A stretch of 64,000 bases of DNA, taken from contig JAJYNP010000084.1 in NCBI GenBank assembly GCA_021786265.1, positions 1-64,000 of the forward strand, read 5' to 3'. The notes below the pieces were generated by a model. That model searched no databases and was not told where the DNA came from. It worked only from the letters and a program-made list of their open reading frames with translations. The DNA is from Chloroflexota bacterium. Lineage in GTDB: Bacteria > Chloroflexota > Limnocylindria > Limnocylindrales > CSP1-4. Of this stretch, positions 1 to 64,000 are shown piece by piece. Numbering within the stretch: the first letter of the stretch is position 1; every line of letters starts with the position of its first letter. The translations under genes and the position numbers were made by a program.

Positions 1-194
1 CGAGCGGCGTGGGGCGGCCGCAGCGAACGCATCGATCGTGCGGCCCGGACGCCAGGGTCGGGTCGAGGGCCGTCGCCGGGAGACGCGGGTCGGGCATGGA
101 ACAAGAGCGTAGCGCGAACCCCACGGTGGCGCGCCGGATCTGCCCCCGGACCGTCGGCGGGTACGATGGTCGGCACACGCACCGAGGATCGGCA

Positions 195-1391
195 GTGCCA
201 GCTTCCGCCCCCGGGACGCCCCCGCAGCCTCGCCGCGCGGCGACCGTCACGCTCGAACACGTCAGCAAGCGGTACACGAAGCGCGCGGATGGCCTGGCCG
301 CGGTCGACGATCTGAGCTTCTCGGTGCCCGCCGGCGCGACCTGTGTGCTGGTCGGCCCGTCCGGGTGCGGCAAGACCACGACCCTCAAGATGGTGAACCG
401 GCTGATCCAGCCCACCGCCGGCCGGATCCTCATCGACGGGGAGGACATCGCGGCGCGGGACACCACCGAGCTGCGCCGCGGGATCGGCTACGTGATCCAG
501 CAGGTGGGGCTGTTCCCGCACCAGACGATCGCCGAGAACGTCTCGGTCGTGCCGCGCCTCCTGGGGTGGCCGGACGGACGGCGCCGCGAGCGGGCCGAGG
601 AGCTGCTCGGGCTCGTGGGGCTGGATCCGGGCCGGTACATGCACCGCTACCCATCGGAGATCTCGGGGGGAGAACGCCAGCGCGTGGGGGTCGCACGTGC
701 CCTCGCCGCCGACCCGCCGCTGCTGCTGATGGACGAACCGTTCGGGGCGGTCGATCCGATCGTGCGGGCCCGCCTGCAGGACGAGCTGCTGCGGCTGCAG
801 CGCGAGCTGGGCAAGACGATCATGTTCGTCACCCACGACATCGACGAGGCGATCAAGATGGGCGACCTCGTCGCCGTCATGCGACAGGGCGGCACCCTCG
901 CACAGTTCGCGCCGCCGGCCGAGCTGCTGGCGCACCCTGCCTCCGAGTTCGTCGCCCGGTTCGTGGGGGTGGATCGGGCGCTGAAGCGACTGACCCTCCG
1001 CCGGGTCGAGGAGCTCCCCCTGCAGCCGGCCCCGGTCGCCACCGTCGGGGAGCCGGCTGGCGCCGTGCGCGCGCGCCTGGACGGGCGGCTGCCCCGCTGG
1101 CTGCTCCTCGTCGACGACCGGGGGCTCCCGGTCGGCTGGGTCGACGCGAACCCCCTCCCCGACTCGGCGCCGGTGGACGCCGGCTCGGCGACCCGACTGT
1201 CGCCGCTCCTGGAGCGCGGCACGACCCTTCGGGACGCGCTCTCGCTCCTGCTCGACGCGGCGGTCCGGTCCGGGATCGTGGTCGACGACGCGGGCCGACC
1301 GGTGGGCCTCGTCACGGTCGACGCGATCACCGAGCTGCTGCACGACCAGGACGGCGAGCCGGGCCCGCCATCCGCGGTCCGGGAAGGCTGA
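195..1391 (+). CDS. opuCA: OpuC/OsmU-type glycine betaine/choline ABC transporter, ATP-binding subunit with CBS domains
   Basis: Cytoplasmic ATPase that powers uptake of compatible solutes such as glycine betaine, carnitine or choline. The ABC domain fills roughly residues 17-250: Walker A GPSGCGKTT, signature SEISGGERQ, Walker B LLLMDEPFGAVD and a switch His in VTHDIDEA. The rest, about 130 residues, ends in a CBS-like regulatory region, as in OpuCA/ProV proteins of about 380-400 aa. I chose the GTG at 195 (398 aa) because GAGGA lies six bases upstream and it removes an unconserved Arg-rich extension; GTG 9 and ATG 96 are open alternatives. It heads a tight run with two permeases (7 and 3 bp gaps) and a binding protein. 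The family is certain; the substrate is inferred. Confidence 0.9.
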   Translation: MPASAPGTPPQPRRAATVTLEHVSKRYTKRADGLAAVDDLSFSVPAGATCVLVGPSGCGKTTTLKMVNRLIQPTAGRILIDGEDIAARDTTELRRGIGYVIQQVGLFPHQTIAENVSVVPRLLGWPDGRRRERAEELLGLVGLDPGRYMHRYPSEISGGERQRVGVARALAADPPLLLMDEPFGAVDPIVRARLQDELLRLQRELGKTIMFVTHDIDEAIKMGDLVAVMRQGGTLAQFAPPAELLAHPASEFVARFVGVDRALKRLTLRRVEELPLQPAPVATVGEPAGAVRARLDGRLPRWLLLVDDRGLPVGWVDANPLPDSAPVDAGSATRLSPLLERGTTLRDALSLLLDAAVRSGIVVDDAGRPVGLVTVDAITELLHDQDGEPGPPSAVREG

Positions 1392-1398
1392 GGTCACG

Positions 1399-2061
1399 AT
1401 GCCGAGCGAGCCACTGGTGCGGTGGCCGTGGGTGGCCGCGCACCTCGACGAGATCGGGGCCGCGCTCGAGCAGCACGTGGTGCTGACCGTCATCGCGGTG
1501 GCCGCCGGACTGGCGATCTCGTTTGCGCTGGCCCTCGCCGCGCACCGGTACCGCAGCGCGGAGGCGCCCATCACCTGGGCCGCAGGCGTGGTGTACACGA
1601 TCCCCAGCCTGGCGCTCTTCGTGCTCCTGATCCCCGTCACCGGCCTGTCGACCCTCACCTCGGAGATCGGCCTGGTCGGGTACACCCTGCTGATCCTGAT
1701 CCGCAACATCCTGGCCGGCCTCGACGGCGTCCCGGCGGAGGTGCTGGAGGCGGCCGACGGGATGGGCCTGACGCGCCTCCAGCGGCTGCTGCGGGTGGAG
1801 CTGCCCATCGCGCTCCCCGTGATCATGGCCGGCCTTCGGATCGCCACCGTGACCACGATCGGGCTCGTCACGGTCACGGCGCTGATCGGGCAGGGTGGCC
1901 TCGGGCAGCTGATGCTCGCCGGGTTCATCAACCTCTTCCCCACCCAGATCTACGTCGGCGCCATCCTCTCGGTCGCCCTCGCCGTGCTCGCCGACGCCGC
2001 GCTGCTGCTCGCGCAGCGCGCGCTCACGCCCTGGGCACGTGCGCACGGTGGCAGGAGCTGA
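1399..2061 (+). CDS. opuCB: OpuC-type ABC transporter permease 1
   Basis: Inner-membrane permease of the compatible-solute importer, 220 aa, the usual size for OpuCB/OpuCD. Hydrophobic helices alternate with short loops. The binding-protein-dependent permease signature is visible as EAADGMGLTRLQRLLRVELP, the EAA loop that docks on the ATPase. ATG 1399 follows the ATPase stop by seven bases, so the two are translated together. It is paralogous to the next gene; in this family two similar permeases form a heterodimer. Confidence 0.9.
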   Translation: MPSEPLVRWPWVAAHLDEIGAALEQHVVLTVIAVAAGLAISFALALAAHRYRSAEAPITWAAGVVYTIPSLALFVLLIPVTGLSTLTSEIGLVGYTLLILIRNILAGLDGVPAEVLEAADGMGLTRLQRLLRVELPIALPVIMAGLRIATVTTIGLVTVTALIGQGGLGQLMLAGFINLFPTQIYVGAILSVALAVLADAALLLAQRALTPWARAHGGRS

Positions 2062-2064
2062 CCG

Positions 2065-2787
2065 ATGCAGCTCCTCTTCCAGGTCCTTGCCTGGTTCACG
2101 GACTCCGCGCACTGGCAGGGTGCCGACGGGGTCCCGGTGCGCGTGCTCGAGCATGTCGAGGCCTCGGGCCTCTCGGTGCTCGCGGCGGCAGCCATCGCGC
2201 TGCCGGCCGGCCTGGTCGTGGGCCACACCGGCCGGGGCGCGTTCATCGTGAGCAGCGTGGCCAACCTGGGCCGTGCCCTCCCCTCGTTCGCGCTCCTGCT
2301 GATGCTGATCCCGATCGCCGTCGACCTGCGCCTGGACTTCAGCACCTGGCCCATCCTCGGCGCGATGGTGCTGCTCGCCATCCCACCGATGATCACCAAC
2401 GCATACGCCGGGATGCGCGCGGTCGACCCGGACCTGATCGAGGCGGCCGGTGGGATGGGCATGAGCGGGCCCCAGGTGCTCCTGCGCGTGGAGCTGCCGC
2501 TCGCACTGCCGGTGATCCTGACCGGCGCGCGTCTGGCGGCCGTGCAGGTCGTGGCCACGTACACGCTGGGCGCGGTGGCGGGGGGCGGGGGACTCGGCCG
2601 CTACATCTACGATGGGTTCGCGACCCAGGACACCGCGAAGATGGTGGCCGGGGCCGCGCTGGTCGCGCTCCTCTCGATCGCCACCGACGCCGCGTTCGGG
2701 CTCCTCGCCCGGGCGACCGCGCCGCACGGTGCGACCGGGGCGCACCGGCGCGGTGAGACGCTCCCGGCCCGCTCGGCCGCCGCCTGA
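2065..2787 (+). CDS. opuCD: OpuC-type ABC transporter permease 2
   Basis: Second membrane subunit of the same importer, 240 aa and strongly hydrophobic. Its EAA loop reads EAAGGMGMSGPQVLLRVELP, closely matching that of the first permease, which supports a heterodimeric channel. ATG 2065 lies three bases after the previous stop. The C-terminal 20 residues are Ala/Arg-rich and not conserved-looking. A gap of 121 bp follows before the binding protein. Confidence 0.9.
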   Translation: MQLLFQVLAWFTDSAHWQGADGVPVRVLEHVEASGLSVLAAAAIALPAGLVVGHTGRGAFIVSSVANLGRALPSFALLLMLIPIAVDLRLDFSTWPILGAMVLLAIPPMITNAYAGMRAVDPDLIEAAGGMGMSGPQVLLRVELPLALPVILTGARLAAVQVVATYTLGAVAGGGGLGRYIYDGFATQDTAKMVAGAALVALLSIATDAAFGLLARATAPHGATGAHRRGETLPARSAAA

Positions 2788-2845
2788 ACGGCCCGCGACA
2801 CGGCGGCGCACGCGGAGCCGCGACTGCCCACCCGAGGTCCGGGCG

Positions 2846-2851
2846 TAGAAT
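2846..2851 (+). promoter_or_regulatory. Possible -10 box for the binding-protein gene
   Basis: TAGAAT sits 58 bases before the GTG start of the binding-protein gene, in the only gap of the transporter cluster, and AAAGGGGGG supplies a ribosome site before the start. No clear -35 box was found at 16-18 bp. The binding protein may thus have its own promoter in addition to readthrough. Confidence 0.3.
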
Positions 2852-2908
2852 CTGGGGCCCCGCCGGGCGACCCAGCCGGGCGGGACCTGCAGGAAAGGGG
2901 GGTACCCA

Positions 2909-3966
2909 GTGCGGCTCCACCGCATGCTGGCCCTCGGGGCGTCCGCGCTGGTGCTTGCGAGCGCCTGCGGGACGGGTGGGGGCAGCAGCCCGGCAGCCAC
3001 CGTCGCGCCGGTCACCCAGCCATCCAGCCAGGCCAGCGCACCCGCCGTCACCCCGGCGGCCGCGTCGACACCGGCGTCAGCAGTCGCGTCCGCTGCGGCA
3101 CCGTCCGCCGCCGCGAACTCGATCGCGAGCCGGCTCGTCCTCGGCGGCCCGCCCGAATGCCCGCAGCGACCGTTCTGCCTGATCGGGCTCCAGAAGGTCT
3201 ATGCCTGACCTTCAAGTCGTTCGTGCCGCTCGACGCGGGCGGTCCCCTCACCGTCGCGGCGCTGCAGACGGGCCGGATCGGGGTGGGGCTCCTGTTCACG
3301 TCGGACCCGAGCATCCAGGTCGACGGGTTCGTCCTGCTCAACGATGACAAGCACCTCCAGGCGTCCGACAACGTCGCCCCCGTCATCCGCACAGCGGTGC
3401 TCCGGAAGCACCCGGACATCGCGACGCTGCTGAACGGGATCTCCGCGAAGCTGACCCAGGCGCAGCTCACGTCGCTCAACAAGCAGGTGACCGTGGACAA
3501 GACGGACCCCGCCGACGTGGCCCGGGCCTGGCTCCAGCAGAACGGCTTCGTGCCGACCGGCGGCGCCAACAAGGGCACCATCGTCGTCGGCTCCACGAAC
3601 TTCTCGGAGCAACTCGTCCTCGCCGAGCTGTACGCGCAGGAGCTCGAGGCGAACGGCTACACGGTGACCCGCAAGTTCAACCTGGGGAGCCGGGAGGTCG
3701 TCCAGCCGGCGATCCAGAGCGGCCAGATCGACCTGTACCCGGAGTACCTCGCCTCCCTCACCGAGTACCTGGACAAGGGTACCGGGCTGGCGACCACCGA
3801 CCCCGCGAAGACGGCGAAGGTCCTGGCGGGCCTGCTCGCGCCGAAGGGCGAGTCCGTGCTGGCCTACGCCCCGGCGACCGACGAGAACGGGTTCGCCGTC
3901 ACGAAGCAGACCGCGCAGCAGTACAGGCTGGTCAACATCAGCGACCTGGCGAAGCCCGCGCCGTAG
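2909..3966 (+). pseudogene. opuCC: OpuC-type substrate-binding lipoprotein, frameshifted and with halves in permuted order
   Basis: Should bind the compatible solute outside the membrane. A signal peptide with lipobox LASAC is followed by an Ala/Ser/Pro linker. The reading frame then encodes LVLGGPPECPQRPFCLIGLQ and hits a stop at 3206-3208; the family sequence resumes in another frame with LTFKSFVPLDAGGPLTVAAL. One missing G near 3201-3203 (TATGCC for expected TATGGCC) explains the break. The order is also odd. In the usual family the segment starting IVVGSxNFxE comes first and the LGGPPECP segment second. Here LGGPPECP comes first, runs to the normal C-terminus (ARAWLQQNGF), and only then comes IVVGSTNFSEQ, ending at ISDLAKPAP, the normal hinge. 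All parts are present, circularly permuted. The break may be an assembly error. Confidence 0.8.
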
Positions 3967-3967
3967 C

Positions 3968-4399
3968 ATGACCTCGACGACGTCGAACCTCGCGATCCCG
4001 CCGGGCGTGCGGCGGTTCCTCGAGGATCCGGGACGCTTCGCGGTGGTCGCGACCCTGGACCCGGACGGCGCCGTCCACCAGGCCGTGGCCTGGTACCTGC
4101 TCGCCGGCGATGCGATCGTGCTGAACTCGCGGGTGGGGCGGCGCTGGCCCGACAACCTCCGGCGGGACCCGCGGGTGAGCGTGGCGGTCGCGGACGCGTA
4201 CCGCTGGGTCTCGCTGCGCGGCGAGGTCGAGGCGATCGACGACCAGGAGCGAGCGCAGGCCGACATCGCGGCGATGTCCCGCCGTTACCACGCGGACGAC
4301 CCGGCCGCTGCCGAGGAGCAGATCCGCATGTTCCGGGAGCAGGAGCGCGTGTCGTTCGTGCTGTCGCCGACCCGCGTGACGGCCCACCTGGAGGAGTGA
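3968..4399 (+). CDS. PPOX-class (split-barrel) probable F420-dependent oxidoreductase
   Basis: A 143-residue protein of the pyridoxamine-phosphate-oxidase-like split-barrel family. Many small members in F420 producers bind F420 rather than FMN. Visible family features are an N-terminal FAVVATLDPDGAVHQAVAW strand pair, NSRVGRRWPDNLRRDPRVSV typical of the PPOX class, and GEVEAIDD. ATG 3968 begins two bases after the previous stop, and the FGD-like gene follows eight bases after this one. The F420 assignment rests on that context and the Arg-rich cofactor loop; the substrate is unknown. Confidence 0.8.
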   Translation: MTSTTSNLAIPPGVRRFLEDPGRFAVVATLDPDGAVHQAVAWYLLAGDAIVLNSRVGRRWPDNLRRDPRVSVAVADAYRWVSLRGEVEAIDDQERAQADIAAMSRRYHADDPAAAEEQIRMFREQERVSFVLSPTRVTAHLEE

Positions 4400-4406
4400 T
4401 TCGGAG

Positions 4407-5396
4407 ATGGGACAGCCCAGCATCGGCTACGCGGCCATGCTCGAACAGTTCGCACCCCGGGACCTGGTCGACTGGTCCGTCGCCGCCGAGGCCGCCGGGT
4501 TCGACGGGATCATGGCCGCCGACCACGTGCAGCCGTGGGTCCCGCGCCAGGGCAACGCGGCGTTCGTCTGGTCCTACATGACCGCGGCCGCCGAGCACAC
4601 GCGAGGCGACATCGGGCCGGGCGTGACCTGCCCCTCGTTCCGCATGCACCCGGCGATCGTGGCGCAGGCCGCGGCGACCATGGCGGCCATGTACCCCGGT
4701 CGATTCTGGCTCGGGATCGGGTCGGGCGAGGCGCTCAACGAGCACATCGTGGCGCCGTACTGGCCGGAGGTCGCGGAGCGGATCGCCCGCATGTTCGAGG
4801 CCATCGAGATCATCCAGAAGCTGTTCAGCGGCAAGGACGTCAAACACCGCGGCGAGCACTTCCGCATGGAGACCATGCGCCTCTGGACCATGCCGGAGAC
4901 GCCGCCGCCGATCTACGTGGCGACCGCGGGGCCCGTCACGGCCGAGAAGACGGGACGCCTGTGCGACGGGATCATCACGGTCGGCGCGGCCGACGAGAAG
5001 ATCGACGCGGTCTTCGCGCGCTTCGACAGGGGGGCGCGGGAGGCGGGGAAGGATCCCTCCACGATGCCGCGGATCCTGCAGCTCCACCTGTCCTGGGCGC
5101 CGACGCAGCCGGAGGCCGAGCGCAACGCGCTCGAGGAGTGGCCCAACGGGGGCATGAAGTTCTCCAAGCAGGACATCCGCACGCCGCAGGTCTTCGAGGC
5201 GATCGCCGGGCTCGTGCGCATCGACGATTTCAAGGGGCGGATGCTGATCTCGGACGACCTGGAGACCCACCGGCGCGAGATCCAGCGCTATCTCGACATG
5301 GGCTTCACGAAGATCTACCTGCACAACGTCGGGCGCAACCAGCGCGAGTGGATCGAGGCGTTCGGGCGCGAGGTGCTGCCCGGGCTGACGGCATGA
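4407..5396 (+). CDS. F420-dependent dehydrogenase of the FGD (glucose-6-phosphate dehydrogenase) family
   Basis: A TIM-barrel luciferase-like enzyme of 329 aa expected to reduce F420 by hydride transfer from an oxidised sugar phosphate or alcohol. His40 and Trp44 in ADHVQPWV match the catalytic His40/Trp44 of mycobacterial FGD1, and Glu108 in GSGEALNE matches Glu109. The N-terminal GYAAMLEQF and the region DGIITVGA are also family-like. I cannot confirm the phosphate-binding residues, so glucose-6-phosphate specificity is not proven. Its stop overlaps the cofD start by four bases (ATGA), so the enzyme that reduces F420 is translationally coupled to an enzyme that makes it. Confidence 0.88.
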   Translation: MGQPSIGYAAMLEQFAPRDLVDWSVAAEAAGFDGIMAADHVQPWVPRQGNAAFVWSYMTAAAEHTRGDIGPGVTCPSFRMHPAIVAQAAATMAAMYPGRFWLGIGSGEALNEHIVAPYWPEVAERIARMFEAIEIIQKLFSGKDVKHRGEHFRMETMRLWTMPETPPPIYVATAGPVTAEKTGRLCDGIITVGAADEKIDAVFARFDRGAREAGKDPSTMPRILQLHLSWAPTQPEAERNALEEWPNGGMKFSKQDIRTPQVFEAIAGLVRIDDFKGRMLISDDLETHRREIQRYLDMGFTKIYLHNVGRNQREWIEAFGREVLPGLTA

Positions 5397-6472
5397 GACA
5401 GCCTGTACGTGGCGAGGACGAGGGGTGGCCGGCGGGTCGTGCCGCCCGGGCGGAGCGGAAAAGGCGGCCGACCTCCGGACAGGACCCCTCACACTCCCCC
5501 ACCCGCGTGACCATGCTCGCCGGCGGCGTGGGGGGCGCCAGACTCGCGCACGGGCTGTCGATGCTCCCCGGCGTCGAGCTGACCGTCATCGTCAACACCG
5601 GCGACGACCTCGAGCTGCACGGCCTTGAGATCTCTCCCGACGTCGACACGGTGCTCTACACGCTGGCGGGGCTGGCCAACCCTGAGACCGGCTGGGGGCT
5701 GCGCGACGAGACATGGTCGGCGCACGAGATGCTCGGCAGGTACGGGGCGCCGACCTGGTTCCGCCTGGGCGACCGCGACCTGGCCACCCACCTCGTGCGC
5801 ACCAGGCGGCTGCGCGACGGGGCGACGCCGACCGACGTGACGGGCGAGCTGGCGCAGGCGCTGGGCGTCCGGGCCCGGATCCTGCCCATGAGCGACCGGC
5901 CCGTGCGCACGCGCGTGCGCACGGCCGGCGGGTGGCTGGACTTCCAGGAGTGGTTCGTGGCGCGCCGGCATGCCGACGATGCGCTCGATCTCCGGTTCGA
6001 CGGCGCCGAGGATGCCCGGCCGACAGAACGGGTGCTGTCGGCGGTGGGCTCCGCGGAGGCGCTCCTGGTCGCGCCGTCCAACCCGTTCGTCAGCATCGGG
6101 ACCATCCTGGCGCTCCCCGGCATGGTGGCGGCGCTGACAGGCGCGGCGGCCTCCATCGTCGCGGTGAGCCCGATCGTGGCGGGCGTCGCCCTGAAGGGCC
6201 CGGCGGACCGCATGTTCGAGACGCTGGGGGGCGAGTCCAGCGCGCTCGGCGTGGCCCGCCACTACGCCGGTCGGTACCCCGGCCTGCTGGACGGGCTGGT
6301 GATCGACCGGGTGGACGACGCACAGATGGCCGCCATCGAGACGCTGGGCATCCGCGCGCTCGCGACCTCGGCCATCATGCAGGATGATGCGGACCGGGCG
6401 CGGCTGGCCGGCGAGGTGCTGGCGTTCGCCGCCGAGCTGCGGCGCGGTCGGGACACGCACCAGGAGAGCTGA
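5393..6472 (+). CDS. cofD: 2-phospho-L-lactate transferase (F420 biosynthesis)
   Basis: CofD/FbiA joins the lactyl-phosphate moiety (or its phosphoenolpyruvate-derived equivalent) to the deazaflavin Fo, giving F420-0 or its dehydro form. Family motifs are clear: LAGGVGGARLAHGL at the start of the Rossmann-like core, VNTGDD, SNPFVSIGTIL and SPIVAG. ATG 5393 overlaps the previous stop. It gives 359 aa, with about 40 unconserved residues before the core; ATG 5513 is a shorter alternative. The last codons lie in a 19-bp tandem duplication that also supplies the ribosome site of the next gene. Confidence 0.92.
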   Translation: MRQPVRGEDEGWPAGRAARAERKRRPTSGQDPSHSPTRVTMLAGGVGGARLAHGLSMLPGVELTVIVNTGDDLELHGLEISPDVDTVLYTLAGLANPETGWGLRDETWSAHEMLGRYGAPTWFRLGDRDLATHLVRTRRLRDGATPTDVTGELAQALGVRARILPMSDRPVRTRVRTAGGWLDFQEWFVARRHADDALDLRFDGAEDARPTERVLSAVGSAEALLVAPSNPFVSIGTILALPGMVAALTGAAASIVAVSPIVAGVALKGPADRMFETLGGESSALGVARHYAGRYPGLLDGLVIDRVDDAQMAAIETLGIRALATSAIMQDDADRARLAGEVLAFAAELRRGRDTHQES

Positions 6473-6490
6473 CACGCACCAGGAGAGCTG
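6453..6490 (+). repeat. 19-bp tandem duplication spanning the end of cofD and the next ribosome-binding site
   Basis: ACACGCACCAGGAGAGCTG occurs twice head to tail (6453-6471 and 6472-6490). The first copy encodes the last residues and most of the stop of cofD. The second holds AGGAGAG, at proper spacing for the ATG at 6493. The duplication therefore created or preserved a separate ribosome site without changing either protein. Confidence 0.85.
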
Positions 6491-6492
6491 AG

Positions 6493-7347
6493 ATGCACAT
6501 CGGGATCGGGTTGCCGACCGTCATCCCCGGGGTGCCGGGCGCCACCGTCCTCGAGTGGGCGCGGCAGGCCGAGCTCCGCGGCTTCGACACGCTCGGCGTG
6601 ATCGACCGGATCGCCTACCCCAACTACGAGCCGCTCACCGCGCTGGCGGCGGTGGCCGGGGCGACCCGCACGATCGGCCTGCTGACCGACGTGCTGCTCG
6701 GCCCGACCCGCGACCCGGTGCTGCTCGCGAAGCAGTCGGCGAGCGTGTCGCAGCTGTCGAGTGGCCGTTTCACGCTGGGCCTCGGGGTGGGCGCGCGCCC
6801 CGACGACTACGCGGTGACGGGACGCGACTTCCACTCGCGGGGCCGCGACTGGGACCGGGCCCTCGAGGTCATGGACCACGTGTGGCGCGGCGACGCGCCA
6901 CACGGGACGACCAGGACCAGCGCGCCGGTGGTCGACGGCGCCGGGCGGCCCCGGCTCCTGTTCGGCGGCACGTCCGACGCGTCGATCCGGCGCACGGTAC
7001 GCTGGGGAGCGGGCTGGACGGCCAGCAGCAGTGCGGGTGACGCGCTGCCCGGGCTGATCGAGCGAGTCCGGACCGACTGGCATGACGCAGGCCGGGACGG
7101 CCAGCCCTGGATCTCGGTGCTCACCTACTTCGCAGTGGGTGCCGACCCGCGCTCGGCGGCGTTCGTGGTCGACTACTACGGGCCCCAGCGGGGGCCGGCC
7201 CTGGCGGACGGGCTGCCGACGACCCCGGACGAGCTGCGCGCCATGGTGCAGCGGTATCGCGACCTCGGGGTCGACGAGATCGTCGCGTTCCCGACGCTGC
7301 CCGAGCTGGACCAGGTCGACCGGCTCGCGGACGCGGTGCTCCGCTGA
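6493..7347 (+). CDS. Luciferase-like (LLM class) probable F420-dependent oxidoreductase
   Basis: A 284-residue TIM-barrel oxidoreductase. Family features include the N-terminal MHIGIGLPTVIPG, GFDTLGVIDRIAYPNYEPL, LGPTRDPVLLAKQSASVSQL and SGRFTLGLGVGARPDDY. F420 use is inferred from its place between cofD and cofC, with no other flavin source nearby. ATG 6493 has AGGAG seven bases upstream. The substrate is unknown. Confidence 0.85.
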   Translation: MHIGIGLPTVIPGVPGATVLEWARQAELRGFDTLGVIDRIAYPNYEPLTALAAVAGATRTIGLLTDVLLGPTRDPVLLAKQSASVSQLSSGRFTLGLGVGARPDDYAVTGRDFHSRGRDWDRALEVMDHVWRGDAPHGTTRTSAPVVDGAGRPRLLFGGTSDASIRRTVRWGAGWTASSSAGDALPGLIERVRTDWHDAGRDGQPWISVLTYFAVGADPRSAAFVVDYYGPQRGPALADGLPTTPDELRAMVQRYRDLGVDEIVAFPTLPELDQVDRLADAVLR

Positions 7348-7363
7348 GCGCGGGGACGCCGGC

Positions 7364-8065
7364 ATGGGTGACGCGAGACACGCGGACCTGTCGCGACTCC
7401 ACGTCGTGGTGCCCCTGCGAACCCTGGAGGGCGGCAAGACGCGCCTGGGAGCCGCGCTGGACGCGGAGGAGCGCGAAGAGCTGATCGTGGGCATGCTGCG
7501 TCACGTCCTCGGGATGCTGCTGGCCTGGGGCGGCGCCGCGGACGTCCTGGTGGTGAGCCCGGACCGGGCGCTGCTGTCGATCGCGGCCGGGGTCGGGGCC
7601 CGCACCCTGCGCCAGCGCGCCGGCGACCTGAACGACGGGATCCGGCTCGGGCGGGACGACGTGGTGGCCGGCGGCGCCACGGCGCTGCTCGTGCTGCCCG
7701 CGGACCTGCCGCTCCTCGAGCGCCAGGCGCTCGAGCGCCTGCGGGATGCGGCGGATGCCGCGCTCGCGGCGGGTGGCGGGGGACCTCTCGTGGCCATCGT
7801 CCCGGCGGACGCCCGGAGCGGGACCAACGCGTTGCTGCTCTCCCCTCCGGACGCCATCGAGCCGGCGTTCGGTCCCGAGAGCCTGCGCGCGCACCTGGAG
7901 GCGGCACGCGCCGCGAACGCGAGCGTGCAGCTGGTGGAGGACCCGGTCCTCGGCTTCGACCTCGACACGCCCGCCGACGTCGAGCGGCTCGATCCTGCGC
8001 GCCTCGCCGAACTGCAGGCCATCGGCGCGGCGAGCGGGCTGGCGGGCGCGTGGTCGGCGCCGTGA
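7364..8065 (+). CDS. cofC: 2-phospho-L-lactate (or phosphoenolpyruvate) guanylyltransferase
   Basis: CofC/FbiD activates 2-phospholactate or phosphoenolpyruvate with GTP for CofD. The 233-residue protein has the expected N-terminal HVVVPLRTLEGGKTRLGAAL, VLPADLPLL, SGTNALLL and a C-terminal GFDLDTPADV. Its size matches the family. ATG 7364 is 17 bp after the previous gene. Its stop overlaps the cofE start as GTGA, so the two are coupled. Whether lactyl phosphate or PEP is used cannot be read from the sequence. Confidence 0.9.
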   Translation: MGDARHADLSRLHVVVPLRTLEGGKTRLGAALDAEEREELIVGMLRHVLGMLLAWGGAADVLVVSPDRALLSIAAGVGARTLRQRAGDLNDGIRLGRDDVVAGGATALLVLPADLPLLERQALERLRDAADAALAAGGGGPLVAIVPADARSGTNALLLSPPDAIEPAFGPESLRAHLEAARAANASVQLVEDPVLGFDLDTPADVERLDPARLAELQAIGAASGLAGAWSAP

Positions 8066-8952
8066 CCGATCCGTCCGCGGCCGGGCGGCCGCAAACGGGG
8101 GCGCCGGACCTGGGAGGCGGCGCGACACCCCCGGCTCCCGGCGCCGGCGGCCCACCCCCCGGCGCCACGCCGGGCGAGGTCACGGGCCGGCTCCTGGCGA
8201 TCCCGCTTCCGCCGCTCCCCGACGTCCGGGCCGGCGACGACCTGGCGGCACTGATCGCGGACGCCTTTCGCGCGGGAGCAGCCCAGGATCCCGACCTGGC
8301 GCCCCGCGCCGGGGACGTGCTGGTGGTGACCCAGAAGGTCGTATCGAAGGCGGAGGGCCGCGTGGTCGACCTGCGCACGGTGACGCCCCGGCCCGAGGCC
8401 GTCGCATTCGCGGAGCGCTGGAGCCGGGACCCGCGCCAGGTCGAGGTGGTGCTGCGCGAGTCGGCGCGGGTGGTCCGCATGGATCGTGGCGTGATCGTCG
8501 CCCGCACCCGTCACGGCTACGTCTGCGCGAACGCCGGGGTGGACGCCTCCAACACCGACGCGCCCGACCTGGTCACGCTGCTCCCCGACGATCCCGACGC
8601 CTCGGCGGCCGGCATCCGGGCCGGGCTCGCCGCCCTGCTGGGGATCGACCTGGCCGTGATCGTGGCCGACTCGTTCGGCCGCCCCTGGCGCTGGGGCATC
8701 ACGGATGTCGCGCTGGGCGTCTCCGGCTTCGCGCCGCTGGCCGACTACCGCGGCCTGGAGGACACCGGCGGCCGCGAGATGCACGCGACGGTCGTGGCCG
8801 TCGCCGACGAGATCTGCGCGGCGGCCGAGCTCGCCTCGGGGAAGACGTCACGCCGGCCCATCGTGCTCGTGCGCGGCGCCCCCCTCCCGGCGGGCGAGGG
8901 ATCCATCGTCCGCGACGTCGTCATGCCGGAGGCGTTCGACCTGTTCGCGTGA
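8062..8952 (+). CDS. cofE: Coenzyme F420-0:L-glutamate ligase
   Basis: CofE adds the gamma-linked glutamate tail to F420-0 using GTP. The catalytic core begins after a Pro/Gly-rich N-terminal stretch of about 40 residues and shows GDVLVVTQKVVSKAEGR, HGYVCANAGVDASN and DSFGRPWRWGITDVALG. The protein ends after about 250 core residues, so the C-terminal nitroreductase domain of actinobacterial FbiB is absent, as in archaeal and many Chloroflexota enzymes. GTG 8062 (296 aa) overlaps the cofC stop; GTG 8050 in the same frame is a less likely start. It is the last gene before a strong terminator. Confidence 0.92.
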   Translation: MTDPSAAGRPQTGAPDLGGGATPPAPGAGGPPPGATPGEVTGRLLAIPLPPLPDVRAGDDLAALIADAFRAGAAQDPDLAPRAGDVLVVTQKVVSKAEGRVVDLRTVTPRPEAVAFAERWSRDPRQVEVVLRESARVVRMDRGVIVARTRHGYVCANAGVDASNTDAPDLVTLLPDDPDASAAGIRAGLAALLGIDLAVIVADSFGRPWRWGITDVALGVSGFAPLADYRGLEDTGGREMHATVVAVADEICAAAELASGKTSRRPIVLVRGAPLPAGEGSIVRDVVMPEAFDLFA

Positions 8953-8957
8953 TCCCA

Positions 8958-8995
8958 GCTGAGGCTTGAGGACGATCGAGTCCTCAAGCCTCAGC
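8958..8995. terminator. Perfect bidirectional hairpin terminator between cofE and the HepT remnant
   Basis: A perfect 16-bp stem, GCTGAGGCTTGAGGAC and its reverse complement, surrounds the loop GATCGA. It begins six bases after the cofE stop and contains the stop codon of the convergent hepT remnant in its right arm. It suits transcripts from both sides. No long T tract follows, as is common in GC-rich genomes. Confidence 0.85.
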
Positions 8996-9262
8996 GCTCG
9001 AGGGCCTCCAGCCGGCGCAACACCGCCCGCTTCAGGTCCGGTAGTCGCCGTTCAACCGTCGCCCGGACAGTGTCGAGGTTGACGCCGAAGTACTGGTGGA
9101 TCAGCACGTCCCGCATGCCTGCCACCTGCGACCCGGGGACCCTGGCTCCTGGTCCCGTACGAGCGTGTCGGACAGGAAGGCCTCCTTCCCGCGCCCGGCG
9201 TATGACTCGATCCGTTCGATCGCATCCAGGATGTGCCGGAGGTAGACCTCGTCGCGCGTCAC
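8991..9262 (-). pseudogene. hepT: HepT-like (DUF86) toxin remnant with internal deletion and frameshift
   Basis: HepT is the HEPN ribonuclease toxin of the MntA/HepT toxin-antitoxin system. From GTG 9262, overlapping the mntA stop as GTGA, the frame gives TRDEVYLRHILDAIERIESY and ESYAGRGKEAFLSDTLVRDQ, typical of the HepT N-terminus. The C-terminus MRDVLIHQYFGVNLDTV, which carries the HEPN region, lies in another frame. The stretch between, normally about 35 residues with EIIGEA-like sequence, is missing. The toxin is therefore very probably dead, although the Rx4HxY-like end, RDVLIHQY, is intact. Confidence 0.8.
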
Positions 9263-9546
9263 AGGGGACGAGCCTCGCGCAGAATGGCGTCGCGCAGGTA
9301 CGGGCTGAGCCCGGACTCCTCCACGACGTCGACGGGCGAGCCAAGCAGGCGCTCCAGATCCTGCTTGAGCCCGATGAGGTCAAGCAGGTCCCGTCCGGGG
9401 CTGAGACGCACGAGGACGTCCACGTCGCTGCCGGTCGATGCCGTGCCCCGCGCCACCGATCCAAACAGCCGAACGCTCATGGCGCCGTGGGCGGCCGCCA
9501 CTCGGCGTACGTCATCTGCGTGCTTGCGGGCCAGGTTCGTGGTCAT
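9259..9546 (-). CDS. mntA: MntA-type minimal nucleotidyltransferase antitoxin
   Basis: A 95-residue nucleotidyltransferase of the type that neutralises HepT by AMPylating it. The active-site pattern is clear: LFGSVARGTASTGSDVDVLV, with Gly-Ser and the Asp-x-Asp pair. ATG 9546 was chosen because the conserved domain begins about 20 residues later; the frame stays open upstream but is unconserved. It is followed, with a four-base overlap, by the broken hepT remnant, so the antitoxin has outlived its toxin. Confidence 0.85.
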   Translation of the reverse strand: MTTNLARKHADDVRRVAAAHGAMSVRLFGSVARGTASTGSDVDVLVRLSPGRDLLDLIGLKQDLERLLGSPVDVVEESGLSPYLRDAILREARPL

Positions 9547-9790
9547 GCACCGGGTCGCTGATCGGCCGCTGGGAGCAGCCGTCGAGAGACTGGAAGCCGG
9601 GGATTGCCGCGTCGGCCTTGAGCAGGCACCGGTCGCAGGGCGGGTGCTCGTCCTGCGGGCGGCCCGGGGTGCCGGCACCTGCCGCGATCGGAGAGGAATG
9701 AGCAATGTCTGTCGCCGTCACGGGCCACACGGTAGTCGCGTCCGCGGGGCAACAGGCATGCCCGACACGAGCCCATGACCGGAGTCGCGG

Positions 9791-9796
9791 TACCCT
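9791..9796 (+). promoter_or_regulatory. -10 box of a probable leaderless promoter
   Basis: TACCCT ends seven bases before ATG 9804, so transcription would begin at or next to the start codon, and no ribosome site is visible. A convincing -35 box was not found. Confidence 0.4.
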
Positions 9797-9803
9797 GCCG
9801 GTC

Positions 9804-10706
9804 ATGAAGATCGGACTGCAGATCCCCAGGTTCACCTGGCCGGGCGGCGATGCCGAGATCGGCCCCACCTTCGCGCGCGTCGTCCGCGCCGCCGACGAGG
9901 CCGGCTTCGACTCGATCTGGGTGATGGACCATTTCTTCCAGATCCCGAGCGTCGGGACGGCAAAGGAGCCGATGCTCGAGGGCTGGTCCGCGCTCGCCTA
10001 CGCCGCGGCGCTGACGAGGCGCGCCACCCTCGGCCTGATGGTGGGCGGCATCCATTACCGGCAGGCCGGGCTCTGGGCCAAGCTCGCCACGACCCTCGAC
10101 GTCCTGTCCGGAGGTCGCGCATGGCTCGGGATCGGCGCGGCGTGGAACGAGCAGGAATCGAGGGGGCTCGGCTTCCCCTTCCCGCCGCTGGGTCAGCGCT
10201 TCGAGATGCTCGAGGAGACGCTGCAGATCGTCCACGCGATGTGGTCCGGCGACCGCGGCACGGAGGAACCCTTCCACGGCCGCCACTACCACCTGGAGCA
10301 GATGCTGAACAGCCCGCAGGCCATCCACAAGCCGCACCCGCCGATCATGATCGGCGGTGGCGGGGAGCAGAAGACGCTCCGGCTGGTCGCGCGGTATGCG
10401 GACGCGGCCAACATCTTCGGCGGGGCCGACAACCTGCGGCACAAGTACGCCGTGCTCCGCGAGCGCTGCGAGGAGGCGGGGCGTCCCTTCGACGAGATCG
10501 AGCGGTCCAACCTCAACGGCTTCCACGTCAGCCGGGACGGCGGCGGTGAGACCGTCTCCCCATCCGAGATGGTCGACCGGATCGGCAGCTGGCACGAGGC
10601 CGGCTCGCAGCACGCGATCTTCTCTCTCCGGAACGTGTCCGAGCCGGGGATCCTGGAGCTGGTGGGGCGCGACGTGGTGCCCCAGGTGCACGCGATGGGG
10701 CAGTAG
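9804..10706 (+). CDS. LLM-class F420-dependent oxidoreductase
   Basis: A luciferase-like TIM-barrel enzyme of 300 aa. It starts MKIGLQIPRFTWPGG and continues with GFDSIWVMDHFFQ, MVGGIHYRQAGLWAKLATTL, SGGRAWLGIGAAWNEQE and PPIMIGGGGEQKTLRLVARY, all typical of F420-dependent members. The ATG at 9804 fits the family N-terminus; the upstream extension in frame is not conserved. It stands alone with its own putative leaderless promoter, 58 bp ahead of the epimerase gene. The substrate is unknown. Confidence 0.87.
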   Translation: MKIGLQIPRFTWPGGDAEIGPTFARVVRAADEAGFDSIWVMDHFFQIPSVGTAKEPMLEGWSALAYAAALTRRATLGLMVGGIHYRQAGLWAKLATTLDVLSGGRAWLGIGAAWNEQESRGLGFPFPPLGQRFEMLEETLQIVHAMWSGDRGTEEPFHGRHYHLEQMLNSPQAIHKPHPPIMIGGGGEQKTLRLVARYADAANIFGGADNLRHKYAVLRERCEEAGRPFDEIERSNLNGFHVSRDGGGETVSPSEMVDRIGSWHEAGSQHAIFSLRNVSEPGILELVGRDVVPQVHAMGQ

Positions 10707-10764
10707 CCGTACCCTTGTCGGGCGCGGATCGACCATCCCGCGTACCAGCCAGGGAGGAGCGCAC

Positions 10765-11505
10765 ATGCCGGATCCCGACGAGCGGCGCACGTCCTCTCCC
10801 GATGCCGCAGCCCCCGGGTCCCGTATCGTGGCCTCGGTCCTGCCGGCCGACCTGTCACGGCTCGGCGAGGAGGTGGCCACGCTCGAGGCCGCCGGCGTCG
10901 ACTGGATCCAGTGGGACGTGATGGACGCGTGCTTCGTGCCGAACCTCACGTTCGGCCCGGACGTGATCGCCGCAGCCCGGCACCACACGTCGCTGCCGTT
11001 CGAGGCGCAGCTGATGGTCGCCAACCCGGACGTGCTGATCGCCCGCTGCGTGGAAGCCGGCTGTGAGCGCGTGATCGTCCACGCCGAGTCGACCCACAAC
11101 CTCCACCGCAGCCTGATGCACGTGGCGGAGTCAGGCGGCCGGGCCGGCGTGGCCGTCAACCCCGCGACGCCGGTCGAGGCCGTGGTCAACGTGCTCGACC
11201 TGGTCGACCTGGTCCTGGTCATGACGGTGAACCCCGGCTTCGGCGGGCAGGCATACCTGGCCAGCATGGAGCCCAAGCTGCGGCTCGCCCGGGCGGCGAT
11301 CGAGGCGGCAGGCCGCCCGATCTGGCTGGAGGTGGACGGGGGCATCGCGCCCGACACGATCGTGACCTGCGCCGGCGCGGGCGCCGACGTGTTCGTCACG
11401 GGCAGCACGCTGTTCCGCGATCCGCAGGGGCCTGCGCACGCCGTGCAGGTGCTGCGCGACCGGGCGGCGGCGGGCTTCGCGCGACCCCTGTCGCAGATGC
11501 GATAA
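10765..11505 (+). CDS. rpe: Ribulose-phosphate 3-epimerase family protein with altered metal-site residues
   Basis: A 246-residue TIM-barrel protein of the family that interconverts ribulose-5-phosphate and xylulose-5-phosphate. The fold markers are strong: SVLPADLSRL, DVMDACFVPNLTFGPDVI, MTVNPGFGGQ, EVDGGIAPDT and a terminal phosphate loop, VTGST. The catalytic aspartates are present (Asp51 and Asp191). However, both metal-binding histidines of canonical enzymes are glutamine here: Gln49 in WIQWDVMD and Gln82 in FEAQLMV. The usual Gly-His after DVMD is Ala-Cys. It may be a diverged epimerase with another metal use, or another sugar-phosphate enzyme. ATG 10765 has GGGAGGAG upstream. Confidence 0.8.
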   Translation: MPDPDERRTSSPDAAAPGSRIVASVLPADLSRLGEEVATLEAAGVDWIQWDVMDACFVPNLTFGPDVIAAARHHTSLPFEAQLMVANPDVLIARCVEAGCERVIVHAESTHNLHRSLMHVAESGGRAGVAVNPATPVEAVVNVLDLVDLVLVMTVNPGFGGQAYLASMEPKLRLARAAIEAAGRPIWLEVDGGIAPDTIVTCAGAGADVFVTGSTLFRDPQGPAHAVQVLRDRAAAGFARPLSQMR

Positions 11506-11524
11506 GATACTCCCAGGGGGTATC
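11506..11524. promoter_or_regulatory. CsoR/CstR-type palindromic operator before trxB-osmC
   Basis: GATACTCCCAGGGGGTATC is a 19-bp palindrome with one mismatched pair, centred on A11515. It matches the ATACCCC-n-GGGGTAT style of CsoR-family (copper or persulfide sensing) sites. It begins right after the epimerase stop and 27 bases before the reductase start, so it probably controls the reductase/OsmC pair. No CsoR-family gene is in the window. Confidence 0.6.
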
Positions 11525-11550
11525 CAGAGGACGAGATACCGCGGAGCACC

Positions 11551-12633
<1,083 letters not shown>

Positions 12634-12670
12634 CCGCAACCGCAGCCCGGGCACGGAGGAGTCGATCGGC

Positions 12671-13156
12671 ATGACGAAGCACGCGCTGGTGCGCTGGGAC
12701 GGCGGGATGCACCTCGTCGGCGAGGCGAGCACGGGCGACCGGCTCGAGATGGACGACGAGGCCGGCGGCCACGGATTCCGCCCCTCCGAGCTGGTCATGG
12801 TCTCGCTGGGTGGCTGCACCGCGATGGACGTGGTCTCGATCCTGAACAAGAAACAGCAGAAGATCACGTCGTACGAGGTGGACGTGACCGGAGAGCAGCG
12901 GCCATCACACCCCAGGGCGTACACCGACGTGGTGGTGGAGCACCGGGTGGACGGCGACCCGCTCGACCCGGAGGCGGTGCGCCGCGCGATCGAGCTCTCC
13001 GCGACGAAGTACTGCACGGTGACCGCCGTCATGGCGACAGGCATCGCGCGGATCGTGCACCGCTACGTGGTCCGCAACGCCTCGGGCGAGTACCGGGCCG
13101 AGGTGATCGTGACGGGCCCGGGGGGCATCAACGTGGCGGGCCTCGAGCAGGGCTGA
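12671..13156 (+). CDS. OsmC/Ohr family peroxide or persulfide-reactive protein
   Basis: A 161-residue OsmC-family protein. Members reduce organic hydroperoxides, or act on persulfides, with a pair of thiols. The two expected cysteines are present: Cys49 in MVSLGGCTAMDVV and Cys115 in ATKYCTVTA. The start MTKHALVRWDGGMHLVGEAS resembles the YhfA-like branch. ATG 12671 follows a GGAGG site. It is paired with the upstream reductase, which could regenerate the dithiol. The exact substrate is not known. Confidence 0.85.
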   Translation: MTKHALVRWDGGMHLVGEASTGDRLEMDDEAGGHGFRPSELVMVSLGGCTAMDVVSILNKKQQKITSYEVDVTGEQRPSHPRAYTDVVVEHRVDGDPLDPEAVRRAIELSATKYCTVTAVMATGIARIVHRYVVRNASGEYRAEVIVTGPGGINVAGLEQG

Positions 13157-13298
13157 TCGGGCGACATCGCCGGCGCGGTGCCTGGGGCCGCATCGGAGAC
13201 GTCCACGCCTCGACGATCGGACCGCTGGCACGTGCCGGTGCCTCTGCACCGGACCGCTGGCACGTGCCGGTGCCTGCGCACCGGAGGTGCACACTTCG

Positions 13299-13610
13299 AC
13301 GATCAGTGAACAGCCGGGAGCTCGCGGCATGGATACCGGTGGCCGGGGCCCGCGACCGCGCCATGGCCGCCACGACCGCGCCATGGCCGCCACGCAACCT
13401 GTCCTGACCCTTGGGCGCATGGATTGCCGCGGCCTGCACTCGTGCGACGCACCCATCCGCACCTGACCCTTGGGCGCATGGGATTGCCCCCGACCTGCCC
13501 GAGCCGGGACGCCCCGCGGCCCCGCCCCCGACCACGGTGCATGGATCGCGCGCCCCACCGGGACCCGACGGGCGCCGGGCCCCAGGATCGGGCAGTTGTT
13601 CACTGATCGT
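13299..13610. repeat. Segment framed by a 16-bp inverted repeat
   Basis: ACGATCAGTGAACAGC at 13299-13314 is matched in reverse complement at 13595-13610 with one mismatch. The inside holds the doubled 20-bp unit and the CCTGACCC repeats but no open gene. The layout resembles a MITE-like or degenerate cassette; no flanking target duplication was recognised. Confidence 0.45.
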
Positions 13611-13772
13611 GGAACCTGGTGGGCCGGAGTCCGCGGCCCGCCTCCATTGACCGGGCCGGCACGGCCGCGGCGAGGGCAAGGTGCCAGACGGCGAGGATGC
13701 ACAACCGACGGGCGGCCGCAAACGGCCCGTTGCCGTCCGCACCGGGACCGGGCTCGGACAGAATCGCTGGCC

Positions 13773-13844
13773 GTCCACAAAGGGTCTCCCGTCCACAAAG
13801 GGTCTCCCGTCCACAAAGGGTCTCCCGACGACAAAGGGTCTCCC
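13773..13844 (+). repeat. Four tandem 18-bp repeats upstream of the ROK regulator
   Basis: GTCCACAAAGGGTCTCCC occurs exactly at 13773, 13791 and 13809, and with two changes (GACGACAAAGGGTCTCCC) at 13827. There are no spacers, so this is not a CRISPR array. The block ends seven bases before a TTGACA box. Confidence 0.9.
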
Positions 13845-13850
13845 GGCGGC

Positions 13851-13889
13851 TTGACACGCCCGTCGCGTTTGTTGCATCCTCCAACGAAC
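13851..13889 (+). promoter_or_regulatory. Promoter and palindromic operator of the ROK regulator
   Basis: TTGACA at 13851-13856 is a consensus -35 box; the -10 box about 18 bp later (CATCCT) is weak. An imperfect palindrome, GTTTGTTG then seven bases then CAACGAAC (13867-13889), overlaps the -10 region. ROK/NagC/XylR repressors bind TTnGTTG-type palindromes, so autoregulation is likely. The palindrome starts 78 bases before GTG 13945. Confidence 0.5.
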
Positions 13890-13944
13890 GGGTTTGTTGC
13901 GCGCCGCCACAATCCCATGGTGCCGGCCACGAGTGGGGAGACAA

Positions 13945-15262
13945 GTGGACGAGCTTGGGGTGCCGCGGATCGACGGCACCGGGCAGCACGCGGCCCTGCG
14001 GAGGCAGAACCTGAGCCGGATGCTGCGCGAGGTGCACGTCGGCGGGGCCCGGTCACGGTCCGACCTCGCCAGCCGGATGGGGATCAACCGGAGCACCGTC
14101 GGCTCGCTGGTCGCCGAGCTGTCGGAGCGCGGCCTGGTCGCCGAGCGGGCGCCGGGCCCGAGGACATCGCCGGGGCGGCCTTCCCCGCTCGTCGAGCCCC
14201 GCCGCGACGGCCCCGTGGTGCTGGCGACCGAGATCGCCACCGATTCGCTTGCCGCGGCCGTCGTCGGCCTCGGGGGAGTGATCATCAGCTGCACTCGCAT
14301 GGACCGCTCGCGAGCGTGGCGCTCGCCCGCGGAGACGCTTGACGACCTGGCAGCGATTGCGGCGCCGCTGATCGGGGCGCTCGGCTGCCCCGATTCGATC
14401 CTCGCGGTGGGCATGTCCATTCCCGGCATGGTGCGCCGCGAGGACGGCTTCCTCCACATCGCACCGAACCTGGGCTGGCGGGACGTGCCGCTCTCCAGGC
14501 TCGTCGGTGAACGCCTCGGGCTGGACGTGCCAGTGATGGCCGGCAACGACGCCGACATCGCCACGCTCGCCGAACACACGCGGGGCGCTGGCGTCGGCAG
14601 CACCGACTTCATCTGCCTGTGGGGCGAGGCGGGCATGGGCGCCGGCATCGTGGCCGGCGGGCGCCAGCTGACCGGCAGCGCGGGCTACGCCGGCGAGGTG
14701 GGACACATACCGGTCAACCCCAGGGGCACGGCCTGCCACTGCGGCTCCCGCGGATGCTGGGAGACCGAGGTCGGCGAGGACGCGCTCCTGCGCAACGCCG
14801 GCCTGCAGGCCGTCGGGAGCGGGCGGAGAGCGCTCGACGCGCTGTTCGCCGCGGCCGACAGGGAGGACGACGGGGCGCTCGCGGCGATCTCCACCGTGGG
14901 GGACTGGCTGGGGATCGGGCTGGCCGGTCTCGTGAACGTCTTCAACCCGAGTTGCGTCGCCCTCGGCGGCCTCTACGCGCGCCTCTACCCGTACGTCCGC
15001 CACACAGATCGCGCGGGTGATCGGCGAGCGTGCGATGCCCGCGCCGCGTGCGCTCGTCGAGGTGATGCCAGCCGCGCTGGGCCCCGATTCCGCGCTGCTC
15101 GGTGCCGCGGAACTCGCGTTGGCTCCCACGATCGCAGATCCAACCATGGTTCCCCGGCGCGAGGCGCGTCAGCGTCGTCCCAGGCCAGTGAGAACCGCCG
15201 TCGGCAGGCATACCATTGCGCAGCACCAAGGAGGTGAATCAGCAGCACAGCGCACAGCGTGA
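13945..15262 (+). pseudogene. ROK-family sugar-responsive transcriptional regulator with a C-terminal frameshift
   Basis: An XylR/NagC-like repressor: an N-terminal winged helix (GARSRSDLASRMGINRSTVG) then a sugar-kinase-like ROK domain with the zinc motif CHCGSRGCWE. From GTG 13945, five bases after GGGGAGA, the frame runs to LYPYVR near 15000 and then turns into Arg/Ala-rich nonsense. The expected end (TQIARVIGERAMPAPRALVE, then LGAAELAL) continues in another frame to a stop at 15262. A single extra C around 15002-15004 explains this. It precedes a sugar ABC operon, so it probably senses the imported sugar. It could be a real null or a sequencing indel. Confidence 0.8.
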
Positions 15263-15352
15263 ACGTGGCCGCTCGGCCGTCGCGGTGTGCGACCCGGCCG
15301 CGGCCACCCGATGCGCCACGGGGCTCAGATGGTGCAAGAGGAGAGAACTCAC

Positions 15353-16657
15353 GTGAAAGTCCGTTCCACGTTTCTGGTCGCGATCGCGACGGTTTCGCTC
15401 GCGTCCGCAGCGTGCAGCAGCGCGGCGACAACCGCGCCGGCCACTCCGGCTCCAGCCAGCGTGGCTCCAGCCAGTGTGGCTCCAGCCAGCGTGGCTCCAG
15501 CCAGCGCTGCCGCCTCGGCCGCGGCCGTGACCGTACCGGCGGTCACTGTCACTTCGTTCGACAGCAGCTTCTCGGCCATGTCCCAGTTCACGGGACTCAC
15601 CGCGGCCGGCAAGGGACTCGTCGGGGTCGTCCTCCCCGACGCCACCTCGTCGGGCCGGTACGTCAGCTATGACGCGCCGTACCTGACCAAGGCGTTCCAG
15701 GCCGCTGGCTACGCTCCCACCGACTTCAAGATCGACAATGCCCAGGGCACCGACGCCACTGAGCTGGCCCTCGCCCAGGCCGACATCCAGGCCGGTGCGA
15801 AGGTCCTGCTGATCGACCCGATCGACAGCGTCGTCGGCAACCAGGTCCAGGCAGCCGCCGCCGCCGCGGGCGTCACGATGATCAGCTACGACCGTGCCAC
15901 CTTCCAGGGCACCAACACCTACTACGTCAGCTTCGACAACGTGCAGGTCGGCAAGCTGATCGGCAAGGGCTTCATGCAGTGCATCACCGACTGGGGCGTC
16001 AAGAATCCCCAGGTCTTCCAGCTGAACGGTGGCCAGGACACCGACCCGAACGCCATCTCGTTCGCCGAGGGCTACAACTCGGTGATCTGGGGCACGGCGA
16101 CGGCGCTGCCGAAGCCAGGCCTCAAGAACAGTGCCGGCTACACCCTCGTCGGCAACCAGATCGCCCCCGGATGGGACAACGCCAAGGGCCAGGCCATCTT
16201 CCAGCAGGCCTACACCGCGAACAAGGCGATCAACGCCACGGTTGAGGCCAACGACGGCCTTGCCCAGTCGGTGATCACCGTCCTCAAGGCCGCCGGCGTG
16301 CCGGCCAAGAAGATCCCGACGACCGGACAGGACGCGACGCTCCAGGGCATGGAGTCGATCCTCCAGGGCTACCAGTGCGGCTCGGTCTACAAGCCGATCT
16401 ACCTCGAGGCTCAGGCGGCCGTCGCCCTGGCCACGATCCTTCGCGCCGGTCAGACCCCGCCGTCGGCCCTCGTGAACGGCACCACGACCGATCCGAAGAA
16501 CCCGGCCACGACTGAGCCGGCCATTCTTCTGACCCCGTACTGGGTCAACGCCGCCAACATGGCATCCACGGTGATCCAGGACAAGTTCGTTTCTGCCACC
16601 GATCTGTGCGCGGCGGTCGGTGCCAGCGTGTGCTCTGCCAACAAGATCACACCCTGA
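15353..16657 (+). CDS. Sugar ABC transporter substrate-binding lipoprotein (periplasmic-binding-protein type 1, xylose/ribose-like)
   Basis: An extracellular sugar-binding lipoprotein of 434 aa. The signal peptide ends at a lipobox with Cys after SLASAA. It is followed by a linker with four near-identical PASVA-like units, encoded by 15-bp DNA repeats around 15450-15510. The domain begins GKGLVGVVLPD and shows SYDAPYLTKAFQAAGY, IDNAQGTDATELALAQADIQ and LLIDPIDSVVGNQVQAAAAA, typical of type 1 sugar-binding proteins. GTG 15353 has GAGGAGAG upstream. The ATPase and permease genes follow after a hairpin. Xylose or another pentose is plausible; the exact sugar is unknown. Confidence 0.87.
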   Translation: MKVRSTFLVAIATVSLASAACSSAATTAPATPAPASVAPASVAPASVAPASAAASAAAVTVPAVTVTSFDSSFSAMSQFTGLTAAGKGLVGVVLPDATSSGRYVSYDAPYLTKAFQAAGYAPTDFKIDNAQGTDATELALAQADIQAGAKVLLIDPIDSVVGNQVQAAAAAAGVTMISYDRATFQGTNTYYVSFDNVQVGKLIGKGFMQCITDWGVKNPQVFQLNGGQDTDPNAISFAEGYNSVIWGTATALPKPGLKNSAGYTLVGNQIAPGWDNAKGQAIFQQAYTANKAINATVEANDGLAQSVITVLKAAGVPAKKIPTTGQDATLQGMESILQGYQCGSVYKPIYLEAQAAVALATILRAGQTPPSALVNGTTTDPKNPATTEPAILLTPYWVNAANMASTVIQDKFVSATDLCAAVGASVCSANKITP

Positions 16658-16702
16658 GGACGTAGTCGCAGTCAGATAGCGCTGGAGTACCAGCGGACAT
16701 CG

Positions 16703-16737
16703 CCATGTCGCACCCGCAGCACGCGGGTGCGACATGG
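16703..16737 (+). terminator. Perfect hairpin between the binding-protein gene and the ATPase gene
   Basis: CCATGTCGCACCCGC and its exact reverse complement form a 15-bp stem with the 5-base loop AGCAC, about 45 bases after the binding-protein stop. No T tract follows. It probably acts as a partial terminator or 3' stabiliser, giving more binding protein than membrane subunits. Confidence 0.7.
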
Positions 16738-16889
16738 TCGTTGTTGGAGCCGCTGCACGAGCGCACATGGGAGTTCATGGTGACGTCGAGCGGACGGCCA
16801 GTCGGGCCGGCCCGCTGGAGACGCGGAGCGAAGCACAGGATGAGCGACGTGGACGCGCCCAGCCGCCCGAGAGCCCGGAGGACGAAGCG

Positions 16890-17747
16890 ATGGACATGAC
16901 GACTCGTGCAGGCGGGCCCGTTGGAGGTGCCCCGGGCCCCGGGGGGCGGGTGCTCGCGGGTTCGCCGGCTGAGACCGAGCCCCTGCTCAGGCTGCGGGGC
17001 ATCAGCAAGCACTTCGGTGCGGTCCAGGCGCTGTTCGATGTCGACCTGGATCTTCCGGCGGGAGAGGTGACCGCGCTGTGCGGCGACAACGGTGCAGGCA
17101 AGTCGGTGCTGACCAAGACCATTGCCGGCATCCACCAGCCGGACCGAGGAGAGATGTACTGGGAGGGCCGGCTCGTCCACATCCACAGCCCGAAGGACTC
17201 CGCCTCCCTCGGCATCGAGACCGTGTACCAGGACCTCGCCCTCGCCGACAACCTGGACATCGTGCAGAACATGTTCCTGGGTCGCGAGAGGATGAACCGG
17301 ATCTTCCTCAACGAGGACTCCATGGAGCGGGCGGCGGCGGAGACCCTGGCCAGCCTGCACGTGACCACGGTCCGCTCGATCCGCCAGCCGGTGGCCACCC
17401 TGTCCGGCGGCCAGCGCCAGGCCGTGGCCGTCGCCAAGGCGGTCATGTGGAATTCCAAGCTGGTGATGCTCGACGAGCCGACGGCGGCGCTCGGCGTGGC
17501 GCAGACCCGGATGGTGCTCGACCTGGTCAAACGGCTCAAGGACCACGGCCTCGCGGTCATGGTCATCTCTCACAACCTGAACGACGTCTTCGAGGTCGCC
17601 GACCGGGTGGCCGTTCTTCACCTCGGCCGCATGGTCGCCCAGGACCGGCTCTCGGCCTTCGACCGGGAGAGCGTGGTCGACTTCATGACCTCCGGCCGGT
17701 CGACCCGCCAGGCGGTCGCATCCGGCTCCAACCTGGGGAGGAACTGA
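16890..17747 (+). CDS. Sugar ABC transporter ATP-binding protein, single nucleotide-binding domain
   Basis: Energises the sugar importer. It has Walker A GDNGAGKS, signature TLSGGQRQAVAVAKAV, Walker B LVMLDEPTAALG and switch His in VISHNLNDVF. At 285 aa it contains one nucleotide-binding domain, unlike the double-domain RbsA/XylG of enterobacteria; it would act as a homodimer, as in many actinobacteria and Chloroflexota. ATG 16890 gives about 35 variable residues before the domain. The permease starts three bases after its stop. Confidence 0.9.
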   Translation: MDMTTRAGGPVGGAPGPGGRVLAGSPAETEPLLRLRGISKHFGAVQALFDVDLDLPAGEVTALCGDNGAGKSVLTKTIAGIHQPDRGEMYWEGRLVHIHSPKDSASLGIETVYQDLALADNLDIVQNMFLGRERMNRIFLNEDSMERAAAETLASLHVTTVRSIRQPVATLSGGQRQAVAVAKAVMWNSKLVMLDEPTAALGVAQTRMVLDLVKRLKDHGLAVMVISHNLNDVFEVADRVAVLHLGRMVAQDRLSAFDRESVVDFMTSGRSTRQAVASGSNLGRN

Positions 17748-17750
17748 GCA

Positions 17751-19106
17751 GTGGCTGGGGTCGAGCACGAAGGCGCGGGCGCGACGCCTCCCGGCGACAT
17801 TCCGACCGAGGCGGAAGCTGCGCCGGACCTCACCGCCGCGGCAGTCGAGGTCATCCCACCGGAGATCGTCGCCCAGTCGCTGGCGCAGTACCTGCGGGCG
17901 TGGTTCACCCGGGTGAAGGGCGGCGACGCCGGCGTGCTGCCCGTCGTGGGCGCCCTGGTCGCCGTCACGGTTGTCTTCCAGGTCGTCAGCCCGAACCACA
18001 TCTACCTCTCGCCGGGCAACCTCGTCAACCTGTTCGACCAGAGCGCGGTGTTCATCGTGCTGGGGATGGGCGAGATCTTCGTCCTGCTGCTGGGTGAGAT
18101 CGACCTGTCGATCGGCTATGTCGCGGCGATCGGCGGGATCCTTGCTGGCGAGTTCGTGCAGCCGGACATCAACTGGCCGTGGTGGGCGGCGATCACCGCG
18201 GCGCTGCTCGCGTGCGCCGGGATCGGGGCCCTCCACGGGATCATCATCACCCGGTTGCGGTTGCCGTCGTTCGTGGTCACGCTGGCCGGCAACCTGTTCT
18301 GGTTCGGGGTCATGATCATCATCCTCGGCCCCGCCGGTGGCGTGGCGATCACCAGCACGATTCAATCCAACCAGCAGGTCCTGTCCGGCATCGTGTACTC
18401 GTACATCGATCCGGTCGTCAGCTGGATCGGGCTGGTGGCGATCGTCGCGCTGCTCGGCGCGACGATGTGGCTGCGCGACACCGGCCGGCGGCGCAGCGGC
18501 CTGGTGGCCCCTCCGGTGGGCCTGACCCTCGCCAAGATCGCCTTCATCGCCGTGGCCGGGATCGCCGTCGTGGCCATCTGCAACATCAACCGGGGCCAGT
18601 ACCTGCCGATCATCGGGGTGCCGTGGGTGGTGCCACTCGTCCTCGTCGTGCTCGGGGCTTCGATGGTCCTGTTCGAACGGACCCAGTTCGGGCGCCACAT
18701 GTATGCAGTCGGCGGCAACCCCGAGGCGGCCCGACGGGCGGGCGTCGGGGTGACCGCAATCCGCACGTGGGCCTTCGTCCTCTGCTCGTTCACCGCCGGG
18801 ATAGCCGGCATCATCTATTGCTCCCAACTGGGCGGCATCACCACCAATATCAACGGCGGTCAGTACGTGCTCTACGCTGTGGCCGCCGCGGTCATCGGCG
18901 GCACCAGCCTCATCGGCGGGCGCGGCAGGGCAATCCACGGTCTTCTCGGTGGGCTCGTCATCGGGGCCATCTACAACGGGCTGTACCTGCTCGGGCTCCA
19001 GATCCAGTGGCAACTGATCGCCACGGGACTCGTGCTGCTTGCCGCAGTGACCATCGATGCGCTGTCCCGGCGAGGGGCCACCGGCGGGAGCCTGGTCCGA
19101 GTCTGA
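17751..19106 (+). CDS. Sugar ABC transporter permease (XylH/RbsC family)
   Basis: A 451-residue inner-membrane permease of the branched-chain amino-acid/sugar permease family. About 55 soluble residues precede many hydrophobic helices. Recognisable segments are VFIVLGMGEIFVLLLGEIDL with SIGY following, and later AVGGNPEAARRAGVGV, the conserved coupling region, and IGGTSLIGGRGR. The GTG at 17751 has GGGGAGG upstream. It ends the sugar-uptake operon. Confidence 0.9.
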   Translation: MAGVEHEGAGATPPGDIPTEAEAAPDLTAAAVEVIPPEIVAQSLAQYLRAWFTRVKGGDAGVLPVVGALVAVTVVFQVVSPNHIYLSPGNLVNLFDQSAVFIVLGMGEIFVLLLGEIDLSIGYVAAIGGILAGEFVQPDINWPWWAAITAALLACAGIGALHGIIITRLRLPSFVVTLAGNLFWFGVMIIILGPAGGVAITSTIQSNQQVLSGIVYSYIDPVVSWIGLVAIVALLGATMWLRDTGRRRSGLVAPPVGLTLAKIAFIAVAGIAVVAICNINRGQYLPIIGVPWVVPLVLVVLGASMVLFERTQFGRHMYAVGGNPEAARRAGVGVTAIRTWAFVLCSFTAGIAGIIYCSQLGGITTNINGGQYVLYAVAAAVIGGTSLIGGRGRAIHGLLGGLVIGAIYNGLYLLGLQIQWQLIATGLVLLAAVTIDALSRRGATGGSLVRV

Positions 19107-19223
19107 CCGGGATCCGTGGCCTCGACCACCTGAGCGCGCCCGGCCGGCCGTCGGTTCATGCGGCGACCGGCCGGCTGACCACCTGGGGCAGGCGGACACG
19201 CTGCACCACTATGCGCAGATCTG

Positions 19224-19229
19224 TATAAT
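19224..19229 (+). promoter_or_regulatory. Consensus -10 box of the arg operon, probably leaderless
   Basis: TATAAT is a perfect -10 hexamer nine bases before ATG 19239, so the transcript would start almost at the codon. The surrounding TGTATAATCATGCGC resembles one half of an ArgR box, and ATGCGC is repeated at 19211 and 19231, which fits repression by the ArgR encoded in this operon. No good -35 box was identified. Confidence 0.55.
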
Positions 19230-19238
19230 CATGCGCCC

Positions 19239-20414
19239 ATGGCCACTCATACCGATCTCTCCGGCGCGAGCACTGCCACGTCTCATCCCGTCTCGCGGGC
19301 CCCGCTCGCGCGGCGGCCCGGATCCGGCGCGCCCGCCCGGCCGATCCGCGTCGGCATCCTCGGCGCCACCGGGTACGTCGGCGCGGAGCTGGTCCGGCTG
19401 CTGGAACGCCACCCGGCGGTCCGCATCGTGGCGCTCGCGGCGCGAAACCGGGACGGCGTGCCGGTCGGCGAGGCGTTCGCGCACCTGGCCGAAACCGGCC
19501 ACCGCATCGACCCGGCGCTCCCGGACGAGTCGCAGCTCGACGCGGTCATGCTCGCGCTGCCGCACGGCCAGGCGGCCACCATCGCGCCCGGGCTCGCGTC
19601 GAGCGGGCTGCTCGTGGTCGACCTGGGCGCGGACTTCCGCCTCGCCGACCCGGCGGACTACCGGGAGTTCTACGCACTCGATCACCCGGCGCCCGAGCTG
19701 CTCCCCGGCGGCCCGGGGCGCCCGGCGTCCGCCGACCGCGCCGCGCTCCCGGCGGCGGTGTACGGGCTCCCCGAGATCCACCGCGACCAGATCCGGGACG
19801 CACGGCTGATCGCCTCGCCGGGCTGCTATCCCACCACCGCGATCCTCGCCCTGGCGCCGCTGGCGCGCGCCGGCCTGATCGCGGACGTCGTGGTCGACGC
19901 CAAGAGCGGGGTGAGCGGCGCGGGCCGCGAGCCGAAGCTCGAGACGCACTTCTCGGAGGCGAACGAGTCGGTGCGGGCGTACGGGCTGGGCGGCCACCGC
20001 CACCTCCCGGAGATCCGCGGCGAGCTCGCCGCGCTGGGCGCGTCGGCCGGGTCGATGGCGGGCCTGGTCTTCACGCCCCACCTGGTGCCCATGACCCGCG
20101 GGCTCCTTGCCACCTGCTACGTGCGGCCGTCGCGGCCGGTGACGCAGGGGGAGCTCGACGCTCTCTACGCCGGGATGTACGGCGACGAGCCGTTCGTGCA
20201 GGTCGCGCCCTCGCCGCCCTCGACGAAGACCGTGACCGGCAGCAACCTGTGCCGCGTGCACGTCCGGCTCGACACCCGGAGCGGCCGGATCCTGGCGATC
20301 GCCGTCACGGACAACCTCGTGAAGGGCGCCGCCGGGCAGGCGGTGCAGTCGCTCAACATCGCGAGCGGCCTGCCCGAGACGACCGGGCTCGAGCAGCTCC
20401 CCCTCTACCCATGA
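19239..20414 (+). CDS. argC: N-acetyl-gamma-glutamyl-phosphate reductase
   Basis: NADPH-dependent reductase making N-acetylglutamate semialdehyde in arginine synthesis. It shows the nucleotide-binding GILGATGYVGAELVRLL, the catalytic Cys196 in SPGCYPTTAI, GGHRHLPEI and TPHLVPMTRG. The 391 aa include about 35 unconserved N-terminal residues. The ATG lies just after a TATAAT box. Its stop overlaps the argJ start by four bases. It is the first gene of argC-argJ-argB-argR. Confidence 0.95.
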   Translation: MATHTDLSGASTATSHPVSRAPLARRPGSGAPARPIRVGILGATGYVGAELVRLLERHPAVRIVALAARNRDGVPVGEAFAHLAETGHRIDPALPDESQLDAVMLALPHGQAATIAPGLASSGLLVVDLGADFRLADPADYREFYALDHPAPELLPGGPGRPASADRAALPAAVYGLPEIHRDQIRDARLIASPGCYPTTAILALAPLARAGLIADVVVDAKSGVSGAGREPKLETHFSEANESVRAYGLGGHRHLPEIRGELAALGASAGSMAGLVFTPHLVPMTRGLLATCYVRPSRPVTQGELDALYAGMYGDEPFVQVAPSPPSTKTVTGSNLCRVHVRLDTRSGRILAIAVTDNLVKGAAGQAVQSLNIASGLPETTGLEQLPLYP

Positions 20415-21844
20415 GCCCCGAGGCGATCGGCACGCCGAGTGCCGCGGCCGCTCCCCCGCTCGATGCGTCGGCACTGGCGTGGCTCGCCGTCGAGGCCGCC
20501 CGCATCCCGGTGGAGATGCGGCCGCGGATGCCCGCCGGCTTCGCGGCCGGGGCGCTCGCGGCCGGGATCAAGCCGAGCGGCCGGCCGGACCTCGCCGTGA
20601 TCGCCGTGACCACACCCGGCCCGGCGTCGGCGGCCGCCCTGTTCACCCGCAACCGCGTCCAGGCGGCGCCGGTGCGCCTGAGCCGGGCCCATCTTGCCGC
20701 GACCGGCGCCCGGACCGACGGGCACACAGGCGGCGCCGGGGGACCACAGAGGGAGGACGGCTCGATCTCGTCGCGTCAGGGCGAGTGGACGCCGCCACAC
20801 GGCCACGCCCGGGCGGTCGTCGTCACGGCGGGCTCGGCCAATGCCGCCACGGGACCCGCGGGCGACGCCGACCAGGCGGAGATCGCCCGCCTGCTTGCAG
20901 CCGCCGCGGGGTGCGCGCCGGAGGAGACGCTCCTCGCATCGACCGGGCTGATCGGGACGCGGCTGCCGGTGGACGCGGTGGCCTCCGGGATCGCGGCGCT
21001 GGTCCCTGCCGGGCTTGCCGGGGACGAAGCGTCCCTTGCCGCCGTCGCCACGGCGATGATGACCACCGACACGCGGCTCAAGGCGGCCACGGTGAGCCTG
21101 GAGCTGCCAGCCCCCGGGGGCGCCCGCCAGGTCCGCGTCACGGGGGTGGTCAAGGGCGTCGGCATGATCCATCCCGGCATGGCGACCATGATCGCGCTGG
21201 TCCTGACCGACGTGCCGGTCGCTCCCGCGACGCTCGCGGGCCTGCTGCGCCCCGCGGTTGCGCTCTCGTTCGACCAGCTCACCGTGGACGGCGACACCTC
21301 CACCAACGACACCGTCTTCGTGCTGGCCTCGGGCGCCGCGGGCACGCACGAGGTGGCGCCGGGGACGGCCGAGGCAGATCGCCTCGGCTCCGCCCTCGCG
21401 GCCGTGTGCCGGTCGCTCGCCCGCCAGCAGGCCGCCGACGGCGAGGGCGCGACATGCCTGCTCACCTGCCGCGTGGCCGGCGCGGCGGATCTCGCCGATG
21501 CGCGCGCCGTCTCGCGCGCGGTCGTCGGCAGCAGCCTCCTGAAAGCGGCGGTGCACGGGCGCGACCCGAACTGGGGCCGCGTGGCGGCGGCGGCCGGCGC
21601 CGCGCACCGTCCGGACGGCGCACCGGTGTCGCTCGCGATGGAATCGCTCCACATCGCGCTCTGCGGCACGCCGGTCTTCGCCGGCGCCCCGCTCCCGTTC
21701 GATGCGGCCGCGGTCAGCGCCGCGATGGCCGCGCCGGAGGTCGTGATCGACGTGGACCTGGGGCTTGGCGCGGCGACGGCCGAGGCGTGGGGGTGCGACC
21801 TGACCGAGGCGTACGTCCGCGAGAACGCGGAGTACTCGACGTGA
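20411..21844 (+). CDS. argJ: Bifunctional ornithine acetyltransferase / N-acetylglutamate synthase
   Basis: Recycles the acetyl group between acetylornithine and glutamate. The proenzyme cleaves itself before a Thr; Thr259 in MIHPGMATM fits that position. DGDTSTNDTVFVLASG and GRDPNWGRVAAAAG are diagnostic. At 477 aa it is longer than usual because of a 40-residue N-terminal extension and a Gly/Ser/Gln-rich insert around residues 102-130. KGVGMI replaces the common KGSGMI. It is coupled to argC (ATGA) and to argB (GTGA). Confidence 0.93.
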   Translation: MSPEAIGTPSAAAAPPLDASALAWLAVEAARIPVEMRPRMPAGFAAGALAAGIKPSGRPDLAVIAVTTPGPASAAALFTRNRVQAAPVRLSRAHLAATGARTDGHTGGAGGPQREDGSISSRQGEWTPPHGHARAVVVTAGSANAATGPAGDADQAEIARLLAAAAGCAPEETLLASTGLIGTRLPVDAVASGIAALVPAGLAGDEASLAAVATAMMTTDTRLKAATVSLELPAPGGARQVRVTGVVKGVGMIHPGMATMIALVLTDVPVAPATLAGLLRPAVALSFDQLTVDGDTSTNDTVFVLASGAAGTHEVAPGTAEADRLGSALAAVCRSLARQQAADGEGATCLLTCRVAGAADLADARAVSRAVVGSSLLKAAVHGRDPNWGRVAAAAGAAHRPDGAPVSLAMESLHIALCGTPVFAGAPLPFDAAAVSAAMAAPEVVIDVDLGLGAATAEAWGCDLTEAYVRENAEYST

Positions 21845-22752
21845 CGGGCCGGTCCGGCAGGGCAAGCGCTGCCCAGGCGGGCGCACGGAGGGCGCGGAGG
21901 GCGCGGAGGGCGCCGGGCGCGCGCGGGGACGCGCAGGGGAGGCCGGGCGCGCAGGCCGTGCAGGGCGTGCCGGGCGCGCCCGACATCGCCGGGCTCGTCG
22001 TGGTGAAGCTGGGCGGCACGACGATCGCCGGGCAGGAGCACGTCCTGGACCAGCTCGCCGAGCTGGCCCGCACCCGACCCCTCGTCGTGGTGCACGGGGG
22101 TGGCGCCCGCGTCACGTCGTGGCTCGAGCGGCTCGGCGTGCCGACGCGCTTCGAGGACGGCCTGAGGGTCACGGATGAGGCCTCGCTCGAGGTGACGGCC
22201 GCCGTGCTGCGCGGCGCCCTGAACGTGGAGCTGGTGGCCGCCCTCCGCGCCCGTGGATGCGACGCCGCCGGGCTCTCCGGTGTCGACGGTGGGCTCCTGG
22301 CCGGCCACCGCGTGCCCGGTAAGGGGCTCGTCGCGACCGTCGCCGGCGTCCGCGCCGGGCTTCTCGAGACGCTCCTCGCCGCCGGGCACGTGCCGGTGAT
22401 CGCGCCGCTGGCGCTCGACGAGCAGGGCGCCGTGTGCAACGTGAACGCCGACGACGCCGCCGCCGGGCTCGCCCGCGGGCTGGGTGCCGCGCGCCTGGTG
22501 CTGCTCACGGACGTCGACGGGGTCCGCGGCGCCGACGGCGCCCGCATCCCCCGGATCGGGGCCGACCAGGCCGAACGACTGATCGCCGACGGGGTCATCG
22601 GGGGCGGCATGATCCCCAAGGTCCGCGCCGCGCTCAGCGGAATCTCGGCCGTCCCCGGGGCGGCGGCGATCATCGCCGACGGGTCGGGCCCCGACGTCGT
22701 GCGACGCGCCCTCGAGGACACCGACCTCGGGACGCGGATCGTGGCGGCGTGA
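21841..22752 (+). CDS. argB: Acetylglutamate kinase
   Basis: Phosphorylates N-acetylglutamate with ATP. The amino-acid-kinase core starts at LVVVKLGGTTIAGQ and includes VVVHGGGARVTSWLERLG, NVNADDAAAGLA and VLLTDVDGV. GTG 21841 overlaps the argJ stop and yields 303 aa with a 50-residue Arg/Ala/Gly-rich leader encoded by short GGCGCGGAG repeats; a later in-frame GTG close to the core is a possible true start. The argR start is ten bases downstream. Confidence 0.93.
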   Translation: MTGRSGRASAAQAGARRARRARRAPGARGDAQGRPGAQAVQGVPGAPDIAGLVVVKLGGTTIAGQEHVLDQLAELARTRPLVVVHGGGARVTSWLERLGVPTRFEDGLRVTDEASLEVTAAVLRGALNVELVAALRARGCDAAGLSGVDGGLLAGHRVPGKGLVATVAGVRAGLLETLLAAGHVPVIAPLALDEQGAVCNVNADDAAAGLARGLGAARLVLLTDVDGVRGADGARIPRIGADQAERLIADGVIGGGMIPKVRAALSGISAVPGAAAIIADGSGPDVVRRALEDTDLGTRIVAA

Positions 22753-22762
22753 GGAGGCAGCC

Positions 22763-23275
22763 ATGTCGGTGTTGAGCCCGGCCGCCAAGCGCGTCCGGCA
22801 GCGGCTGATCCTCGAGCTGATCGCCCTGGTCCCCGTGCACAGCCAGGAGGAGCTGGTCGAGCTGCTCGCCGCACGCGGGTTCATGGTGACGCAGGCGACC
22901 GTCTCGCGCGACGTCGCCGAGCTCGGGCTGGTCAAGGCGCCGCGCGCCTCCGCCCACGTGTACGTCGCTCCCGAGGCGCTGGGCCGGGAGGCGCTCGGCC
23001 GCGACCTCGTGGCGGCCGACGATCGCCTGGCCCGGGTGCTCGAGTCGGGCCCGGTGACCGTGGGCCGCAGCGGGCTCATCCTCGTCCTCCGCGGCGAGGT
23101 GGGCAGCGCGCAGGCGCTCGCGCGCGCCATCGACGAGTCGAGCCTGCAGGAGCAGGAGGGCACGCTCGCGGGCGACGACACCGTCCTCGTGCTGTTCGCC
23201 GACGACGAGCGGCTGGAGCGCTGGCGCGGCCGCTTCCGTCGCCTGCAGGGCCTTCCGCCGGAGTCGTCCGGCTAG
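22763..23275 (+). CDS. argR: Arginine repressor
   Basis: ArgR represses arginine synthesis when bound to arginine. The N-terminal winged helix shows VHSQEELVELLAARGFMVTQ and the DNA-contact motif TVSRDVAELGLVKAPR. The C-terminal oligomerisation and arginine-binding domain shows VLRGEVGSAQALARAIDES and GTLAGDDTVLVL. The 170 aa are slightly longer than usual. Placed inside the operon, it probably controls the argC promoter. Confidence 0.93.
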   Translation: MSVLSPAAKRVRQRLILELIALVPVHSQEELVELLAARGFMVTQATVSRDVAELGLVKAPRASAHVYVAPEALGREALGRDLVAADDRLARVLESGPVTVGRSGLILVLRGEVGSAQALARAIDESSLQEQEGTLAGDDTVLVLFADDERLERWRGRFRRLQGLPPESSG

Positions 23276-23381
23276 GGGTCCTGCGCCCTCCTCCGGCGGG
23301 GCGGCCGTTCCGCCTCCGGTCGGCCCGGCGCCGCCGCGTTGCCACGAAGCACCGTGTCCGTCATCACTCAAGGAGCATCCC

Positions 23382-24647
23382 ATGCGCAAGGTCATCCTCG
23401 CCTACTCCGGCGGTCTCGACACCTCGGTCGCCGTCGCCTGGCTCCGGGAGACGATGGACGCCGACGTCGTCACCCTCACCGTCGACGTCGGCGGCGGCTC
23501 GCTCCGGGAGGGCGTGCAGCGCCGTGCCATCAGCGCCGGCGCGTCCCGGGCGTACGTGCTCGACGCCCGCGAGCGGTTCGTGGTCGACTACTGCTTCCCC
23601 TCGATGCAGGCGAACGCGCTCTACCAGGGCGTCTATCCGCTGGCCACCGCCCTGGCACGGCCGCTGATCGCCCAGCTCCTGGTCGAGGTCGCCCAGCGGG
23701 AGGGCGCCGACGCGGTCGCCCACGGCTGCACCGGCAAGGGGAACGACCAGGTCCGCTTCGACGTGGCCGTCCACGCCCTCGATCCATCCCTCGAGGTGAT
23801 CGCTCCGATGCGGATCGGCATGGGGCTCTCGCGCGACCAGGAGATCGAGTACGCGCAGGCCCGGGGGATCGAGGTCCCGATCACGAAGGCGTCGCCCTAC
23901 TCGATCGATCAGAACATCTGGGGACGCTCGATCGAGACGGGCGTCCTGGAGGACCCCTGGACGGCGCCGCCGGCCGACGTCTACGCCTGGACCGTCGACC
24001 CGGGGAAGGCGCCGGCGGTTCCGGCCGAGGTCACCATCGGCTTCGAGGGCGGCATCCCGGTGAGCCTGGATGGCGTTCGGCTGTCGCCGGTCGAGCTGGT
24101 CGACCAGCTGGGCACGCTGGCGGGGGCGCACGGGGTCGGCCGGATCGACCACGTCGAGGATCGCCTGATCGGGATCAAGAGCCGCGAGATCTACGAATCG
24201 CCCGCCGCCGTCGCCCTGTTCGCCGCCCACCACGCGCTCGAGGGGCTCACGCTGTCGAAGGAGCAGCTGCGCTTCAACCGGCTGGTGAGCGACGAGCTGG
24301 CGCAGGCCACCTACGACGGGCTCTGGTTCAACGCGCTCCACCGCGACCTGCGCGACTACGTGCGGTCCTCCCAGCGGGTCGTGACCGGCGAGGTCCGGCT
24401 GCGGCTCGACCACGGGTCCCTCGCGGTCGTCGGCCGGCGCAGCGACCTGTCGCTGTACGACCGGGCGCTCGCCACCTACGAGGCGGATGACGCGTTCGAC
24501 CACGCGAGCGCCGTCGGCTTCATCAAGATCTTCGGGCTTCCGCTCCGGACCGAGGCGGCGCGCCAGGGCAGCGCCTGGGCCTGGACCCAGCCGCTGGCGG
24601 ACAAGCTGCCCGCGAGCGTGGTCTCGGCCGAGGGTGCCCGCCCGTAG
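23382..24647 (+). CDS. argG: Argininosuccinate synthase
   Basis: ATP-dependent condensation of citrulline and aspartate. MRKVILAYSGGLDTSVAVAW carries the PP-loop SGGLDTS. GCTGKGNDQVRF, then SIDQNIWGRSIE and GFEGGIPVSLDGV are diagnostic. The 421 aa match the family. ATG 23382 is preceded by AAGGAG. A 106-bp gap separates it from argR, so it may have its own promoter as well. Confidence 0.96.
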   Translation: MRKVILAYSGGLDTSVAVAWLRETMDADVVTLTVDVGGGSLREGVQRRAISAGASRAYVLDARERFVVDYCFPSMQANALYQGVYPLATALARPLIAQLLVEVAQREGADAVAHGCTGKGNDQVRFDVAVHALDPSLEVIAPMRIGMGLSRDQEIEYAQARGIEVPITKASPYSIDQNIWGRSIETGVLEDPWTAPPADVYAWTVDPGKAPAVPAEVTIGFEGGIPVSLDGVRLSPVELVDQLGTLAGAHGVGRIDHVEDRLIGIKSREIYESPAAVALFAAHHALEGLTLSKEQLRFNRLVSDELAQATYDGLWFNALHRDLRDYVRSSQRVVTGEVRLRLDHGSLAVVGRRSDLSLYDRALATYEADDAFDHASAVGFIKIFGLPLRTEAARQGSAWAWTQPLADKLPASVVSAEGARP

Positions 24648-24719
24648 CCGTGTGCCGGCTGCCACCACGACACCGGGCCACCGGCGTCATCCGGCGCGAG
24701 GCCTCATGATGAGCGGCCC

Positions 24720-25310
24720 ATGATCCGCCGAGCCCGTCCGTCCGACGCACCCGCGATCCACGCGCTGATCCACCGCTACTCGGGCAGGGATCTCCTGCTG
24801 CCGCGCCCGCTCACCGACATCTACGAGCGGATCCGCGACTTCTGGGTGGCGGTGGACGGCGGGCAGGTGGTGGGCTGCGCCGCGCTCCGCATCTGGTGGC
24901 ACGACCTCGCCGAGGTCCGCTCGCTCGCGGTCGCGCCCGAGGCCGAGGGGCACGGGTACGGGGCGAGGCTGGTCGACGCCGTCGCCGCGGAGGCCACGCG
25001 GTTCGGGGTCCGGAACCTCTTCGCGCTCACCCGCATCCCCGAGTGGTTCGGGCGCAACGGGTTCGTGGCGGTCGACCGGGCCGTCCTCTACCACAAGGTG
25101 TGGGGCGACTGCGCGAGCTGCCCGAAGCGCGACGCGTGCGACGAGGTGGCCGTGGTGCGCCCGCTCGTCCCCGGGGCCGCCGACCGGCTGGTCAACCCCG
25201 ACCGGCGCGTGACCGAGCGCGTGGCGCACGTGGTGCCGCCGCGGGCACCGGGGATGGCCGAGCGGCCCGGGCTGCCGGCCCTGCCGGTCTTCGTCCACGA
25301 GGAACGCTGA
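24720..25310 (+). CDS. argA: GNAT acetyltransferase, probable short N-acetylglutamate synthase
   Basis: A 196-residue GNAT protein, likely to acetylate glutamate at the start of the arginine pathway. The acetyl-CoA fold shows IRRARPSDAPAIHALI, VAPEAEGHGYGARLVDAV and IPEWFGRNGFV. Short ArgA-type enzymes typically carry a Cys-rich end, seen here as KVWGDCASCPKRDACDEVAV. About 50 variable residues follow. The position directly after argG agrees with this role. ArgJ already provides acetyl recycling, so this enzyme would start the cycle. Confidence 0.8.
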   Translation: MIRRARPSDAPAIHALIHRYSGRDLLLPRPLTDIYERIRDFWVAVDGGQVVGCAALRIWWHDLAEVRSLAVAPEAEGHGYGARLVDAVAAEATRFGVRNLFALTRIPEWFGRNGFVAVDRAVLYHKVWGDCASCPKRDACDEVAVVRPLVPGAADRLVNPDRRVTERVAHVVPPRAPGMAERPGLPALPVFVHEER

Positions 25311-25343
25311 GCGCCCACCGCGCGCCGGGCGTCCGGCGGGCGA

Positions 25344-25580
25344 CTAGGCGAAGAGCCACTCCGCGATGTCGCCGGGTGAAGGGATCCGACCGACGCTGAC
25401 CACCTTGCCGTCGATCACGAGCCCTGGCGTGCTCATGACCCCGTAGGCCAGGATCTGGCGGTAGTCGGTCACCTTGACGATCTCCGCCTCCACGGCGGCC
25501 ATCGCGACGGCCTGCCGGGCGTTGGCCTCCAGGCGCTGGCAGTTGGGGCAGCCGGGCCCCAGGACCTCGATCTTCTTCAT
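25344..25580 (-). CDS. Small redox-active disulfide protein (thioredoxin fold, CPNC)
   Basis: A 78-residue thioredoxin-fold protein with active site GPGCPNCQRLE close to the N-terminus and a cis-Pro region MSTPGLVIDGKVVS. This is the redox-active disulfide protein 2 type often found beside PF03773 permeases and ArsR regulators. It probably donates thiols to, or regenerates, the adjacent transport system. It is the last gene of the minus-strand arsR-permease unit, 53 bp after the permease. Confidence 0.85.
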   Translation of the reverse strand: MKKIEVLGPGCPNCQRLEANARQAVAMAAVEAEIVKVTDYRQILAYGVMSTPGLVIDGKVVSVGRIPSPGDIAEWLFA

Positions 25581-25633
25581 GCGGTGCGGCTCCTTCCGGA
25601 AGGTGGCGACCGCGCGCGGGCGCGCGCGCCGGA

Positions 25634-26680
25634 TCAAGCGATGATCGCGTTGAACAGGTAGCCGATGCAGAGGATCCCGATCGTCACCACGGTGGCGAAG
25701 ATCGCGATGAGCTGCGGCTTGATGACCCGCCGCAGGATGATGAACTCGGGCAGGCTGATCGCTGTGATCGCCATCATGAAGGCGAGCGTGGTGCCGAGCG
25801 GCATGCCCTTGCCCAGCAGCGCCTGCACGATCGGGATGGTGCCCGCGGCGTTCGAGTAGAGCGGGATCGCGATCAGCACCACGATCGGCACTGCGAACGG
25901 GTTCGAGCGTCCGCCGATGGCCGCCACGAGCTCGGTCGGTGCGTAGCCGTGGATCAGCGCGCCGATGCCGATCCCGATGAGCAGGTAGGGCGTGATGCGC
26001 CGCACGAGGTCGACGGTGTACCGCCAGGCGTCGGTGATCCGGTCGGACCAGGTGAGCTTCACCTCGGCCATCTGCCCGCCCGTGCCCTGCAGCTCCCAGA
26101 CGTACGGCTCGACGTAGCGCTCCAGGTGCAGCGCGCCGATGATGAGCCCGCCGACGATCGCCACGGTCAGCCCGGCAGCCACGTACACCAGCGCGATCTC
26201 GGGGCCGAAGAGCCCCCACAGCAGGACCAGCGCCACCTCGTTGACCATCGGCGAGCTGATCAGGAAGGCGAAGGTGACGCCGAGCGGGATCCCGGCCTCC
26301 ACGAACCCGATGAAGAGCGGCACCGCAGAGCAGGAGCAGAAGGGCGTGACGATGCCGAACGCCGCGGAGGCGACGCTGCCGGCGAGCGTGCCGCGCCCGG
26401 CCAGGGCGGCCCGCACCCGCTCGGGCGGGAAGAAGCTCCGGATGAGCGTGACCACGGTCACGATGCCGAGCAGGAGCAGCAGCACCTTCGGCACGTCGGC
26501 GAGGAAGAAGTCCACCGCGCCGCCGAGATGCGAGCCGCGTTCCAGGCGCATCAGGTCGTAGCTGATCCAGTCCGCCAGCGGGGCCTCCGCGAACCAGGCG
26601 ATGAGCCAGGCGACCACGCCGACGGTGACGATCACCGACAGCGACGGCCGCCGGCCGCGGGTGAGCGAGAGCGTGGTCAC
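25634..26680 (-). CDS. PF03773-family permease (ArsP-like, organoarsenical or unknown substrate)
   Basis: A 348-residue membrane protein with about eight or more helices and a soluble middle loop. It shows the family block FGIVTPFCSCSAVPLFIGFV followed by PLGVTFAFLISSPMVNEVAL; the Cys-Ser-Cys triad fits thiolate handling of a soft metalloid. A second repeat has IPLYSNAAGTIPIVQALLGK. GTG 26680 overlaps the arsR stop (GTGA). Known relatives include ArsP, which exports trivalent organoarsenicals. With the ArsA ATPase nearby and no ArsB or Acr3 visible, it could be the efflux path here, but that is inference. Confidence 0.8.
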   Translation of the reverse strand: MTTLSLTRGRRPSLSVIVTVGVVAWLIAWFAEAPLADWISYDLMRLERGSHLGGAVDFFLADVPKVLLLLLGIVTVVTLIRSFFPPERVRAALAGRGTLAGSVASAAFGIVTPFCSCSAVPLFIGFVEAGIPLGVTFAFLISSPMVNEVALVLLWGLFGPEIALVYVAAGLTVAIVGGLIIGALHLERYVEPYVWELQGTGGQMAEVKLTWSDRITDAWRYTVDLVRRITPYLLIGIGIGALIHGYAPTELVAAIGGRSNPFAVPIVVLIAIPLYSNAAGTIPIVQALLGKGMPLGTTLAFMMAITAISLPEFIILRRVIKPQLIAIFATVVTIGILCIGYLFNAIIA

Positions 26681-27015
26681 GCGGAAACCTCCAGGAGGGT
26701 GCGCAGCGCGGCGAGCGCGGCCGCGCAGGCCGCCTCGTCGCGCTCGTAGTAGACGCGCCGGGTGTCGGCGCCGGGCCGGCTGGCGCGCACGAGGCCCGCC
26801 TCGCGCAGGCGGGCAAGGTGGTTGCTCACGTTGTTCTGCCGCTCGCCGAGCGCGGCCGCCATCTCGCACACGCAGTACGGGCCGTCCCGCAGGATCTCGA
26901 GGATGCCCGCCCGGGTGCGGTCGGCCAGGAGGGCTGCGGCCGCGAGCGGCGCGTCCACGTCGGGCGCGGGCAACTCCAGGCGCAGGTCCGGCAGCACGGG
27001 AAGCTCAACAGGCAT
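26677..27015 (-). CDS. arsR: ArsR-family metalloregulatory repressor 1
   Basis: A winged-helix repressor of 112 aa. The metal-binding motif YCVCEMAAALGERQNN resembles the ELCVCDL site where two cysteines bind As(III) or Sb(III). It is followed by the recognition helix VSNHLARLREAGLV and a wing with RRVYY. ATG 27015 has GAGGAGG upstream. It is the first gene of the permease/CPNC unit and its stop overlaps the permease start. Confidence 0.9.
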   Translation of the reverse strand: MPVELPVLPDLRLELPAPDVDAPLAAAALLADRTRAGILEILRDGPYCVCEMAAALGERQNNVSNHLARLREAGLVRASRPGADTRRVYYERDEAACAAALAALRTLLEVSA

Positions 27016-27064
27016 GGCGGTCCTCCTCGTGAAACGGCCGGCGTGGGATGAAACGGATCGAGGA

Positions 27065-27093
27065 ACTCAACATCTCAGTAGAAAGTGTGTCAA
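27065..27093 (-). promoter_or_regulatory. Promoter of the arsR-permease unit
   Basis: On the minus strand, TTGACA (27093-27088) and TTGAGT (27070-27065) are 17 bp apart, 50 bases before the arsR ATG. The -35 box is perfect and the -10 box is weak, as expected for a repressed promoter. An ArsR site was not clearly delimited. Confidence 0.5.
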
Positions 27094-27161
27094 GCGGTGA
27101 TGTGGCGCACAGGCCCAGACAGCCCCCAGCCGTGGGCCGCCCGGCAGGTTTCGGGCCTCGG

Positions 27162-27530
27162 TCAGCAGCTTCCCGACGACACCAGGCGTCCGAAGTCGAT
27201 CCCGAGCGTGCCCCCGATGCGCAGTGCGACCCCGGGCAGGAACGAGCGCGCCTCGTTCGACGCGCGCAGGTACTCCATGATGGTCGGATCGGCGCGTACG
27301 GCGGCCTGCCTGACGCGCAGTGCATTGATCTGTTCCTGGCTGGGCGCCAGGCCCGCGGCCTGGAGTCGACCAAGCGTTTCCTGCTCTTCCCGGAGGCTTG
27401 AGAGGATCAGCTGGGCATTGGCGTCGCGGGCGAGGGCGGTGTCGGCGGAGCGGAACGCGGCGAGAGCCGGGACTCGGGCCAGCGAGCGGCCGAGCTCGGT
27501 GGCGGCGGCCTCCACGGTTGCGTCGAGCAT
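27162..27530 (-). CDS. YlbF/YmcA-like helical protein with C-terminal cysteine (copy 1)
   Basis: A 122-residue, mostly helical protein resembling the YlbF/YmcA family. It has RSLARVPALAAFRSADTALA, RDANAQLILSSLREEQETL and ADPTIMEYLRASNEARSFL, and it ends GIDFGRLVSSGSC. The start is ATG 27530, or GTG 27533, behind AAAGGAG. It lies 13 bp after its paralogue in the ArsA operon. YlbF proteins in Bacillus form complexes that can carry Fe-S clusters. The terminal Cys and the context suggest metalloid or thiol binding here, which is inference. Confidence 0.7.
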   Translation of the reverse strand: MLDATVEAAATELGRSLARVPALAAFRSADTALARDANAQLILSSLREEQETLGRLQAAGLAPSQEQINALRVRQAAVRADPTIMEYLRASNEARSFLPGVALRIGGTLGIDFGRLVSSGSC

Positions 27531-27543
27531 CACGGGGCTCCTT

Positions 27544-27990
27544 TCAGCCACAGCACTTGCTGCCGCAGTTGGCGGCGAAGTCGATCCCGATCTCGCCGCT
27601 CACGATCGCGGCCGCCTGGCGGCACACGTCCGCGAGCGCGGCCTGGGCGGCCACGTAACGGGCCACGGCCGGAGTCTCGAGCATCGCCGTCTGCAGGCGC
27701 TCCAGATCGCCCTGGTGCTCGGCGCTCAGCGTCCGGAACGTGAGCTCCACGCGCAGCTCGTCCTGGCGGCGCTCGAAGGCGGCGATGGCCGCCTGGGCGT
27801 CCTCGTCTGCCGCCAGCTCCCGGTCGGCCCGGACCAGCGCCGCGTACTCCGCGCTCTGGTGGAGCGCCAGCCCGAGCGCGTCCGCGGCAGAGAGGGCCTG
27901 GAGCTCCATGTCCCCGACCCCGGCCGGCTCGATGGTGACGTGGTCCGGAAGCCTCCGGGACGGGTTGGTGACGCCCTGCGTCGCGGTCAT
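27544..27990 (-). CDS. YlbF/YmcA-like helical protein with CGSKCCG tail (copy 2)
   Basis: A 148-residue paralogue of the preceding entry. It has an N-terminal extension, the helical YlbF-like region (LHQSAEYAALVRADRELAAD, then AVARYVAAQAALADVCRQAA) and the shared end GIDFAANCGSKCCG. Three cysteines at the very C-terminus look like a soft-metal site. It follows ArsA by 19 bp, so it belongs to the arsenical operon. No function is assigned to such proteins in ars operons as far as I know; a scaffold or metallochaperone role is possible. Confidence 0.72.
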   Translation of the reverse strand: MTATQGVTNPSRRLPDHVTIEPAGVGDMELQALSAADALGLALHQSAEYAALVRADRELAADEDAQAAIAAFERRQDELRVELTFRTLSAEHQGDLERLQTAMLETPAVARYVAAQAALADVCRQAAAIVSGEIGIDFAANCGSKCCG

Positions 27991-28009
27991 GTCGTACTCC
28001 TCATCTGCT

Positions 28010-29875
28010 TCAGGCGGCCGCGGTCGCGGCGAAGAGCCGCTCGCCCATGTCGGCGAGCCGATCCAGGCCCGCCACCTCCCCGTCGACCAGCGGGGCCTCG
28101 AGGATCGGCGCGTCGAATCGCCGGTCGATCTCGGCGAGGTAGCGCTGCTGCATCCGCCGGCGCGCCTGCGTGTACGGGGTCGTGCACGCGTCCGCCGGCA
28201 GCACCATGTTGGCCACCACCAGGCCCAATGGGATCCCCACGCTTGCCAGCTCGTCGATCGCGCGGGCGGCCTCCACGATCGGCGTCGCCTCCGGGTACAT
28301 GACGAAGGCGAAGGTGCTCTGCGATGGGTCGCGCATCATGTCGATCACGCGCCCGAAGCGGGCCCTGGCGACATCGTCGGCCGCCGCGGTGTCGACCGAG
28401 GCGAACACCTTGACGTCGAGCTGGCGGCTCCAGTCGATCGGCAGCTCCAGCAGGCGCAGCGTGTGCCCCGTCGGGGCCGTGTCGATGACCGTCACGTCGT
28501 ACGTGTCGCGACTCGCGAGGTCGATGAACCGGTCGAACGCGGCGATCTCCTCGGTGCAGGGCGAGTCGAGCTCCTCGCGCATGGCGGCGATCGCGTCTGC
28601 GCTCCGCCCGCGTGCGACGGCGTCGCCGATGATCCGTTCCGTGCAGGCGGCCGCGGCGGCCCGGGCATCCACCCGCGCGGCCCACAGGCCTGGCACCCCC
28701 TCGACCGGCCCCGGTTCGGAGTCGACGGCGACCCCGAGGACGTCGCCGATGTGAGCGGCGGGATCGGTGGTCACGAGCAGGGTCCGGTAACCGCGGGCCG
28801 CCAGCCAGACCGCGGTCGTGCATGACACGGCGGTCTTGCCGACGCCACCCTTGCCGGCGAAGAAGACGGTGCGCGGGCCGCCATCGGGCAGCAGGCGCGT
28901 CATGGGCGCGTCCCGGTCTGGCAGCAGGGTCGGCAAGCCGGACGCCTGGGAGGCCTCGTGCCCGAACACCGGACGCTCGACCCGTTCGTCTCGGAGCAGC
29001 GGAGCGACGGCGCGCAGTCGGTCGATCCCCCGGACCTCGCCGTCGAGGAGCGGGACGTGCCGGGCCGGCATCGGCAGCCGACTGGCGATCTCGCCGAGGT
29101 ACCGGTGCTGCATGGCGATCCGCGCGGCGAAGAACGGGTTCTCCCCCTCCTCGCCCGGCAGGATCCCGTTCACGATCAGTTCGGTGGTCGCGATCCCCAG
29201 GCGCCCGAGCTCCGCGCTCGAGCGGGCCGTCTCGCGGATCGCGGTCGCCTCGGGTTGCAGGACGAACACGAAGCGGGTCTGGCCCGGGTCCCGCAGCGCG
29301 TTCAGCGCGCGCTCGTACTTCGCCTTCGCCTCGCCGATCGCCGCGGCCGGGCCGATGCAGGTCTGCCCGTTGCCAGCCTCCGCCTCCGTGATGCTCTTCG
29401 TCCATGCCTCGGGGAGCTCGAGGAGCCGGACCGTGTGACCGGTGGGGGCGGTATCGAAGATCACCAGGTCGAACGCCTTCTCCGACCCGGGATCGAGCAG
29501 GGCGATCGGGTCCAGGAAGTCGGCGAACCGGTCGAAGGCCGCGACCTCGGCGGTGCAGGGCGAGGCCAGCTGCTCCTCCATGACCTTGACGATCTCCGGC
29601 GGGAAGATCGCGCGGATGGGCGCCAGGGTCCGATCGGTGTACTCGGCCGTGGCCCGGTCGGGGTCGATCTCCATGGCCCACAGGTTGGGGACGCCGCGGA
29701 TCGCGGTCACCCGGTGGCCGATCGGCTGCTCGAACACGTCGGCCAGGTTGGATGCGGGATCCGTGGTGACGATCAGCGTGCGCCGGCCCGCATCGGCCTC
29801 GGCGACGGCGGTGGTGCAGGCCATGGTGGTCTTGCCAACACCGCCCTTGCCGGAGAAGAAGAGGAAGCTGCTCAT
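28010..29875 (-). CDS. arsA: ArsA arsenical pump-driving ATPase, two fused halves
   Basis: A 621-residue ATPase with two homologous halves, each with a deviant Walker A: FFSGKGGVGKTT at the start and FFAGKGGVGKTA near residue 340. Each half has an Asp-switch DTAPTGHT. Cys107, Cys173 and Cys440 correspond in position and context (SPCTAEV, GQTCIGP, SPCTEEI) to the three metalloid-binding cysteines of E. coli ArsA. It should bind As(III) or Sb(III) passed on by ArsD and drive an exporter. No ArsB or Acr3 gene is in the window. The genes on either side, ArsD and a YlbF-like gene, support the assignment. Confidence 0.93.
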   Translation of the reverse strand: MSSFLFFSGKGGVGKTTMACTTAVAEADAGRRTLIVTTDPASNLADVFEQPIGHRVTAIRGVPNLWAMEIDPDRATAEYTDRTLAPIRAIFPPEIVKVMEEQLASPCTAEVAAFDRFADFLDPIALLDPGSEKAFDLVIFDTAPTGHTVRLLELPEAWTKSITEAEAGNGQTCIGPAAAIGEAKAKYERALNALRDPGQTRFVFVLQPEATAIRETARSSAELGRLGIATTELIVNGILPGEEGENPFFAARIAMQHRYLGEIASRLPMPARHVPLLDGEVRGIDRLRAVAPLLRDERVERPVFGHEASQASGLPTLLPDRDAPMTRLLPDGGPRTVFFAGKGGVGKTAVSCTTAVWLAARGYRTLLVTTDPAAHIGDVLGVAVDSEPGPVEGVPGLWAARVDARAAAAACTERIIGDAVARGRSADAIAAMREELDSPCTEEIAAFDRFIDLASRDTYDVTVIDTAPTGHTLRLLELPIDWSRQLDVKVFASVDTAAADDVARARFGRVIDMMRDPSQSTFAFVMYPEATPIVEAARAIDELASVGIPLGLVVANMVLPADACTTPYTQARRRMQQRYLAEIDRRFDAPILEAPLVDGEVAGLDRLADMGERLFAATAAA

Positions 29876-29957
29876 CGCGGAGGGTGTCCTTTCGGGTCGC
29901 GGGACGCGCCCAGATGTCGGGTTCGCGCAGCGGCGGCGCGCACGGGCGCCAGGTCGC

Positions 29958-30290
29958 TCAGCCGGCGCCGAGCGCCGAGCGCAGCTCGTCGAGGCTCGGG
30001 TATTGGGCCGTCTTGACCACCTGGCCCCGCACGACGGTGATGGGCAGGATCTCGAGCTGGCGCTGGCGGATCAGGTCGTAGACGGCACGGTTGCGCATGA
30101 AGGCCTGGGGTTCGGCGGTCATCATGTGCCGCGCCACGGAGAGTCCGTCGGACTGGAGCGAGAGCAGCGCCTCCGACAGGTCCACCAGGGTCGTGTCCAG
30201 GACCGGACCGCACAGGCCGGTCGGGCAGCACATCGGGGGATCGAAGATCTCGACGTCGGGTGCACCCGAAGCCATCGCCAGGTCACTCAT
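29958..30290 (-). CDS. arsD: ArsD arsenical metallochaperone
   Basis: A 110-residue thioredoxin-fold protein that hands As(III) to ArsA. The hallmark VEIFDPPMCCPTGLCGPVLD holds Cys21, Cys22 and Cys27, equivalent to the three essential N-terminal cysteines of ArsD. The later Cys pairs of E. coli ArsD are absent, as in many homologues. ILPITVVRGQVVKTAQYPS is typical of the second half. ATG 30290 overlaps the stop of the gene before it (ATGA), and ArsA follows 82 bp later. Confidence 0.93.
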   Translation of the reverse strand: MSDLAMASGAPDVEIFDPPMCCPTGLCGPVLDTTLVDLSEALLSLQSDGLSVARHMMTAEPQAFMRNRAVYDLIRQRQLEILPITVVRGQVVKTAQYPSLDELRSALGAG

Positions 30291-30655
30291 GAGACGCGTC
30301 CTTCCGTGGTTGGAGTGAAGATCGCCGGGGATGTGATGCGGCCCGCCGACGCGGGCCCGAGGGCCTCGGCAACCGCGCGTTCGATCGCGCTGACGTTGAG
30401 CTTGCCGCCGGAGAACCGGCGCATGCCGTCGATCACGACGATCGGCAGATCCGCGAGACCGGCCGCGATGTCGGCTTCGACGTCGGGATGGAGGGCCATG
30501 TCCGGGCTGAACAGCTCGGCGTACTCGAACGCGACCCGATCGCCGAACCGCTGCTCGAGCCGCTGGTGGACGAAGGCGGCCGCGGCCCGCCAGGTCTTGC
30601 CCGACGCGCAACCGGCCGCCGGCGGCAACCCAACGATGAGCACCGAGCAGGTCAC
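30287..30655 (-). CDS. Small thioredoxin-fold-like protein in the ars operon, function unknown
   Basis: A 122-residue protein that I do not recognise. It starts TCSVLIVGLPPAAGCASGKT, with two cysteines 11 residues apart. A short helix-strand layout resembling thioredoxin-fold proteins ends in LPIVVIDGMRRFSGGKLNVS. GTG 30655 overlaps the arsR2 stop and its own stop overlaps the arsD start, so it is tightly coupled between regulator and chaperone. A reductant or a second metalloid carrier is a reasonable guess. Confidence 0.6.
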   Translation of the reverse strand: MTCSVLIVGLPPAAGCASGKTWRAAAAFVHQRLEQRFGDRVAFEYAELFSPDMALHPDVEADIAAGLADLPIVVIDGMRRFSGGKLNVSAIERAVAEALGPASAGRITSPAIFTPTTEGRVS

Positions 30656-31062
30656 GGCGCGACCTCGAGGCGCCGCAGGCCGGGCGACTCGCGCCGGCCT
30701 GCCGGCCCCACGGGCAGCGAAGTGCCGCAGTCCGTGCACAGGCAGGTCGTCGCGGCCGCATCCGTCGGGGTGAGCAGCTGATCGAGCGCACGGCGCAGCT
30801 GCGCGACCCGCTCGAGGTCCAGCGAGTAGTAGACCCAGCGGCCAGCGTGGCGCTCGCGGAGGAGGCCGCTCGCGCGCAGGACGCGCAGGTGGTGCGAGAC
30901 CAGCGCGGTGCTCACACCGAGCGCCGCCCCGACATCGCACACGCAGTGCTCACCGTGGCCGAGCAGGGCAATGACTCGTGCGCGTGACGGCTCGGCGATG
31001 GCGCGCAGGGCATCGAGCGTCTCCTGCGGGAGGCTGGGTGCTTCGGTCGGCGTCTCAAACAT
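30652..31062 (-). CDS. arsR: ArsR-family metalloregulatory repressor 2
   Basis: A 136-residue winged-helix repressor that opens the arsD-arsA operon. The metal site HCVCDVGAALGVSTALVSHH matches the classic CVCD motif, followed by the recognition helix LRVLRASGLL and wing GRWVYYSLD. A C-terminal extension with CLCTDC may form a second metal site. ATG 31062 stands six bases from a TAGAAT box that overlaps a perfect palindrome. Confidence 0.92.
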   Translation of the reverse strand: MFETPTEAPSLPQETLDALRAIAEPSRARVIALLGHGEHCVCDVGAALGVSTALVSHHLRVLRASGLLRERHAGRWVYYSLDLERVAQLRRALDQLLTPTDAAATTCLCTDCGTSLPVGPAGRRESPGLRRLEVAP

Positions 31063-31068
31063 GGCGTC

Positions 31069-31085
31069 ATTCTAACGGGCGTTAG
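31069..31085 (-). promoter_or_regulatory. arsR2 operator overlapping a leaderless -10 box
   Basis: CTAACGGGCGTTAG (31072-31085) has CTAAC/GTTAG arms around GGGC. On the minus strand TAGAAT (31074-31069) overlaps its edge and ends six bases before the arsR2 ATG. A repressor bound here would block the polymerase. A related half-site, GGTATTAG, lies at 31093-31100. Confidence 0.6.
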
Positions 31086-31416
31086 TCAAACAGGTATTAG
31101 AGTCACTTCGTCCACTGATCCATGCCGTCCGGCCCGTCTTCATCGAGAGGTCGCCGGTCGCAGCGCGGGAGGTGGTCACCGGGCGCTCCAGCCGCTGTCC
31201 GCGTGCACCTCGCTCCTGGTGACACGCGAGGCCGCATCGCTGACAACGGAGAGGCCGAGGGATGCCACCTCCTCGGGTCTGCCGGACGCCGGGACCCCAC
31301 GGTATCACCCGGCACACCACCACGGGCCGCGGTCCATCGACCGGAGTGGGTGCCTCGTTTGCGGCTGCTCTCTGTACCGCCGCATGGCGGATGGATCGCG
31401 AGGAGCACAGGGTTCG
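31086..31416. other. Divergent intergenic region between arsR2 and the NifX-like gene
   Basis: About 330 bp with no convincing gene on either strand. The left edge carries the arsR2 operator region. The right end has CGAGGAG before ATG 31417. I see no riboswitch, RNA gene or strong promoter in the middle. Confidence 0.5.
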
Positions 31417-31812
31417 ATGAAGATCGCCATCGTCACGGAAGACGGCCGCACGGTAAGCCAGCATTTCGGTCGGGCGCCCTACTACGCCGTCTTGACCGTC
31501 GAGGGCGACGTCATCGTGGAGCGCGAGCTGCGGCCGAAGACGGGACCGCACCTCACGGGCGCGCCGCGCGAGGAACACGCCGGATCGGGACCCCACGGCA
31601 CGAGCCCGGAGGCCCAGTCGCGCCACGACCAGATGGCGCAGGCGATCGGCGATTGCTCGGCGCTCATCGCGGGCGGCATGGGACAGGGCGCGTACGATCG
31701 CTTCACCGCGCTGGGCCTGCGCCCGGTGGTGACCGAGATCCCGGGCGTGGAGGCCGCCGCCCTGGCGTATGCTCGCGGCCAGCTCCTCAACCGGGTGGAG
31801 CGCCTCGACTGA
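31417..31812 (+). CDS. NifX/NifB-C-type (dinitrogenase iron-molybdenum cofactor family) protein
   Basis: A 131-residue protein of the small RNase-H-like fold family that includes NifX, NafY and the C-terminus of NifB. It starts MKIAIVTEDGRTVSQHFGRA, the usual motif with a His in SQHFGRAP, and has IAGGMGQGAYDRFTALG. A His-containing insert lies around residues 46-70. No nif gene is present, so nitrogen fixation is not implied; stand-alone members are thought to carry metal clusters. It may serve the molybdenum enzyme encoded nearby. Confidence 0.8.
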   Translation: MKIAIVTEDGRTVSQHFGRAPYYAVLTVEGDVIVERELRPKTGPHLTGAPREEHAGSGPHGTSPEAQSRHDQMAQAIGDCSALIAGGMGQGAYDRFTALGLRPVVTEIPGVEAAALAYARGQLLNRVERLD

Positions 31813-31926
31813 CGGGCTCCGTCTCGACCGGAGGCATTGCCTCGACTGGCGATCGTCCGACCATGGACCCCCCATCGACGTGAGACGGGCCGCGCGACGC
31901 CGGCCTGGCGGCGGGGCGGGACGCCC

Positions 31927-33039
31927 CTACCGCTGCCAGACCTCACCGCTGGCAAGCGCGCGCACGGTGCCCACGCTCACCACCAGCCAGAACGCGAGCA
32001 GCAACGCGAACAGGCCGACTGCCGTTGCCTCGAGGAACCCGAGGTGCCAGCTCCGCGCCAGCGCGACGGTGCTCGCCGTATATGCCCCGAGCGGGAAGGT
32101 GAAGGCCCACCACCCCAGCCCGTACGGGAGCTCCCCGCGGCGCAGGTAGGCCGCCAGCAGCAGGATCGCCGAGGCCAGCCACCACAGCCCGAAGCCCCAC
32201 ATGGCGGCCGCCGTCAGCGACGAGAGCTGTGCCACGACCGGCGCCATGGAACCCCAGAGCGGCGCGCCCGCCTGGGCGGTCCGCAGCAGGACCAGGCTGC
32301 CCACCCCGATCGGCCCGAGCCCGATCCAGAGCGAGGGCGCCAGGGGCGCCGCCGGCAGCGGATGGAAGATCAGCCGGTCGTACAGGAGCGAGGCCACCAG
32401 CACGAACAGCACGAACCCCATCCCCCAGAACGCGTAGGCGCCGAAGAGCAGGGCGGCCGCATCCTCGCGCCCCACGTGGGGCATCAGCGGGAGCAGGGCG
32501 AGCGGGACCACGATGTTGACCACCGGCGGGATGAACCACGCTCCGTTTGCCAGCTCGGGCCCAACAGGGTGCGTCACGAACAGCAAGTGGGCGAACAGCA
32601 CGCTGACCGCGAAGGCCAGCACCAGGCCAAGCGCGGCGAGGATCGCGACGGTGAAGGCGACGTCTCCGGGCGCGCCGATCGACGGCCCGACGGTGGCGAT
32701 CCCCACCGCCAGCACCAGGATGCCGCCCGGGAACGTGCCGTAGAGGGCGCCGGCCACCGGGCTGGCCAGGTCCTGGCGCGCCGCGTCCGGGTGCTGGATC
32801 CAGCGCGCGACGTAGGGAAGCCCGAGCAGCACCGCGAGCACGGCGGCGAGCGCGACCATGGCCACGCCGAAGGCCCTGGCGAGATCGCCGAGGCCGGCGA
32901 CCTGGCCGGGGTCCTGGTAGGCGATGATCCCGACGATGGCGGTGCCCATGACGGCGCCGTACCAGCCGGGGTGGAACCCGCGCAGGCGCACCTGCGGCGC
33001 GGTGGCCGCCTCTTCCGCAGCGGACAGGGTGGTGGACAC
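31927..33039 (-). CDS. TDT/SLAC1-family anion transporter (TehA-like, possible sulfite exporter)
   Basis: A 370-residue membrane protein with about ten helices. It starts the fold with GFHPGWYGAVMGTAIVGII and has NGAWFIPPVVNIVVPLALLP and GLGPIGVGSLVLL, as in tellurite-resistance/dicarboxylate (TDT) transporters. Family members export sulfite (Ssu1), move C4 acids or act as anion channels. The neighbouring TSUP exporter and DsrE-like gene make a sulfur oxyanion the likeliest substrate, by inference. Confidence 0.82.
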   Translation of the reverse strand: MSTTLSAAEEAATAPQVRLRGFHPGWYGAVMGTAIVGIIAYQDPGQVAGLGDLARAFGVAMVALAAVLAVLLGLPYVARWIQHPDAARQDLASPVAGALYGTFPGGILVLAVGIATVGPSIGAPGDVAFTVAILAALGLVLAFAVSVLFAHLLFVTHPVGPELANGAWFIPPVVNIVVPLALLPLMPHVGREDAAALLFGAYAFWGMGFVLFVLVASLLYDRLIFHPLPAAPLAPSLWIGLGPIGVGSLVLLRTAQAGAPLWGSMAPVVAQLSSLTAAAMWGFGLWWLASAILLLAAYLRRGELPYGLGWWAFTFPLGAYTASTVALARSWHLGFLEATAVGLFALLLAFWLVVSVGTVRALASGEVWQR

Positions 33040-33171
33040 GATAGGACCTCCGAGAACAACTGACGAACGAACCGGGGAGCCGGGACGCTCGTCAGGGTGG
33101 GGAGGGGCACCCGCGACGCGCCGGGCAGCGCCGCGCCGCGGGCCGCCTGCGAGGACGCACGACGAGTCGCA

Positions 33172-33918
33172 TCACAGGAGATCGAGCGCCATCTTGAGCG
33201 CGATCACCCAGAGCAGGACCCCGATCAACCGCTTGAGCTGGGCCCCGGTGAGCCGCGTCCGCATGACGTGCGAGCCCGCCAGCGATCCCGCACCCGCCAG
33301 CACGGCCATCGTGAGGGTGAAGCGCGGGTCGACACCGCCCAGGGCGGCATGGCCGGCAAAGCCCGAGAGCGACGAGAAGAAGACGGCGAGCGCGGTGGTG
33401 CCGGCGGCGATCTTCGGCTCCAGGCCGAGCCAGGTGAGCCCGGGCAGGATGATGTTGCCTCCGCCGACCCCCAGCAGGCCACCCAAGAATCCTGCGACAC
33501 CGCCGACACCCGCCCCGATTCCGGCCTCGGTGGCGCGCGCCGTGGCCCTCCGGCCGGACCTCGCCCGGTAGAACAGCATCATCGCGCCGGCGAAGACGAG
33601 GAAGCCGACGAACAGGGCCAGCAGCACGCGCCGGTCCACGCTCGCCGTCAGGCGCGCACCCAGGGGCGCCAGGACGACCGCCGCGACGAGCACCGGCACG
33701 CCGGCTCGCCAGTCGATGAGCCGCCCGCGCCAGTAGGCGACGGTGGCAGCCGAGAGGCTCACCGCGTTCAGCAGCAGCGCCGTGGATGTCGCCTGGCCGA
33801 GCGGCACCCCCAGGTAGTAGAAGAGCGGCACGAAGAGGAACGCGGCGCCCAGGCCGGCCATGGCCATGACGCCCGAGAAGACGAAGACGCTTGCCCCGCC
33901 GACGGCGTAGAGCAGCAC
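33172..33918 (-). CDS. TSUP (TauE/SafE) family sulfite or sulfonate exporter
   Basis: A 248-residue membrane protein with two repeats of four helices. Each repeat has a Gly-rich loop: GVMAMAGLGAAFLFVPLFYY and FLGGLLGVGGGNIILPGLTW. TSUP members export sulfite, sulfoacetate or related anions. It lies 19 bp downstream of the FmdE-like gene on the same strand, probably in one transcript with FmdE and DsrE. Confidence 0.87.
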   Translation of the reverse strand: MLLYAVGGASVFVFSGVMAMAGLGAAFLFVPLFYYLGVPLGQATSTALLLNAVSLSAATVAYWRGRLIDWRAGVPVLVAAVVLAPLGARLTASVDRRVLLALFVGFLVFAGAMMLFYRARSGRRATARATEAGIGAGVGGVAGFLGGLLGVGGGNIILPGLTWLGLEPKIAAGTTALAVFFSSLSGFAGHAALGGVDPRFTLTMAVLAGAGSLAGSHVMRTRLTGAQLKRLIGVLLWVIALKMALDLL

Positions 33919-33937
33919 GGCTCGACGGCCCTCTGGA

Positions 33938-34540
33938 TCAGCGCGGATAGCCCGAGCAGGCCGCGCACACCAGCCGGCCCTCCGCCACCCGAAGGTACGG
34001 CTCGGCGACGAGCTCGCCGCAGGACGGGCAGACCGCGAAGCGCACGACCTCCTCGGGCTCGCTCCACGCGCGCGCCTCGATCGGCCCGACGGTCATGATC
34101 TCCCCCGCCAGCGCGTCCCAGACCAGGTGCACGACCTCCATCTGCTCATCGTCGGGGATCTGCGAGGCTGGCACGCCCGCGGCGCGCTTCTGCATGAACG
34201 AGGTGGCGCGGATACGTGGCTGGAGGGTCGGCTTGTAGGCAACCCGGACGGCGCGCTGGGCATCCTTGTCGATGAGGGTGACCGCGAACTTCCCCTCCCC
34301 CGACTTCTCGATGTTGCCTTTGCCGAACGTGCAGCCGGTGGTGAACTGGATGCCGTCGCCGAAGCACATCCCGCCGTGGTAGTCGCCGGTCTCGATGATC
34401 GCGTGCAGTTCCTTGGCGCCCGCGCGCGTCGCGCCGAGTTCGCCCATGGCGGCCAGCCCCAGCCGCACGCCGGCCGTGCTGGCCCAGCACTTGTGGCCGT
34501 GGAAGGCCAGGGCCTGGCTCAGGATCTCGGTGTCATCCAT
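33938..34540 (-). CDS. FmdE-like protein with C-terminal zinc ribbon
   Basis: A 200-residue member of the FmdE family, named after a subunit-associated gene of molybdenum formylmethanofuran dehydrogenase. The N-terminal FHGHKCWASTAGVRLGLAAM holds the family His/Cys site, followed by GDYHGGMCFGDGIQFTTGCT. A CPSC...CAAC pair near the end forms a zinc ribbon. Such proteins occur widely outside methanogens near sulfur and molybdenum genes. The gene sits 18 bp after a DsrE-like gene. Its biochemical role is unknown. Confidence 0.82.
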   Translation of the reverse strand: MDDTEILSQALAFHGHKCWASTAGVRLGLAAMGELGATRAGAKELHAIIETGDYHGGMCFGDGIQFTTGCTFGKGNIEKSGEGKFAVTLIDKDAQRAVRVAYKPTLQPRIRATSFMQKRAAGVPASQIPDDEQMEVVHLVWDALAGEIMTVGPIEARAWSEPEEVVRFAVCPSCGELVAEPYLRVAEGRLVCAACSGYPR

Positions 34541-34558
34541 GGATCGCTCCCCTGGTGG

Positions 34559-34933
34559 CTAGTAGACGAGGACGTGGGAGGCCGAGCCGATCTCGACGAT
34601 GAAGCGCCCCGCCGCGATCACCTCGGCGTTCTCGACGAACTGGGTCGAGGCATCGATCCGCCGCTTGTTGACGCTCGGCGGGCAGGCCAGCAGCCGCCCT
34701 CCGAGCTCCCGGTAGTCCGCCAGCAGCTTCGACAGAGGTGGGAAGCCGTCCACGGCCACGGCGTCGGCGGCACCCTTGACGGCCAGTTCAACACCTGCGC
34801 CCTGCAGCCCCACGACGACGTCCACCTCGGATGCCAGGGCTCCGACGGCCATGACGAAGGGGATCGTCGCCTTCTCGGGCTCGTCGGGTCCGTGCGTGAC
34901 CATGATCACGTCCACCGGTATCTGGCGGGTCAC
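34559..34933 (-). CDS. DsrE-family sulfur-carrier-like protein
   Basis: A protein of about 124 residues with the DsrE/DsrF-like fold. It shows VDVIMVTHGPDEPEKATIPF, ALASEVDVVVGLQGAGVELA and ELGGRLLACPPSVNKRRI, where the single Cys is at the usual site for carrying persulfide sulfur. GTG 34933 was chosen because the domain starts four residues later; ATG 35002 is an alternative. It would relay sulfur in the same gene set as FmdE, TSUP and TDT. Confidence 0.78.
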   Translation of the reverse strand: MTRQIPVDVIMVTHGPDEPEKATIPFVMAVGALASEVDVVVGLQGAGVELAVKGAADAVAVDGFPPLSKLLADYRELGGRLLACPPSVNKRRIDASTQFVENAEVIAAGRFIVEIGSASHVLVY

Positions 34934-35444
34934 GCGCCGCGTCCGGCCTGCCCGTCCATCGGGCGGTTTGGCATGGTCGTGATGCCTCGCGCTGCTCTGC
35001 ATGCGGAGGCGGGGAGGCGTGGGGCGCAGAGCCTTTGCCTCCCCGCCGGTACGTTCAGGTCTTCGCCGGCCGCGAGTGACCGCCGGGGCGTACCCGGCGC
35101 CTCGCCGACGCCTCGAACATCTCAGGAACAACTGTGACAAGTTTGACTGAGGTGCGCCCGGGTCCCGAGGCCCGTTCTGGCAGGGCCGGATGGCACGGGA
35201 GGCTCCGTCGGGCGGCAACCGCGCCGGACGGCTCGGGTTACTCGCCAGCCCTGGGCGTGCGCGGCGCGGTCGCACCTCCCCGCGACGCTCCTGGCCTCCA
35301 GTCGCGCAGATCCGGATCCGGCGAATCGGCCGCGTGCGAGCCCGGTGGCGGCTGCTGGGTGGCTACCCTGGGGCGGTTACCGTGGACCAGCCCCGGTGCA
35401 CCGCACGGGGCACATCACCAGCCGGGGTGGCCGTGGACGATCCG
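34934..35444. other. Non-coding region between the DUF6457 and DsrE-like genes
   Basis: About 500 bp without a supported gene; open frames on both strands are Arg/Pro-rich and unlike known proteins. It holds a hairpin of perfect 11-bp arms, GGCGGGGAGGC at 35008-35018 and its complement at 35037-35047, a possible terminator. TTGTCA on the minus strand near 35139-35134 could be a -35 box for the dsrE-like unit, but no matching -10 box was found. Confidence 0.5.
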
Positions 35445-35714
35445 TCACGCGCCGGTCTGGTTCTCCAGGTGCTCGACCAGCGTCCGCAGCGCGACGGCCC
35501 GATCCTCCGGTGCGTGCGAGGCAAGCGCGACGCCGACGAGGAACGCCGAGATGGGAGCCGCTATGCGCTCGCTGGCGTGGGCAGCCACGCGGGCCAGGTC
35601 GAGGATCGCGGCCTGTTCAACAGCGGTAGGCTGGGCGCTCCCCGCCGGCAGCTCGCGGGCCAGGAGATCGAGCCACGCCGACAGTGGCAGGGCGTGCTCG
35701 GATTGCGTTGTCAT
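35445..35714 (-). CDS. DUF6457-like small helical protein
   Basis: An 89-residue helical protein with LSAWLDLLARELPAG, ILDLARVAAHASERIAAPIS and AFLVGVALASHAPEDRAV. This matches the small DUF6457 type often found next to or fused with molybdenum cofactor guanylyltransferases. Its place near a molybdopterin enzyme operon agrees, but function is unknown. ATG 35714 overlaps the stop of the carboxymuconolactone-decarboxylase-like gene. Confidence 0.7.
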   Translation of the reverse strand: MTTQSEHALPLSAWLDLLARELPAGSAQPTAVEQAAILDLARVAAHASERIAAPISAFLVGVALASHAPEDRAVALRTLVEHLENQTGA

Positions 35715-36070
35715 CGGGCCTCTCCTTCGCTCGCTCCCGCGGCTGCGTCGAGCACCTCGCGCGCCCACCCGTAGGCGGCCGCCGTGGCAGGAAAGCCGGC
35801 CGTGGGCACCGCGAGGGCGACGGCATGGAGCAGGGCCTCGGCCGTGATCCCCTCCTCGAGCCCGCGCCGGACGTGCGAGCGCACCGCTCCCTCGGAGGAC
35901 AGCCCGATCGCGATCCCCAGCTTCACCAACCGCTGCTCGCGCAGGGTCAGCGGGCCGGCCGCGCGGCAGGCTTCGGCCACCGCATCGTACGCACCGGCCA
36001 CGTCAGGGTACGAGGCTCGCAGCGCCAGGTACACGCCCGGGAGGTAGCCTCCCGGCTGTTGGTCGTTCAT
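35711..36070 (-). CDS. Carboxymuconolactone decarboxylase/AhpD-like protein lacking the CxxC pair
   Basis: A 119-residue all-helical protein with LREQRLVKLGIAIGLSSEGA, VRSHVRRGLEEGITAEALLH and AVPTAGFPATAAAYGWARE, typical of the CMD family. The usual redox motif of AhpD (CxxC before His) is absent: the site reads GAVRSH, so peroxidase-linked chemistry is unlikely. ATG 36070 has GGAGG upstream. It is divergent from the reductase operon and coupled to the DUF6457-like gene. Confidence 0.8.
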   Translation of the reverse strand: MNDQQPGGYLPGVYLALRASYPDVAGAYDAVAEACRAAGPLTLREQRLVKLGIAIGLSSEGAVRSHVRRGLEEGITAEALLHAVALAVPTAGFPATAAAYGWAREVLDAAAGASEGEAR

Positions 36071-36130
36071 GGATCCCTCCAGGAGTGAGCGGGAGCGATC
36101 GCCGGGCCGTCGCGTGGCATGGTAGCCGCA

Positions 36131-36157
36131 CGGACTGCCGATTGCCGCGGCAGTCCG
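36131..36157. promoter_or_regulatory. Palindrome in the divergent region before the reductase operon
   Basis: CGGACTGCCG and CGGCAGTCCG form a perfect 10-bp inverted repeat with a 7-base spacer in the 291-bp gap between the CMD-like gene and ttrB. It could be an operator for either direction. No regulator is encoded next to it. Confidence 0.4.
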
Positions 36158-36361
36158 CATGCTGGAAGTCCACTTTTCTCGCCGAACGGCAGGCGACTGG
36201 CATGCCGGATGACCCCTGACCCTCCACCGGAGGTCGACCAGCATGGCGGACGGTGCGGTGGTTCGCCGCTCGTCCAGGCGGCGAGCCTGGCCCCGGGGAT
36301 TGCGCCCCGCGGGCGGCGGTGCGCGCCGCGATTCCCACGGTACGGGAGGGAGCAGGGACCC

Positions 36362-37357
36362 ATGCCGAACCCGGAGACTCAGGGGGGCACGGCCGTCGCA
36401 ACGCCCGAACCGGCAGCCGACTCTGCCGAAACCACGGCCCTCCAACGACGCGAGTTCCTGACCAAAGCGGCCGCTGTCCTGGCGGCCGGGGCCGTGCTTC
36501 CGCGGGGTGGCCTCGGCGCGGCAGTGCTCGCCCCTGCCAGGGAGAAGACCGCGAAGGGACGAGGCGCCGCCCAGCGCGCTGCGCCCGCGCCCATGTTCGA
36601 CGTCAGCCCCCAGGCCGACGAGGACATCCTGGTCCGCATGCAGCGCGACCTGGTCCGTGCCCTGCGGAAGCCGATCGAGCAGCGCCGGTGGGGCATGGTC
36701 ATCGACACGCGCAAGTGCGTGGCCTGCATGTCGTGCACCGTCGCGTGTGTGATGGAGAACAAGCTGCCGCCGGGTGTCGTCTATCGACCGGTCATCGACA
36801 CCGAGATCGGCACGTACCCGAACGTGACGCGGCAGTTCCTGCCGCGTCCGTGCATGCAATGCGACAACCCGCCATGCGTGTCGGTCTGCCCGGTGAATGC
36901 CACCTGGAAGCGCCCCGACGGGATCGTCGAGATCGACTACGACGCCTGCATCGGGTGCCGGTACTGCATCACCGCCTGCCCGTACCAGGCGCGCACGTTC
37001 GACTTCGGGGAGAACTGGACGGACAACGCCGCCACCGGTGCGCCGGCCGCACTGGCCCTGGCGGGCGCCACCCAGTACGAGAAGGAGCCGAGCTTCGAGT
37101 ACAGCGCAACCTGGAGCCGCGCCAGCGGACCGATCCCTTCGAGCCCGGTGGGCAATGCGCGCAAGTGCCATTTCTGCGCCCATCGGCTCGTGGACGGCCT
37201 CCTGCCCCAGTGCGTCACCACCTGCATCGGCCGCGCCACCATCTTCGGGGATCTGAACGATCCGGACTCGCTGGTATCCGAGCTCGCGGCGTCCGCGAAC
37301 GCGGTCAGGCTCAAGGAAGACCTCGGCACTGAGCCGAAGGTCTTCTACCTGCTGTGA
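36362..37357 (+). CDS. ttrB: Four-cluster ferredoxin subunit of a molybdopterin reductase (TtrB-like)
   Basis: The electron-transfer subunit. A Tat-type signal with twin Arg ([19 protein letters not shown]) begins near residue 28. Four [4Fe-4S] sites are visible: [35 protein letters not shown] and CHFC paired with QCVTTC. The 331 aa and the gene order B-C-A match tetrathionate reductase ttrBCA. It would pass electrons from the NrfD-type membrane subunit to the catalytic subunit outside the membrane. Confidence 0.88.
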
Positions 37358-37371
37358 AGGGCGGTCCAACG

Positions 37372-38625
37372 ATGAGCGTTGCGGCACAGCTTGACAGCAA
37401 CGGAACACAGGGTTCGGGTGCGCGGACGGCGGGCAGTCGCCCCGCATGGCTGTACGCGTTCGCAGTCGCGTGGCTCGCCCTGGCCGTCTTCGGTCTGGTC
37501 GGCATCGTCCAGCGACTCCTCCTGGGCGAGCAGCCGACCGCATACTCGAGCTACATCCCGTGGGGGCTGTGGGTCGCCGCCTACATCTATTTCGGCGGGC
37601 TCTCGGCCGGGGCCTTCCTCGTGTCGAGTCTCGTCTACGTGTTCGGCATCCGGCGCCTGGCCCCGATCGGACCGATCGCGCTGTACACCGCGGCGGTGAC
37701 CCTCGTGCTGGCCCTGCTGTCGATCCTGTTCGACCTCGGCCACATGGAGCGCTTCTGGGAGGTGTTTGCCCGCCCACAGTTCCATTCGATGATGGCCTGG
37801 ATGGTCTGGTTGTACACCGCCTACTTCGTGGTGCTGCTTGCCCAGCTGGTCATCGTCCTGCGGGCACGCGCCTCGCGGAGCGACGTGGCCTCACAGGAAC
37901 GGGATCGGGCGCGGCTGCGCGTGATCGGCACCATCGGCGTGGTGATCGCGATCGGGTTCGAAGGCGGCGTGGGCGCCCTGTTCGGGACGGTCGTGGCCCG
38001 CGAGTACTGGAACACGGCCATCTCCCCGATCATCTTCCTGACCGGTGCCCTGGCCTCCGGCGCGGCGCTGATGACCGCGATCGTGGTCGTGCTCCCGTTG
38101 AAGCGGGACGTGGCGTGGCGCGACCTGGTCGCGTACCTGAGCCGGGCGGTCATCTGGCTGGTCCTGCTGGACCTGGTGCTCGAATTTGCCGAGTACTCGA
38201 TCCCGGCGTGGTACCAGGTGGGCTCCGAGTACAACCTGATCACGTACGTCCTCTTCGGCCCCTACTGGTACGTCTTCTGGATCGCGCACGTGCTCTTCGG
38301 CGTGGTGATCCCGGTGGCGCTGCTGACGCGCCGGAACCCGCTGGCCCAGGGGATCGGCGCGGCGCTGGTCGCGATCACCTTCTTCGCCGTCCGCCTGAAC
38401 ATGGTGATCCCCGGGCTGATCTCCCCCGAACTGCAGGGTCTCGAGCACGCGTACCTGGATCCCATCGGCAACCGGCTTGTCTACAGCTACCTCCCGAGCC
38501 TGTTCGAGTGGCAGGTCACGGCGGGCATCGTCGCGTTTGGCATTGCCGTGTTCGTGCTCGGGTACCGCTTCCTTCAGATCGCACCCCCCGACCAGGGCAT
38601 CACCGAGGAGGGAGAGGCACGATGA
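37372..38625 (+). CDS. ttrC: NrfD/TtrC-type polytopic membrane subunit
   Basis: A 417-residue membrane protein with about nine or ten helices. It oxidises quinol and anchors the reductase. It shows IPWGLWVAAYIYFGGLSAGA, the typical NrfD start, and FDLGHMERFWEVFARPQFHS with charged residues for quinol contact. ATG 37372 was preferred; GTG 37354, overlapping the previous stop, is possible. Its stop overlaps the ttrA start (ATGA), so catalytic and anchor subunits are coupled. Confidence 0.88.
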   Translation: MSVAAQLDSNGTQGSGARTAGSRPAWLYAFAVAWLALAVFGLVGIVQRLLLGEQPTAYSSYIPWGLWVAAYIYFGGLSAGAFLVSSLVYVFGIRRLAPIGPIALYTAAVTLVLALLSILFDLGHMERFWEVFARPQFHSMMAWMVWLYTAYFVVLLAQLVIVLRARASRSDVASQERDRARLRVIGTIGVVIAIGFEGGVGALFGTVVAREYWNTAISPIIFLTGALASGAALMTAIVVVLPLKRDVAWRDLVAYLSRAVIWLVLLDLVLEFAEYSIPAWYQVGSEYNLITYVLFGPYWYVFWIAHVLFGVVIPVALLTRRNPLAQGIGAALVAITFFAVRLNMVIPGLISPELQGLEHAYLDPIGNRLVYSYLPSLFEWQVTAGIVAFGIAVFVLGYRFLQIAPPDQGITEEGEAR

Positions 38626-41600
38626 ACCGTCGCTTTGCCGGGCCCGATCTCTCGCGCCGGCAGCTGCTCAAGGCCGGCGCGCTCACGGCCGGCGGTGCCC
38701 TGCTCGGAGATGCGGGATATCTGCTGGCCGGCAGTGCGGTCTCGCCAGAGGTGGCCGCGGCCGAGCCGTACACGCTGAACCTGCCCGAGAACGTCCTGTA
38801 CTCCACGTGCCTCCAGTGCAACACGCAGTGCACGGTCAAGACCAAGATCCAGGACGGCATCCTCGTCAAGATCGACGGCAACGCCTACAGCCCGATCAAC
38901 CTGCTGCCGTCACTCGACTACAAGACCGACCTCGCCACGGCGGCGCAGGTCGACGGTTCGATCTGTTCCAAGGGCCAGTCGGGCGTCCAGACGGTGTACG
39001 ACCCGTATCGTCTGCGGAAGGTGTTGAAGCGCGCCGGGCCGCGCGGCTCCAACAAGTGGCAGACCATCCCCTTCGATCAGGCCGTCCAGGAGATCTCCGA
39101 CGGTGGCAAGTTGTTCGCCCACCTCGGTGAAGACCGGGTCGTGCCCGGCTTCAAGGACGTCTTCGCGCTGCGGGACCCGGCCCTCGCGAAGCAGATGTCG
39201 GACGACGTCAAGTTGCTGCGGTCCGGACAGCTCAGCGTCGCGGACTTCAAGACGAAGTACGCCGACCACCTCGACGTGCTGATCGATCCCGACCATCCGG
39301 ACCTGGGACCCAAGAACAACCAGTTCGTCCTGCTCGGCGGCCGGATCTCACCCGATCGCGAGAAGATCACCCAGCGATTCACGTACGGTGCGTTCGGATC
39401 GGTGAACTGGTACGGCCACACCACGATCTGCGAGCAGGCGCATCACGTCGCGTTCCAGTACAGCACCGCCCAGTGGACTCAACAGACCGGCTGGCAGGTG
39501 GGCACCAACCACATGAAGCCGGACTACCCCAACGCGGAGTTCGTGATCTTCTGGGGCACAGGATTTGCCGAAGCCAACTTCGGCCCGCCGCCGCTGAGCA
39601 CGCGCGTGTCGCAGGCCATCGTGGACGGGAAGCTCAAGGTCGCCGTCGTCGACCCGCGGCTCTCCAAGAGTGCGGTCAAGGGCTGGTGGATCCCGGTCCG
39701 GCCCGGCGGCGATCTCGCACTGGCCATGGGGATGCTCCGCTGGGTCATCGAGAACAACCGGTACGACACGGCCTTCCTGCGCAACGCGAACAAGGCCGCG
39801 GCCGCGGCCGCCGGCGAGCCATCGTGGACCAACGCCAGCTGGCTGGTGAACACGGCCACGGGGAAGTTCGTGCGGGCGGCCGACGTGGGCCTGGGAGACG
39901 CGGGTCACTTCGTCGCGATGGTCGACGGCGAGCCGACCACGTTCGACCCGTACGACACGGCAGTCGCCGTCGTGGGCGACCTCGACGTGTACACGACGGT
40001 GGCCGGGCTCAACGTGAAGAGCGGCTTCCACGTGCTCAAGGAGAGCGCGTACTCGAACGGGCTCGACTTCTACGCGCAGGAGAGCGGGATCGACCAGGCG
40101 ACCATCGTGGCGCTGGCCACCGAGTTCACCGCCCACGGGAAACAGGCCGGGATCGACTTCTACCGCGGACCGATCAAGACGACCTACGGCTACTATGCCG
40201 CCCAGGCCATCATCGCGCTCAATTTCCTGATCGGCAACGTGGACCATGTCGGCGGATTCACGGCCGGCGGCGGGGGCTGGGACTTCATGGGCGCCAAGTC
40301 CGGACAGCCGTACCCGCTGGACCAGATGCACCCCGGCGCGTTGACCAGGTTCGGGGTCAAGCTGACCCGGGAGGCCAGCGGGACGTACGAGTCAAGCACC
40401 CTGTTCCACGGCTATCCCGCTGCTCGCCCGTGGTTCCCGTTCACCTTCGACGTGTACCAGGAGGTGATCCCGGCGGCCTACGCGGGCTACCCCTATCCCG
40501 CCAGGATCCTGTGGCTGCACTACGGCACGCCGGCGCTCGCGACACCGGCCGGCCATCTCCAGATCGCGATGTTGCGCGACACCGAGCGCCTGCCGCTCTT
40601 CATCGCCACGGACGTCACGATCGGCGAGACGAGCATGTACGCCGACTACCTGTTCCCGGACCTCTCGTATCTGGAACGCTGGTCAAACGGCGTGGGCACG
40701 AGTCCCGTCGTGGTCACGAAGAACACCAAGTTCCGCCAGCCAGTGGCGGCGCCGGTCACCGACACGGTCACGGTGGGCGGCGAGTCCATGGTCCTCAGCA
40801 CCGACACGCTCGTCATCGCGCTCGCCGAGCGCCTCGGGACGTCCGGGTTCGGGCAGAACGGCCTCGGTGCAGGCATGAACCTGAACCGCTCCGAGGACTA
40901 CCACCTCAAGATGGTCGCGAACGTCGCCTGGGGCGACAAGGCCGGCGACACGGTCCCCGACGCGAGCGACGCCGAAGTGGCGCTGTTCCGCGAGGCACGC
41001 CGTCACCTGCCAGCGGCCGTCTTCGACGAGGCGAAGTGGCAGGCCGCCGTCGGCGAGCACTGGCGGCGGGTCGTCACCGTGCTCGACCGGGGCGGACGGT
41101 TCGAGTCGTCCTCGAAGGCCTACAACGGGGCATATCTCGCACACCAGTGGGGCAAGCTCCTCAACCTCTACGTCGAACCGATCGGCAGTGCGAAAAACTC
41201 CATGACCGGTCAATCCCTCTCGGGCGTGCCCGTGTACCAGGCGCTGGCATCGACCATCGGCCAGGCTGTCGTCTTCCCCGCCGAGTACGACCTGGACCTC
41301 TTCACCTACAAGGAGATCTGGGGCGGCCAATCGCGCACGCCGGGCAACTACGCCGCGCAGATGGCACTGATGCCCGAGAACTTCGTCTATCTCAACAGCG
41401 TCGACGCGAAACGACTCGGGCTGCACGACGGGAACGTGGTGCGCATCGAGGGTCCGGACTTTGCGGGCAACTTCGAGACGTACGTCGGGCAAACACAGAC
41501 CGTGGCTGGCCGCGTGCGGGTCGTGGAGGGCATCCGTCCGGGGTCGATCGCCATCTCCTGGAGCTACGGCCACTGGGCGTACGGCGCGTCGGACATCGTG

Positions 41601-41975
41601 ATCGACGGGCAGCGCATCGCGGGAGAGCCTGCCCGTGCGAAGGGCCTGGTCCCGAATCCGGCGATGGCCGTCGATCCGTACCTCAAGGACGTCGCGCTCA
41701 CCGACCCGATCGCCGGCGACTCGGCGTTCAACGGGACCCGTGTCAGGCTGGTCAAGATCGCGGAGGGCGACACCAGCGGGATGCCCGCGAACGGCTCCTA
41801 CAACGCGGGGCCGTCGCTGGCCAGCAGATCGCCGCTCTCGGCAACCGATTCGGCGTGGCTGCTGGATCGCTCGCTGCAGGCGGCGAACGGTCGGATCAGC
41901 CAGGCGACCCTGACCGGCGAGATCCAGCGCCGGTTCGGCGCACCGGTGCGATCAGCCGGCCGACGACGCGCGTAA
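38622..41975 (+). CDS. ttrA: Molybdopterin oxidoreductase catalytic subunit, tetrathionate reductase (TtrA) type
   Basis: A 1117-residue exported molybdoenzyme. A Tat signal has SRRQLLK at residues 11-17. A [4Fe-4S] site uses Cys63, Cys66, Cys70 and Cys115 (CLQCNTQC and GSICSKG). Cys270 in TTICEQAHH is at the position of the molybdenum ligand. The C-terminal dinucleotide-binding domain includes NFVYLNSVDAKRLGLHDGNV. The length, Cys ligand and B-C-A order favour TtrA/SrrA-like sulfur oxyanion or polysulfide reductases. The related arsenate reductase ArrA is an alternative, given the ars genes nearby. The substrate needs phylogeny or assay. Confidence 0.85.
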   Translation: MNRRFAGPDLSRRQLLKAGALTAGGALLGDAGYLLAGSAVSPEVAAAEPYTLNLPENVLYSTCLQCNTQCTVKTKIQDGILVKIDGNAYSPINLLPSLDYKTDLATAAQVDGSICSKGQSGVQTVYDPYRLRKVLKRAGPRGSNKWQTIPFDQAVQEISDGGKLFAHLGEDRVVPGFKDVFALRDPALAKQMSDDVKLLRSGQLSVADFKTKYADHLDVLIDPDHPDLGPKNNQFVLLGGRISPDREKITQRFTYGAFGSVNWYGHTTICEQAHHVAFQYSTAQWTQQTGWQVGTNHMKPDYPNAEFVIFWGTGFAEANFGPPPLSTRVSQAIVDGKLKVAVVDPRLSKSAVKGWWIPVRPGGDLALAMGMLRWVIENNRYDTAFLRNANKAAAAAAGEPSWTNASWLVNTATGKFVRAADVGLGDAGHFVAMVDGEPTTFDPYDTAVAVVGDLDVYTTVAGLNVKSGFHVLKESAYSNGLDFYAQESGIDQATIVALATEFTAHGKQAGIDFYRGPIKTTYGYYAAQAIIALNFLIGNVDHVGGFTAGGGGWDFMGAKSGQPYPLDQMHPGALTRFGVKLTREASGTYESSTLFHGYPAARPWFPFTFDVYQEVIPAAYAGYPYPARILWLHYGTPALATPAGHLQIAMLRDTERLPLFIATDVTIGETSMYADYLFPDLSYLERWSNGVGTSPVVVTKNTKFRQPVAAPVTDTVTVGGESMVLSTDTLVIALAERLGTSGFGQNGLGAGMNLNRSEDYHLKMVANVAWGDKAGDTVPDASDAEVALFREARRHLPAAVFDEAKWQAAVGEHWRRVVTVLDRGGRFESSSKAYNGAYLAHQWGKLLNLYVEPIGSAKNSMTGQSLSGVPVYQALASTIGQAVVFPAEYDLDLFTYKEIWGGQSRTPGNYAAQMALMPENFVYLNSVDAKRLGLHDGNVVRIEGPDFAGNFETYVGQTQTVAGRVRVVEGIRPGSIAISWSYGHWAYGASDIVIDGQRIAGEPARAKGLVPNPAMAVDPYLKDVALTDPIAGDSAFNGTRVRLVKIAEGDTSGMPANGSYNAGPSLASRSPLSATDSAWLLDRSLQAANGRISQATLTGEIQRRFGAPVRSAGRRRA

Positions 41976-42121
41976 CGCCACCCATCCCCGATCGGGAAGA
42001 GCCGGTCCGGCGCGGACGGCACGCGGACGGCAGGCTATCCGGCACGGCGCCTGCGCCAGCGGGTGGCCGCGTGCCCGGTACACTGCCACGCAGGTGGCCG
42101 CAGGCGGACCCCTGGGGGCAG

Positions 42122-42153
42122 GCGGCACGCCCAGCGACCGGCACGCCCAGCGA
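42122..42153 (+). repeat. Short direct repeat before the thioredoxin-fold gene
   Basis: CGGCACGCCCAGCGA (or GCGGCACGCCCAGCGA) occurs at 42122 and again at 42139, in the 194-bp gap after the reductase operon. The second copy runs into the ribosome-site region of the next gene. No other feature is seen in this gap. Confidence 0.5.
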
Positions 42154-42169
42154 ATCGAGGGATCACACG

Positions 42170-42499
42170 ATGCTCGAGATCGAACTGCTCTGGTTCGAGG
42201 ACTGCCCCAACCACCCGGCCGCGCGGTCTCTGCTGCAGGAGGTGCTGGCAGAGCGCGGGCTCGACACCCCCGTGCACGAGGTCGACGCGACCGACCCGGC
42301 CACCGCGGTGCGCCTTCGCTTTCCCGGCTCGCCCACCATCCGGGTCAACGGTCGCGATGTCGCGCCCGGATTCGTCGACCCAGGCGACTACACCCCGCGC
42401 TGCCGCGTCTACTACACGACGGCCGGGCTCAGGGGCGTGCCGGAACGGGCCTGGATCGAGGCGGCCATCGACGAGGCGCTGGCGGGGCACGCATGCTAG
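42170..42499 (+). CDS. Small thioredoxin-fold protein, possibly thiol or metal carrier
   Basis: A 109-residue protein starting MLEIELLWFEDCPNHPAARS, with FPGSPTIRVNGRDVAPGF later. The single N-terminal Cys (CPN) and the SPT cis-Pro region point to a thioredoxin-like fold; relatives are annotated variously as thioredoxin-family or alkylmercury-lyase-like proteins. Two further cysteines lie at RCRVYY and at the last residue. ATG 42170 follows GAGGGA. It ends one base before the end of the convergent argH. Its function is unknown. Confidence 0.65.
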   Translation: MLEIELLWFEDCPNHPAARSLLQEVLAERGLDTPVHEVDATDPATAVRLRFPGSPTIRVNGRDVAPGFVDPGDYTPRCRVYYTTAGLRGVPERAWIEAAIDEALAGHAC

Positions 42500-43936
42500 T
42501 CAGCCCTGGCCGCCTCGGCGGTCCAGTCTCTTCCTCGCGGCCTCGATCGCCTCGCGCACCCGCGCCGGGGCCGTTCCACCCGTGACGCATGGCCGCTCGA
42601 CCGCGGCCTCCAACGTCGCCGCCCGGCGGAGCTCGCCGCCCAGCCCCGTCACCGCCTCGCCGGCGAGCCGGCGCGCCTCGGGCCCCTCCTCGGCCGCCAG
42701 CGCCTCCCGAAACGCCTCGTCATCCAGCTGATCGAGCCGGCAGCCACGACGTTCCGCCTCGGCCACGAGGCGTCCCGCCACGTGGTGGGCGACGCGGAAC
42801 GGAAGTCCGCGCTCCACCAGCGCATCGGCGACCGACGTCGCGGTCACGTGGCCGCGCAGGGCCGCCTCGCGCATGCGGTCCGCGTCGAACGAGAGTCCGC
42901 CCACGACCGCGGTCATCACCCGCAGCGACGAGCTGAACACGGCGGCCGCATCGAAGAGCGGGGCCTTGTCCTCCTGCAGGTCGCGCTGGTAGGCCAGCGG
43001 CAGCCCCTTGAGCACCCCCAGCATCGTCGCCAGATGGCCGGCCACTCGCGCGGCGCGCGCCCGCACCAGCTCGCACGGGTCCGGGTTCTTCTTGTTCGGC
43101 ATCATCGACGAGCCGGTGGCATGCGCGTCCGCGAGCGCGACCCAGCCGAACGCCGGGTTGGACCACCACACCAGCTCCTCGGCGAGGCGCGAGAGATGCA
43201 CCATGGCGAGCGCAGCGGCGGCCAGGAACTCGACCACGAAGTCACGGTCGCTCACCGCGTCCAGCGAGTTGGCGGTGACGCCCGAGAAGCCCATGTCGGC
43301 GGCAGTCGCCTCGCGATCGAGCGCAAAGCCGGCCCCCGCCAGCGCCCCTGACCCGAGCGGCGAGCGGTCAGCGCGCCGCTCGCAGTCGGCCAGCCGGCCC
43401 CGGTCCCGCTCCAGCATCTCGACATAGGCGAGCAGGTGGTGGGCGAGCAGCACCGGTTGCGCGGGCTGGACGTGGGTCATCCCCGGCAGGATCGCCTGGC
43501 CATCACGTTCGGCCCGGTCCACCAGCGCTCGCTCGAACGCGACCAGGTCGCCGTCCAGGTCGCGGACCGTCCGGCGGAGCCACAGTCGCAGGTCGAGCGC
43601 CACCTGGTCGTTGCGCGATCGCCCGGTGTGCAGCTTGCCGGCCACCGGACCGAGGCGCGCCGTGAGGGCTGCCTCGAGGTTGAGATGGACGTCCTCGAGC
43701 GCCGGGTCCCACGCGAACGTGCCGGCGTCGACGTCCCGGCGCAGCGCCTGGAGACCCTCCACGAGCCGTCGGGACTCGTCCGCGGTCAGCAGTCCGGCCC
43801 GCTCGAGCCCGCGCACGTGGGCCATCGACCCGTCGATGTCGTCGACCGCCAGCGCACGGTCGACCTCGACCGAGCGGGTCGCGTCGGCGATCAGCGGATC
43901 GGTCTCGCCGCTGAACCGCCCGCCCCACATCCGCAT
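42500..43936 (-). CDS. argH: Argininosuccinate lyase
   Basis: The last step of arginine synthesis, releasing fumarate. The N-terminus MRMWGGRFSGETDPL, HTGRSRNDQVALDLRLW, HVQPAQPVLLAHHLL and the superfamily signature GSSMMPNKKNPDPCELVRA are all present. The 478 aa match the family. ATG 43936 has GAGGAGGG upstream and a GATACACT-type -10 region about 25 bases before it. It lies 18 kb from argG and on the opposite strand, so it is separately controlled. Confidence 0.96.
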   Translation of the reverse strand: MRMWGGRFSGETDPLIADATRSVEVDRALAVDDIDGSMAHVRGLERAGLLTADESRRLVEGLQALRRDVDAGTFAWDPALEDVHLNLEAALTARLGPVAGKLHTGRSRNDQVALDLRLWLRRTVRDLDGDLVAFERALVDRAERDGQAILPGMTHVQPAQPVLLAHHLLAYVEMLERDRGRLADCERRADRSPLGSGALAGAGFALDREATAADMGFSGVTANSLDAVSDRDFVVEFLAAAALAMVHLSRLAEELVWWSNPAFGWVALADAHATGSSMMPNKKNPDPCELVRARAARVAGHLATMLGVLKGLPLAYQRDLQEDKAPLFDAAAVFSSSLRVMTAVVGGLSFDADRMREAALRGHVTATSVADALVERGLPFRVAHHVAGRLVAEAERRGCRLDQLDDEAFREALAAEEGPEARRLAGEAVTGLGGELRRAATLEAAVERPCVTGGTAPARVREAIEAARKRLDRRGGQG

Positions 43937-44063
43937 CGTGTCCCTCCTCAGGGGCGAGTGTATCGGGTGAGCGCGACCCGGGGGCGTGGGGGCCAGTCCT
44001 GCGCGGGGCCCGGGGGTGCGGGGCCCGATGGGTGCGCGGCCCGATCCGCGCGCGGCCCGGGGC

Positions 44064-45377
44064 CTACCGGCGCGAGGTCCCCACGCGGACCTCGCCGCGT
44101 GCCGGCACGTAGCGCCACGCCACGGCCGCGGCCGCAACGGAGGTGACGGCACTCACCAGGAAGACGGGACCGTGGCCGTAGGCGCCGAACAGCACCCCGC
44201 CTCCGAGGTTCGCGATGACCGACGCGATCCCCATCGCGCTCATCCCGTAGAGCGCCTGGCCGCTCCCCTGCAGCTGGTCGGGCAGCAGCGCGCCGACGGT
44301 GAGCACGATCGTGACGGTCAGCGCCCCGTACGCGAGCCCGGTCAGGATCCGGGAGGCGACGATCAACGTGGGGTCGGCGAGGACGACCCAGGAGAGGAAC
44401 GCGAGGGCGTACAGTCCGCAGGCGAGCGCGAACAGCCCGCGCAGCCCGACGCGGGAGACGAAGCGGGCGGCGACCAGCATGGCCGGGATCTCGAAGATCG
44501 CGGACACGGAGGCGGAGAGCGCGATCACCGATGGCGGGCCGCCCAGCTCCACGAGACGCAGCGGCAGGAACGTGAAGCTCGCCAGCACGCCCAGGTGGGC
44601 CAGCACCACGGCCGCCATGACACCGACCAGGCGGGGCTCGACCTCGATCGCGACGCCGATCGACCCGGCGAGCTCGCTCCAGCGCCGCGCGCGCCCGGGA
44701 GCGCCTGGGTCGGGGGCGCGAGGTCGTGGCTCGACCCCGGTCCGGGCCGGCGGACCGTGCCCGACCGTGCCGCCTTCGGCCGGATCGCGTTCCCCCTGCC
44801 GGAGGAGTGCCGCGTCGGCAGGCTGCCGGTAGTCGGCAAGGCGGGCCCGCGGCGCGTCGGGGACCGCGACGACCGCGATCGCAACCAGGACGCCCGACGC
44901 CGCGGCGAGAAGGTACGACAGACCATACCCGACCACGTCGTACGCGAACCCGGCGGCCAGCGCCGCGACCGCGAACGAGCCGCTCTCGATCAGCCGGAAG
45001 CGCCCGTACCGGTCGGGGGTCGCCGCCAGGGCGTGGACCGCCAGCGCGTCCGTGAGCATGCCGGCGCCTGATTCGACCACGTAGTACCCGATCACGGCGC
45101 AGGCGACGAGCGGCAGCGCGACCGGTGCGCCGAAGAGGAGCGCGACCGCACCTGAGCCGAGTGCGGCGGCCTGGAGTGCGCGCCGGCGCCCCAGTACGAC
45201 GTCACCCAGGTGCCCCCACACCGGCAGGGCGACCACGTATCCCAGGGCCGTGCACGCCGTGACGACGCCGATCGCCGGTGCGGAGAAGCCCCGCTGCTCG
45301 AGGATGACCGGCACGAAGGGCATCAGGACGCCGATCAGGACGCCGACGATCAGGTAGAGGCCGCGGAGGGGATGCAC
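44064..45377 (-). CDS. MFS transporter of the PPP/nucleoside-symporter-like branch
   Basis: A 437-residue major facilitator with about twelve helices and a long hydrophilic, Arg/Pro/Gly-rich central loop (about residues 180-240). It starts LRGLYLIVGVLIGVLMPFVP and has YVVALPVWGHLGDVVLGRRR, the MFS loop 2-3 motif. GTG 45377 lies eight bases after TACCAT on the minus strand, again suggesting a leaderless transcript. The substrate is unknown. It is divergent from the Rrf2 gene. Confidence 0.8.
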   Translation of the reverse strand: MHPLRGLYLIVGVLIGVLMPFVPVILEQRGFSAPAIGVVTACTALGYVVALPVWGHLGDVVLGRRRALQAAALGSGAVALLFGAPVALPLVACAVIGYYVVESGAGMLTDALAVHALAATPDRYGRFRLIESGSFAVAALAAGFAYDVVGYGLSYLLAAASGVLVAIAVVAVPDAPRARLADYRQPADAALLRQGERDPAEGGTVGHGPPARTGVEPRPRAPDPGAPGRARRWSELAGSIGVAIEVEPRLVGVMAAVVLAHLGVLASFTFLPLRLVELGGPPSVIALSASVSAIFEIPAMLVAARFVSRVGLRGLFALACGLYALAFLSWVVLADPTLIVASRILTGLAYGALTVTIVLTVGALLPDQLQGSGQALYGMSAMGIASVIANLGGGVLFGAYGHGPVFLVSAVTSVAAAAVAWRYVPARGEVRVGTSRR

Positions 45378-45462
45378 GGCAGATCATGGTAGGCGCCGCA
45401 GCCGGGCTCCAGGTGCCGGACGGACCGCGATGCGCCGTCCCGGGCCTCCCGCGCCGGCGTGG

Positions 45463-45468
45463 CATACT
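45463..45468 (+). promoter_or_regulatory. Probable -10 box of the Rrf2 regulator gene
   Basis: CATACT ends nine bases before ATG 45478 and no ribosome site is visible, so the transcript is likely leaderless. The divergent MFS gene has TACCAT at 45391-45386 on the other strand. Confidence 0.4.
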
Positions 45469-45477
45469 CGTCCCGCC

Positions 45478-45921
45478 ATGCGACTCGAGCTGACGCGACG
45501 GGGGGACTACGCCGTCCGCGCTGCTGTCGCGCTGGCCGGCGCGGACGGGAACGGTCTCCTCAGCACCCGCCGGATAGCGGCCGAGATGCAGATCCCGCCG
45601 CGGTTCCTGCCCCAGGTCATGGCCGACCTGGTCCGTGCCGCCCTGGTGGTCGCCACGACCGGGCGCTCCGGTGGGTACCGCCTGTCGCGACCGGCCGTCG
45701 AGATCTCGCTGCTCGACGTGATCCGCGCCGCCGAGCACGAGCACGGCATGCGGACCTGCATCCTCAGGGGCGGGCCCTGCGACCCCGAGGGTCGCTGCGA
45801 CGTCCACGACGTGTTCTCGGACGCACGGGACGCGTTGCTTCGATCGCTCGCCCAGGCGACGCTCGCCGAAGTGGCGCAGTCCCGGCGACGGCGACTGCCC
45901 GGAGGCGTGGCCGCGTCGTAG
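45478..45921 (+). CDS. Rrf2-family Fe-S cluster regulator (NsrR/IscR-like)
   Basis: A 147-residue winged-helix regulator. MRLELTRRGDYAVRAAVALA and the recognition region STRRIAAEMQIPPRFLPQVM are typical of Rrf2. Cys94, Cys101 and Cys107 give three cluster ligands, so it likely senses NO, redox state or iron-sulfur status. Its stop is 22 bp from the convergent NnrS-like gene, and nirK lies further on. A role in nitrogen-oxide control is inferred from these neighbours. Confidence 0.88.
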   Translation: MRLELTRRGDYAVRAAVALAGADGNGLLSTRRIAAEMQIPPRFLPQVMADLVRAALVVATTGRSGGYRLSRPAVEISLLDVIRAAEHEHGMRTCILRGGPCDPEGRCDVHDVFSDARDALLRSLAQATLAEVAQSRRRRLPGGVAAS

Positions 45922-45943
45922 CGCTTCGTCGCGCGGCCCGCGG

Positions 45944-47209
45944 TCAGCGCCCGGGCTCGCGCGCCAGGGTCGCCGCGAGCAGGAGCCCCAGGCCGATCAG
46001 CAGCGTGCCCGCCACGAGCACGGCTCCCGCCTCCATCGGTGCGGGGATGGACATCGCGAGCCCGACGGCCATGAGCGCCACGCCGCCGTTCATCGCGATG
46101 ATCCGGGGCACGGCGGCGATCCCCAGGATCCCGCGCTGCCGCGCGTGGCGACGGGGCGATCCGCCGGAGATCGCGGGGAGCAGGTGGGTCCATGACCCGA
46201 CCAGCGACTGCGCGATCCACCCGGCGGCGAGGGGCGCACCCACCACCGAGAGCGACCACGCGCCGGGCGTCGCGCCCTGGAGCAGCACGCGACCCGCGGC
46301 AGCGGCGACCGCGATCGCGAACCAGGCCACCCCAGAACCGAGGCTCCCGATCGCGACGGTCCGCCAGGAGAGGTCGCCCGTCCAGTGCCCCCGCACCCGC
46401 CATGCGCCGGCGACGTAGGCGACGAGGCCCACCGCACCGGCGATCTCGATCGCGGCCCCGGCCAGGCCGATCATGTCGCTCCGCGCCAGGTACGCAAGGG
46501 CGACCAGGGGGGCGCCGAGCGCGAGCCCGACGACCATGACCCGCATGCGGATCCCGCCGGAGATGCGGCTGCCGACCACGGTCGGGTAGAGATGCAGCAG
46601 AGTCCCCGCGACCACCAGCGACACGAACCCCAGCAGGTTCAGCCAGGCATGCATCGGCTTGAGCCATGCCCAGTCGGCCTGCACCGGCCCGAAGCCACCC
46701 ACCTCGAACGAGCCGAGCGCCGCGCCGATCGCGACGTCCGCCAGCGCGACGCCGTACGCGACGAGCACCCAGGGGTGGCGGCTGCCCATCGCCCGACGCA
46801 GGGGGAGGAACGCGGTCAGCGCCAGCAGCCCGATGCCGGCGATGAACGACGCGCCCCCGGCCGCAGCCAGCGGCGGCACGTGTCCGGCGAACCCGCCGCT
46901 GACCGCCAGCGCGCCTGCACCGAGGAGCACGAGCACGGCCGCCCGCAGCTCCCAGCGGGCGGGTCGCCCCGCGAGCAGCGAGGCGGTGAAGAACGGCAGT
47001 GCCGCCCCGATCGCCTGCGAGGCCGCGCCCGCCAGCGCCAGGTGGAGCGGCAGCCAGGCACCCATGCGGACCTGCGACGGCAGCGCCGCCGAGGCGATCG
47101 ACAGGAGCAGGAAGCCACCCGCCGCCCACAAGCCGGCGGCCGTGACCCGACGGTCGGCCGTCCGCTCCCGGGCGCGCATCAGCGGCTCCCCCGGACGCCC
47201 GACCCGCAC
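45944..47209 (-). CDS. Polytopic membrane protein, NnrS/CcoN-like
   Basis: A 421-residue protein with about twelve hydrophobic helices. Segments LHLALAGAASQAIGAALPFF and MHAWLNLLGFVSLVVAGTLL with HLYPTVVG following place conserved His residues in helices, as in NnrS and heme-copper-oxidase subunit-I-like proteins. NnrS homologues protect against NO. It is divergent from nirK and convergent with the Rrf2 gene, which fits nitrosative stress. I could not see a full oxidase metal site, so oxidase activity is not claimed. Confidence 0.65.
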   Translation of the reverse strand: MRVGRPGEPLMRARERTADRRVTAAGLWAAGGFLLLSIASAALPSQVRMGAWLPLHLALAGAASQAIGAALPFFTASLLAGRPARWELRAAVLVLLGAGALAVSGGFAGHVPPLAAAGGASFIAGIGLLALTAFLPLRRAMGSRHPWVLVAYGVALADVAIGAALGSFEVGGFGPVQADWAWLKPMHAWLNLLGFVSLVVAGTLLHLYPTVVGSRISGGIRMRVMVVGLALGAPLVALAYLARSDMIGLAGAAIEIAGAVGLVAYVAGAWRVRGHWTGDLSWRTVAIGSLGSGVAWFAIAVAAAAGRVLLQGATPGAWSLSVVGAPLAAGWIAQSLVGSWTHLLPAISGGSPRRHARQRGILGIAAVPRIIAMNGGVALMAVGLAMSIPAPMEAGAVLVAGTLLIGLGLLLAATLAREPGR

Positions 47210-47310
47210 CGATGCTCCGGCACGCGGAGGGGACCCGAGGGTGTCACGGGGACGGATCGAGCCATTCGGCGCTTACCGTCGCCAGCCGTCCACATACCGT
47301 CGCCAGCCGG

Positions 47311-47351
47311 TTGACGTGTGCTCCGCATGAATAAATACTAAGTAACTTACT
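47311..47351 (+). promoter_or_regulatory. nirK promoter with palindromic AGTAACTTACT
   Basis: TTGACG (47311-47316) and AATACT (47334-47339) are 17 bp apart, 58 bases before the nirK ATG. AGTAACTTACT (47341-47351) directly downstream is a perfect palindrome around C. ATACTAAGTA (47335-47344) also occurs inside the operator of the Fur-family gene at 50326-50335. TACCGTCGCCAGCCG is duplicated just upstream. A repressor could bind over the start point. Confidence 0.6.
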
Positions 47352-47396
47352 GATGTTTGGCCTCTCCGCAGGGGCCGCCGAAAGAGAGGAGACACG

Positions 47397-48554
47397 ATGC
47401 ATCGGCAGCTCGTCCGGGTGTCCGGCGTCCTGGCCGTCGCGCTCATCGCCGGCGCCTGCGTGGCGAGCGGCCAGGCTACCTGGACCGAGGCGCCGGCTTC
47501 CGCGCTCCCCGGACCGGTCACCAGCCCGGTGGCGAGCGCCGCGGCAGCCGGAGCGAACGGCGTCGCCGGCGCCACGGCGGCCGGCACGATGCCGGGCATG
47601 AGCGCGCCGGCGTCCTCGTCCACCTCGACCGCCACCTATCAGCTGCCGTCGCCCGATCCGTCCGCGGCACCGTACCAGCTCTATGACGCGACGGCGCCGG
47701 CCGTGCTGCCCGGGACGGACCACACCATCACGCTCACGGTCGAGGAGAAGGACTTCACGATCGCCACGGGGTACGTCGTGCACGCCTGGACGTTCAACGG
47801 CCAGATCCCCGCACCGGTGATCCGCGTGCACTTCGGCGACACGGTCCGCGTGCACCTGGTCAACCCCTCGACCAGCACCATGCCCCACTCGCTCGACTTT
47901 CACGCCAGCCAGGTCGCCTGGAACGGCCCCATGCAGTCGGTGAACCCGGGCCACGACGCCTGGTACATCTGGCATGCCGACTATGCCGGGGTCTGGATGT
48001 ACCACTGCGGCACCGCGCCCGCGCTCGATCACATCGCCAACGGCATGTACGGGATGGTCATCGTCGAGCCGAAGGGCGGCCTGCCCGGGGTCGACAGGGA
48101 ATTCACGATCGTCCAGAGCGAGTGGTACTTCGGCGGGCAGGGCAAGCCGGTCGACTTCACCCGCGCGGCCGCGACCGACCCGGCGCCCGACTTCGTCGTC
48201 TTCAACGGCGTGGCGAACCAGTACAAGGACCACCCCCTGCTGGTCGACACCGGCAAGACGGTGCGCGTCTTCGTCCTGGACGCCGGTCCCAGCATCGGCA
48301 CGTCGTTCCACATCGTGGGCACGATCTTCAACACGGTCATCAAGGAGGGCGTGGAGCTCTCGGCGGGCAACGCGGGAGGCTGGGGCTCGCAGGCCGTCGA
48401 TCTCTCACCGGCGCAGGGGGCGATCGTGCAGTTCGTGCCGCCGGAGGACGGGCAGTACGTGATGGTGGATCACGCCTTCACCTACGCGGCCCACGGGGCC
48501 ATGGCGATCGTCCAGGCGGGCGACGGGGTCTACAGGGGGACCTCGCAGAAGTAG
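47397..48554 (+). CDS. nirK: Copper-containing nitrite reductase-type lipoprotein
   Basis: A two-cupredoxin-domain enzyme expected to reduce nitrite to NO outside the membrane. The signal peptide ends in lipobox IAGAC (Cys21), then an Ala/Ser-rich linker to about residue 90. Type 1 copper ligands: His164, Cys204, His212 and Met217. Type 2 ligands: His169, His203 and a later His (359 or 366). The catalytic pair is Asp167 in PHSLDFHAS and His305 in TSFHIVG. With all residues present it should be active. The 385 aa fit. GAGAGGAG precedes ATG 47397. Confidence 0.88.
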   Translation: MHRQLVRVSGVLAVALIAGACVASGQATWTEAPASALPGPVTSPVASAAAAGANGVAGATAAGTMPGMSAPASSSTSTATYQLPSPDPSAAPYQLYDATAPAVLPGTDHTITLTVEEKDFTIATGYVVHAWTFNGQIPAPVIRVHFGDTVRVHLVNPSTSTMPHSLDFHASQVAWNGPMQSVNPGHDAWYIWHADYAGVWMYHCGTAPALDHIANGMYGMVIVEPKGGLPGVDREFTIVQSEWYFGGQGKPVDFTRAAATDPAPDFVVFNGVANQYKDHPLLVDTGKTVRVFVLDAGPSIGTSFHIVGTIFNTVIKEGVELSAGNAGGWGSQAVDLSPAQGAIVQFVPPEDGQYVMVDHAFTYAAHGAMAIVQAGDGVYRGTSQK

Positions 48555-48621
48555 CCGGCCGCGACTGGCCCGGCTGGCCGGCCGGGTCACTGCACCGGAC
48601 CGGGGCCGCCTCGCGCTCCCG

Positions 48622-49260
48622 TCAGCTCGTCGCGCCGAACCTGCGAACCGCGATCACGCTGACGATCCACCCCAGGATGAGGCTGATGCCGGCGGTCGTG
48701 CACCAGATGCAGATCGCGTGGATCACGAACAACTCGAGGTACACCAGCGTGGCGATCACGAAGACGCCGATCAGCCCCAGCCCATACGGCACGTAGAGGA
48801 TGCGCCGGTCGCCGGTCCGCCACCACGCCACGACCGACACCAGCACGAGCGTAGCCATGCCCAGACCGTAGATGGCGACGGGGATGCCCATGAACGTGCT
48901 GTACTTGCTGGCCTGGACCGTGTCGCAGCCCTGGACCACGAAGCACACGGCCGTGGAGTTGGTCAGCTTGACGACCGCCAGGTACCCCAGGGCGACCATG
49001 GCGATCGCGGCCAGGACCGCCATCGCCACCGCGAACCTCGCCCGGTCGCTCGCCAGCCACCCGCGCAGGCCGCGCGGTGGATCGGCGAGGGCCGGCCCAC
49101 GTGCGCCGGAGCCGGCCGGGTCGCCTTCCGCGACGGGCGCCGCGACTCCTGCCACGGCGTGCGCCGGCAAGGGAACCGCCGCGGGCCTCGACGCGCCCCG
49201 CCCGGACGCGCTGTCCGACGGCCTCCCCCGCGCGTTCGTGCGGGATCGCCGTGCGCTCAC
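48622..49260 (-). CDS. Vitamin K epoxide reductase (VKOR) family membrane protein
   Basis: A 212-residue membrane protein that reoxidises DsbA-type partners with quinone. After a soluble N-terminal 65 residues, four to five helices include CFVVQGCDTV, the loop cysteines, SKYSTFMGIPVAIYGLGMA, and the active pair CIWC. GTG 49260 lies 16 bp after the dsbA-like stop, so the two form an oxidative-folding unit. The VKOR/DsbA pair replaces DsbB in such bacteria. Confidence 0.88.
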   Translation of the reverse strand: MSARRSRTNARGRPSDSASGRGASRPAAVPLPAHAVAGVAAPVAEGDPAGSGARGPALADPPRGLRGWLASDRARFAVAMAVLAAIAMVALGYLAVVKLTNSTAVCFVVQGCDTVQASKYSTFMGIPVAIYGLGMATLVLVSVVAWWRTGDRRILYVPYGLGLIGVFVIATLVYLELFVIHAICIWCTTAGISLILGWIVSVIAVRRFGATS

Positions 49261-49276
49261 GGGGTCATCCCCACGC

Positions 49277-50182
49277 TCATGACGCGCCTGGCGTCGGGGC
49301 CGGGGACCGGGCCGCACCCGCCGACGACGCGGCCGGGCTCCCCGCCGTCGCCGGGCTGGCGCCCGCGGCCGCGGAGGGCGGCGCGGAGGGCAGCGCCCGG
49401 AGGGCGGCATCGATTGCGGCCGACACGCTCGGGAGGTCGAGGCCGCCCGTGTACTGCTTCCCGTTGAGGAAGAGCGTGGGCGTGCCCGTGATCCCGAGCT
49501 GCTTGCCCTGGTCGGTCTCCGCCTGCACCGCGCTCAGCATCGACGGGTCGGACAGGCACTGGTTGAACCTGGCCTGGTCAAGGCTCAGACGGCCGGCGAT
49601 CCCATCGTAGAGCGCCTGGTTGAAGGTGCCGCTGTTCTCGGTGCCCTGGTTCGCGAACAGGTACTCCATGAAGGCCCAGAACTGGCCCTGGTCGCCGGCG
49701 CACCGGGCGGCGACAGCGGCAGTGAACGACTCCTGCCCGATGAACGAGTAGTCGTGATAGGTGATCTCCAGCTGCCCCGAGCTCACGTACTGGCTGATCA
49801 GGTGCGGCTCGATGTTGACCGAATAGTTGTCGCAGTACGGGCACTGGAAGTCTTCCCACTCGTCGAGCTTGAGCGGCGCGTTGGCGCTGCCGAGCGAGCG
49901 GCCGTGCGCGAGGGCGGCCGGGAAGGGCGACGGCGCCACGATCGTGCCTGTTCGCGATCCGCCGACCGCGTTCTGCACCAGCACGAAGACGAGCCCGATC
50001 GCGGCCACCGCGACGACGGCGAGGGTGATCAGCGCGATCGGCGACCGGAGCGCAGACGGCACCGCCGGCCCGCCGCCGGCCCCGCCGCCTGCCGGACGGC
50101 CAGCGGCGGGGCGCTGGGCTCGCTGCGCGGCACGCCGCTCGCGGCGGGCCGCCGAGTTCGACGTGGGGCGGTTGGCGCTCAG
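49277..50182 (-). CDS. DsbA-family membrane-anchored thiol:disulfide oxidoreductase
   Basis: A 301-residue protein with one N-terminal transmembrane segment (IALITLAVVAVAAIGLVFVL) and an outside thioredoxin domain with EDFQCPYCDNYSV and cis-Pro loop ITGTPTLFLNGKQY. A Pro/Ala/Ser-rich tail follows. The only strong ribosome site, AAAGGAG, is placed seven bases before CTG 50182, so a rare CTG start is likely; GTG 50263 lacks a ribosome site. It oxidises exported cysteines and pairs with VKOR downstream. Confidence 0.83.
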   Translation of the reverse strand: MSANRPTSNSAARRERRAAQRAQRPAAGRPAGGGAGGGPAVPSALRSPIALITLAVVAVAAIGLVFVLVQNAVGGSRTGTIVAPSPFPAALAHGRSLGSANAPLKLDEWEDFQCPYCDNYSVNIEPHLISQYVSSGQLEITYHDYSFIGQESFTAAVAARCAGDQGQFWAFMEYLFANQGTENSGTFNQALYDGIAGRLSLDQARFNQCLSDPSMLSAVQAETDQGKQLGITGTPTLFLNGKQYTGGLDLPSVSAAIDAALRALPSAPPSAAAGASPATAGSPAASSAGAARSPAPTPGAS

Positions 50183-50323
50183 GGTGGATCTCCTTTCGGG
50201 ACGCGACGGGCCTTCATCCGGGAGCCCGCGGGGGTCGACGCGCAGCGCGCAGGACACGCGCACGGCGCAGGGTACCGCAGGGTGGCGCGAAGCGGGCGAA
50301 AGGCTGCCTCCACCGGGGGCTTG

Positions 50324-50338
50324 TGATACTAAGTATCA
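50324..50338. promoter_or_regulatory. Fur/Zur-type operator, perfect 15-bp palindrome
   Basis: TGATACTAAGTATCA is a perfect palindrome around A50331, eight bases before the GTG start of the Fur-family gene and 142 bases from the divergent dsbA-like start. GATACT inside it could serve as the -10 box, so binding would block transcription. Autoregulation and control of the metal importer are expected. Confidence 0.7.
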
Positions 50339-50345
50339 TCTGACC

Positions 50346-50801
50346 GTGAGCAGCGCCGCCTTTCTGCTCGGCCCGCTGACCCGTTCCGGGCTCCGCGTCA
50401 CGGAACCCCGCCGGGTCGTCGCCGAGCTCATCGCGACGCGGTCGGGGCACTTCACCGCTGCGGACCTCGCCGCCGACGCCGGCCAGCGACAGGTCGCGAT
50501 CGGGCGAGCGACCATCTTCCGGACGCTCGACGTCTTCGTACGCCTGGGCGGCGTGGAGCGGATCGACCTCCCGACTGGCGATCACGCCTACGTCCACTGC
50601 GAGCCTGCCCACCATCACCACGTCGTCTGTTCGGCCTGCGGGCGCACCGATGAGGTGGACGGCTGCGACCTGCAGGCGGTGGTGCGCGAGATCGCGGAAC
50701 GCACGGGCTACCGCGTGGACGGACACCGGCTCGAGCTGTACGGGATCTGCCCCGACTGCCAGGCGCGCGCGTCGACGGGACCGCGAGGAGCAGCGGCATG
50801 A
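50346..50801 (+). CDS. Fur-family metal regulator, probably Zur-like
   Basis: A 151-residue Fur-family protein. The winged helix shows RVTEPRRVVAELIATRSGHF and IGRATIFRTLDVFVRLGGV. The His-rich metal site is HCEPAHHHHVVCSACGRTDE, with structural zinc cysteines CSAC and CPDC. It is followed, with a four-base overlap, by a ZnuA/TroA-type binding protein, so zinc (or manganese) sensing is likely. GTG 50346 begins eight bases after its palindromic operator. Confidence 0.87.
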   Translation: MSSAAFLLGPLTRSGLRVTEPRRVVAELIATRSGHFTAADLAADAGQRQVAIGRATIFRTLDVFVRLGGVERIDLPTGDHAYVHCEPAHHHHVVCSACGRTDEVDGCDLQAVVREIAERTGYRVDGHRLELYGICPDCQARASTGPRGAAA

Positions 50802-51757
50802 CCAGGATTGGGCGCGTCCACCGGCTCGCGGCGGTCCTGCTGCTGGCCGGCACGCTGACACTCGCTGCGTGCACGGGGTCCGGCGCCTCGACCGGCGGCC
50901 CGGCGGGAGGAAGCGCAGGCGGATCGGGCGGATCGGGCGCATCGGGCGGCCGGATCGTCGTCGTGACGTCCACCACCGTCTTCGCGGATCTGGTCGGGCA
51001 GGTGGGCGGGAGCCACGTCGACGCCGTCAGCCTCATCCCGAACGGTGGCGATGTCCACACGTTCGCACCTCGCCCCCTCGACGTGGAACGAATCTCCGCG
51101 GCGCGGCTGATCGTGATGAACGGCCTCGGGCTGGACGACTGGATGACCAGGCTGATCTCCGACGCCGGTGCCACGGCACCCGTGGTCCGTCTCGCCGAGG
51201 ACCTGCCGGGTGCCACCTACGTGCTCGGCGAGAACGGCACGCCGAACCCGCACCTGTGGCTCGACGTCGCCAACGCCGAGCGGTACGTGTCTCGCATCGC
51301 CGAGCGGCTCGCGCAGGTGGACCCGGGGCACACAGCCGACTACGCCGCCGGCGCCGGCGCGTACACGCACCGCCTGGAGGCGCTGGACGCGTGGATCCGC
51401 ACGCGCATCGCGACCATCCCGACCGGCGACCGCCGGCTGGTCTCCTTCCACGACGCGTTCCCCTACTTCGCACGGGCGTACGGCCTGGAGATCGTGGGCA
51501 CCGTGGTGGCGGCGCCCGGCCAGGAGCCGGGGGCCGGACAGGTCATCGCGCTCGTCAATGCGATCCGGGCCGCCGGAGTGAAGGCGGTGTTCGCCGAGGC
51601 GCAGTTCAACCCCGCGATCGCCGAGGCAATCGCGCAGGAGTCGGGGGCCCGGGTGGTGACGGACCTGTACAACGACACGCTGGGGAAAGCCCCCGCGGAC
51701 ACCTACGAGGGCATGATGCGCTGGGACGTGGAGCGGATCGTGGGGGCGCTCTCGTGA
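50798..51757 (+). CDS. Metal ABC transporter substrate-binding lipoprotein (ZnuA/TroA type)
   Basis: A 319-residue cluster A-I binding protein for Zn or Mn. The lipobox is LTLAAC; then a Gly/Ser linker. Ligand histidines lie in GGDVHTFAPRPLDV, NPHLWLDVANAE and VSFHDAFPYFARAYGLE. No His-rich loop is present, so Zn versus Mn cannot be settled. ATG 50798 overlaps the regulator stop, so sensor and importer are one operon. Confidence 0.88.
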   Translation: MTRIGRVHRLAAVLLLAGTLTLAACTGSGASTGGPAGGSAGGSGGSGASGGRIVVVTSTTVFADLVGQVGGSHVDAVSLIPNGGDVHTFAPRPLDVERISAARLIVMNGLGLDDWMTRLISDAGATAPVVRLAEDLPGATYVLGENGTPNPHLWLDVANAERYVSRIAERLAQVDPGHTADYAAGAGAYTHRLEALDAWIRTRIATIPTGDRRLVSFHDAFPYFARAYGLEIVGTVVAAPGQEPGAGQVIALVNAIRAAGVKAVFAEAQFNPAIAEAIAQESGARVVTDLYNDTLGKAPADTYEGMMRWDVERIVGALS

Positions 51758-51773
51758 CGGTGGAGGAGCTGTC

Positions 51774-52655
51774 GTGACGGCCACCACGGCGCCCCCCGGC
51801 GCCATCCACGAGCACGACGGCGGTGCCGGCACGGCCCACGCCCGAGCGCATTCCGACGTGTGGCTCTCGGACGTGTCGGCGGGCTACGGCGACCGGGTCG
51901 CGCTCGAGCACGTGACCCTGGCGGTCGAGGCCGGCTCCCTGCTGGCGGTCGTGGGGCCCAACGGCGCCGGCAAGAGCACCCTGCTGAAGGTCGTGGCCGG
52001 GCTTCTCGCCCCGTGGTCCGGGCGCGTGGAGGTGCTCGGGTCGCACCCCGGGCGCGAGGCGCGGCGGGTCGCCTACGTCCCGCAGGCCGAGCTGGTGGAC
52101 TGGGCATTCCCGGTGACCGTCGGCGACGTCGTGATGATGGGCCGGTACCCGCGGCTGGGGCCGGTGCGGCGCCCGGGCGCAGACGACCGGCGCGCGGTCG
52201 GCGAGGCGCTGCGGCAGGTCGGCATGGAGGAGCACGGCGGGACGCAGATCGGGGCGCTCTCGGGCGGGCAGCGGCGGCGCGTCTTCCTCGCCCGCGCACT
52301 CGCCGCGGATCCCGCGCTGTTCCTGCTCGACGAGCCGGTGACAGGGATCGACGCGACGACGCAGGAAGACCTCATGGACATCCTCGAGGCGCAGACCCGG
52401 CGCGGCCGGACCGTCGTGGCGACCACGCACGACCTGGCCTGCGCGGCGCAGCGCTTCCACCGCGTGGCGGCGGTCAACCGGACGCTCGTCGCCCAGGGAC
52501 CCTCGTCGCTCGTGCTCGACCCCGACGTGCTCGCGCAAACCTACGGCGGTCACCTGCTGGTGCTGGGCGGCCAGACCGTGCTCCTCGACGACGCGCACCA
52601 CCACGATCAGGCGGCACCCGGCGAGCAGCACCACCACGTGGAGGACGAGCGCTGA
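51774..52655 (+). CDS. Metal ABC transporter ATP-binding protein with His-rich ends
   Basis: A 293-residue ATPase of the Zn/Mn importer. It has Walker A GPNGAGKST, signature LSGGQRRRVFLARAL, Walker B LFLLDEPVTGID and switch His in TTHDLACA. Unusual His-rich stretches at the start (HEHDGGAGTAHARAH) and end (DDAHHHDQAAPGEQHHH) may bind zinc and favour a zinc role for the system. The GTG at 51774 follows the binding protein by 16 bp. Confidence 0.88.
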   Translation: MTATTAPPGAIHEHDGGAGTAHARAHSDVWLSDVSAGYGDRVALEHVTLAVEAGSLLAVVGPNGAGKSTLLKVVAGLLAPWSGRVEVLGSHPGREARRVAYVPQAELVDWAFPVTVGDVVMMGRYPRLGPVRRPGADDRRAVGEALRQVGMEEHGGTQIGALSGGQRRRVFLARALAADPALFLLDEPVTGIDATTQEDLMDILEAQTRRGRTVVATTHDLACAAQRFHRVAAVNRTLVAQGPSSLVLDPDVLAQTYGGHLLVLGGQTVLLDDAHHHDQAAPGEQHHHVEDER

Positions 52656-52656
52656 G

Positions 52657-53523
52657 ATGGACCTCGCCCTGCTGCACGAGCTGCTGATCGCCCCGCTCGC
52701 CCACCCCGTGTTCATCCGCGCCCTGGTGGCCGGCATGCTGGTCGGCACCGTCTGCGCGGTGGTCGGGACCTACGTGGTGCTCAAGGGGCTGGCGTTCATC
52801 GGCGATGCCGTGAGTCATGCGGCGTTTCCCGGGGTCGTGATCGCGTTCATGCTGAACGGCTCGTTCTACGTGGGTGCCGGGATCGCGGCGATCGGGACCG
52901 CGCTCGCGATCGGGTTCGTGAGCCGGCGGACGCGGATCCGCATGGACACCGCGGTCGGCGTGCTGTTCGCGGGCACGTTCGCCCTGGGCATCTTCCTGTA
53001 CAGCACCATCCAGGGCTACGTCGCGGACCTCTTCGGGTTCCTCTTCGGCGACGTGCTGGCAATCTCGACGGCGGACCTGGTCGGGCTGGTGGTGCTGGGG
53101 GGCCTGGTCCTCGCGATCGTCGGGCTGCTGTGGAAGGAGCTCCTCTACGCGACGTTCGACCCGCTCGGCGCCGGCGCATCCGGTCTGCCGGTGGGCACGC
53201 TGGAGTATCTCTTCCTCGCGCTCGTGGCAATGACGATCGTGGTGAGCCTGCAGTCGGTGGGAATCATCCTGGTGGTCGCGATGCTCGTGACGCCGGCCGC
53301 TACCGCACAGCTGCTGGTGGTGCGCTTCGCCTCGATGATGCGGGTTGCGATTGGCGTGGGCATCGGCGCTGCGGTGGTTGGCCTGTACGTGAGCTACTGG
53401 GCCAACGCCGCGAGCGGCGCGACGATCGTGCTGGTCGACACGGCCGCGTTCCTCGCGGCGGCCCTGCTCGGCCCGCGCTCCGGCCTGCGTCGGCGCCGTG
53501 CCCGAGAGGCCCAGGCCGCGTGA
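52657..53523 (+). CDS. Metal ABC transporter permease (ZnuB/TroC type)
   Basis: A 288-residue permease with about eight or nine helices. Typical segments are GTVCAVVGTYVVLKGLAFIG followed by DAVSHAAFPGVV, DLFGFLFGDVLAIS and VGIILVVAMLVTPAATAQLL. ATG 52657 is one base after the ATPase stop. It completes the regulator-binding protein-ATPase-permease operon. Confidence 0.9.
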   Translation: MDLALLHELLIAPLAHPVFIRALVAGMLVGTVCAVVGTYVVLKGLAFIGDAVSHAAFPGVVIAFMLNGSFYVGAGIAAIGTALAIGFVSRRTRIRMDTAVGVLFAGTFALGIFLYSTIQGYVADLFGFLFGDVLAISTADLVGLVVLGGLVLAIVGLLWKELLYATFDPLGAGASGLPVGTLEYLFLALVAMTIVVSLQSVGIILVVAMLVTPAATAQLLVVRFASMMRVAIGVGIGAAVVGLYVSYWANAASGATIVLVDTAAFLAAALLGPRSGLRRRRAREAQAA

Positions 53524-53947
53524 ACGGCCGCGGCGCGGCCTGAGCGGGCGGCAGGCCGATGATCTGGCGGGCCGAGTTCCCCTCGTCGAGCAGCAGGACC
53601 GTCTCGTCCGCCCCGGACGCCAACGCCTGCACGGACGCGTTGTGCCCGGTTGCGAGCAAGCTGTTCACCTCGGCACCCGCAGCTCCTCCCGCCTCGCCGA
53701 GGCCCATCGACGGCCTACCGCCCGCTCGACCCCGGATGCCTCGAGAGAAGCGCTGCGGAGGCGAGTAGAACCGCGCCCAGCACGAGCAGGATGGAAGCAA
53801 TCGCTGTCGAGGCACGCTACGCACCGGTTGGCGAATCGGGACCTGCCTCCTCGCCCAGTCCAGAGACGATGCGCACTCGGGTTCTTGACGGAGACTAGTA
53901 TCCGACCCTACCGTACGTGCAATAAACCAACGGCCGGAGTATGTCTG
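53524..53947. other. Gap with possible decayed minus-strand coding segments
   Basis: About 420 bp without an intact gene. On the minus strand, two frames look protein-like in part. One, near 53810-53720, reads as a single hydrophobic helix (ASILLVLGAVLLASAALLSR) then stops. The other starts at ATG 53707 and reads MGLGEAGGAAGAEVNSLLAT before running antisense into the permease gene. These could be pieces of a small lost membrane or lipoprotein gene. GGAG at 53935 serves the next gene. Confidence 0.4.
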
Positions 53948-54727
53948 GTGACAGCGACGTACGTGAAGGAGTGGCTCGGGTTGCTCGCCGAGGGGCGGCA
54001 GACCATCACTGCCGCCGAACTCGTGCAGAAGCTCGACGTCTCGCCCGAGGCGGCGGAGATGGCCATCCAGCGGGCCCAGCAGGCCGGCTGGCTGTTCAGT
54101 CCCGTACGAGGTCTTTACGTGGTCGTGCCCCCCGAGTACCGTTCGTGGGGAGTGATCCCCGGCGAGCGGTTCATCGACGCCGCGATGCGGCACCTGCACG
54201 TCGGCTACTACGTCGGCTACCTGAGCGCCGCCGCCCACCACGGTGCCTCCCACCAGGCCGCGCAGGTGTTCCAGGTCGTCGTCGACCACCGCCTGCGGGA
54301 TCGGGAGATCGGCGGCCTGCGGCTTCGCTACTACTACAGCACGCGGGTCAGCCGGAGCGCCGCCACGACCGTGCGCGGCGAGCACGGCCGCTGGCGGGTC
54401 TCCACGCCTGAGGCGACCCTGCTCGACCTTCTCGAGCACCCGGAGCGCGGCGGCGGAATCGGCAACGTCATGACGGTCGCCCGGTCGCTCCCGCTCGACG
54501 CAGGAGATCTCGCCGACGCGGCGGCCGATCGCGGGCCAACCGCGGCACGGCGGGCGGGATGGGTCATCGCGCGCGTTCGGTCGGACGTCGATACGGCGCG
54601 CCTGGCGAAGCTTGCGAAGTCCGGCGCCGGCGCGCCGAGCCCTCTCGACGCGCGCGGCCCTGGACAGGGGCCCGTCGACCGGCGGTGGTGGATCCGCGAG
54701 AACGCGGGCGCGGAGGCGGATCGGTGA
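53948..54727 (+). CDS. abiEi: AbiEi-type antitoxin/transcriptional regulator
   Basis: A 259-residue protein of the AbiEi family, the DNA-binding antitoxin of type IV AbiE systems. The N-terminal winged helix (ITAAELVQKLDVSPEAAEMA) is followed by GWLFSPVRGLYVVVPPEYRS and HLHVGYYVGYLSAAAHHGAS, both typical, and TPEATLLDLLEHP. GTG 53948 has GGAG nine bases upstream. Its stop overlaps the toxin start (GTGA). It should repress its own operon. Confidence 0.87.
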   Translation: MTATYVKEWLGLLAEGRQTITAAELVQKLDVSPEAAEMAIQRAQQAGWLFSPVRGLYVVVPPEYRSWGVIPGERFIDAAMRHLHVGYYVGYLSAAAHHGASHQAAQVFQVVVDHRLRDREIGGLRLRYYYSTRVSRSAATTVRGEHGRWRVSTPEATLLDLLEHPERGGGIGNVMTVARSLPLDAGDLADAAADRGPTAARRAGWVIARVRSDVDTARLAKLAKSGAGAPSPLDARGPGQGPVDRRWWIRENAGAEADR

Positions 54728-55689
54728 TACCGGTCGAGGCCATCACGGCCTGGCGGGCGTGTAAGCCGTGGCGCGACGATCGGCAAGTCGCGCAGGACCT
54801 CCTCCTGTCGGCCCTCGCCATCGAGATCGCGTCCGACCCGCTGACCGGTCCGTCGCTTGTGTGGCGCGGCGGCACCTGCCTGCACCAGCTCCATCTCGCG
54901 GCGCCGGCACGCTACAGCGAGGATCTCGACTATGTCCTGCTCGCGGGCACGGCCCGCTACCGCGACCTGGACGCGGCGTTCGCCCGGATCGCGGGGCGGC
55001 TCGACGTCTCCCTCCGCGGCGATCCGGTCCATGAGCCCACGCGCTACAGGGCGTTCGTGCGTGCCGCCGTGGCCGGCCTCGCACCGGTTGAGCTCGAAGT
55101 TGAGATCAACAGCGCGGACGCGGCGCCGGCCCTCGATCTGGTGGCTCCGCGCCTCGCTGTGGACGTGCCGGCGTGGTACGAGGGCGAGGCGGCGGTCACG
55201 ACCTACCAGGCGCCGGAGCTGGCGGGGACGAAGTTCCGGGCGCTCTCGCAGCGCCGCAAGGGGCGCGACCTGTGGGACCTCGACCTCGCCCGCAGCGAGC
55301 TCCGGATCGCCGACGGCGAGCTCGCCGTGGCCGCCGCGCACTACCTGCGCCACGAGCGGATCTCGCCGACGCAGTTCCGCGCGCGGCTCGCCAGCCACGT
55401 CACGACGAGCGAGTTCCTCACGGATCTCGATCCGCTCCTGGTGGCGGGCCTCGGCAGCTACGACGCGGCCGAGGTGGCCCGGCGCGTGATCGTCTGGAGC
55501 GACGCGTGGCTGGACCCCCTGCTCCCGACGCACGAGCAGCGCCGGTCACGGACGGAGGCGAGCGACGGGCTCGTGCGCTGCCCGGAGTATGCGGCCCACG
55601 ACGGGTCGCTGACGCGATGCGACCAGCTGGTCGCCCCAGGCGCCGCGTGTCCGTCCCACCCCGACTTGGCCGCGGTCGCGGCCTGGTAA
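54724..55689 (+). CDS. abiEii: AbiEii-type nucleotidyltransferase toxin
   Basis: A 321-residue nucleotidyltransferase-fold toxin that halts growth, for example during phage infection. The motifs are visible in order: WRGGTCLHQLHLAAPARYSE with EDLDYVLL, the catalytic Asp pair; ELEVEIN; and GTKFRALSQRRKGRDLWDLD. A Cys-containing tail (VRCPEYAAHDGSLTRCDQLV) is unusual and might bind zinc. GTG 54724 overlaps the AbiEi stop, the normal arrangement of the pair. Confidence 0.87.
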   Translation: MIPVEAITAWRACKPWRDDRQVAQDLLLSALAIEIASDPLTGPSLVWRGGTCLHQLHLAAPARYSEDLDYVLLAGTARYRDLDAAFARIAGRLDVSLRGDPVHEPTRYRAFVRAAVAGLAPVELEVEINSADAAPALDLVAPRLAVDVPAWYEGEAAVTTYQAPELAGTKFRALSQRRKGRDLWDLDLARSELRIADGELAVAAAHYLRHERISPTQFRARLASHVTTSEFLTDLDPLLVAGLGSYDAAEVARRVIVWSDAWLDPLLPTHEQRRSRTEASDGLVRCPEYAAHDGSLTRCDQLVAPGAACPSHPDLAAVAAW

Positions 55690-56278
55690 TCGCGGCCTGT
55701 CTCCCAGAGTGCGCAGCACACGGGGCGTGCCGGATCGAGCGCCGCCAGTGACCTGCGGGCGGCGGACCGGCAGCGGCACGGGCAGCGAGGGCGCGACAGA
55801 CCGCGCGGCCCGGCAAGGGATCGACGCACACCAGAAGACCCCCGGCCACGGGGCTGCACTCGGCGCCCGGCACCTGGCGGGCCGCCTCGACGTTCAGCGC
55901 GGCGGCCTTCGACGGCCCGACGTATATCAGCCAGCGCAGGCCATCGGTCTTCACCCCGTAGCGGCGGAGGTACCCACCGGCTTCGCCCAACGACGAGGCG
56001 GTCGCGGTAGACGGGACGAGTGCCTCGCAGAGCGCCCGGAAGAGGCGGTCGATCCACTCTCCTGCCGGCACGCCGTCGATCATGCGTTGCGTCGTTTCGA
56101 CCTGCGCCCAGTCCCTGATCCCGGCCTGCTCCGCACCTGCGAGCGATCCCTGGATCTGCAGCGTGACATGCGCACCGCGGTCGGCGCCGCTGAGGCGCAC
56201 CCAGGCCTCGTGCGCGCTCCACCGCTCGGGTCCGCCCAGAGGGAGTATGCGTACGAGTCGAGCCCGCCCATCCGGCAC
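55418..56278 (-). CDS. Hypothetical protein, partly convincing coding sequence
   Basis: I do not recognise this. From GTG 56278 the frame has natural composition for about 175 residues: RARLVRILPLGGPERWSAHE, AGIRDWAQVETTQRMIDGVP, AGEWIDRLFRALCEALVPST, GGYLRRYGVKTDGLRWLIYV and GPSKAAALNVEAARQVPGAE. After about 55745 it becomes Arg/Pro-rich and runs 272 bp antisense into the toxin gene, so the true protein probably ends earlier through a lost stop or frameshift. It has no membrane segment and lies beside AbiE and Rhs genes. Confidence 0.45.
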   Translation of the reverse strand: MPDGRARLVRILPLGGPERWSAHEAWVRLSGADRGAHVTLQIQGSLAGAEQAGIRDWAQVETTQRMIDGVPAGEWIDRLFRALCEALVPSTATASSLGEAGGYLRRYGVKTDGLRWLIYVGPSKAAALNVEAARQVPGAECSPVAGGLLVCVDPLPGRAVCRALAARAAAGPPPAGHWRRSIRHAPCAAHSGRQAAITRPRPRPSRGGTDTRRLGRPAGRIASATRRGPHTPGSARARRSPPSVTGAARASGAGGPATRRSRRSRAGPPRPRRSCRGPPPGADRDP

Positions 56279-56786
56279 CCCACGAGCTGGTCGCGTCAGG
56301 CATCCAACGACGCCCGACCCACGCGCTGAGTCTTCATCTGCCTCGCGACGGGGAGTCAAGAACCGTGCGGTCGGAACGCGGGCCGCGGCCGATCTTGACG
56401 ATGAGTTCGGTGGGGCCCGCCAGACCGTCAGCGCTGCACCCGTGTGCGGTGGCGCCACAGGATCGGCATGCCGAACGGGATCGGAACGGTGCCGACCAAC
56501 TCGATGGGCAGGACATCGCCATGACAGTTGTCCGCTGGCATGAACAAGGCGGCATGAAGCTGACGCGAGCGCCATCGTGACCATCGCGGGCAGCGTAGGC
56601 GACCTGCCCCCGTCGCTGAACGGCCGGGTCCTGACCCTCACCTGGTCGAGCCTCGGCGCGCCGACGGATCGGTAGCGTCGCCGGGACGCACGGCAGCTCT
56701 CGGTAGCTGGTTGCGCCGAAGGCGCGCACTCAGGCCGCGCTGGGGCGGTACGAGGCAGTTCTCGCGGGATGAGCCTCTCCGGGTGG
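56279..56786. other. Gap of about 0.5 kb with only tiny open frames
   Basis: No intact gene is supported. A 37-codon minus-strand frame (56541-56428) reads MPADNCHGDVLPIELVGTVP and continues with VPIPFGMPILWRHR, which looks protein-like but has no clear ribosome site. A 32-codon plus-strand frame from GTG 56577 reads VTIAGSVGDLPPSLNGRVLT. Both may be fragments of decayed genes in this island. Confidence 0.4.
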
Positions 56787-57366
56787 CTACGGTGTCCGCG
56801 CCGGCCCCCGCAGGGAGAGGGCCGCAAGACCCACGAGCACGGCGCCCACGACGAGGAGCACGGCCCCCACTCGCGCGACGCCGGGCCAGATCCCGACCGC
56901 GATGCCGCAGGCGGCGGCGAACACATAGGCACCGATCACGAAGGGGTGCTGGCCGACTGGCCGAATGCCGGGCACACCGCGGAGCACCTGGTAGCCGTCG
57001 GCGACGTAGAAGAACATCAGCACGAGCCCTGCGAGCACGCCCAGCAGCCCCACCCCGTCGAGGATCCCCACAGACGCAGGCGGGACCGCGGCAGCGACAC
57101 CGGCGACCGTGAAGAAGACGCCCGCCGCGGCAGTCCCGTCCACGGCCGGCATCCAGGGGGCACCCACCGGCCGTCTCGTCAGCAGGGCCGTCCAGGACCC
57201 GTGCCTGCGGCGCTGCCCGACCAGGAGCCCCGCCCCGACCGCGGCGGCGCAGAGCGCATACAGCGCGAAGATGTGTTCCTGCGCCGCTCGCCCCCGCCCC
57301 GGCGAGCGTGAGGGTGAGCATCAAGAGCACGATGCCCAACCGGAGTGGCAGGAACGGATCGTGCAT
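56787..57366 (-). pseudogene. Small multi-helix membrane protein, frameshifted
   Basis: From ATG 57366 the frame reads MHDPFLPLRLGIVLLMLTLT and soon becomes Arg-rich. The hydrophobic continuation is in another frame: EHIFALYALCAAAVGAGLLV, then VDGTAAAGVFFTVAGVAAAV, and helices ending LVGLAALSLRGPARTP at 56787. A one-base change in a G-rich run near 57300 would restore about 192 residues with five or six helices. A shorter product from GTG or ATG near 57167 is possible. No family is recognised. Confidence 0.6.
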
Positions 57367-57468
57367 GGACGCAGTGTCAGCCGCCGTCTCACGCAGCGCA
57401 ACCGCGCGGACGGCTGCGCACGCCTCTTCCTGTCTCCGGCTACACCCGCCTCAGCAGGCAGCAGGCGG

Positions 57469-57696
57469 CTACTCGCCAACGGCGACAGCGAACGCCCAGG
57501 GCCCCTCGATCGGGCCACGGGAGGGAGGCTGCGGCGCCGGTGGTGGCGGGCTCGGCGGCACCACGAAACGGGCCACCGACAGGGTGATCTGGGAGGCCCC
57601 GGACGGCGGTCGGGGGACGACGAAGACCTCCGCCTCGCCGTGCAGCCCGATGGGCTGGCGCATGGCGCACTCGGAGAGGCAGGTGCCCGTGGTCAC
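57469..57696 (-). CDS. Small hypothetical protein with Pro-rich middle
   Basis: A 75-codon frame from GTG 57696, four bases after the upstream gene ends. It reads TTGTCLSECAMRQPIGLHGE, then FVVPRPPSGASQITLSVARF and a run of prolines, ending EGPWAFAVAVGE. There is no known domain. It may be translated with the preceding small membrane protein, but coding status is uncertain. Confidence 0.35.
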   Translation of the reverse strand: MTTGTCLSECAMRQPIGLHGEAEVFVVPRPPSGASQITLSVARFVVPPSPPPPAPQPPSRGPIEGPWAFAVAVGE

Positions 57697-57700
57697 TGCG

Positions 57701-57991
57701 TCAAGGCCCGGGCCGCATGCGTGTCGCGACAAGCACAAGCAGCACCGTCCAGCCAACCAGCAGGCCCGCGGCGACCAGCGCAGGCCAACCGGCGACCGGA
57801 TAGCCCACCAATACGATCGCCAGCACAACGGCGAACGTGAACTGCGCGAAGGCGACTACTTGAAGCCTTACTCCAGTGAAGTCGACCCCCCCCTCCCCTG
57901 ACCCGTGTCCTCGCAGGGTAACGATCCACCCAACCACGAGCACCGTTACCGCGGCTGCGACGACGACCAGTATCACCGGGAGACTCTGCAT
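57701..57991 (-). CDS. Small three-helix membrane protein
   Basis: A 96-residue protein with three hydrophobic segments: VILVVVAAAVTVLVVGWIVT, LQVVAFAQFTFAVVLAIVLV and ALVAAGLLVGWTVLLVLVAT. ATG 57991 (or GTG 57997) lies 14 bp after the helical membrane protein upstream, in the same run as the Rhs-associated genes. It lacks the PTxxW-type motif of those proteins. Function unknown. Confidence 0.55.
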   Translation of the reverse strand: MQSLPVILVVVAAAVTVLVVGWIVTLRGHGSGEGGVDFTGVRLQVVAFAQFTFAVVLAIVLVGYPVAGWPALVAAGLLVGWTVLLVLVATRMRPGP

Positions 57992-58005
57992 GATCACATC
58001 CTCAT

Positions 58006-58635
58006 TTAGTCCCCGTGCGCTGATGGCGGCCGGTCCTCGTATTCGGCGCGAAGTTGGAGACGGCGCGCGGCGAGATCGGTCATTCGGCTCTCGAGGGCGG
58101 CGCGATCCGAGACGGGGTCGGAGGTCCGTCCCTCGATGTATCGGGCCTGTGCCTCCAACGCCGCTGCATAGTCTTCGGCCAACCGCCGCCAGGCATCAGT
58201 TGGCGCGTGCAGGTCGTGAATCCTCGCCTCGAGCAGGGCCAACTCCTGTAGCGCCGTAGCACCCCACCTCGCCCGAGCCTCCTGGTCGCCATCCGAGGGA
58301 TAACTTGCCGTAAGTGCGTAGAAGCGCGCCAACCGAGCGTGCAGGTCGCGATCGAACCGCCATTCCGCGCGTCGCCGCAGCAGTGGTACGCGACGAGCAA
58401 CGAATAGGGGCACACCGATCAACTCGACGGCGAAGTACAGAACGAGCAGGAGCCAGCTGCCGTCGGCCAGCGACGGTCGCCAATGCCAGGAGATGCCGCG
58501 TTCCAGCGGGAGAGCGATCAGCGCCAGTAGAAGCGCGATCGACAAGACGAGATCAACCCAGCTACGTTGCTTCCTGGCCGCGGCGAGCCCGAACACGGCC
58601 GCGACGGCAACTTCGATAACCGAGAGAACAGGCAC
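58006..58635 (-). CDS. Rhs-associated membrane protein with PTDxW motif, candidate immunity protein
   Basis: A 209-residue protein: two or three membrane segments (about 5-20, 27-44 and 58-80) then a charged helical cytoplasmic part. Residues 144-160 read APTDAWRRLAEDYAAAL, matching APTSDWQALAADYADRM and PPDEQWAKTAELMAAYL in neighbours. GTG 58635 begins 18 bp after the next upstream gene. Position downstream of an Rhs tip and membrane topology suggest immunity to a membrane-acting toxin; no known immunity family is recognised. Confidence 0.65.
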   Translation of the reverse strand: MPVLSVIEVAVAAVFGLAAARKQRSWVDLVLSIALLLALIALPLERGISWHWRPSLADGSWLLLVLYFAVELIGVPLFVARRVPLLRRRAEWRFDRDLHARLARFYALTASYPSDGDQEARARWGATALQELALLEARIHDLHAPTDAWRRLAEDYAAALEAQARYIEGRTSDPVSDRAALESRMTDLAARRLQLRAEYEDRPPSAHGD

Positions 58636-58653
58636 GCCGTCCTCGGCCTCGGT

Positions 58654-59268
58654 TCAGGAACCCAGGTCATGCCGGGTTGATCCGCTCGAGACGCCGAGGG
58701 CGGCGTCCCAAGCGTATGCCAGTTGCTCGGCCAGGTTGTTGATCTCCGCGTCGGAAGGAAGGCGGTTTCGCTCGGCGCCTGGGTCGCCAGCCGCCGCCCT
58801 CGTCCTCAGGGCCTCAAGGTAGGCCGCCATCAGTTCGGCTGTCTTCGCCCACTGCTCATCGGGCGGCGCCAGTTCCGCCAGGCGATGGAGAACGGCGTCG
58901 CATGTGTCCCGGGTGTCCGCGCGTGCCAACCGCGCCTCCTCGTCCCGAGCGCCGTCAGCTGCTCGCAGCCATCGCGCATGCACACGGCGGACCGACTGCA
59001 TCGACGATCGGAGCTTGCCGTCGTAGGTTGCCTCCGCGGCCGTGAGTCCAGCGAGCACGGGCGCGTATCGAATCATCCCTACCAAGTAGGCGACGACCAC
59101 CAGGCTCTTGAGACCAGCGGTCGCGGGTGGTGTCGGCAGGAGGTTCGCGGCGAGCAGGGTCGCTCCCAAGATTGCCAGAAACGCGACCGCACGCCTGGTG
59201 CGTAGGAATGGCGTCCACAGGACGTACACCGATCCAACGATGATGACGGCGAGGTCAACGAGGATCAC
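58654..59268 (-). CDS. Rhs-associated membrane protein, cognate candidate immunity of the orphan tip
   Basis: A 204-residue protein with three hydrophobic segments (about 3-20, 26-44 and 53-73) and a helical cytoplasmic part. The shared motif is PPDEQWAKTAELMAAYLEAL at residues 135-154. GTG 59268 overlaps the stop of the orphan Rhs tip (GTGA), the tight toxin-immunity coupling expected of a polymorphic toxin cassette. It thus probably protects against the orphan tip product. Function is inferred only from position and family likeness. Confidence 0.68.
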   Translation of the reverse strand: MILVDLAVIIVGSVYVLWTPFLRTRRAVAFLAILGATLLAANLLPTPPATAGLKSLVVVAYLVGMIRYAPVLAGLTAAEATYDGKLRSSMQSVRRVHARWLRAADGARDEEARLARADTRDTCDAVLHRLAELAPPDEQWAKTAELMAAYLEALRTRAAAGDPGAERNRLPSDAEINNLAEQLAYAWDAALGVSSGSTRHDLGS

Positions 59269-60051
59269 TTCTGGTTGTGACCGATTGCAGGTCGCGGAAC
59301 TGGGATGGGCGTGGCAGGCGGCACGGGCGGCGGCCCTGGCTCAGGGTGCGGCGCATTCGCCTGGGTGATGAACCAGTAGGTTATGGTGCCGGCCGCAGTG
59401 ATGCAGATGAGCAAAGCTCCCGTTGGAGTGCATTTGCCTCGCGATGCAGGAGGTAGCGGCGGCCCGACATTCACCAACGGTGGCTCCTGCAGCGTGCCGT
59501 TGGGCTGGAGGGGCCACTGGCGCAAGTAGTTCTGGGCAGCCTGTTGCGACTGGATGGCAGCGTACCCAACGAGTGCGCTGACCCCCAGGCAGCCAATCGC
59601 CACCGCCACGTCGACCGGCCCTCCCTCGACGAGAGCAGCAATCAGCGCGAGGCACAGGGGATTGTCCTTGCCGCTCGGGTCGACCTGGCTCGTCGGGTCA
59701 TCGCCGACGTACGCGTAGCTCGAGACGTAGGGACTCGTGACGGATGCCGTCGCTGGATCGACCGCCAGGAACCGCCCGGTGGTCGGGTCATACTGGCGGG
59801 CCCGCAGGTCGTACAGCCCGGTGGGGCCGTCCTGGTACTGCCCGGTGAACATGAAGGGGTTGACCGGCGCCTGGGAGGTCGACCCGGAGGCGCGGACCAG
59901 GCCGTAGGGCTGGTACTCGGCCCACCAGAGCGGGGTGCCCGAGGCGCTCGTGATGTCGCTGACCGAGCCCAGCCCGTCGTGGTGGTACCAGTAGGGGCCC
60001 TTGTTGGCGGTGGTCTGGTTCAAGAGATCGAGCCCGTACACGTAGCGGCGG
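59265..60051 (-). pseudogene. Displaced orphan Rhs C-terminal tip (no YD-repeat body)
   Basis: A fragment encoding the end of an Rhs core and an alternative C-terminus. It has GPYWYHHDGLGSVSDITSAS, GLYDLRARQYDPTTGRFLAV and YVGDDPTSQVDPSGKDN, then a tip of about 135 residues. The first 50 of these match the intact Rhs downstream of DPSG; the last 85 (from RQWPLQPNGTLQEPP, with CTPTGALLICITAAGTITYW, ending GHNQK) are unique. Homology starts abruptly at 60051 with no ribosome site; the first in-frame GTG is 60041. Such tips are usually silent until recombined onto a full rhs gene. Confidence 0.82.
59523..60051 (-). repeat. Rhs core/tip direct repeat, copy A
   Basis: About 529 bp nearly identical to 62165-62696 in the intact rhs gene (a few per cent mismatches over most of it, more in the last 60 bp). 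It covers the core end, DPSG and the first part of the tip. Two copies in the same orientation can recombine and swap tips, deleting 2.6 kb. Confidence 0.85.
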
Positions 60052-60083
60052 CGCCTCCGCAGCCTCGTCAGTACCCTCGGTCG

Positions 60084-60801
60084 TCATCGGGCGTACCTGC
60101 GCCGCAGCTCATCTCGTCGCGCCAACAGTAGCCGACCTGTCTCCTCGAACTCAGCGTATCGGTCGTGGCCACCCTCAACTGCATGCACCATCTCATCCAT
60201 TCGATCGGCGTAGTCGGCCGCCAGCGCCTGCCAGTCGCTCGTTGGTGCACGGCGCTTCCGAAGCGAGGCTGACCAAGCGAGTCCCCGTTCGACGAAACGC
60301 TGCCGCGAGCGTTCGCCAGCAGCGCTGTCTCGGTAGGCCGAGTAATCAGCCACCATCCGATTGAGCTCGCCAATCTGGTCATACAGCCACCGGTCGTACT
60401 GCCGCTGCTCATCAGGTAGCACCGTCGACGACCAGCGGGCTGCGCGGTCAATGACGTCGAAGAACGTGCGCATTCCAGAAGCGCCAGACGGAGCCACCGC
60501 CGAATTCGAATGGGACGTACCAGAGCAGCGCGATAAGATCGAGCCAAACCGCGAGAGCTGGCTGGAGGGCCAGGGCGACGAGAGCCAGCACCAGAGGGGG
60601 CACGCTTATCGAGGCGAAGGCGGCACCATCGCGCGGGAGCAACGGTCCGAGACACACGGTGTCCACGACAGCCAGCGTCGGCAAGGTCAGCCATGGCACC
60701 AACCACCCGGGTGCCACGGCAATGAGGACCGCCAAGACTGCGAACAGTCCAAGCAGCACGATGGGTCCAAGGCGACGGAGTACGGGCGTACGACCCGTCA
60801 T
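60084..60801 (-). pseudogene. Rhs-associated membrane protein, probably one frameshifted gene
   Basis: Two overlapping frames make up one family-like protein. From ATG 60801 come three or four hydrophobic segments (GPIVLLGLFAVLAVLIAVAP, WLTLPTLAVVDTVCLG, LVLALVALALQPALAVWLDL), stopping at 60448. The second frame, open from GTG 60497 without a ribosome site, gives the soluble helical part with RTFFDVIDRAARWSSTVLPD and APTSDWQALAADYADRMDEM, ending at 60084. A one-base shift near 60460-60495 would rejoin them into about 235 residues, like its neighbours. Two separate proteins are less likely. Confidence 0.65.
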
Positions 60802-60898
60802 GGAGAACTATCAGCCATGCTTCACCCCGAGCGTCCTGAGGGCGTCGTCGCGGGTGCCACGTGCTCGCTCACACTTGGGCCCCAGGTTGGTCTGTGAG

Positions 60899-60933
60899 CC
60901 GCGGGATCGTACGCGACGCGCCAGATGTGGCCG
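60899..60933 (-). repeat. Fossil YD-repeat fragment of an rhs gene
   Basis: In the gap between two membrane-protein genes, 35 bp match 63763-63797 of the intact rhs gene at 33 of 35 positions. On the minus strand it encodes GHIWRVAYDPA, as in GHIWRVTYDPA. Weaker likeness runs about 20 bp further towards 60880. It marks another Rhs insertion or recombination event. Confidence 0.75.
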
Positions 60934-60998
60934 GAGCTATAACCAGATGTTGCCATGAGCCCGCCCATGGTGCGCCGCGCTCTGGGCGCCTCGGACGC

Positions 60999-61868
60999 TC
61001 AATTGACCGATTCGACCCCCTCCCAAGTTGCTCGAAGACGGGCGCTCCGATCCCTATAGGCCGCGATCTCGGCCTCGGTCGCCGCACCACAGTGGTCCCG
61101 CAGCTCAATCTGGAGCAGCGTCACCAGATCATCCCGGATCCGAGCCCACGCGGCAGTCGGCGGATGGCTTCTCCGGATGTCCTCGATTGCCACACGAGCG
61201 GCCCGCAGGAACGGTTCGCGCGCGTCGCTCGCGACGGCACTGCGCGACGCCTTGAGGGCGTCACGGACCCACGCGAGCAGGTCACGGAGTTCGAGATCGT
61301 ACGACCTCTCACGCCCCGCGCGCATCGGCCACTTGAGGGTGTTCCGCTCCCGCACCCACGTCCAGAAGCGGCGCGCCTCGGACTCAGCCCGCCCGGCCTG
61401 TTCTTTCGTTGCTAGGTCCGTCTCGTCCGACGTCTCCCAGGCGAGCCAAAGGGTCAGCGAGCGTGCCTCCAGGTCACGAACACGAGACCATTCGTCTGTC
61501 GGTGGCTCCAGCGACTGAAGTGCAGCAGTCGCATCGGCGTACGCCCGCTTTAGCTTCTCGCGATCGGACGTGCTTGTTACCCTCACCCGTTCCCGAATCC
61601 GGCGGAACCGCTCGTCGAAGTCGACTTCGGGGCGGGGCAGCGAACTCAGGCCGAGCCACTGGGGCCAGAGCAGCCCAGCAGCCCAGCAGCCGGCCACGGC
61701 GAGCGCCGCGATGTAGCCGGTCGGATCGGGAACCGCACGAGCGACCGCGAGCGTGATCGACAGCACGATCGCCAGACAGACGAACCGCAGGTTGCGAGTG
61801 GCGGGCCAGACAAGCGTCGCCCACCACCCGAAGGCCACCAGTAATGCGACACCGAGCCCAGCAGGCAC
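60999..61868 (-). CDS. Rhs-associated membrane protein, cognate candidate immunity of the intact Rhs
   Basis: A 289-residue protein. Three hydrophobic segments (about 4-22, 28-46 and 51-74) precede a long charged helical region. Two copies of the shared motif occur, PPTDEWSRVRD at 122-132 and PPTAAWARIRD at 236-246, so the soluble part may be a duplication of the unit found once in the neighbours. GTG 61868 is two bases after the Rhs stop. This tight spacing is what is expected of an immunity gene for the Rhs tip. No recognised family. Confidence 0.7.
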   Translation of the reverse strand: MPAGLGVALLVAFGWWATLVWPATRNLRFVCLAIVLSITLAVARAVPDPTGYIAALAVAGCWAAGLLWPQWLGLSSLPRPEVDFDERFRRIRERVRVTSTSDREKLKRAYADATAALQSLEPPTDEWSRVRDLEARSLTLWLAWETSDETDLATKEQAGRAESEARRFWTWVRERNTLKWPMRAGRERSYDLELRDLLAWVRDALKASRSAVASDAREPFLRAARVAIEDIRRSHPPTAAWARIRDDLVTLLQIELRDHCGAATEAEIAAYRDRSARLRATWEGVESVN

Positions 61869-61870
61869 GT

Positions 61871-64000
61871 CTACCTCGGCTTTCGCACCACTCCGTCCCC
61901 GCTGCCGCTATCACCGTACAGAACGGGCGTTGCTGCGCCTTCGTTCGAGAGCGCCGAATTGACGATCGCACTGACCAGTGCGAGGAAGGCCGCGCACTGC
62001 TTTACCGACGAGCAGAGCCTGAACGGGCTGTTTGGATCCCCCGTGTGCGGGTTGGTCTGGCTTTGTTGGATGTTCGGGGGGTTGAACTGCTGCTCGCGCA
62101 GCATACTTCTGACCCAAGCGCCAGGATCCGGTCCTGCAGTGGGCATGGGCGTGGTGGTCTTGCTCAAGTAGTTTTGAGCGGCGTGTTGTGATTGGAGAGC
62201 AGCATACTCGAGGAGGAGTGCGCTGACCCCCAGGCAGCCAATTGCCACCGCCACGTCGACCGGCCCTCCCTCGACGAGAGCAGCAATCAGCGCGAGGCAC
62301 AGGGGATTGTCCTTGCCGCTCGGGTCCACCGCGTTCGTCGGGTCATCGCCCACGTACGCGTAGCTCGAGCCGTAGGGACTCGTGGTTGCTGGTGCGGCCG
62401 GATCCACCGTCAGGAACCGCCCGGTGGTCGGGTCATACTGGCGGGCCCGCAGGTAGTACAGCCCGGTGGGGCCGTCCTGGTACTGCCCGGTGAACCCGAA
62501 GGGGTTGACCGGCGCCTGGGAGGTGGAGCCGGACTCTCGCAGCAGGCCGTAGGGCTGGTACTCCGCCCACCAGAGCGGGGTGCCCGAGGCGCTGGTGATG
62601 TCGCTCACCGAGCCCAGGCCGTCCTGGTGATACCAGTAGGGGCCCTTGTTCGCGGTGGTCTGGTTCAAGAGATCGAGCCCGTAGACGTAGCGGCGGATGA
62701 GCTTGCCATTGCCGTCGCGTTCGGCGACCACGGTGGGCAGGGCGAAGACACGGTCGACCACGAACTGCGTCGTGTTGGATGCCTGGCTCCCCGTCGCCGC
62801 GCGCAGGCGGATCCCGTCGCCGCTGTAGGCGTAGGTCTGGGTGGTGCTCCCCACGCTGGCCGAGGCCAGCTCGTTGGCCAGGTTGTAGGCGTAGGTCGAC
62901 GAGCCCGCGGAGCGCTGGTTGCCGTTCGCGTCGTAGGTGTAGGGCACCGCGGCGGACCCGGGCGACGTGACGCTGGTCAGCCGGTCGGCCGCGTCGTAGG
63001 CGTAGCTGGCGGTGCCCAGGTAGTTGGTCTGGGTCAGGCGGTTGCCCACCGCGTCGTAGGTCCAGTGGGTGAAGGTGTCGCCGGGGGGCGGGGGGTTGTT
63101 CTCCGGCGGGCGGGTGATGATCGCCCCGCCCGCGGGCGCCGCGGCAGCGGCAAGCGTGCAGCCCGCGTAGCACACGCCGGTGAGGCGATCCGCGGCGTCG
63201 TAGGTGTAGACCATGGTGTCCCGCGAGGTGACCATCGCGGTGCGGTTGCCCGCGGGGTCGAGCGTGTAGCTGAAGCTCGAGAGGAGCCCCGCGCTGCTCG
63301 CGGTGGAGACGCTGGTCAGCCGTCCCGCTGCGTCGTACGTGTCGGCGGTGGTGAAGCCGTCCGGCGTGGTGACCGACACCGGGTCACTCGCCGGGTCGTA
63401 GGCGTACGTGCTGGTGGTGCCGCCCGACGTGGCGCTCGCCAGGCGCCCGTCGGCGTCGTAGGTGTAGCTGGTGAGGGTGCCATCGGGATAGGTGCGGGAG
63501 AGGAGGTTGCCGGCCGGGTCGAAGGTGTAGGTGAAGACGTTGGCGCCGCGGGTGTCCGCGGTCAGGCGGTTCAGCGTGTCGTAGGTGAAGGTCTCGGTGC
63601 CTGCGCCATCGGTCATCGAGGTGCGGTTGCCGTCCGCGTCGTAGGCGTAGCTGACCGGCGCCGTCGAGCCGTTCGCGTACGTGACCCCGGTCAGGCGGTT
63701 GAGGGCATCGTAGGCGTAGGTCGTGGTGGCGCCGTTGGCGTCGATCACGCTGGTCTGGTTGCCCGCGGGATCGTAGGTGACGCGCCAGATGTGGCCGTCC
63801 GGATCGGTCGTGGTGATCAGCCGGTCGGCCAGATCGTAGGCATACGTGGTCGTGTGGCCGTTCGCATCGGTCCGGCTGGCCAGGTCGTTGGTCGCGTCAT
63901 ACGTGTAGGCCGTGACGTCGTGCAGCGGATCGGTCACCGACACGAGGTGGTTCGCCGCGTCGTAGCCGTAGGCGGTGGTGTGCCCGTTCGGGTCGGTCAC
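61871..64000 (-). CDS. Rhs/YD-repeat polymorphic toxin, 3' part (gene continues beyond the window)
   Basis: At least 709 residues; the start lies past position 64000. About 500 residues of YD repeats are visible (for example TTTYAYDALNRLTGVTYANG and RTYPDGTLTSYTYDADGRLA). They form the shell that encloses the toxin. The core closes with GLYYLRARQYDPTTGRFLTV and YAYVGDDPTNAVDPSG. The tip after DPSG has about 148 residues: a hydrophobic segment (NPLCLALIAALVEGGPVDVA, then VAIGCLGVSALLLEYAAL) shared with the orphan tip, then a unique 95 residues with SPFRLCSSVKQCAAFLALVS and VVRKPR at the end. No known nuclease or other toxin motif is seen. A delivery route is not encoded here. Confidence 0.9.
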   Translation of the reverse strand: MTDPNGHTTAYGYDAANHLVSVTDPLHDVTAYTYDATNDLASRTDANGHTTTYAYDLADRLITTTDPDGHIWRVTYDPAGNQTSVIDANGATTTYAYDALNRLTGVTYANGSTAPVSYAYDADGNRTSMTDGAGTETFTYDTLNRLTADTRGANVFTYTFDPAGNLLSRTYPDGTLTSYTYDADGRLASATSGGTTSTYAYDPASDPVSVTTPDGFTTADTYDAAGRLTSVSTASSAGLLSSFSYTLDPAGNRTAMVTSRDTMVYTYDAADRLTGVCYAGCTLAAAAAPAGGAIITRPPENNPPPPGDTFTHWTYDAVGNRLTQTNYLGTASYAYDAADRLTSVTSPGSAAVPYTYDANGNQRSAGSSTYAYNLANELASASVGSTTQTYAYSGDGIRLRAATGSQASNTTQFVVDRVFALPTVVAERDGNGKLIRRYVYGLDLLNQTTANKGPYWYHQDGLGSVSDITSASGTPLWWAEYQPYGLLRESGSTSQAPVNPFGFTGQYQDGPTGLYYLRARQYDPTTGRFLTVDPAAPATTSPYGSSYAYVGDDPTNAVDPSGKDNPLCLALIAALVEGGPVDVAVAIGCLGVSALLLEYAALQSQHAAQNYLSKTTTPMPTAGPDPGAWVRSMLREQQFNPPNIQQSQTNPHTGDPNSPFRLCSSVKQCAAFLALVSAIVNSALSNEGAATPVLYGDSGSGDGVVRKPR
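62165..62696 (-). repeat. Rhs core/tip direct repeat, copy B
   Basis: This is the counterpart of 59523-60051 inside the intact rhs gene. It is three bases (one codon) longer because of LLLEYAA versus LVGYAA. Likeness stops at CGTAGCGGCGG on the core side and at CAAGTAGTT on the tip side. Confidence 0.85.

Follow-up and report, generated by a model that had tools for sequence, protein, structure and literature searches.

The stretch analysed here, hereafter the window, comprises the first 64,000 nucleotides of contig JAJYNP010000084.1 from a Chloroflexota bacterium. On its minus strand, the 3′ end of a main rhs gene, which ends in a tip (tip1), is followed by a membrane-protein gene (IM1), a 35-bp rhs scar, a frameshift-broken second gene (IM2), an orphan piece of rhs that ends in another tip (tip2), and two further genes (IM3 and IM4). 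The 5′ end of the main gene lies outside the window. The features are:

61871–64000, minus strand: main rhs, 3′ part, 709 aa in the window (RHS_repeat, 2.5e-64; Rhs_assc_core, 1.6e-19)
62315–62560, minus strand: Rhs-associated core of the main rhs, protein residues 481–562, with DPSG at its end
61874–62314, minus strand: tip1, 147 aa, two hydrophobic segments with a polar, proline-containing linker between them
60999–61868, minus strand: IM1, 289 aa, putative cognate immunity protein to tip1
60899–60933, minus strand: rhs coding scar, 35 bp, 94% to 63763–63797
60084–60801, minus strand: IM2, broken by a frameshift into overlapping frames at 60448–60801 (117 aa) and 60084–60497 (137 aa)
59265–60041, minus strand: orphan rhs fragment, 258 aa, with tip2 at its end (core at 59670–59915; Rhs_assc_core, 1.2e-19)
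59268–59669, minus strand: tip2, 134 aa, the end of the orphan fragment
59517–60051, minus strand: duplicate of main-gene stretch 62159–62696, 90% over 538 alignment columns
58654–59268, minus strand: IM3, 204 aa, three membrane segments, putative immunity protein to tip2, overlapping the orphan stop by 4 bases
58006–58635, minus strand: IM4, 209 aa, three membrane-length helices plus a four-helix bundle

The original prediction had described an rhs 3′ end, IM genes with a frameshifted relative, and an orphan tip with a 4-base overlap, and this layout was confirmed; IM1 starts 2 bases past the main rhs end. As in Rhs/YD-repeat polymorphic toxins, YD/RHS repeats and an Rhs-associated core run up to a DPxG motif, beyond which come a variable C-terminal tip and a small co-travelling gene (co-travel being counted in relatives of the window). 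The orphan fragment is homologous to the main rhs end, has a different distal tip and its own adjacent gene, and lacks the upstream part of rhs. The accompanying claim of a displaced tip with retained immunity-like genes is thus well supported, the layout being that of the Salmonella orphan rhs-CT as set out in PMC3967940, and the 35-bp scar is likely the remnant of an older displaced tip. The scar, the IM2 frameshift and the absence of an upstream gene for the orphan could also mark a recombination hot spot whose tips and immunity genes no longer function. We consider such a decaying relic very improbable: dN/dS between the orphan and main rhs is 0.28 over 155 codons (dS 0.17), which indicates constraint on the common part in at least one copy, and IM1, IM3 and IM4 are open frames, IM4 having a relative of equal length at 64%.

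The two tips had been predicted to differ at their C-termini. This holds beyond about 50 residues after DPSG, but the first ~50 residues are common to tip1 and tip2; being alike in one block and unlike in the other, the tips therefore amount to a natural swap experiment. Kyte–Doolittle analysis placed the hydrophobic segments of tip1 at tip residues 21 (1.97) and 100 (1.77), followed by a tail with basic residues at its end. The variable remainder of each tip consists mostly of one hydrophobic segment and a polar linker. Profile searches of the window proteins matched the tips to no enzyme family, and a structure model of the tip, of poor quality (pLDDT 55.7, pTM 0.27), had three helices. In a protein search for tip1, 0 of 1,497 candidates reached E ≤ 0.001; candidate length was limited to 0.55–1.75 times that of the 709-aa query, so that full-length Rhs proteins fell outside the search. 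The orphan fragment matched 12 phage records, all below 60% identity and none reaching 80% query coverage; among the five matches listed, three stop at query residues 124–126 and two reach 148 and 152. A Wx[ST]IP motif was absent from both window tips by eye. A glycine zipper, sought as (G/A/S)xxxGxxxG or GxxxGxxx(G/S/T), was missing from both as well. The zipper idea was rejected more generally, with no enrichment among clade tips of 40–170 residues (15/30 versus a shuffle mean of 13.6) or among control tips (8/16 versus 7.5).

IM1–IM4 form one family, with N-terminal membrane helices followed by a helical domain carrying an invariant P...W. IM1 has two to three N-terminal hydrophobic segments and then two P..W helical units, IM3 and IM4 each have three N-terminal membrane helices, and the two pieces of IM2, compared separately, each match an intact 229-aa relative in genome G052. 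A search with IM4 alone returned 2 proteins. A search with an alignment of the family (A3), which scored the 7,998 candidates with most words in common, returned 7 proteins at E ≤ 0.01, including IM3 of the window itself (P0004). A3 also had four weak matches, in G214, G075, G298 and G131 (E 2.6e-4 to 9e-4). The genes had no NCBIfam match and none above cut-off in Pfam (best E 0.047, 14.8 bits against a cut-off of 24.3), and PADLOC gave only weak matches, which supports the earlier suggestion of an undescribed family. The best PADLOC hit, IM3 as Csx1 (E 0.0074, 13.4 bits; PADLOC having no curated cut-off), was taken as chance. Fold searches with the IM4 model returned generic helical bundles only, the best match of the IM profile to solved structures had E 0.058, and IM4 had no match in plasmids.

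In three other Chloroflexota genomes, family members come immediately after Rhs tips; some members stand alone. Membrane genes conserved away from Rhs had been named in advance as evidence against a toxin–immunity role, and this was found in part, with at least two members on Rhs-free contigs (G052 and G039:C108). Orphan immunity genes can explain these members, which could also reflect a broader function. Such members, together with the basic-ended tail that follows the hydrophobic segment of tip1, are what one might expect if the tips served to anchor the producer's Rhs surface protein in its membrane or to signal assembly of that protein, and the IM proteins were its display partners. That arrangement seems to us quite unlikely, since an anchor should be conserved, yet the tips differ from one relative to the next and are displaced as cassettes that include a membrane gene of their own, and it gives no reason for four related genes, one of them decayed.

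The pairing of tips with membrane genes extends beyond the window. Using an any-ORF test that was identical for all groups, we found an ORF with at least two membrane segments after 30/56 Rhs tips in related genomes, compared with 5/41 tips in Proteobacteria and 24/163 non-Rhs genes. The clade set comprises 60 places minus 4 whose tips ran off the stretch, and keeps 7 weak or partial core matches; the core match at G036:C88 contains two stops. The control set used 43 of 57 places, less one uncovered and one open, from 9 genomes. Counting only the longest ORF gave 23/56 in the clade and 5/41 in controls. An initial scoring of the next gene by highest GC3 (24/56 versus 1/41) was replaced by the any-ORF test because it left 28/41 control tips with no neighbour (14/56 in the clade). 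Among 46 further relatives, 24/54 Rhs tips were followed by such a membrane ORF (58 of 68 places, the other 10 being partial or below cut-off, minus 4 unusable). This replication set was not wholly blind, as G113, G131, G141 and G144 had already surfaced in the IM-family search; omitting G141:C27, where the Rhs locus was known beforehand, the count is 23/53. It yielded no convincing additional IM-family member (best E 0.0025). Homologous tip pairs had homologous neighbours in 6/8 cases, against 4/427 other pairs (ORFs of at least 60 aa starting within 250 nt, slightly wider limits; counted in relatives, the window tips having no outside homologue), and Fisher values on this count, as on the clade and replication counts, are too optimistic because places within one genome are not independent. 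By sequence, related tips thus tend to carry related membrane genes. Short hydrophobic Rhs tips are often accompanied in this lineage by polytopic membrane proteins, and several of these combinations are conserved from one genome to another.

Membrane-located immunity could also accompany a tip that forms no channel. Its site of action would then be the cell wall or the surface of the membrane, with lipid II or a membrane enzyme as conceivable targets, and its hydrophobic segments would serve entry only. A membrane ORF comes next even after 9/25 clade tips that lack a membrane segment, and the block common to tip1 and tip2 could be an entry module, with activity residing in the variable remainder. 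Also in its favour, four Rhs tips (G131:C122, G129:C358, G124:C105 and G009:C9:12483) begin by eye with a stretch that we take to be LysM-like. We nevertheless judge this explanation unlikely, because a variable part made of a hydrophobic segment and a polar linker leaves little space for a catalytic domain and the tips match no enzyme family.

We therefore favour, as the probable explanation, an Rhs polymorphic-toxin locus whose tips act on the target cytoplasmic membrane and which carries a bank of polytopic immunity proteins; toxicity, pore formation and immunity are what we infer from the genes. The suggestion that the tips act on membranes had been part of the original prediction, and indirect support for this putative activity comes from the hydrophobicity of the tips, their membrane-protein partners and the counts across the clade. 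The Rhs shell would deliver the tip, released at DPSG, into a neighbouring cell, where its hydrophobic segments may enter the membrane and collapse its potential. Within the membrane of the producing cell, an IM protein would bind and block the matching tip; its helical bundle, which carries the P..W, probably faces the cytoplasm. Recombination that brings in a new tip would shift the previous one, along with its immunity gene, downstream; the older immunity genes could still protect against kin armed with old tips, and a displaced tip may return by recombination within the duplicated 0.5 kb.

A broader proposal, which we hold only tentatively, is that this Chloroflexota clade has a membrane-specialised system in which Rhs launchers carry a large number of short tips, unrelated to one another, that insert into membranes and are each matched by a polytopic immunity protein, with two-part tips, a tandem swap bank and IM as the first described immunity family. 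Within it, a common insertion block would be joined to an exchangeable distal helix, and this helix would determine which immunity protein fits. Should the pairs be toxins and antidotes, they constitute many small independent pairs acting in one membrane, on which one could test how sequence governs membrane insertion and neutralisation. The findings also point to contact-dependent competition in Chloroflexota, a phylum for which literature searches brought up few papers.

By analogy, the locus would best be read as working like Tse5/Tsi5 or the contact-dependent inhibition (CDI) ionophores. Tse5, a pore-forming Rhs effector of Pseudomonas aeruginosa, resembles the window in its Rhs shell, hydrophobic C-terminal toxin with no predicted enzyme activity, and integral-membrane immunity protein, as presented in PMC9637101 and PMC10684867. 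As given there, Tsi5 has two transmembrane regions, whereas IM3 and IM4 have three and a helical bundle, and Tse5 is delivered by the T6SS, whereas in 4/5 clade relatives the Rhs start is a signal-peptide-like stretch that looks Sec-exported by eye. In the Tse5 match, the best stretch falls within the YD-repeat shell (residues 2–164 of the window protein), and no best stretch in the same match list extends past residue 589, the tip starting at 563. The CDI ionophore toxins are likewise polymorphic tips that dissipate membrane potential, are modular (entry domain plus ionophore domain) and have highly diverged cognate CdiI immunity proteins; they belong to CdiA rather than Rhs, have a five-helix ionophore, and are alike in sequence only in a putative glycine zipper, an element absent from both window tips (ionophore features as described in PMC11630599). 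In Staphylococcus aureus, TspA/TsaI and EsxX/ExiCD also combine membrane-depolarising toxins with membrane immunity, and tsaI occurs as strings of non-identical immunity genes and exiCD as orphans in toxin-free genomes; these toxins are T7SS substrates, not Rhs proteins, and the likeness is one of description (PMC9484751, PMC12744356). The 2012 survey of Zhang et al. (PMC3482391), as far as its family descriptions go, offers Tox-WTIP, a toxin linked to Rhs that is small and highly hydrophobic and is predicted to have two membrane helices, together with Imm17 and Imm-CdiI, both two-TM immunity families, with membrane immunity as proposed for the window; it places immunity proteins in the cytoplasm in all but few cases and the W-TIP domain so far only in Proteobacteria, whereas the window is from Chloroflexota. 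Salmonella Typhimurium LT2 has the same gene layout, in which a main rhs and its immunity gene precede a displaced piece of rhs that has a separate immunity gene; main gene and orphan are connected there by a region of 522 bp at 95%, against 538 columns at 90% in the window. It belongs to a different phylum, and the account of its orphan modules in PMC3967940 describes no polytopic membrane immunity bank.

At the right end of the window, on the minus strand, lies a locus of Rhs and membrane-protein genes whose order matches the original prediction: an rhs end, a membrane gene two bases on, a frameshifted relative, an orphan rhs fragment and two further membrane genes. The predicted four-base overlap with the orphan stop belongs to IM3, one of the four related membrane-protein genes (IM1-IM4). 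The features are as follows.

61871-64000, minus: main rhs, 3' part, 709 aa, with the 5' end outside the window
60999-61868, minus: IM1, 289 aa, starting two bases after the rhs stop
60899-60933, minus: rhs scar of 35 bp, 94% identical to 63763-63797
60448-60801 and 60084-60497, minus: IM2, split over two frames
59265-60041, minus: orphan rhs fragment, a copy of the rhs end
58654-59268, minus: IM3, overlapping the orphan stop
58006-58635, minus: IM4, last gene of the bank

Judged by its sequence, the identity of the main gene as rhs is secure. The orphan is 90% identical to the main rhs end over 538 alignment columns, and the two copies differ by a dS of 0.17 and a dN of 0.049 (155 codons); the resulting dN/dS of 0.28 indicates that, after the duplication, selection constrained the shared part in one copy at least. 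Read along the bank, the current pair is followed by the scar with a decayed immunity gene, and last come the orphan tip and a pair of intact immunity genes, an order that would be expected from repeated tip displacement. For Salmonella, one study gives evidence that a displaced tip can come back into service when it recombines with the main gene (PMC3967940).

The tips, taken as the segments after the DPSG motif that ends the Rhs core, comprise 147 residues in the main gene (tip1) and 134 in the orphan (tip2). The orphan had been described as carrying a different C-terminus; this is true of its distal part, but about 50 residues after DPSG are common to both tips before the sequences diverge. 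The shared block includes the first hydrophobic segment, VAVAIGCLGVSAL..., and a second lies further on, LCSSVKQCAAFLALVSAIV in tip1 and TGALLICITAAGTITYWFI in tip2. Neither tip had been assigned to a recognised family, and this held in Pfam and NCBIfam, where nothing beyond the Rhs core scored above cut-off. The tip1 region had no match among 5.8 billion proteins, a search whose length limits excluded full-length Rhs proteins. An AlphaFold model of tip2, built from three sequences, contained only three helices at low confidence (pLDDT 55.7). A glycine-zipper mechanism for the tips was not supported.

A 421-aa window protein (23382-24647), which we take from its N-terminal motif to be argininosuccinate synthase, is 96% identical to its counterpart in genomes G123 and G044, and 73% and 78% identical to those in the Chloroflexi MAGs G001 and G003. 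The Rhs cores nearest to the window's in the genome collection come from three Chloroflexi MAG loci (64-69%). Given both sets of identities, the host is a relative of these Chloroflexota.

In a set of 101 genomes (G001 plus 100 relatives), 27 had an Rhs-associated core, at 60 listed places. We scored a tip as having a membrane neighbour when an ORF of 70 aa or more, starting between -60 and +150 nt, had at least two hydropathy-predicted membrane segments. Such an ORF lay behind 30/56 closed tips (those not running off their stretch), compared with 5/41 tips in a control of nine Proteobacteria genomes and 24/163 genes other than rhs, taken from the window and from the stretches examined in the relatives. 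Restricted to tips no longer than 170 residues, the test gave 22/31 in the clade versus 2/17 in the control, and such short tips had a membrane segment of their own in 19/31 versus 2/17. A further set of 46 relatives, scored in the same way, four of them met earlier and with one Rhs locus already read, had a core in 23 genomes and a membrane ORF behind 24/54 tips; for short tips the neighbour was present in 9/15 and an own segment in 11/15. Membrane neighbours are enriched but not universal, because a sizeable part of the tips had none (26/56 in the clade, 30/54 in the further set). Where membrane ORFs followed both tips of a pair, the neighbours were homologous in 6/8 homologous tip pairs (E <= 1e-3 between the tips), three of the eight stemming from one trio of loci, and in 4/427 other pairs. 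Two or more cores lay within 5 kb on 10/48 core-bearing contig strands; in the clearest serial array (L003, 1-4429), a 6.3-kb contig carries three rhs ends, and behind each, at most 16 nt away, comes a different small membrane protein.

Several other loci were recorded in passing. An alphaproteobacterial control MAG (G410:C20, 61495-82877) has six cores within ~21 kb on both strands, and 0/4 testable tips there had a neighbour with at least two membrane segments. A 63-residue tip in L056 (G085:C122), unlike the others listed, has 12 cysteines and two membrane segments; the next membrane ORF begins 149 nt away. Tips in L206, L213, L202 and L078 have what we take to be a LysM-like start (FWYRVKKGDTLL... 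and similar) and could be a cell-wall-targeting class; the one in L206 is followed by an ORF with four membrane segments.

Used as a query, the IM alignment matched 12/401 genomes, three being the Rhs-adjacent seeds and four weak. The original prediction had raised occurrence of the membrane genes away from Rhs, and this was found in part: the contigs that carry the G052 and G039:C108 relatives (14.8 and 8.1 kb) lack Rhs genes. In G144 the relative lies upstream of a large YD-repeat gene, one gene away, and in G141 it follows an Rhs tip at a distance of ~1.8 kb. The G113 relative sits at a contig end. The family's link to Rhs is therefore not a strict one, which is a point against the toxin-immunity reading. 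Orphan immunity genes exist for other membrane toxins, such as exiCD of Staphylococcus aureus (PMC12744356), but the family may have a wider role.

Behind the G141 tip (L121, 6093-8049), an open membrane gene precedes decayed frames that, partly by eye, resemble a hydrophobic tip and the remains of an IM-family member containing PPDAGW. By alignment, IM relatives at L114 3032-3844 and L115 7925-8779 have additional C-terminal hydrophobic stretches, the latter one gene upstream of a 2211-aa YD-repeat frame. In the window, an AbiEii-type nucleotidyltransferase toxin gene (54559-55689; Pfam AbiEii, 1.1e-22) lies ~2.3 kb past the end of the Rhs bank, with an AbiEi-like antitoxin frame just upstream by eye. 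A zinc uptake cluster (50798-53523) comprises ZnuA (Pfam, 5.9e-76) and then ABC ATPase-like and permease-like frames, with a Fur/Zur-like frame upstream, also by eye.

Most likely, the locus is an Rhs polymorphic toxin whose short tips would insert in the membrane of the target cell, with polytopic immunity proteins that would sit in the producer's own membrane. Its gene layout, duplication, IM family, hydrophobic character and counts are established; that the tip would be delivered, freed at DPSG, inserted into the membrane, depolarise it and be neutralised is inferred by analogy with Tse5/Tsi5 (PMC9637101) and the CDI ionophores (PMC11630599). Literature searches on Rhs toxins with Chloroflexi or Chloroflexota found few papers. 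Taken singly, the ingredients all have precedents: Rhs loci, orphan tips, a pore-forming tip of an Rhs protein, and membrane immunity genes in strings. As far as these searches go, four things are new: the tips themselves, the IM family, a tip made of one shared and one exchangeable block, and the finding that membrane-type pairs are enriched within a single Chloroflexota clade.
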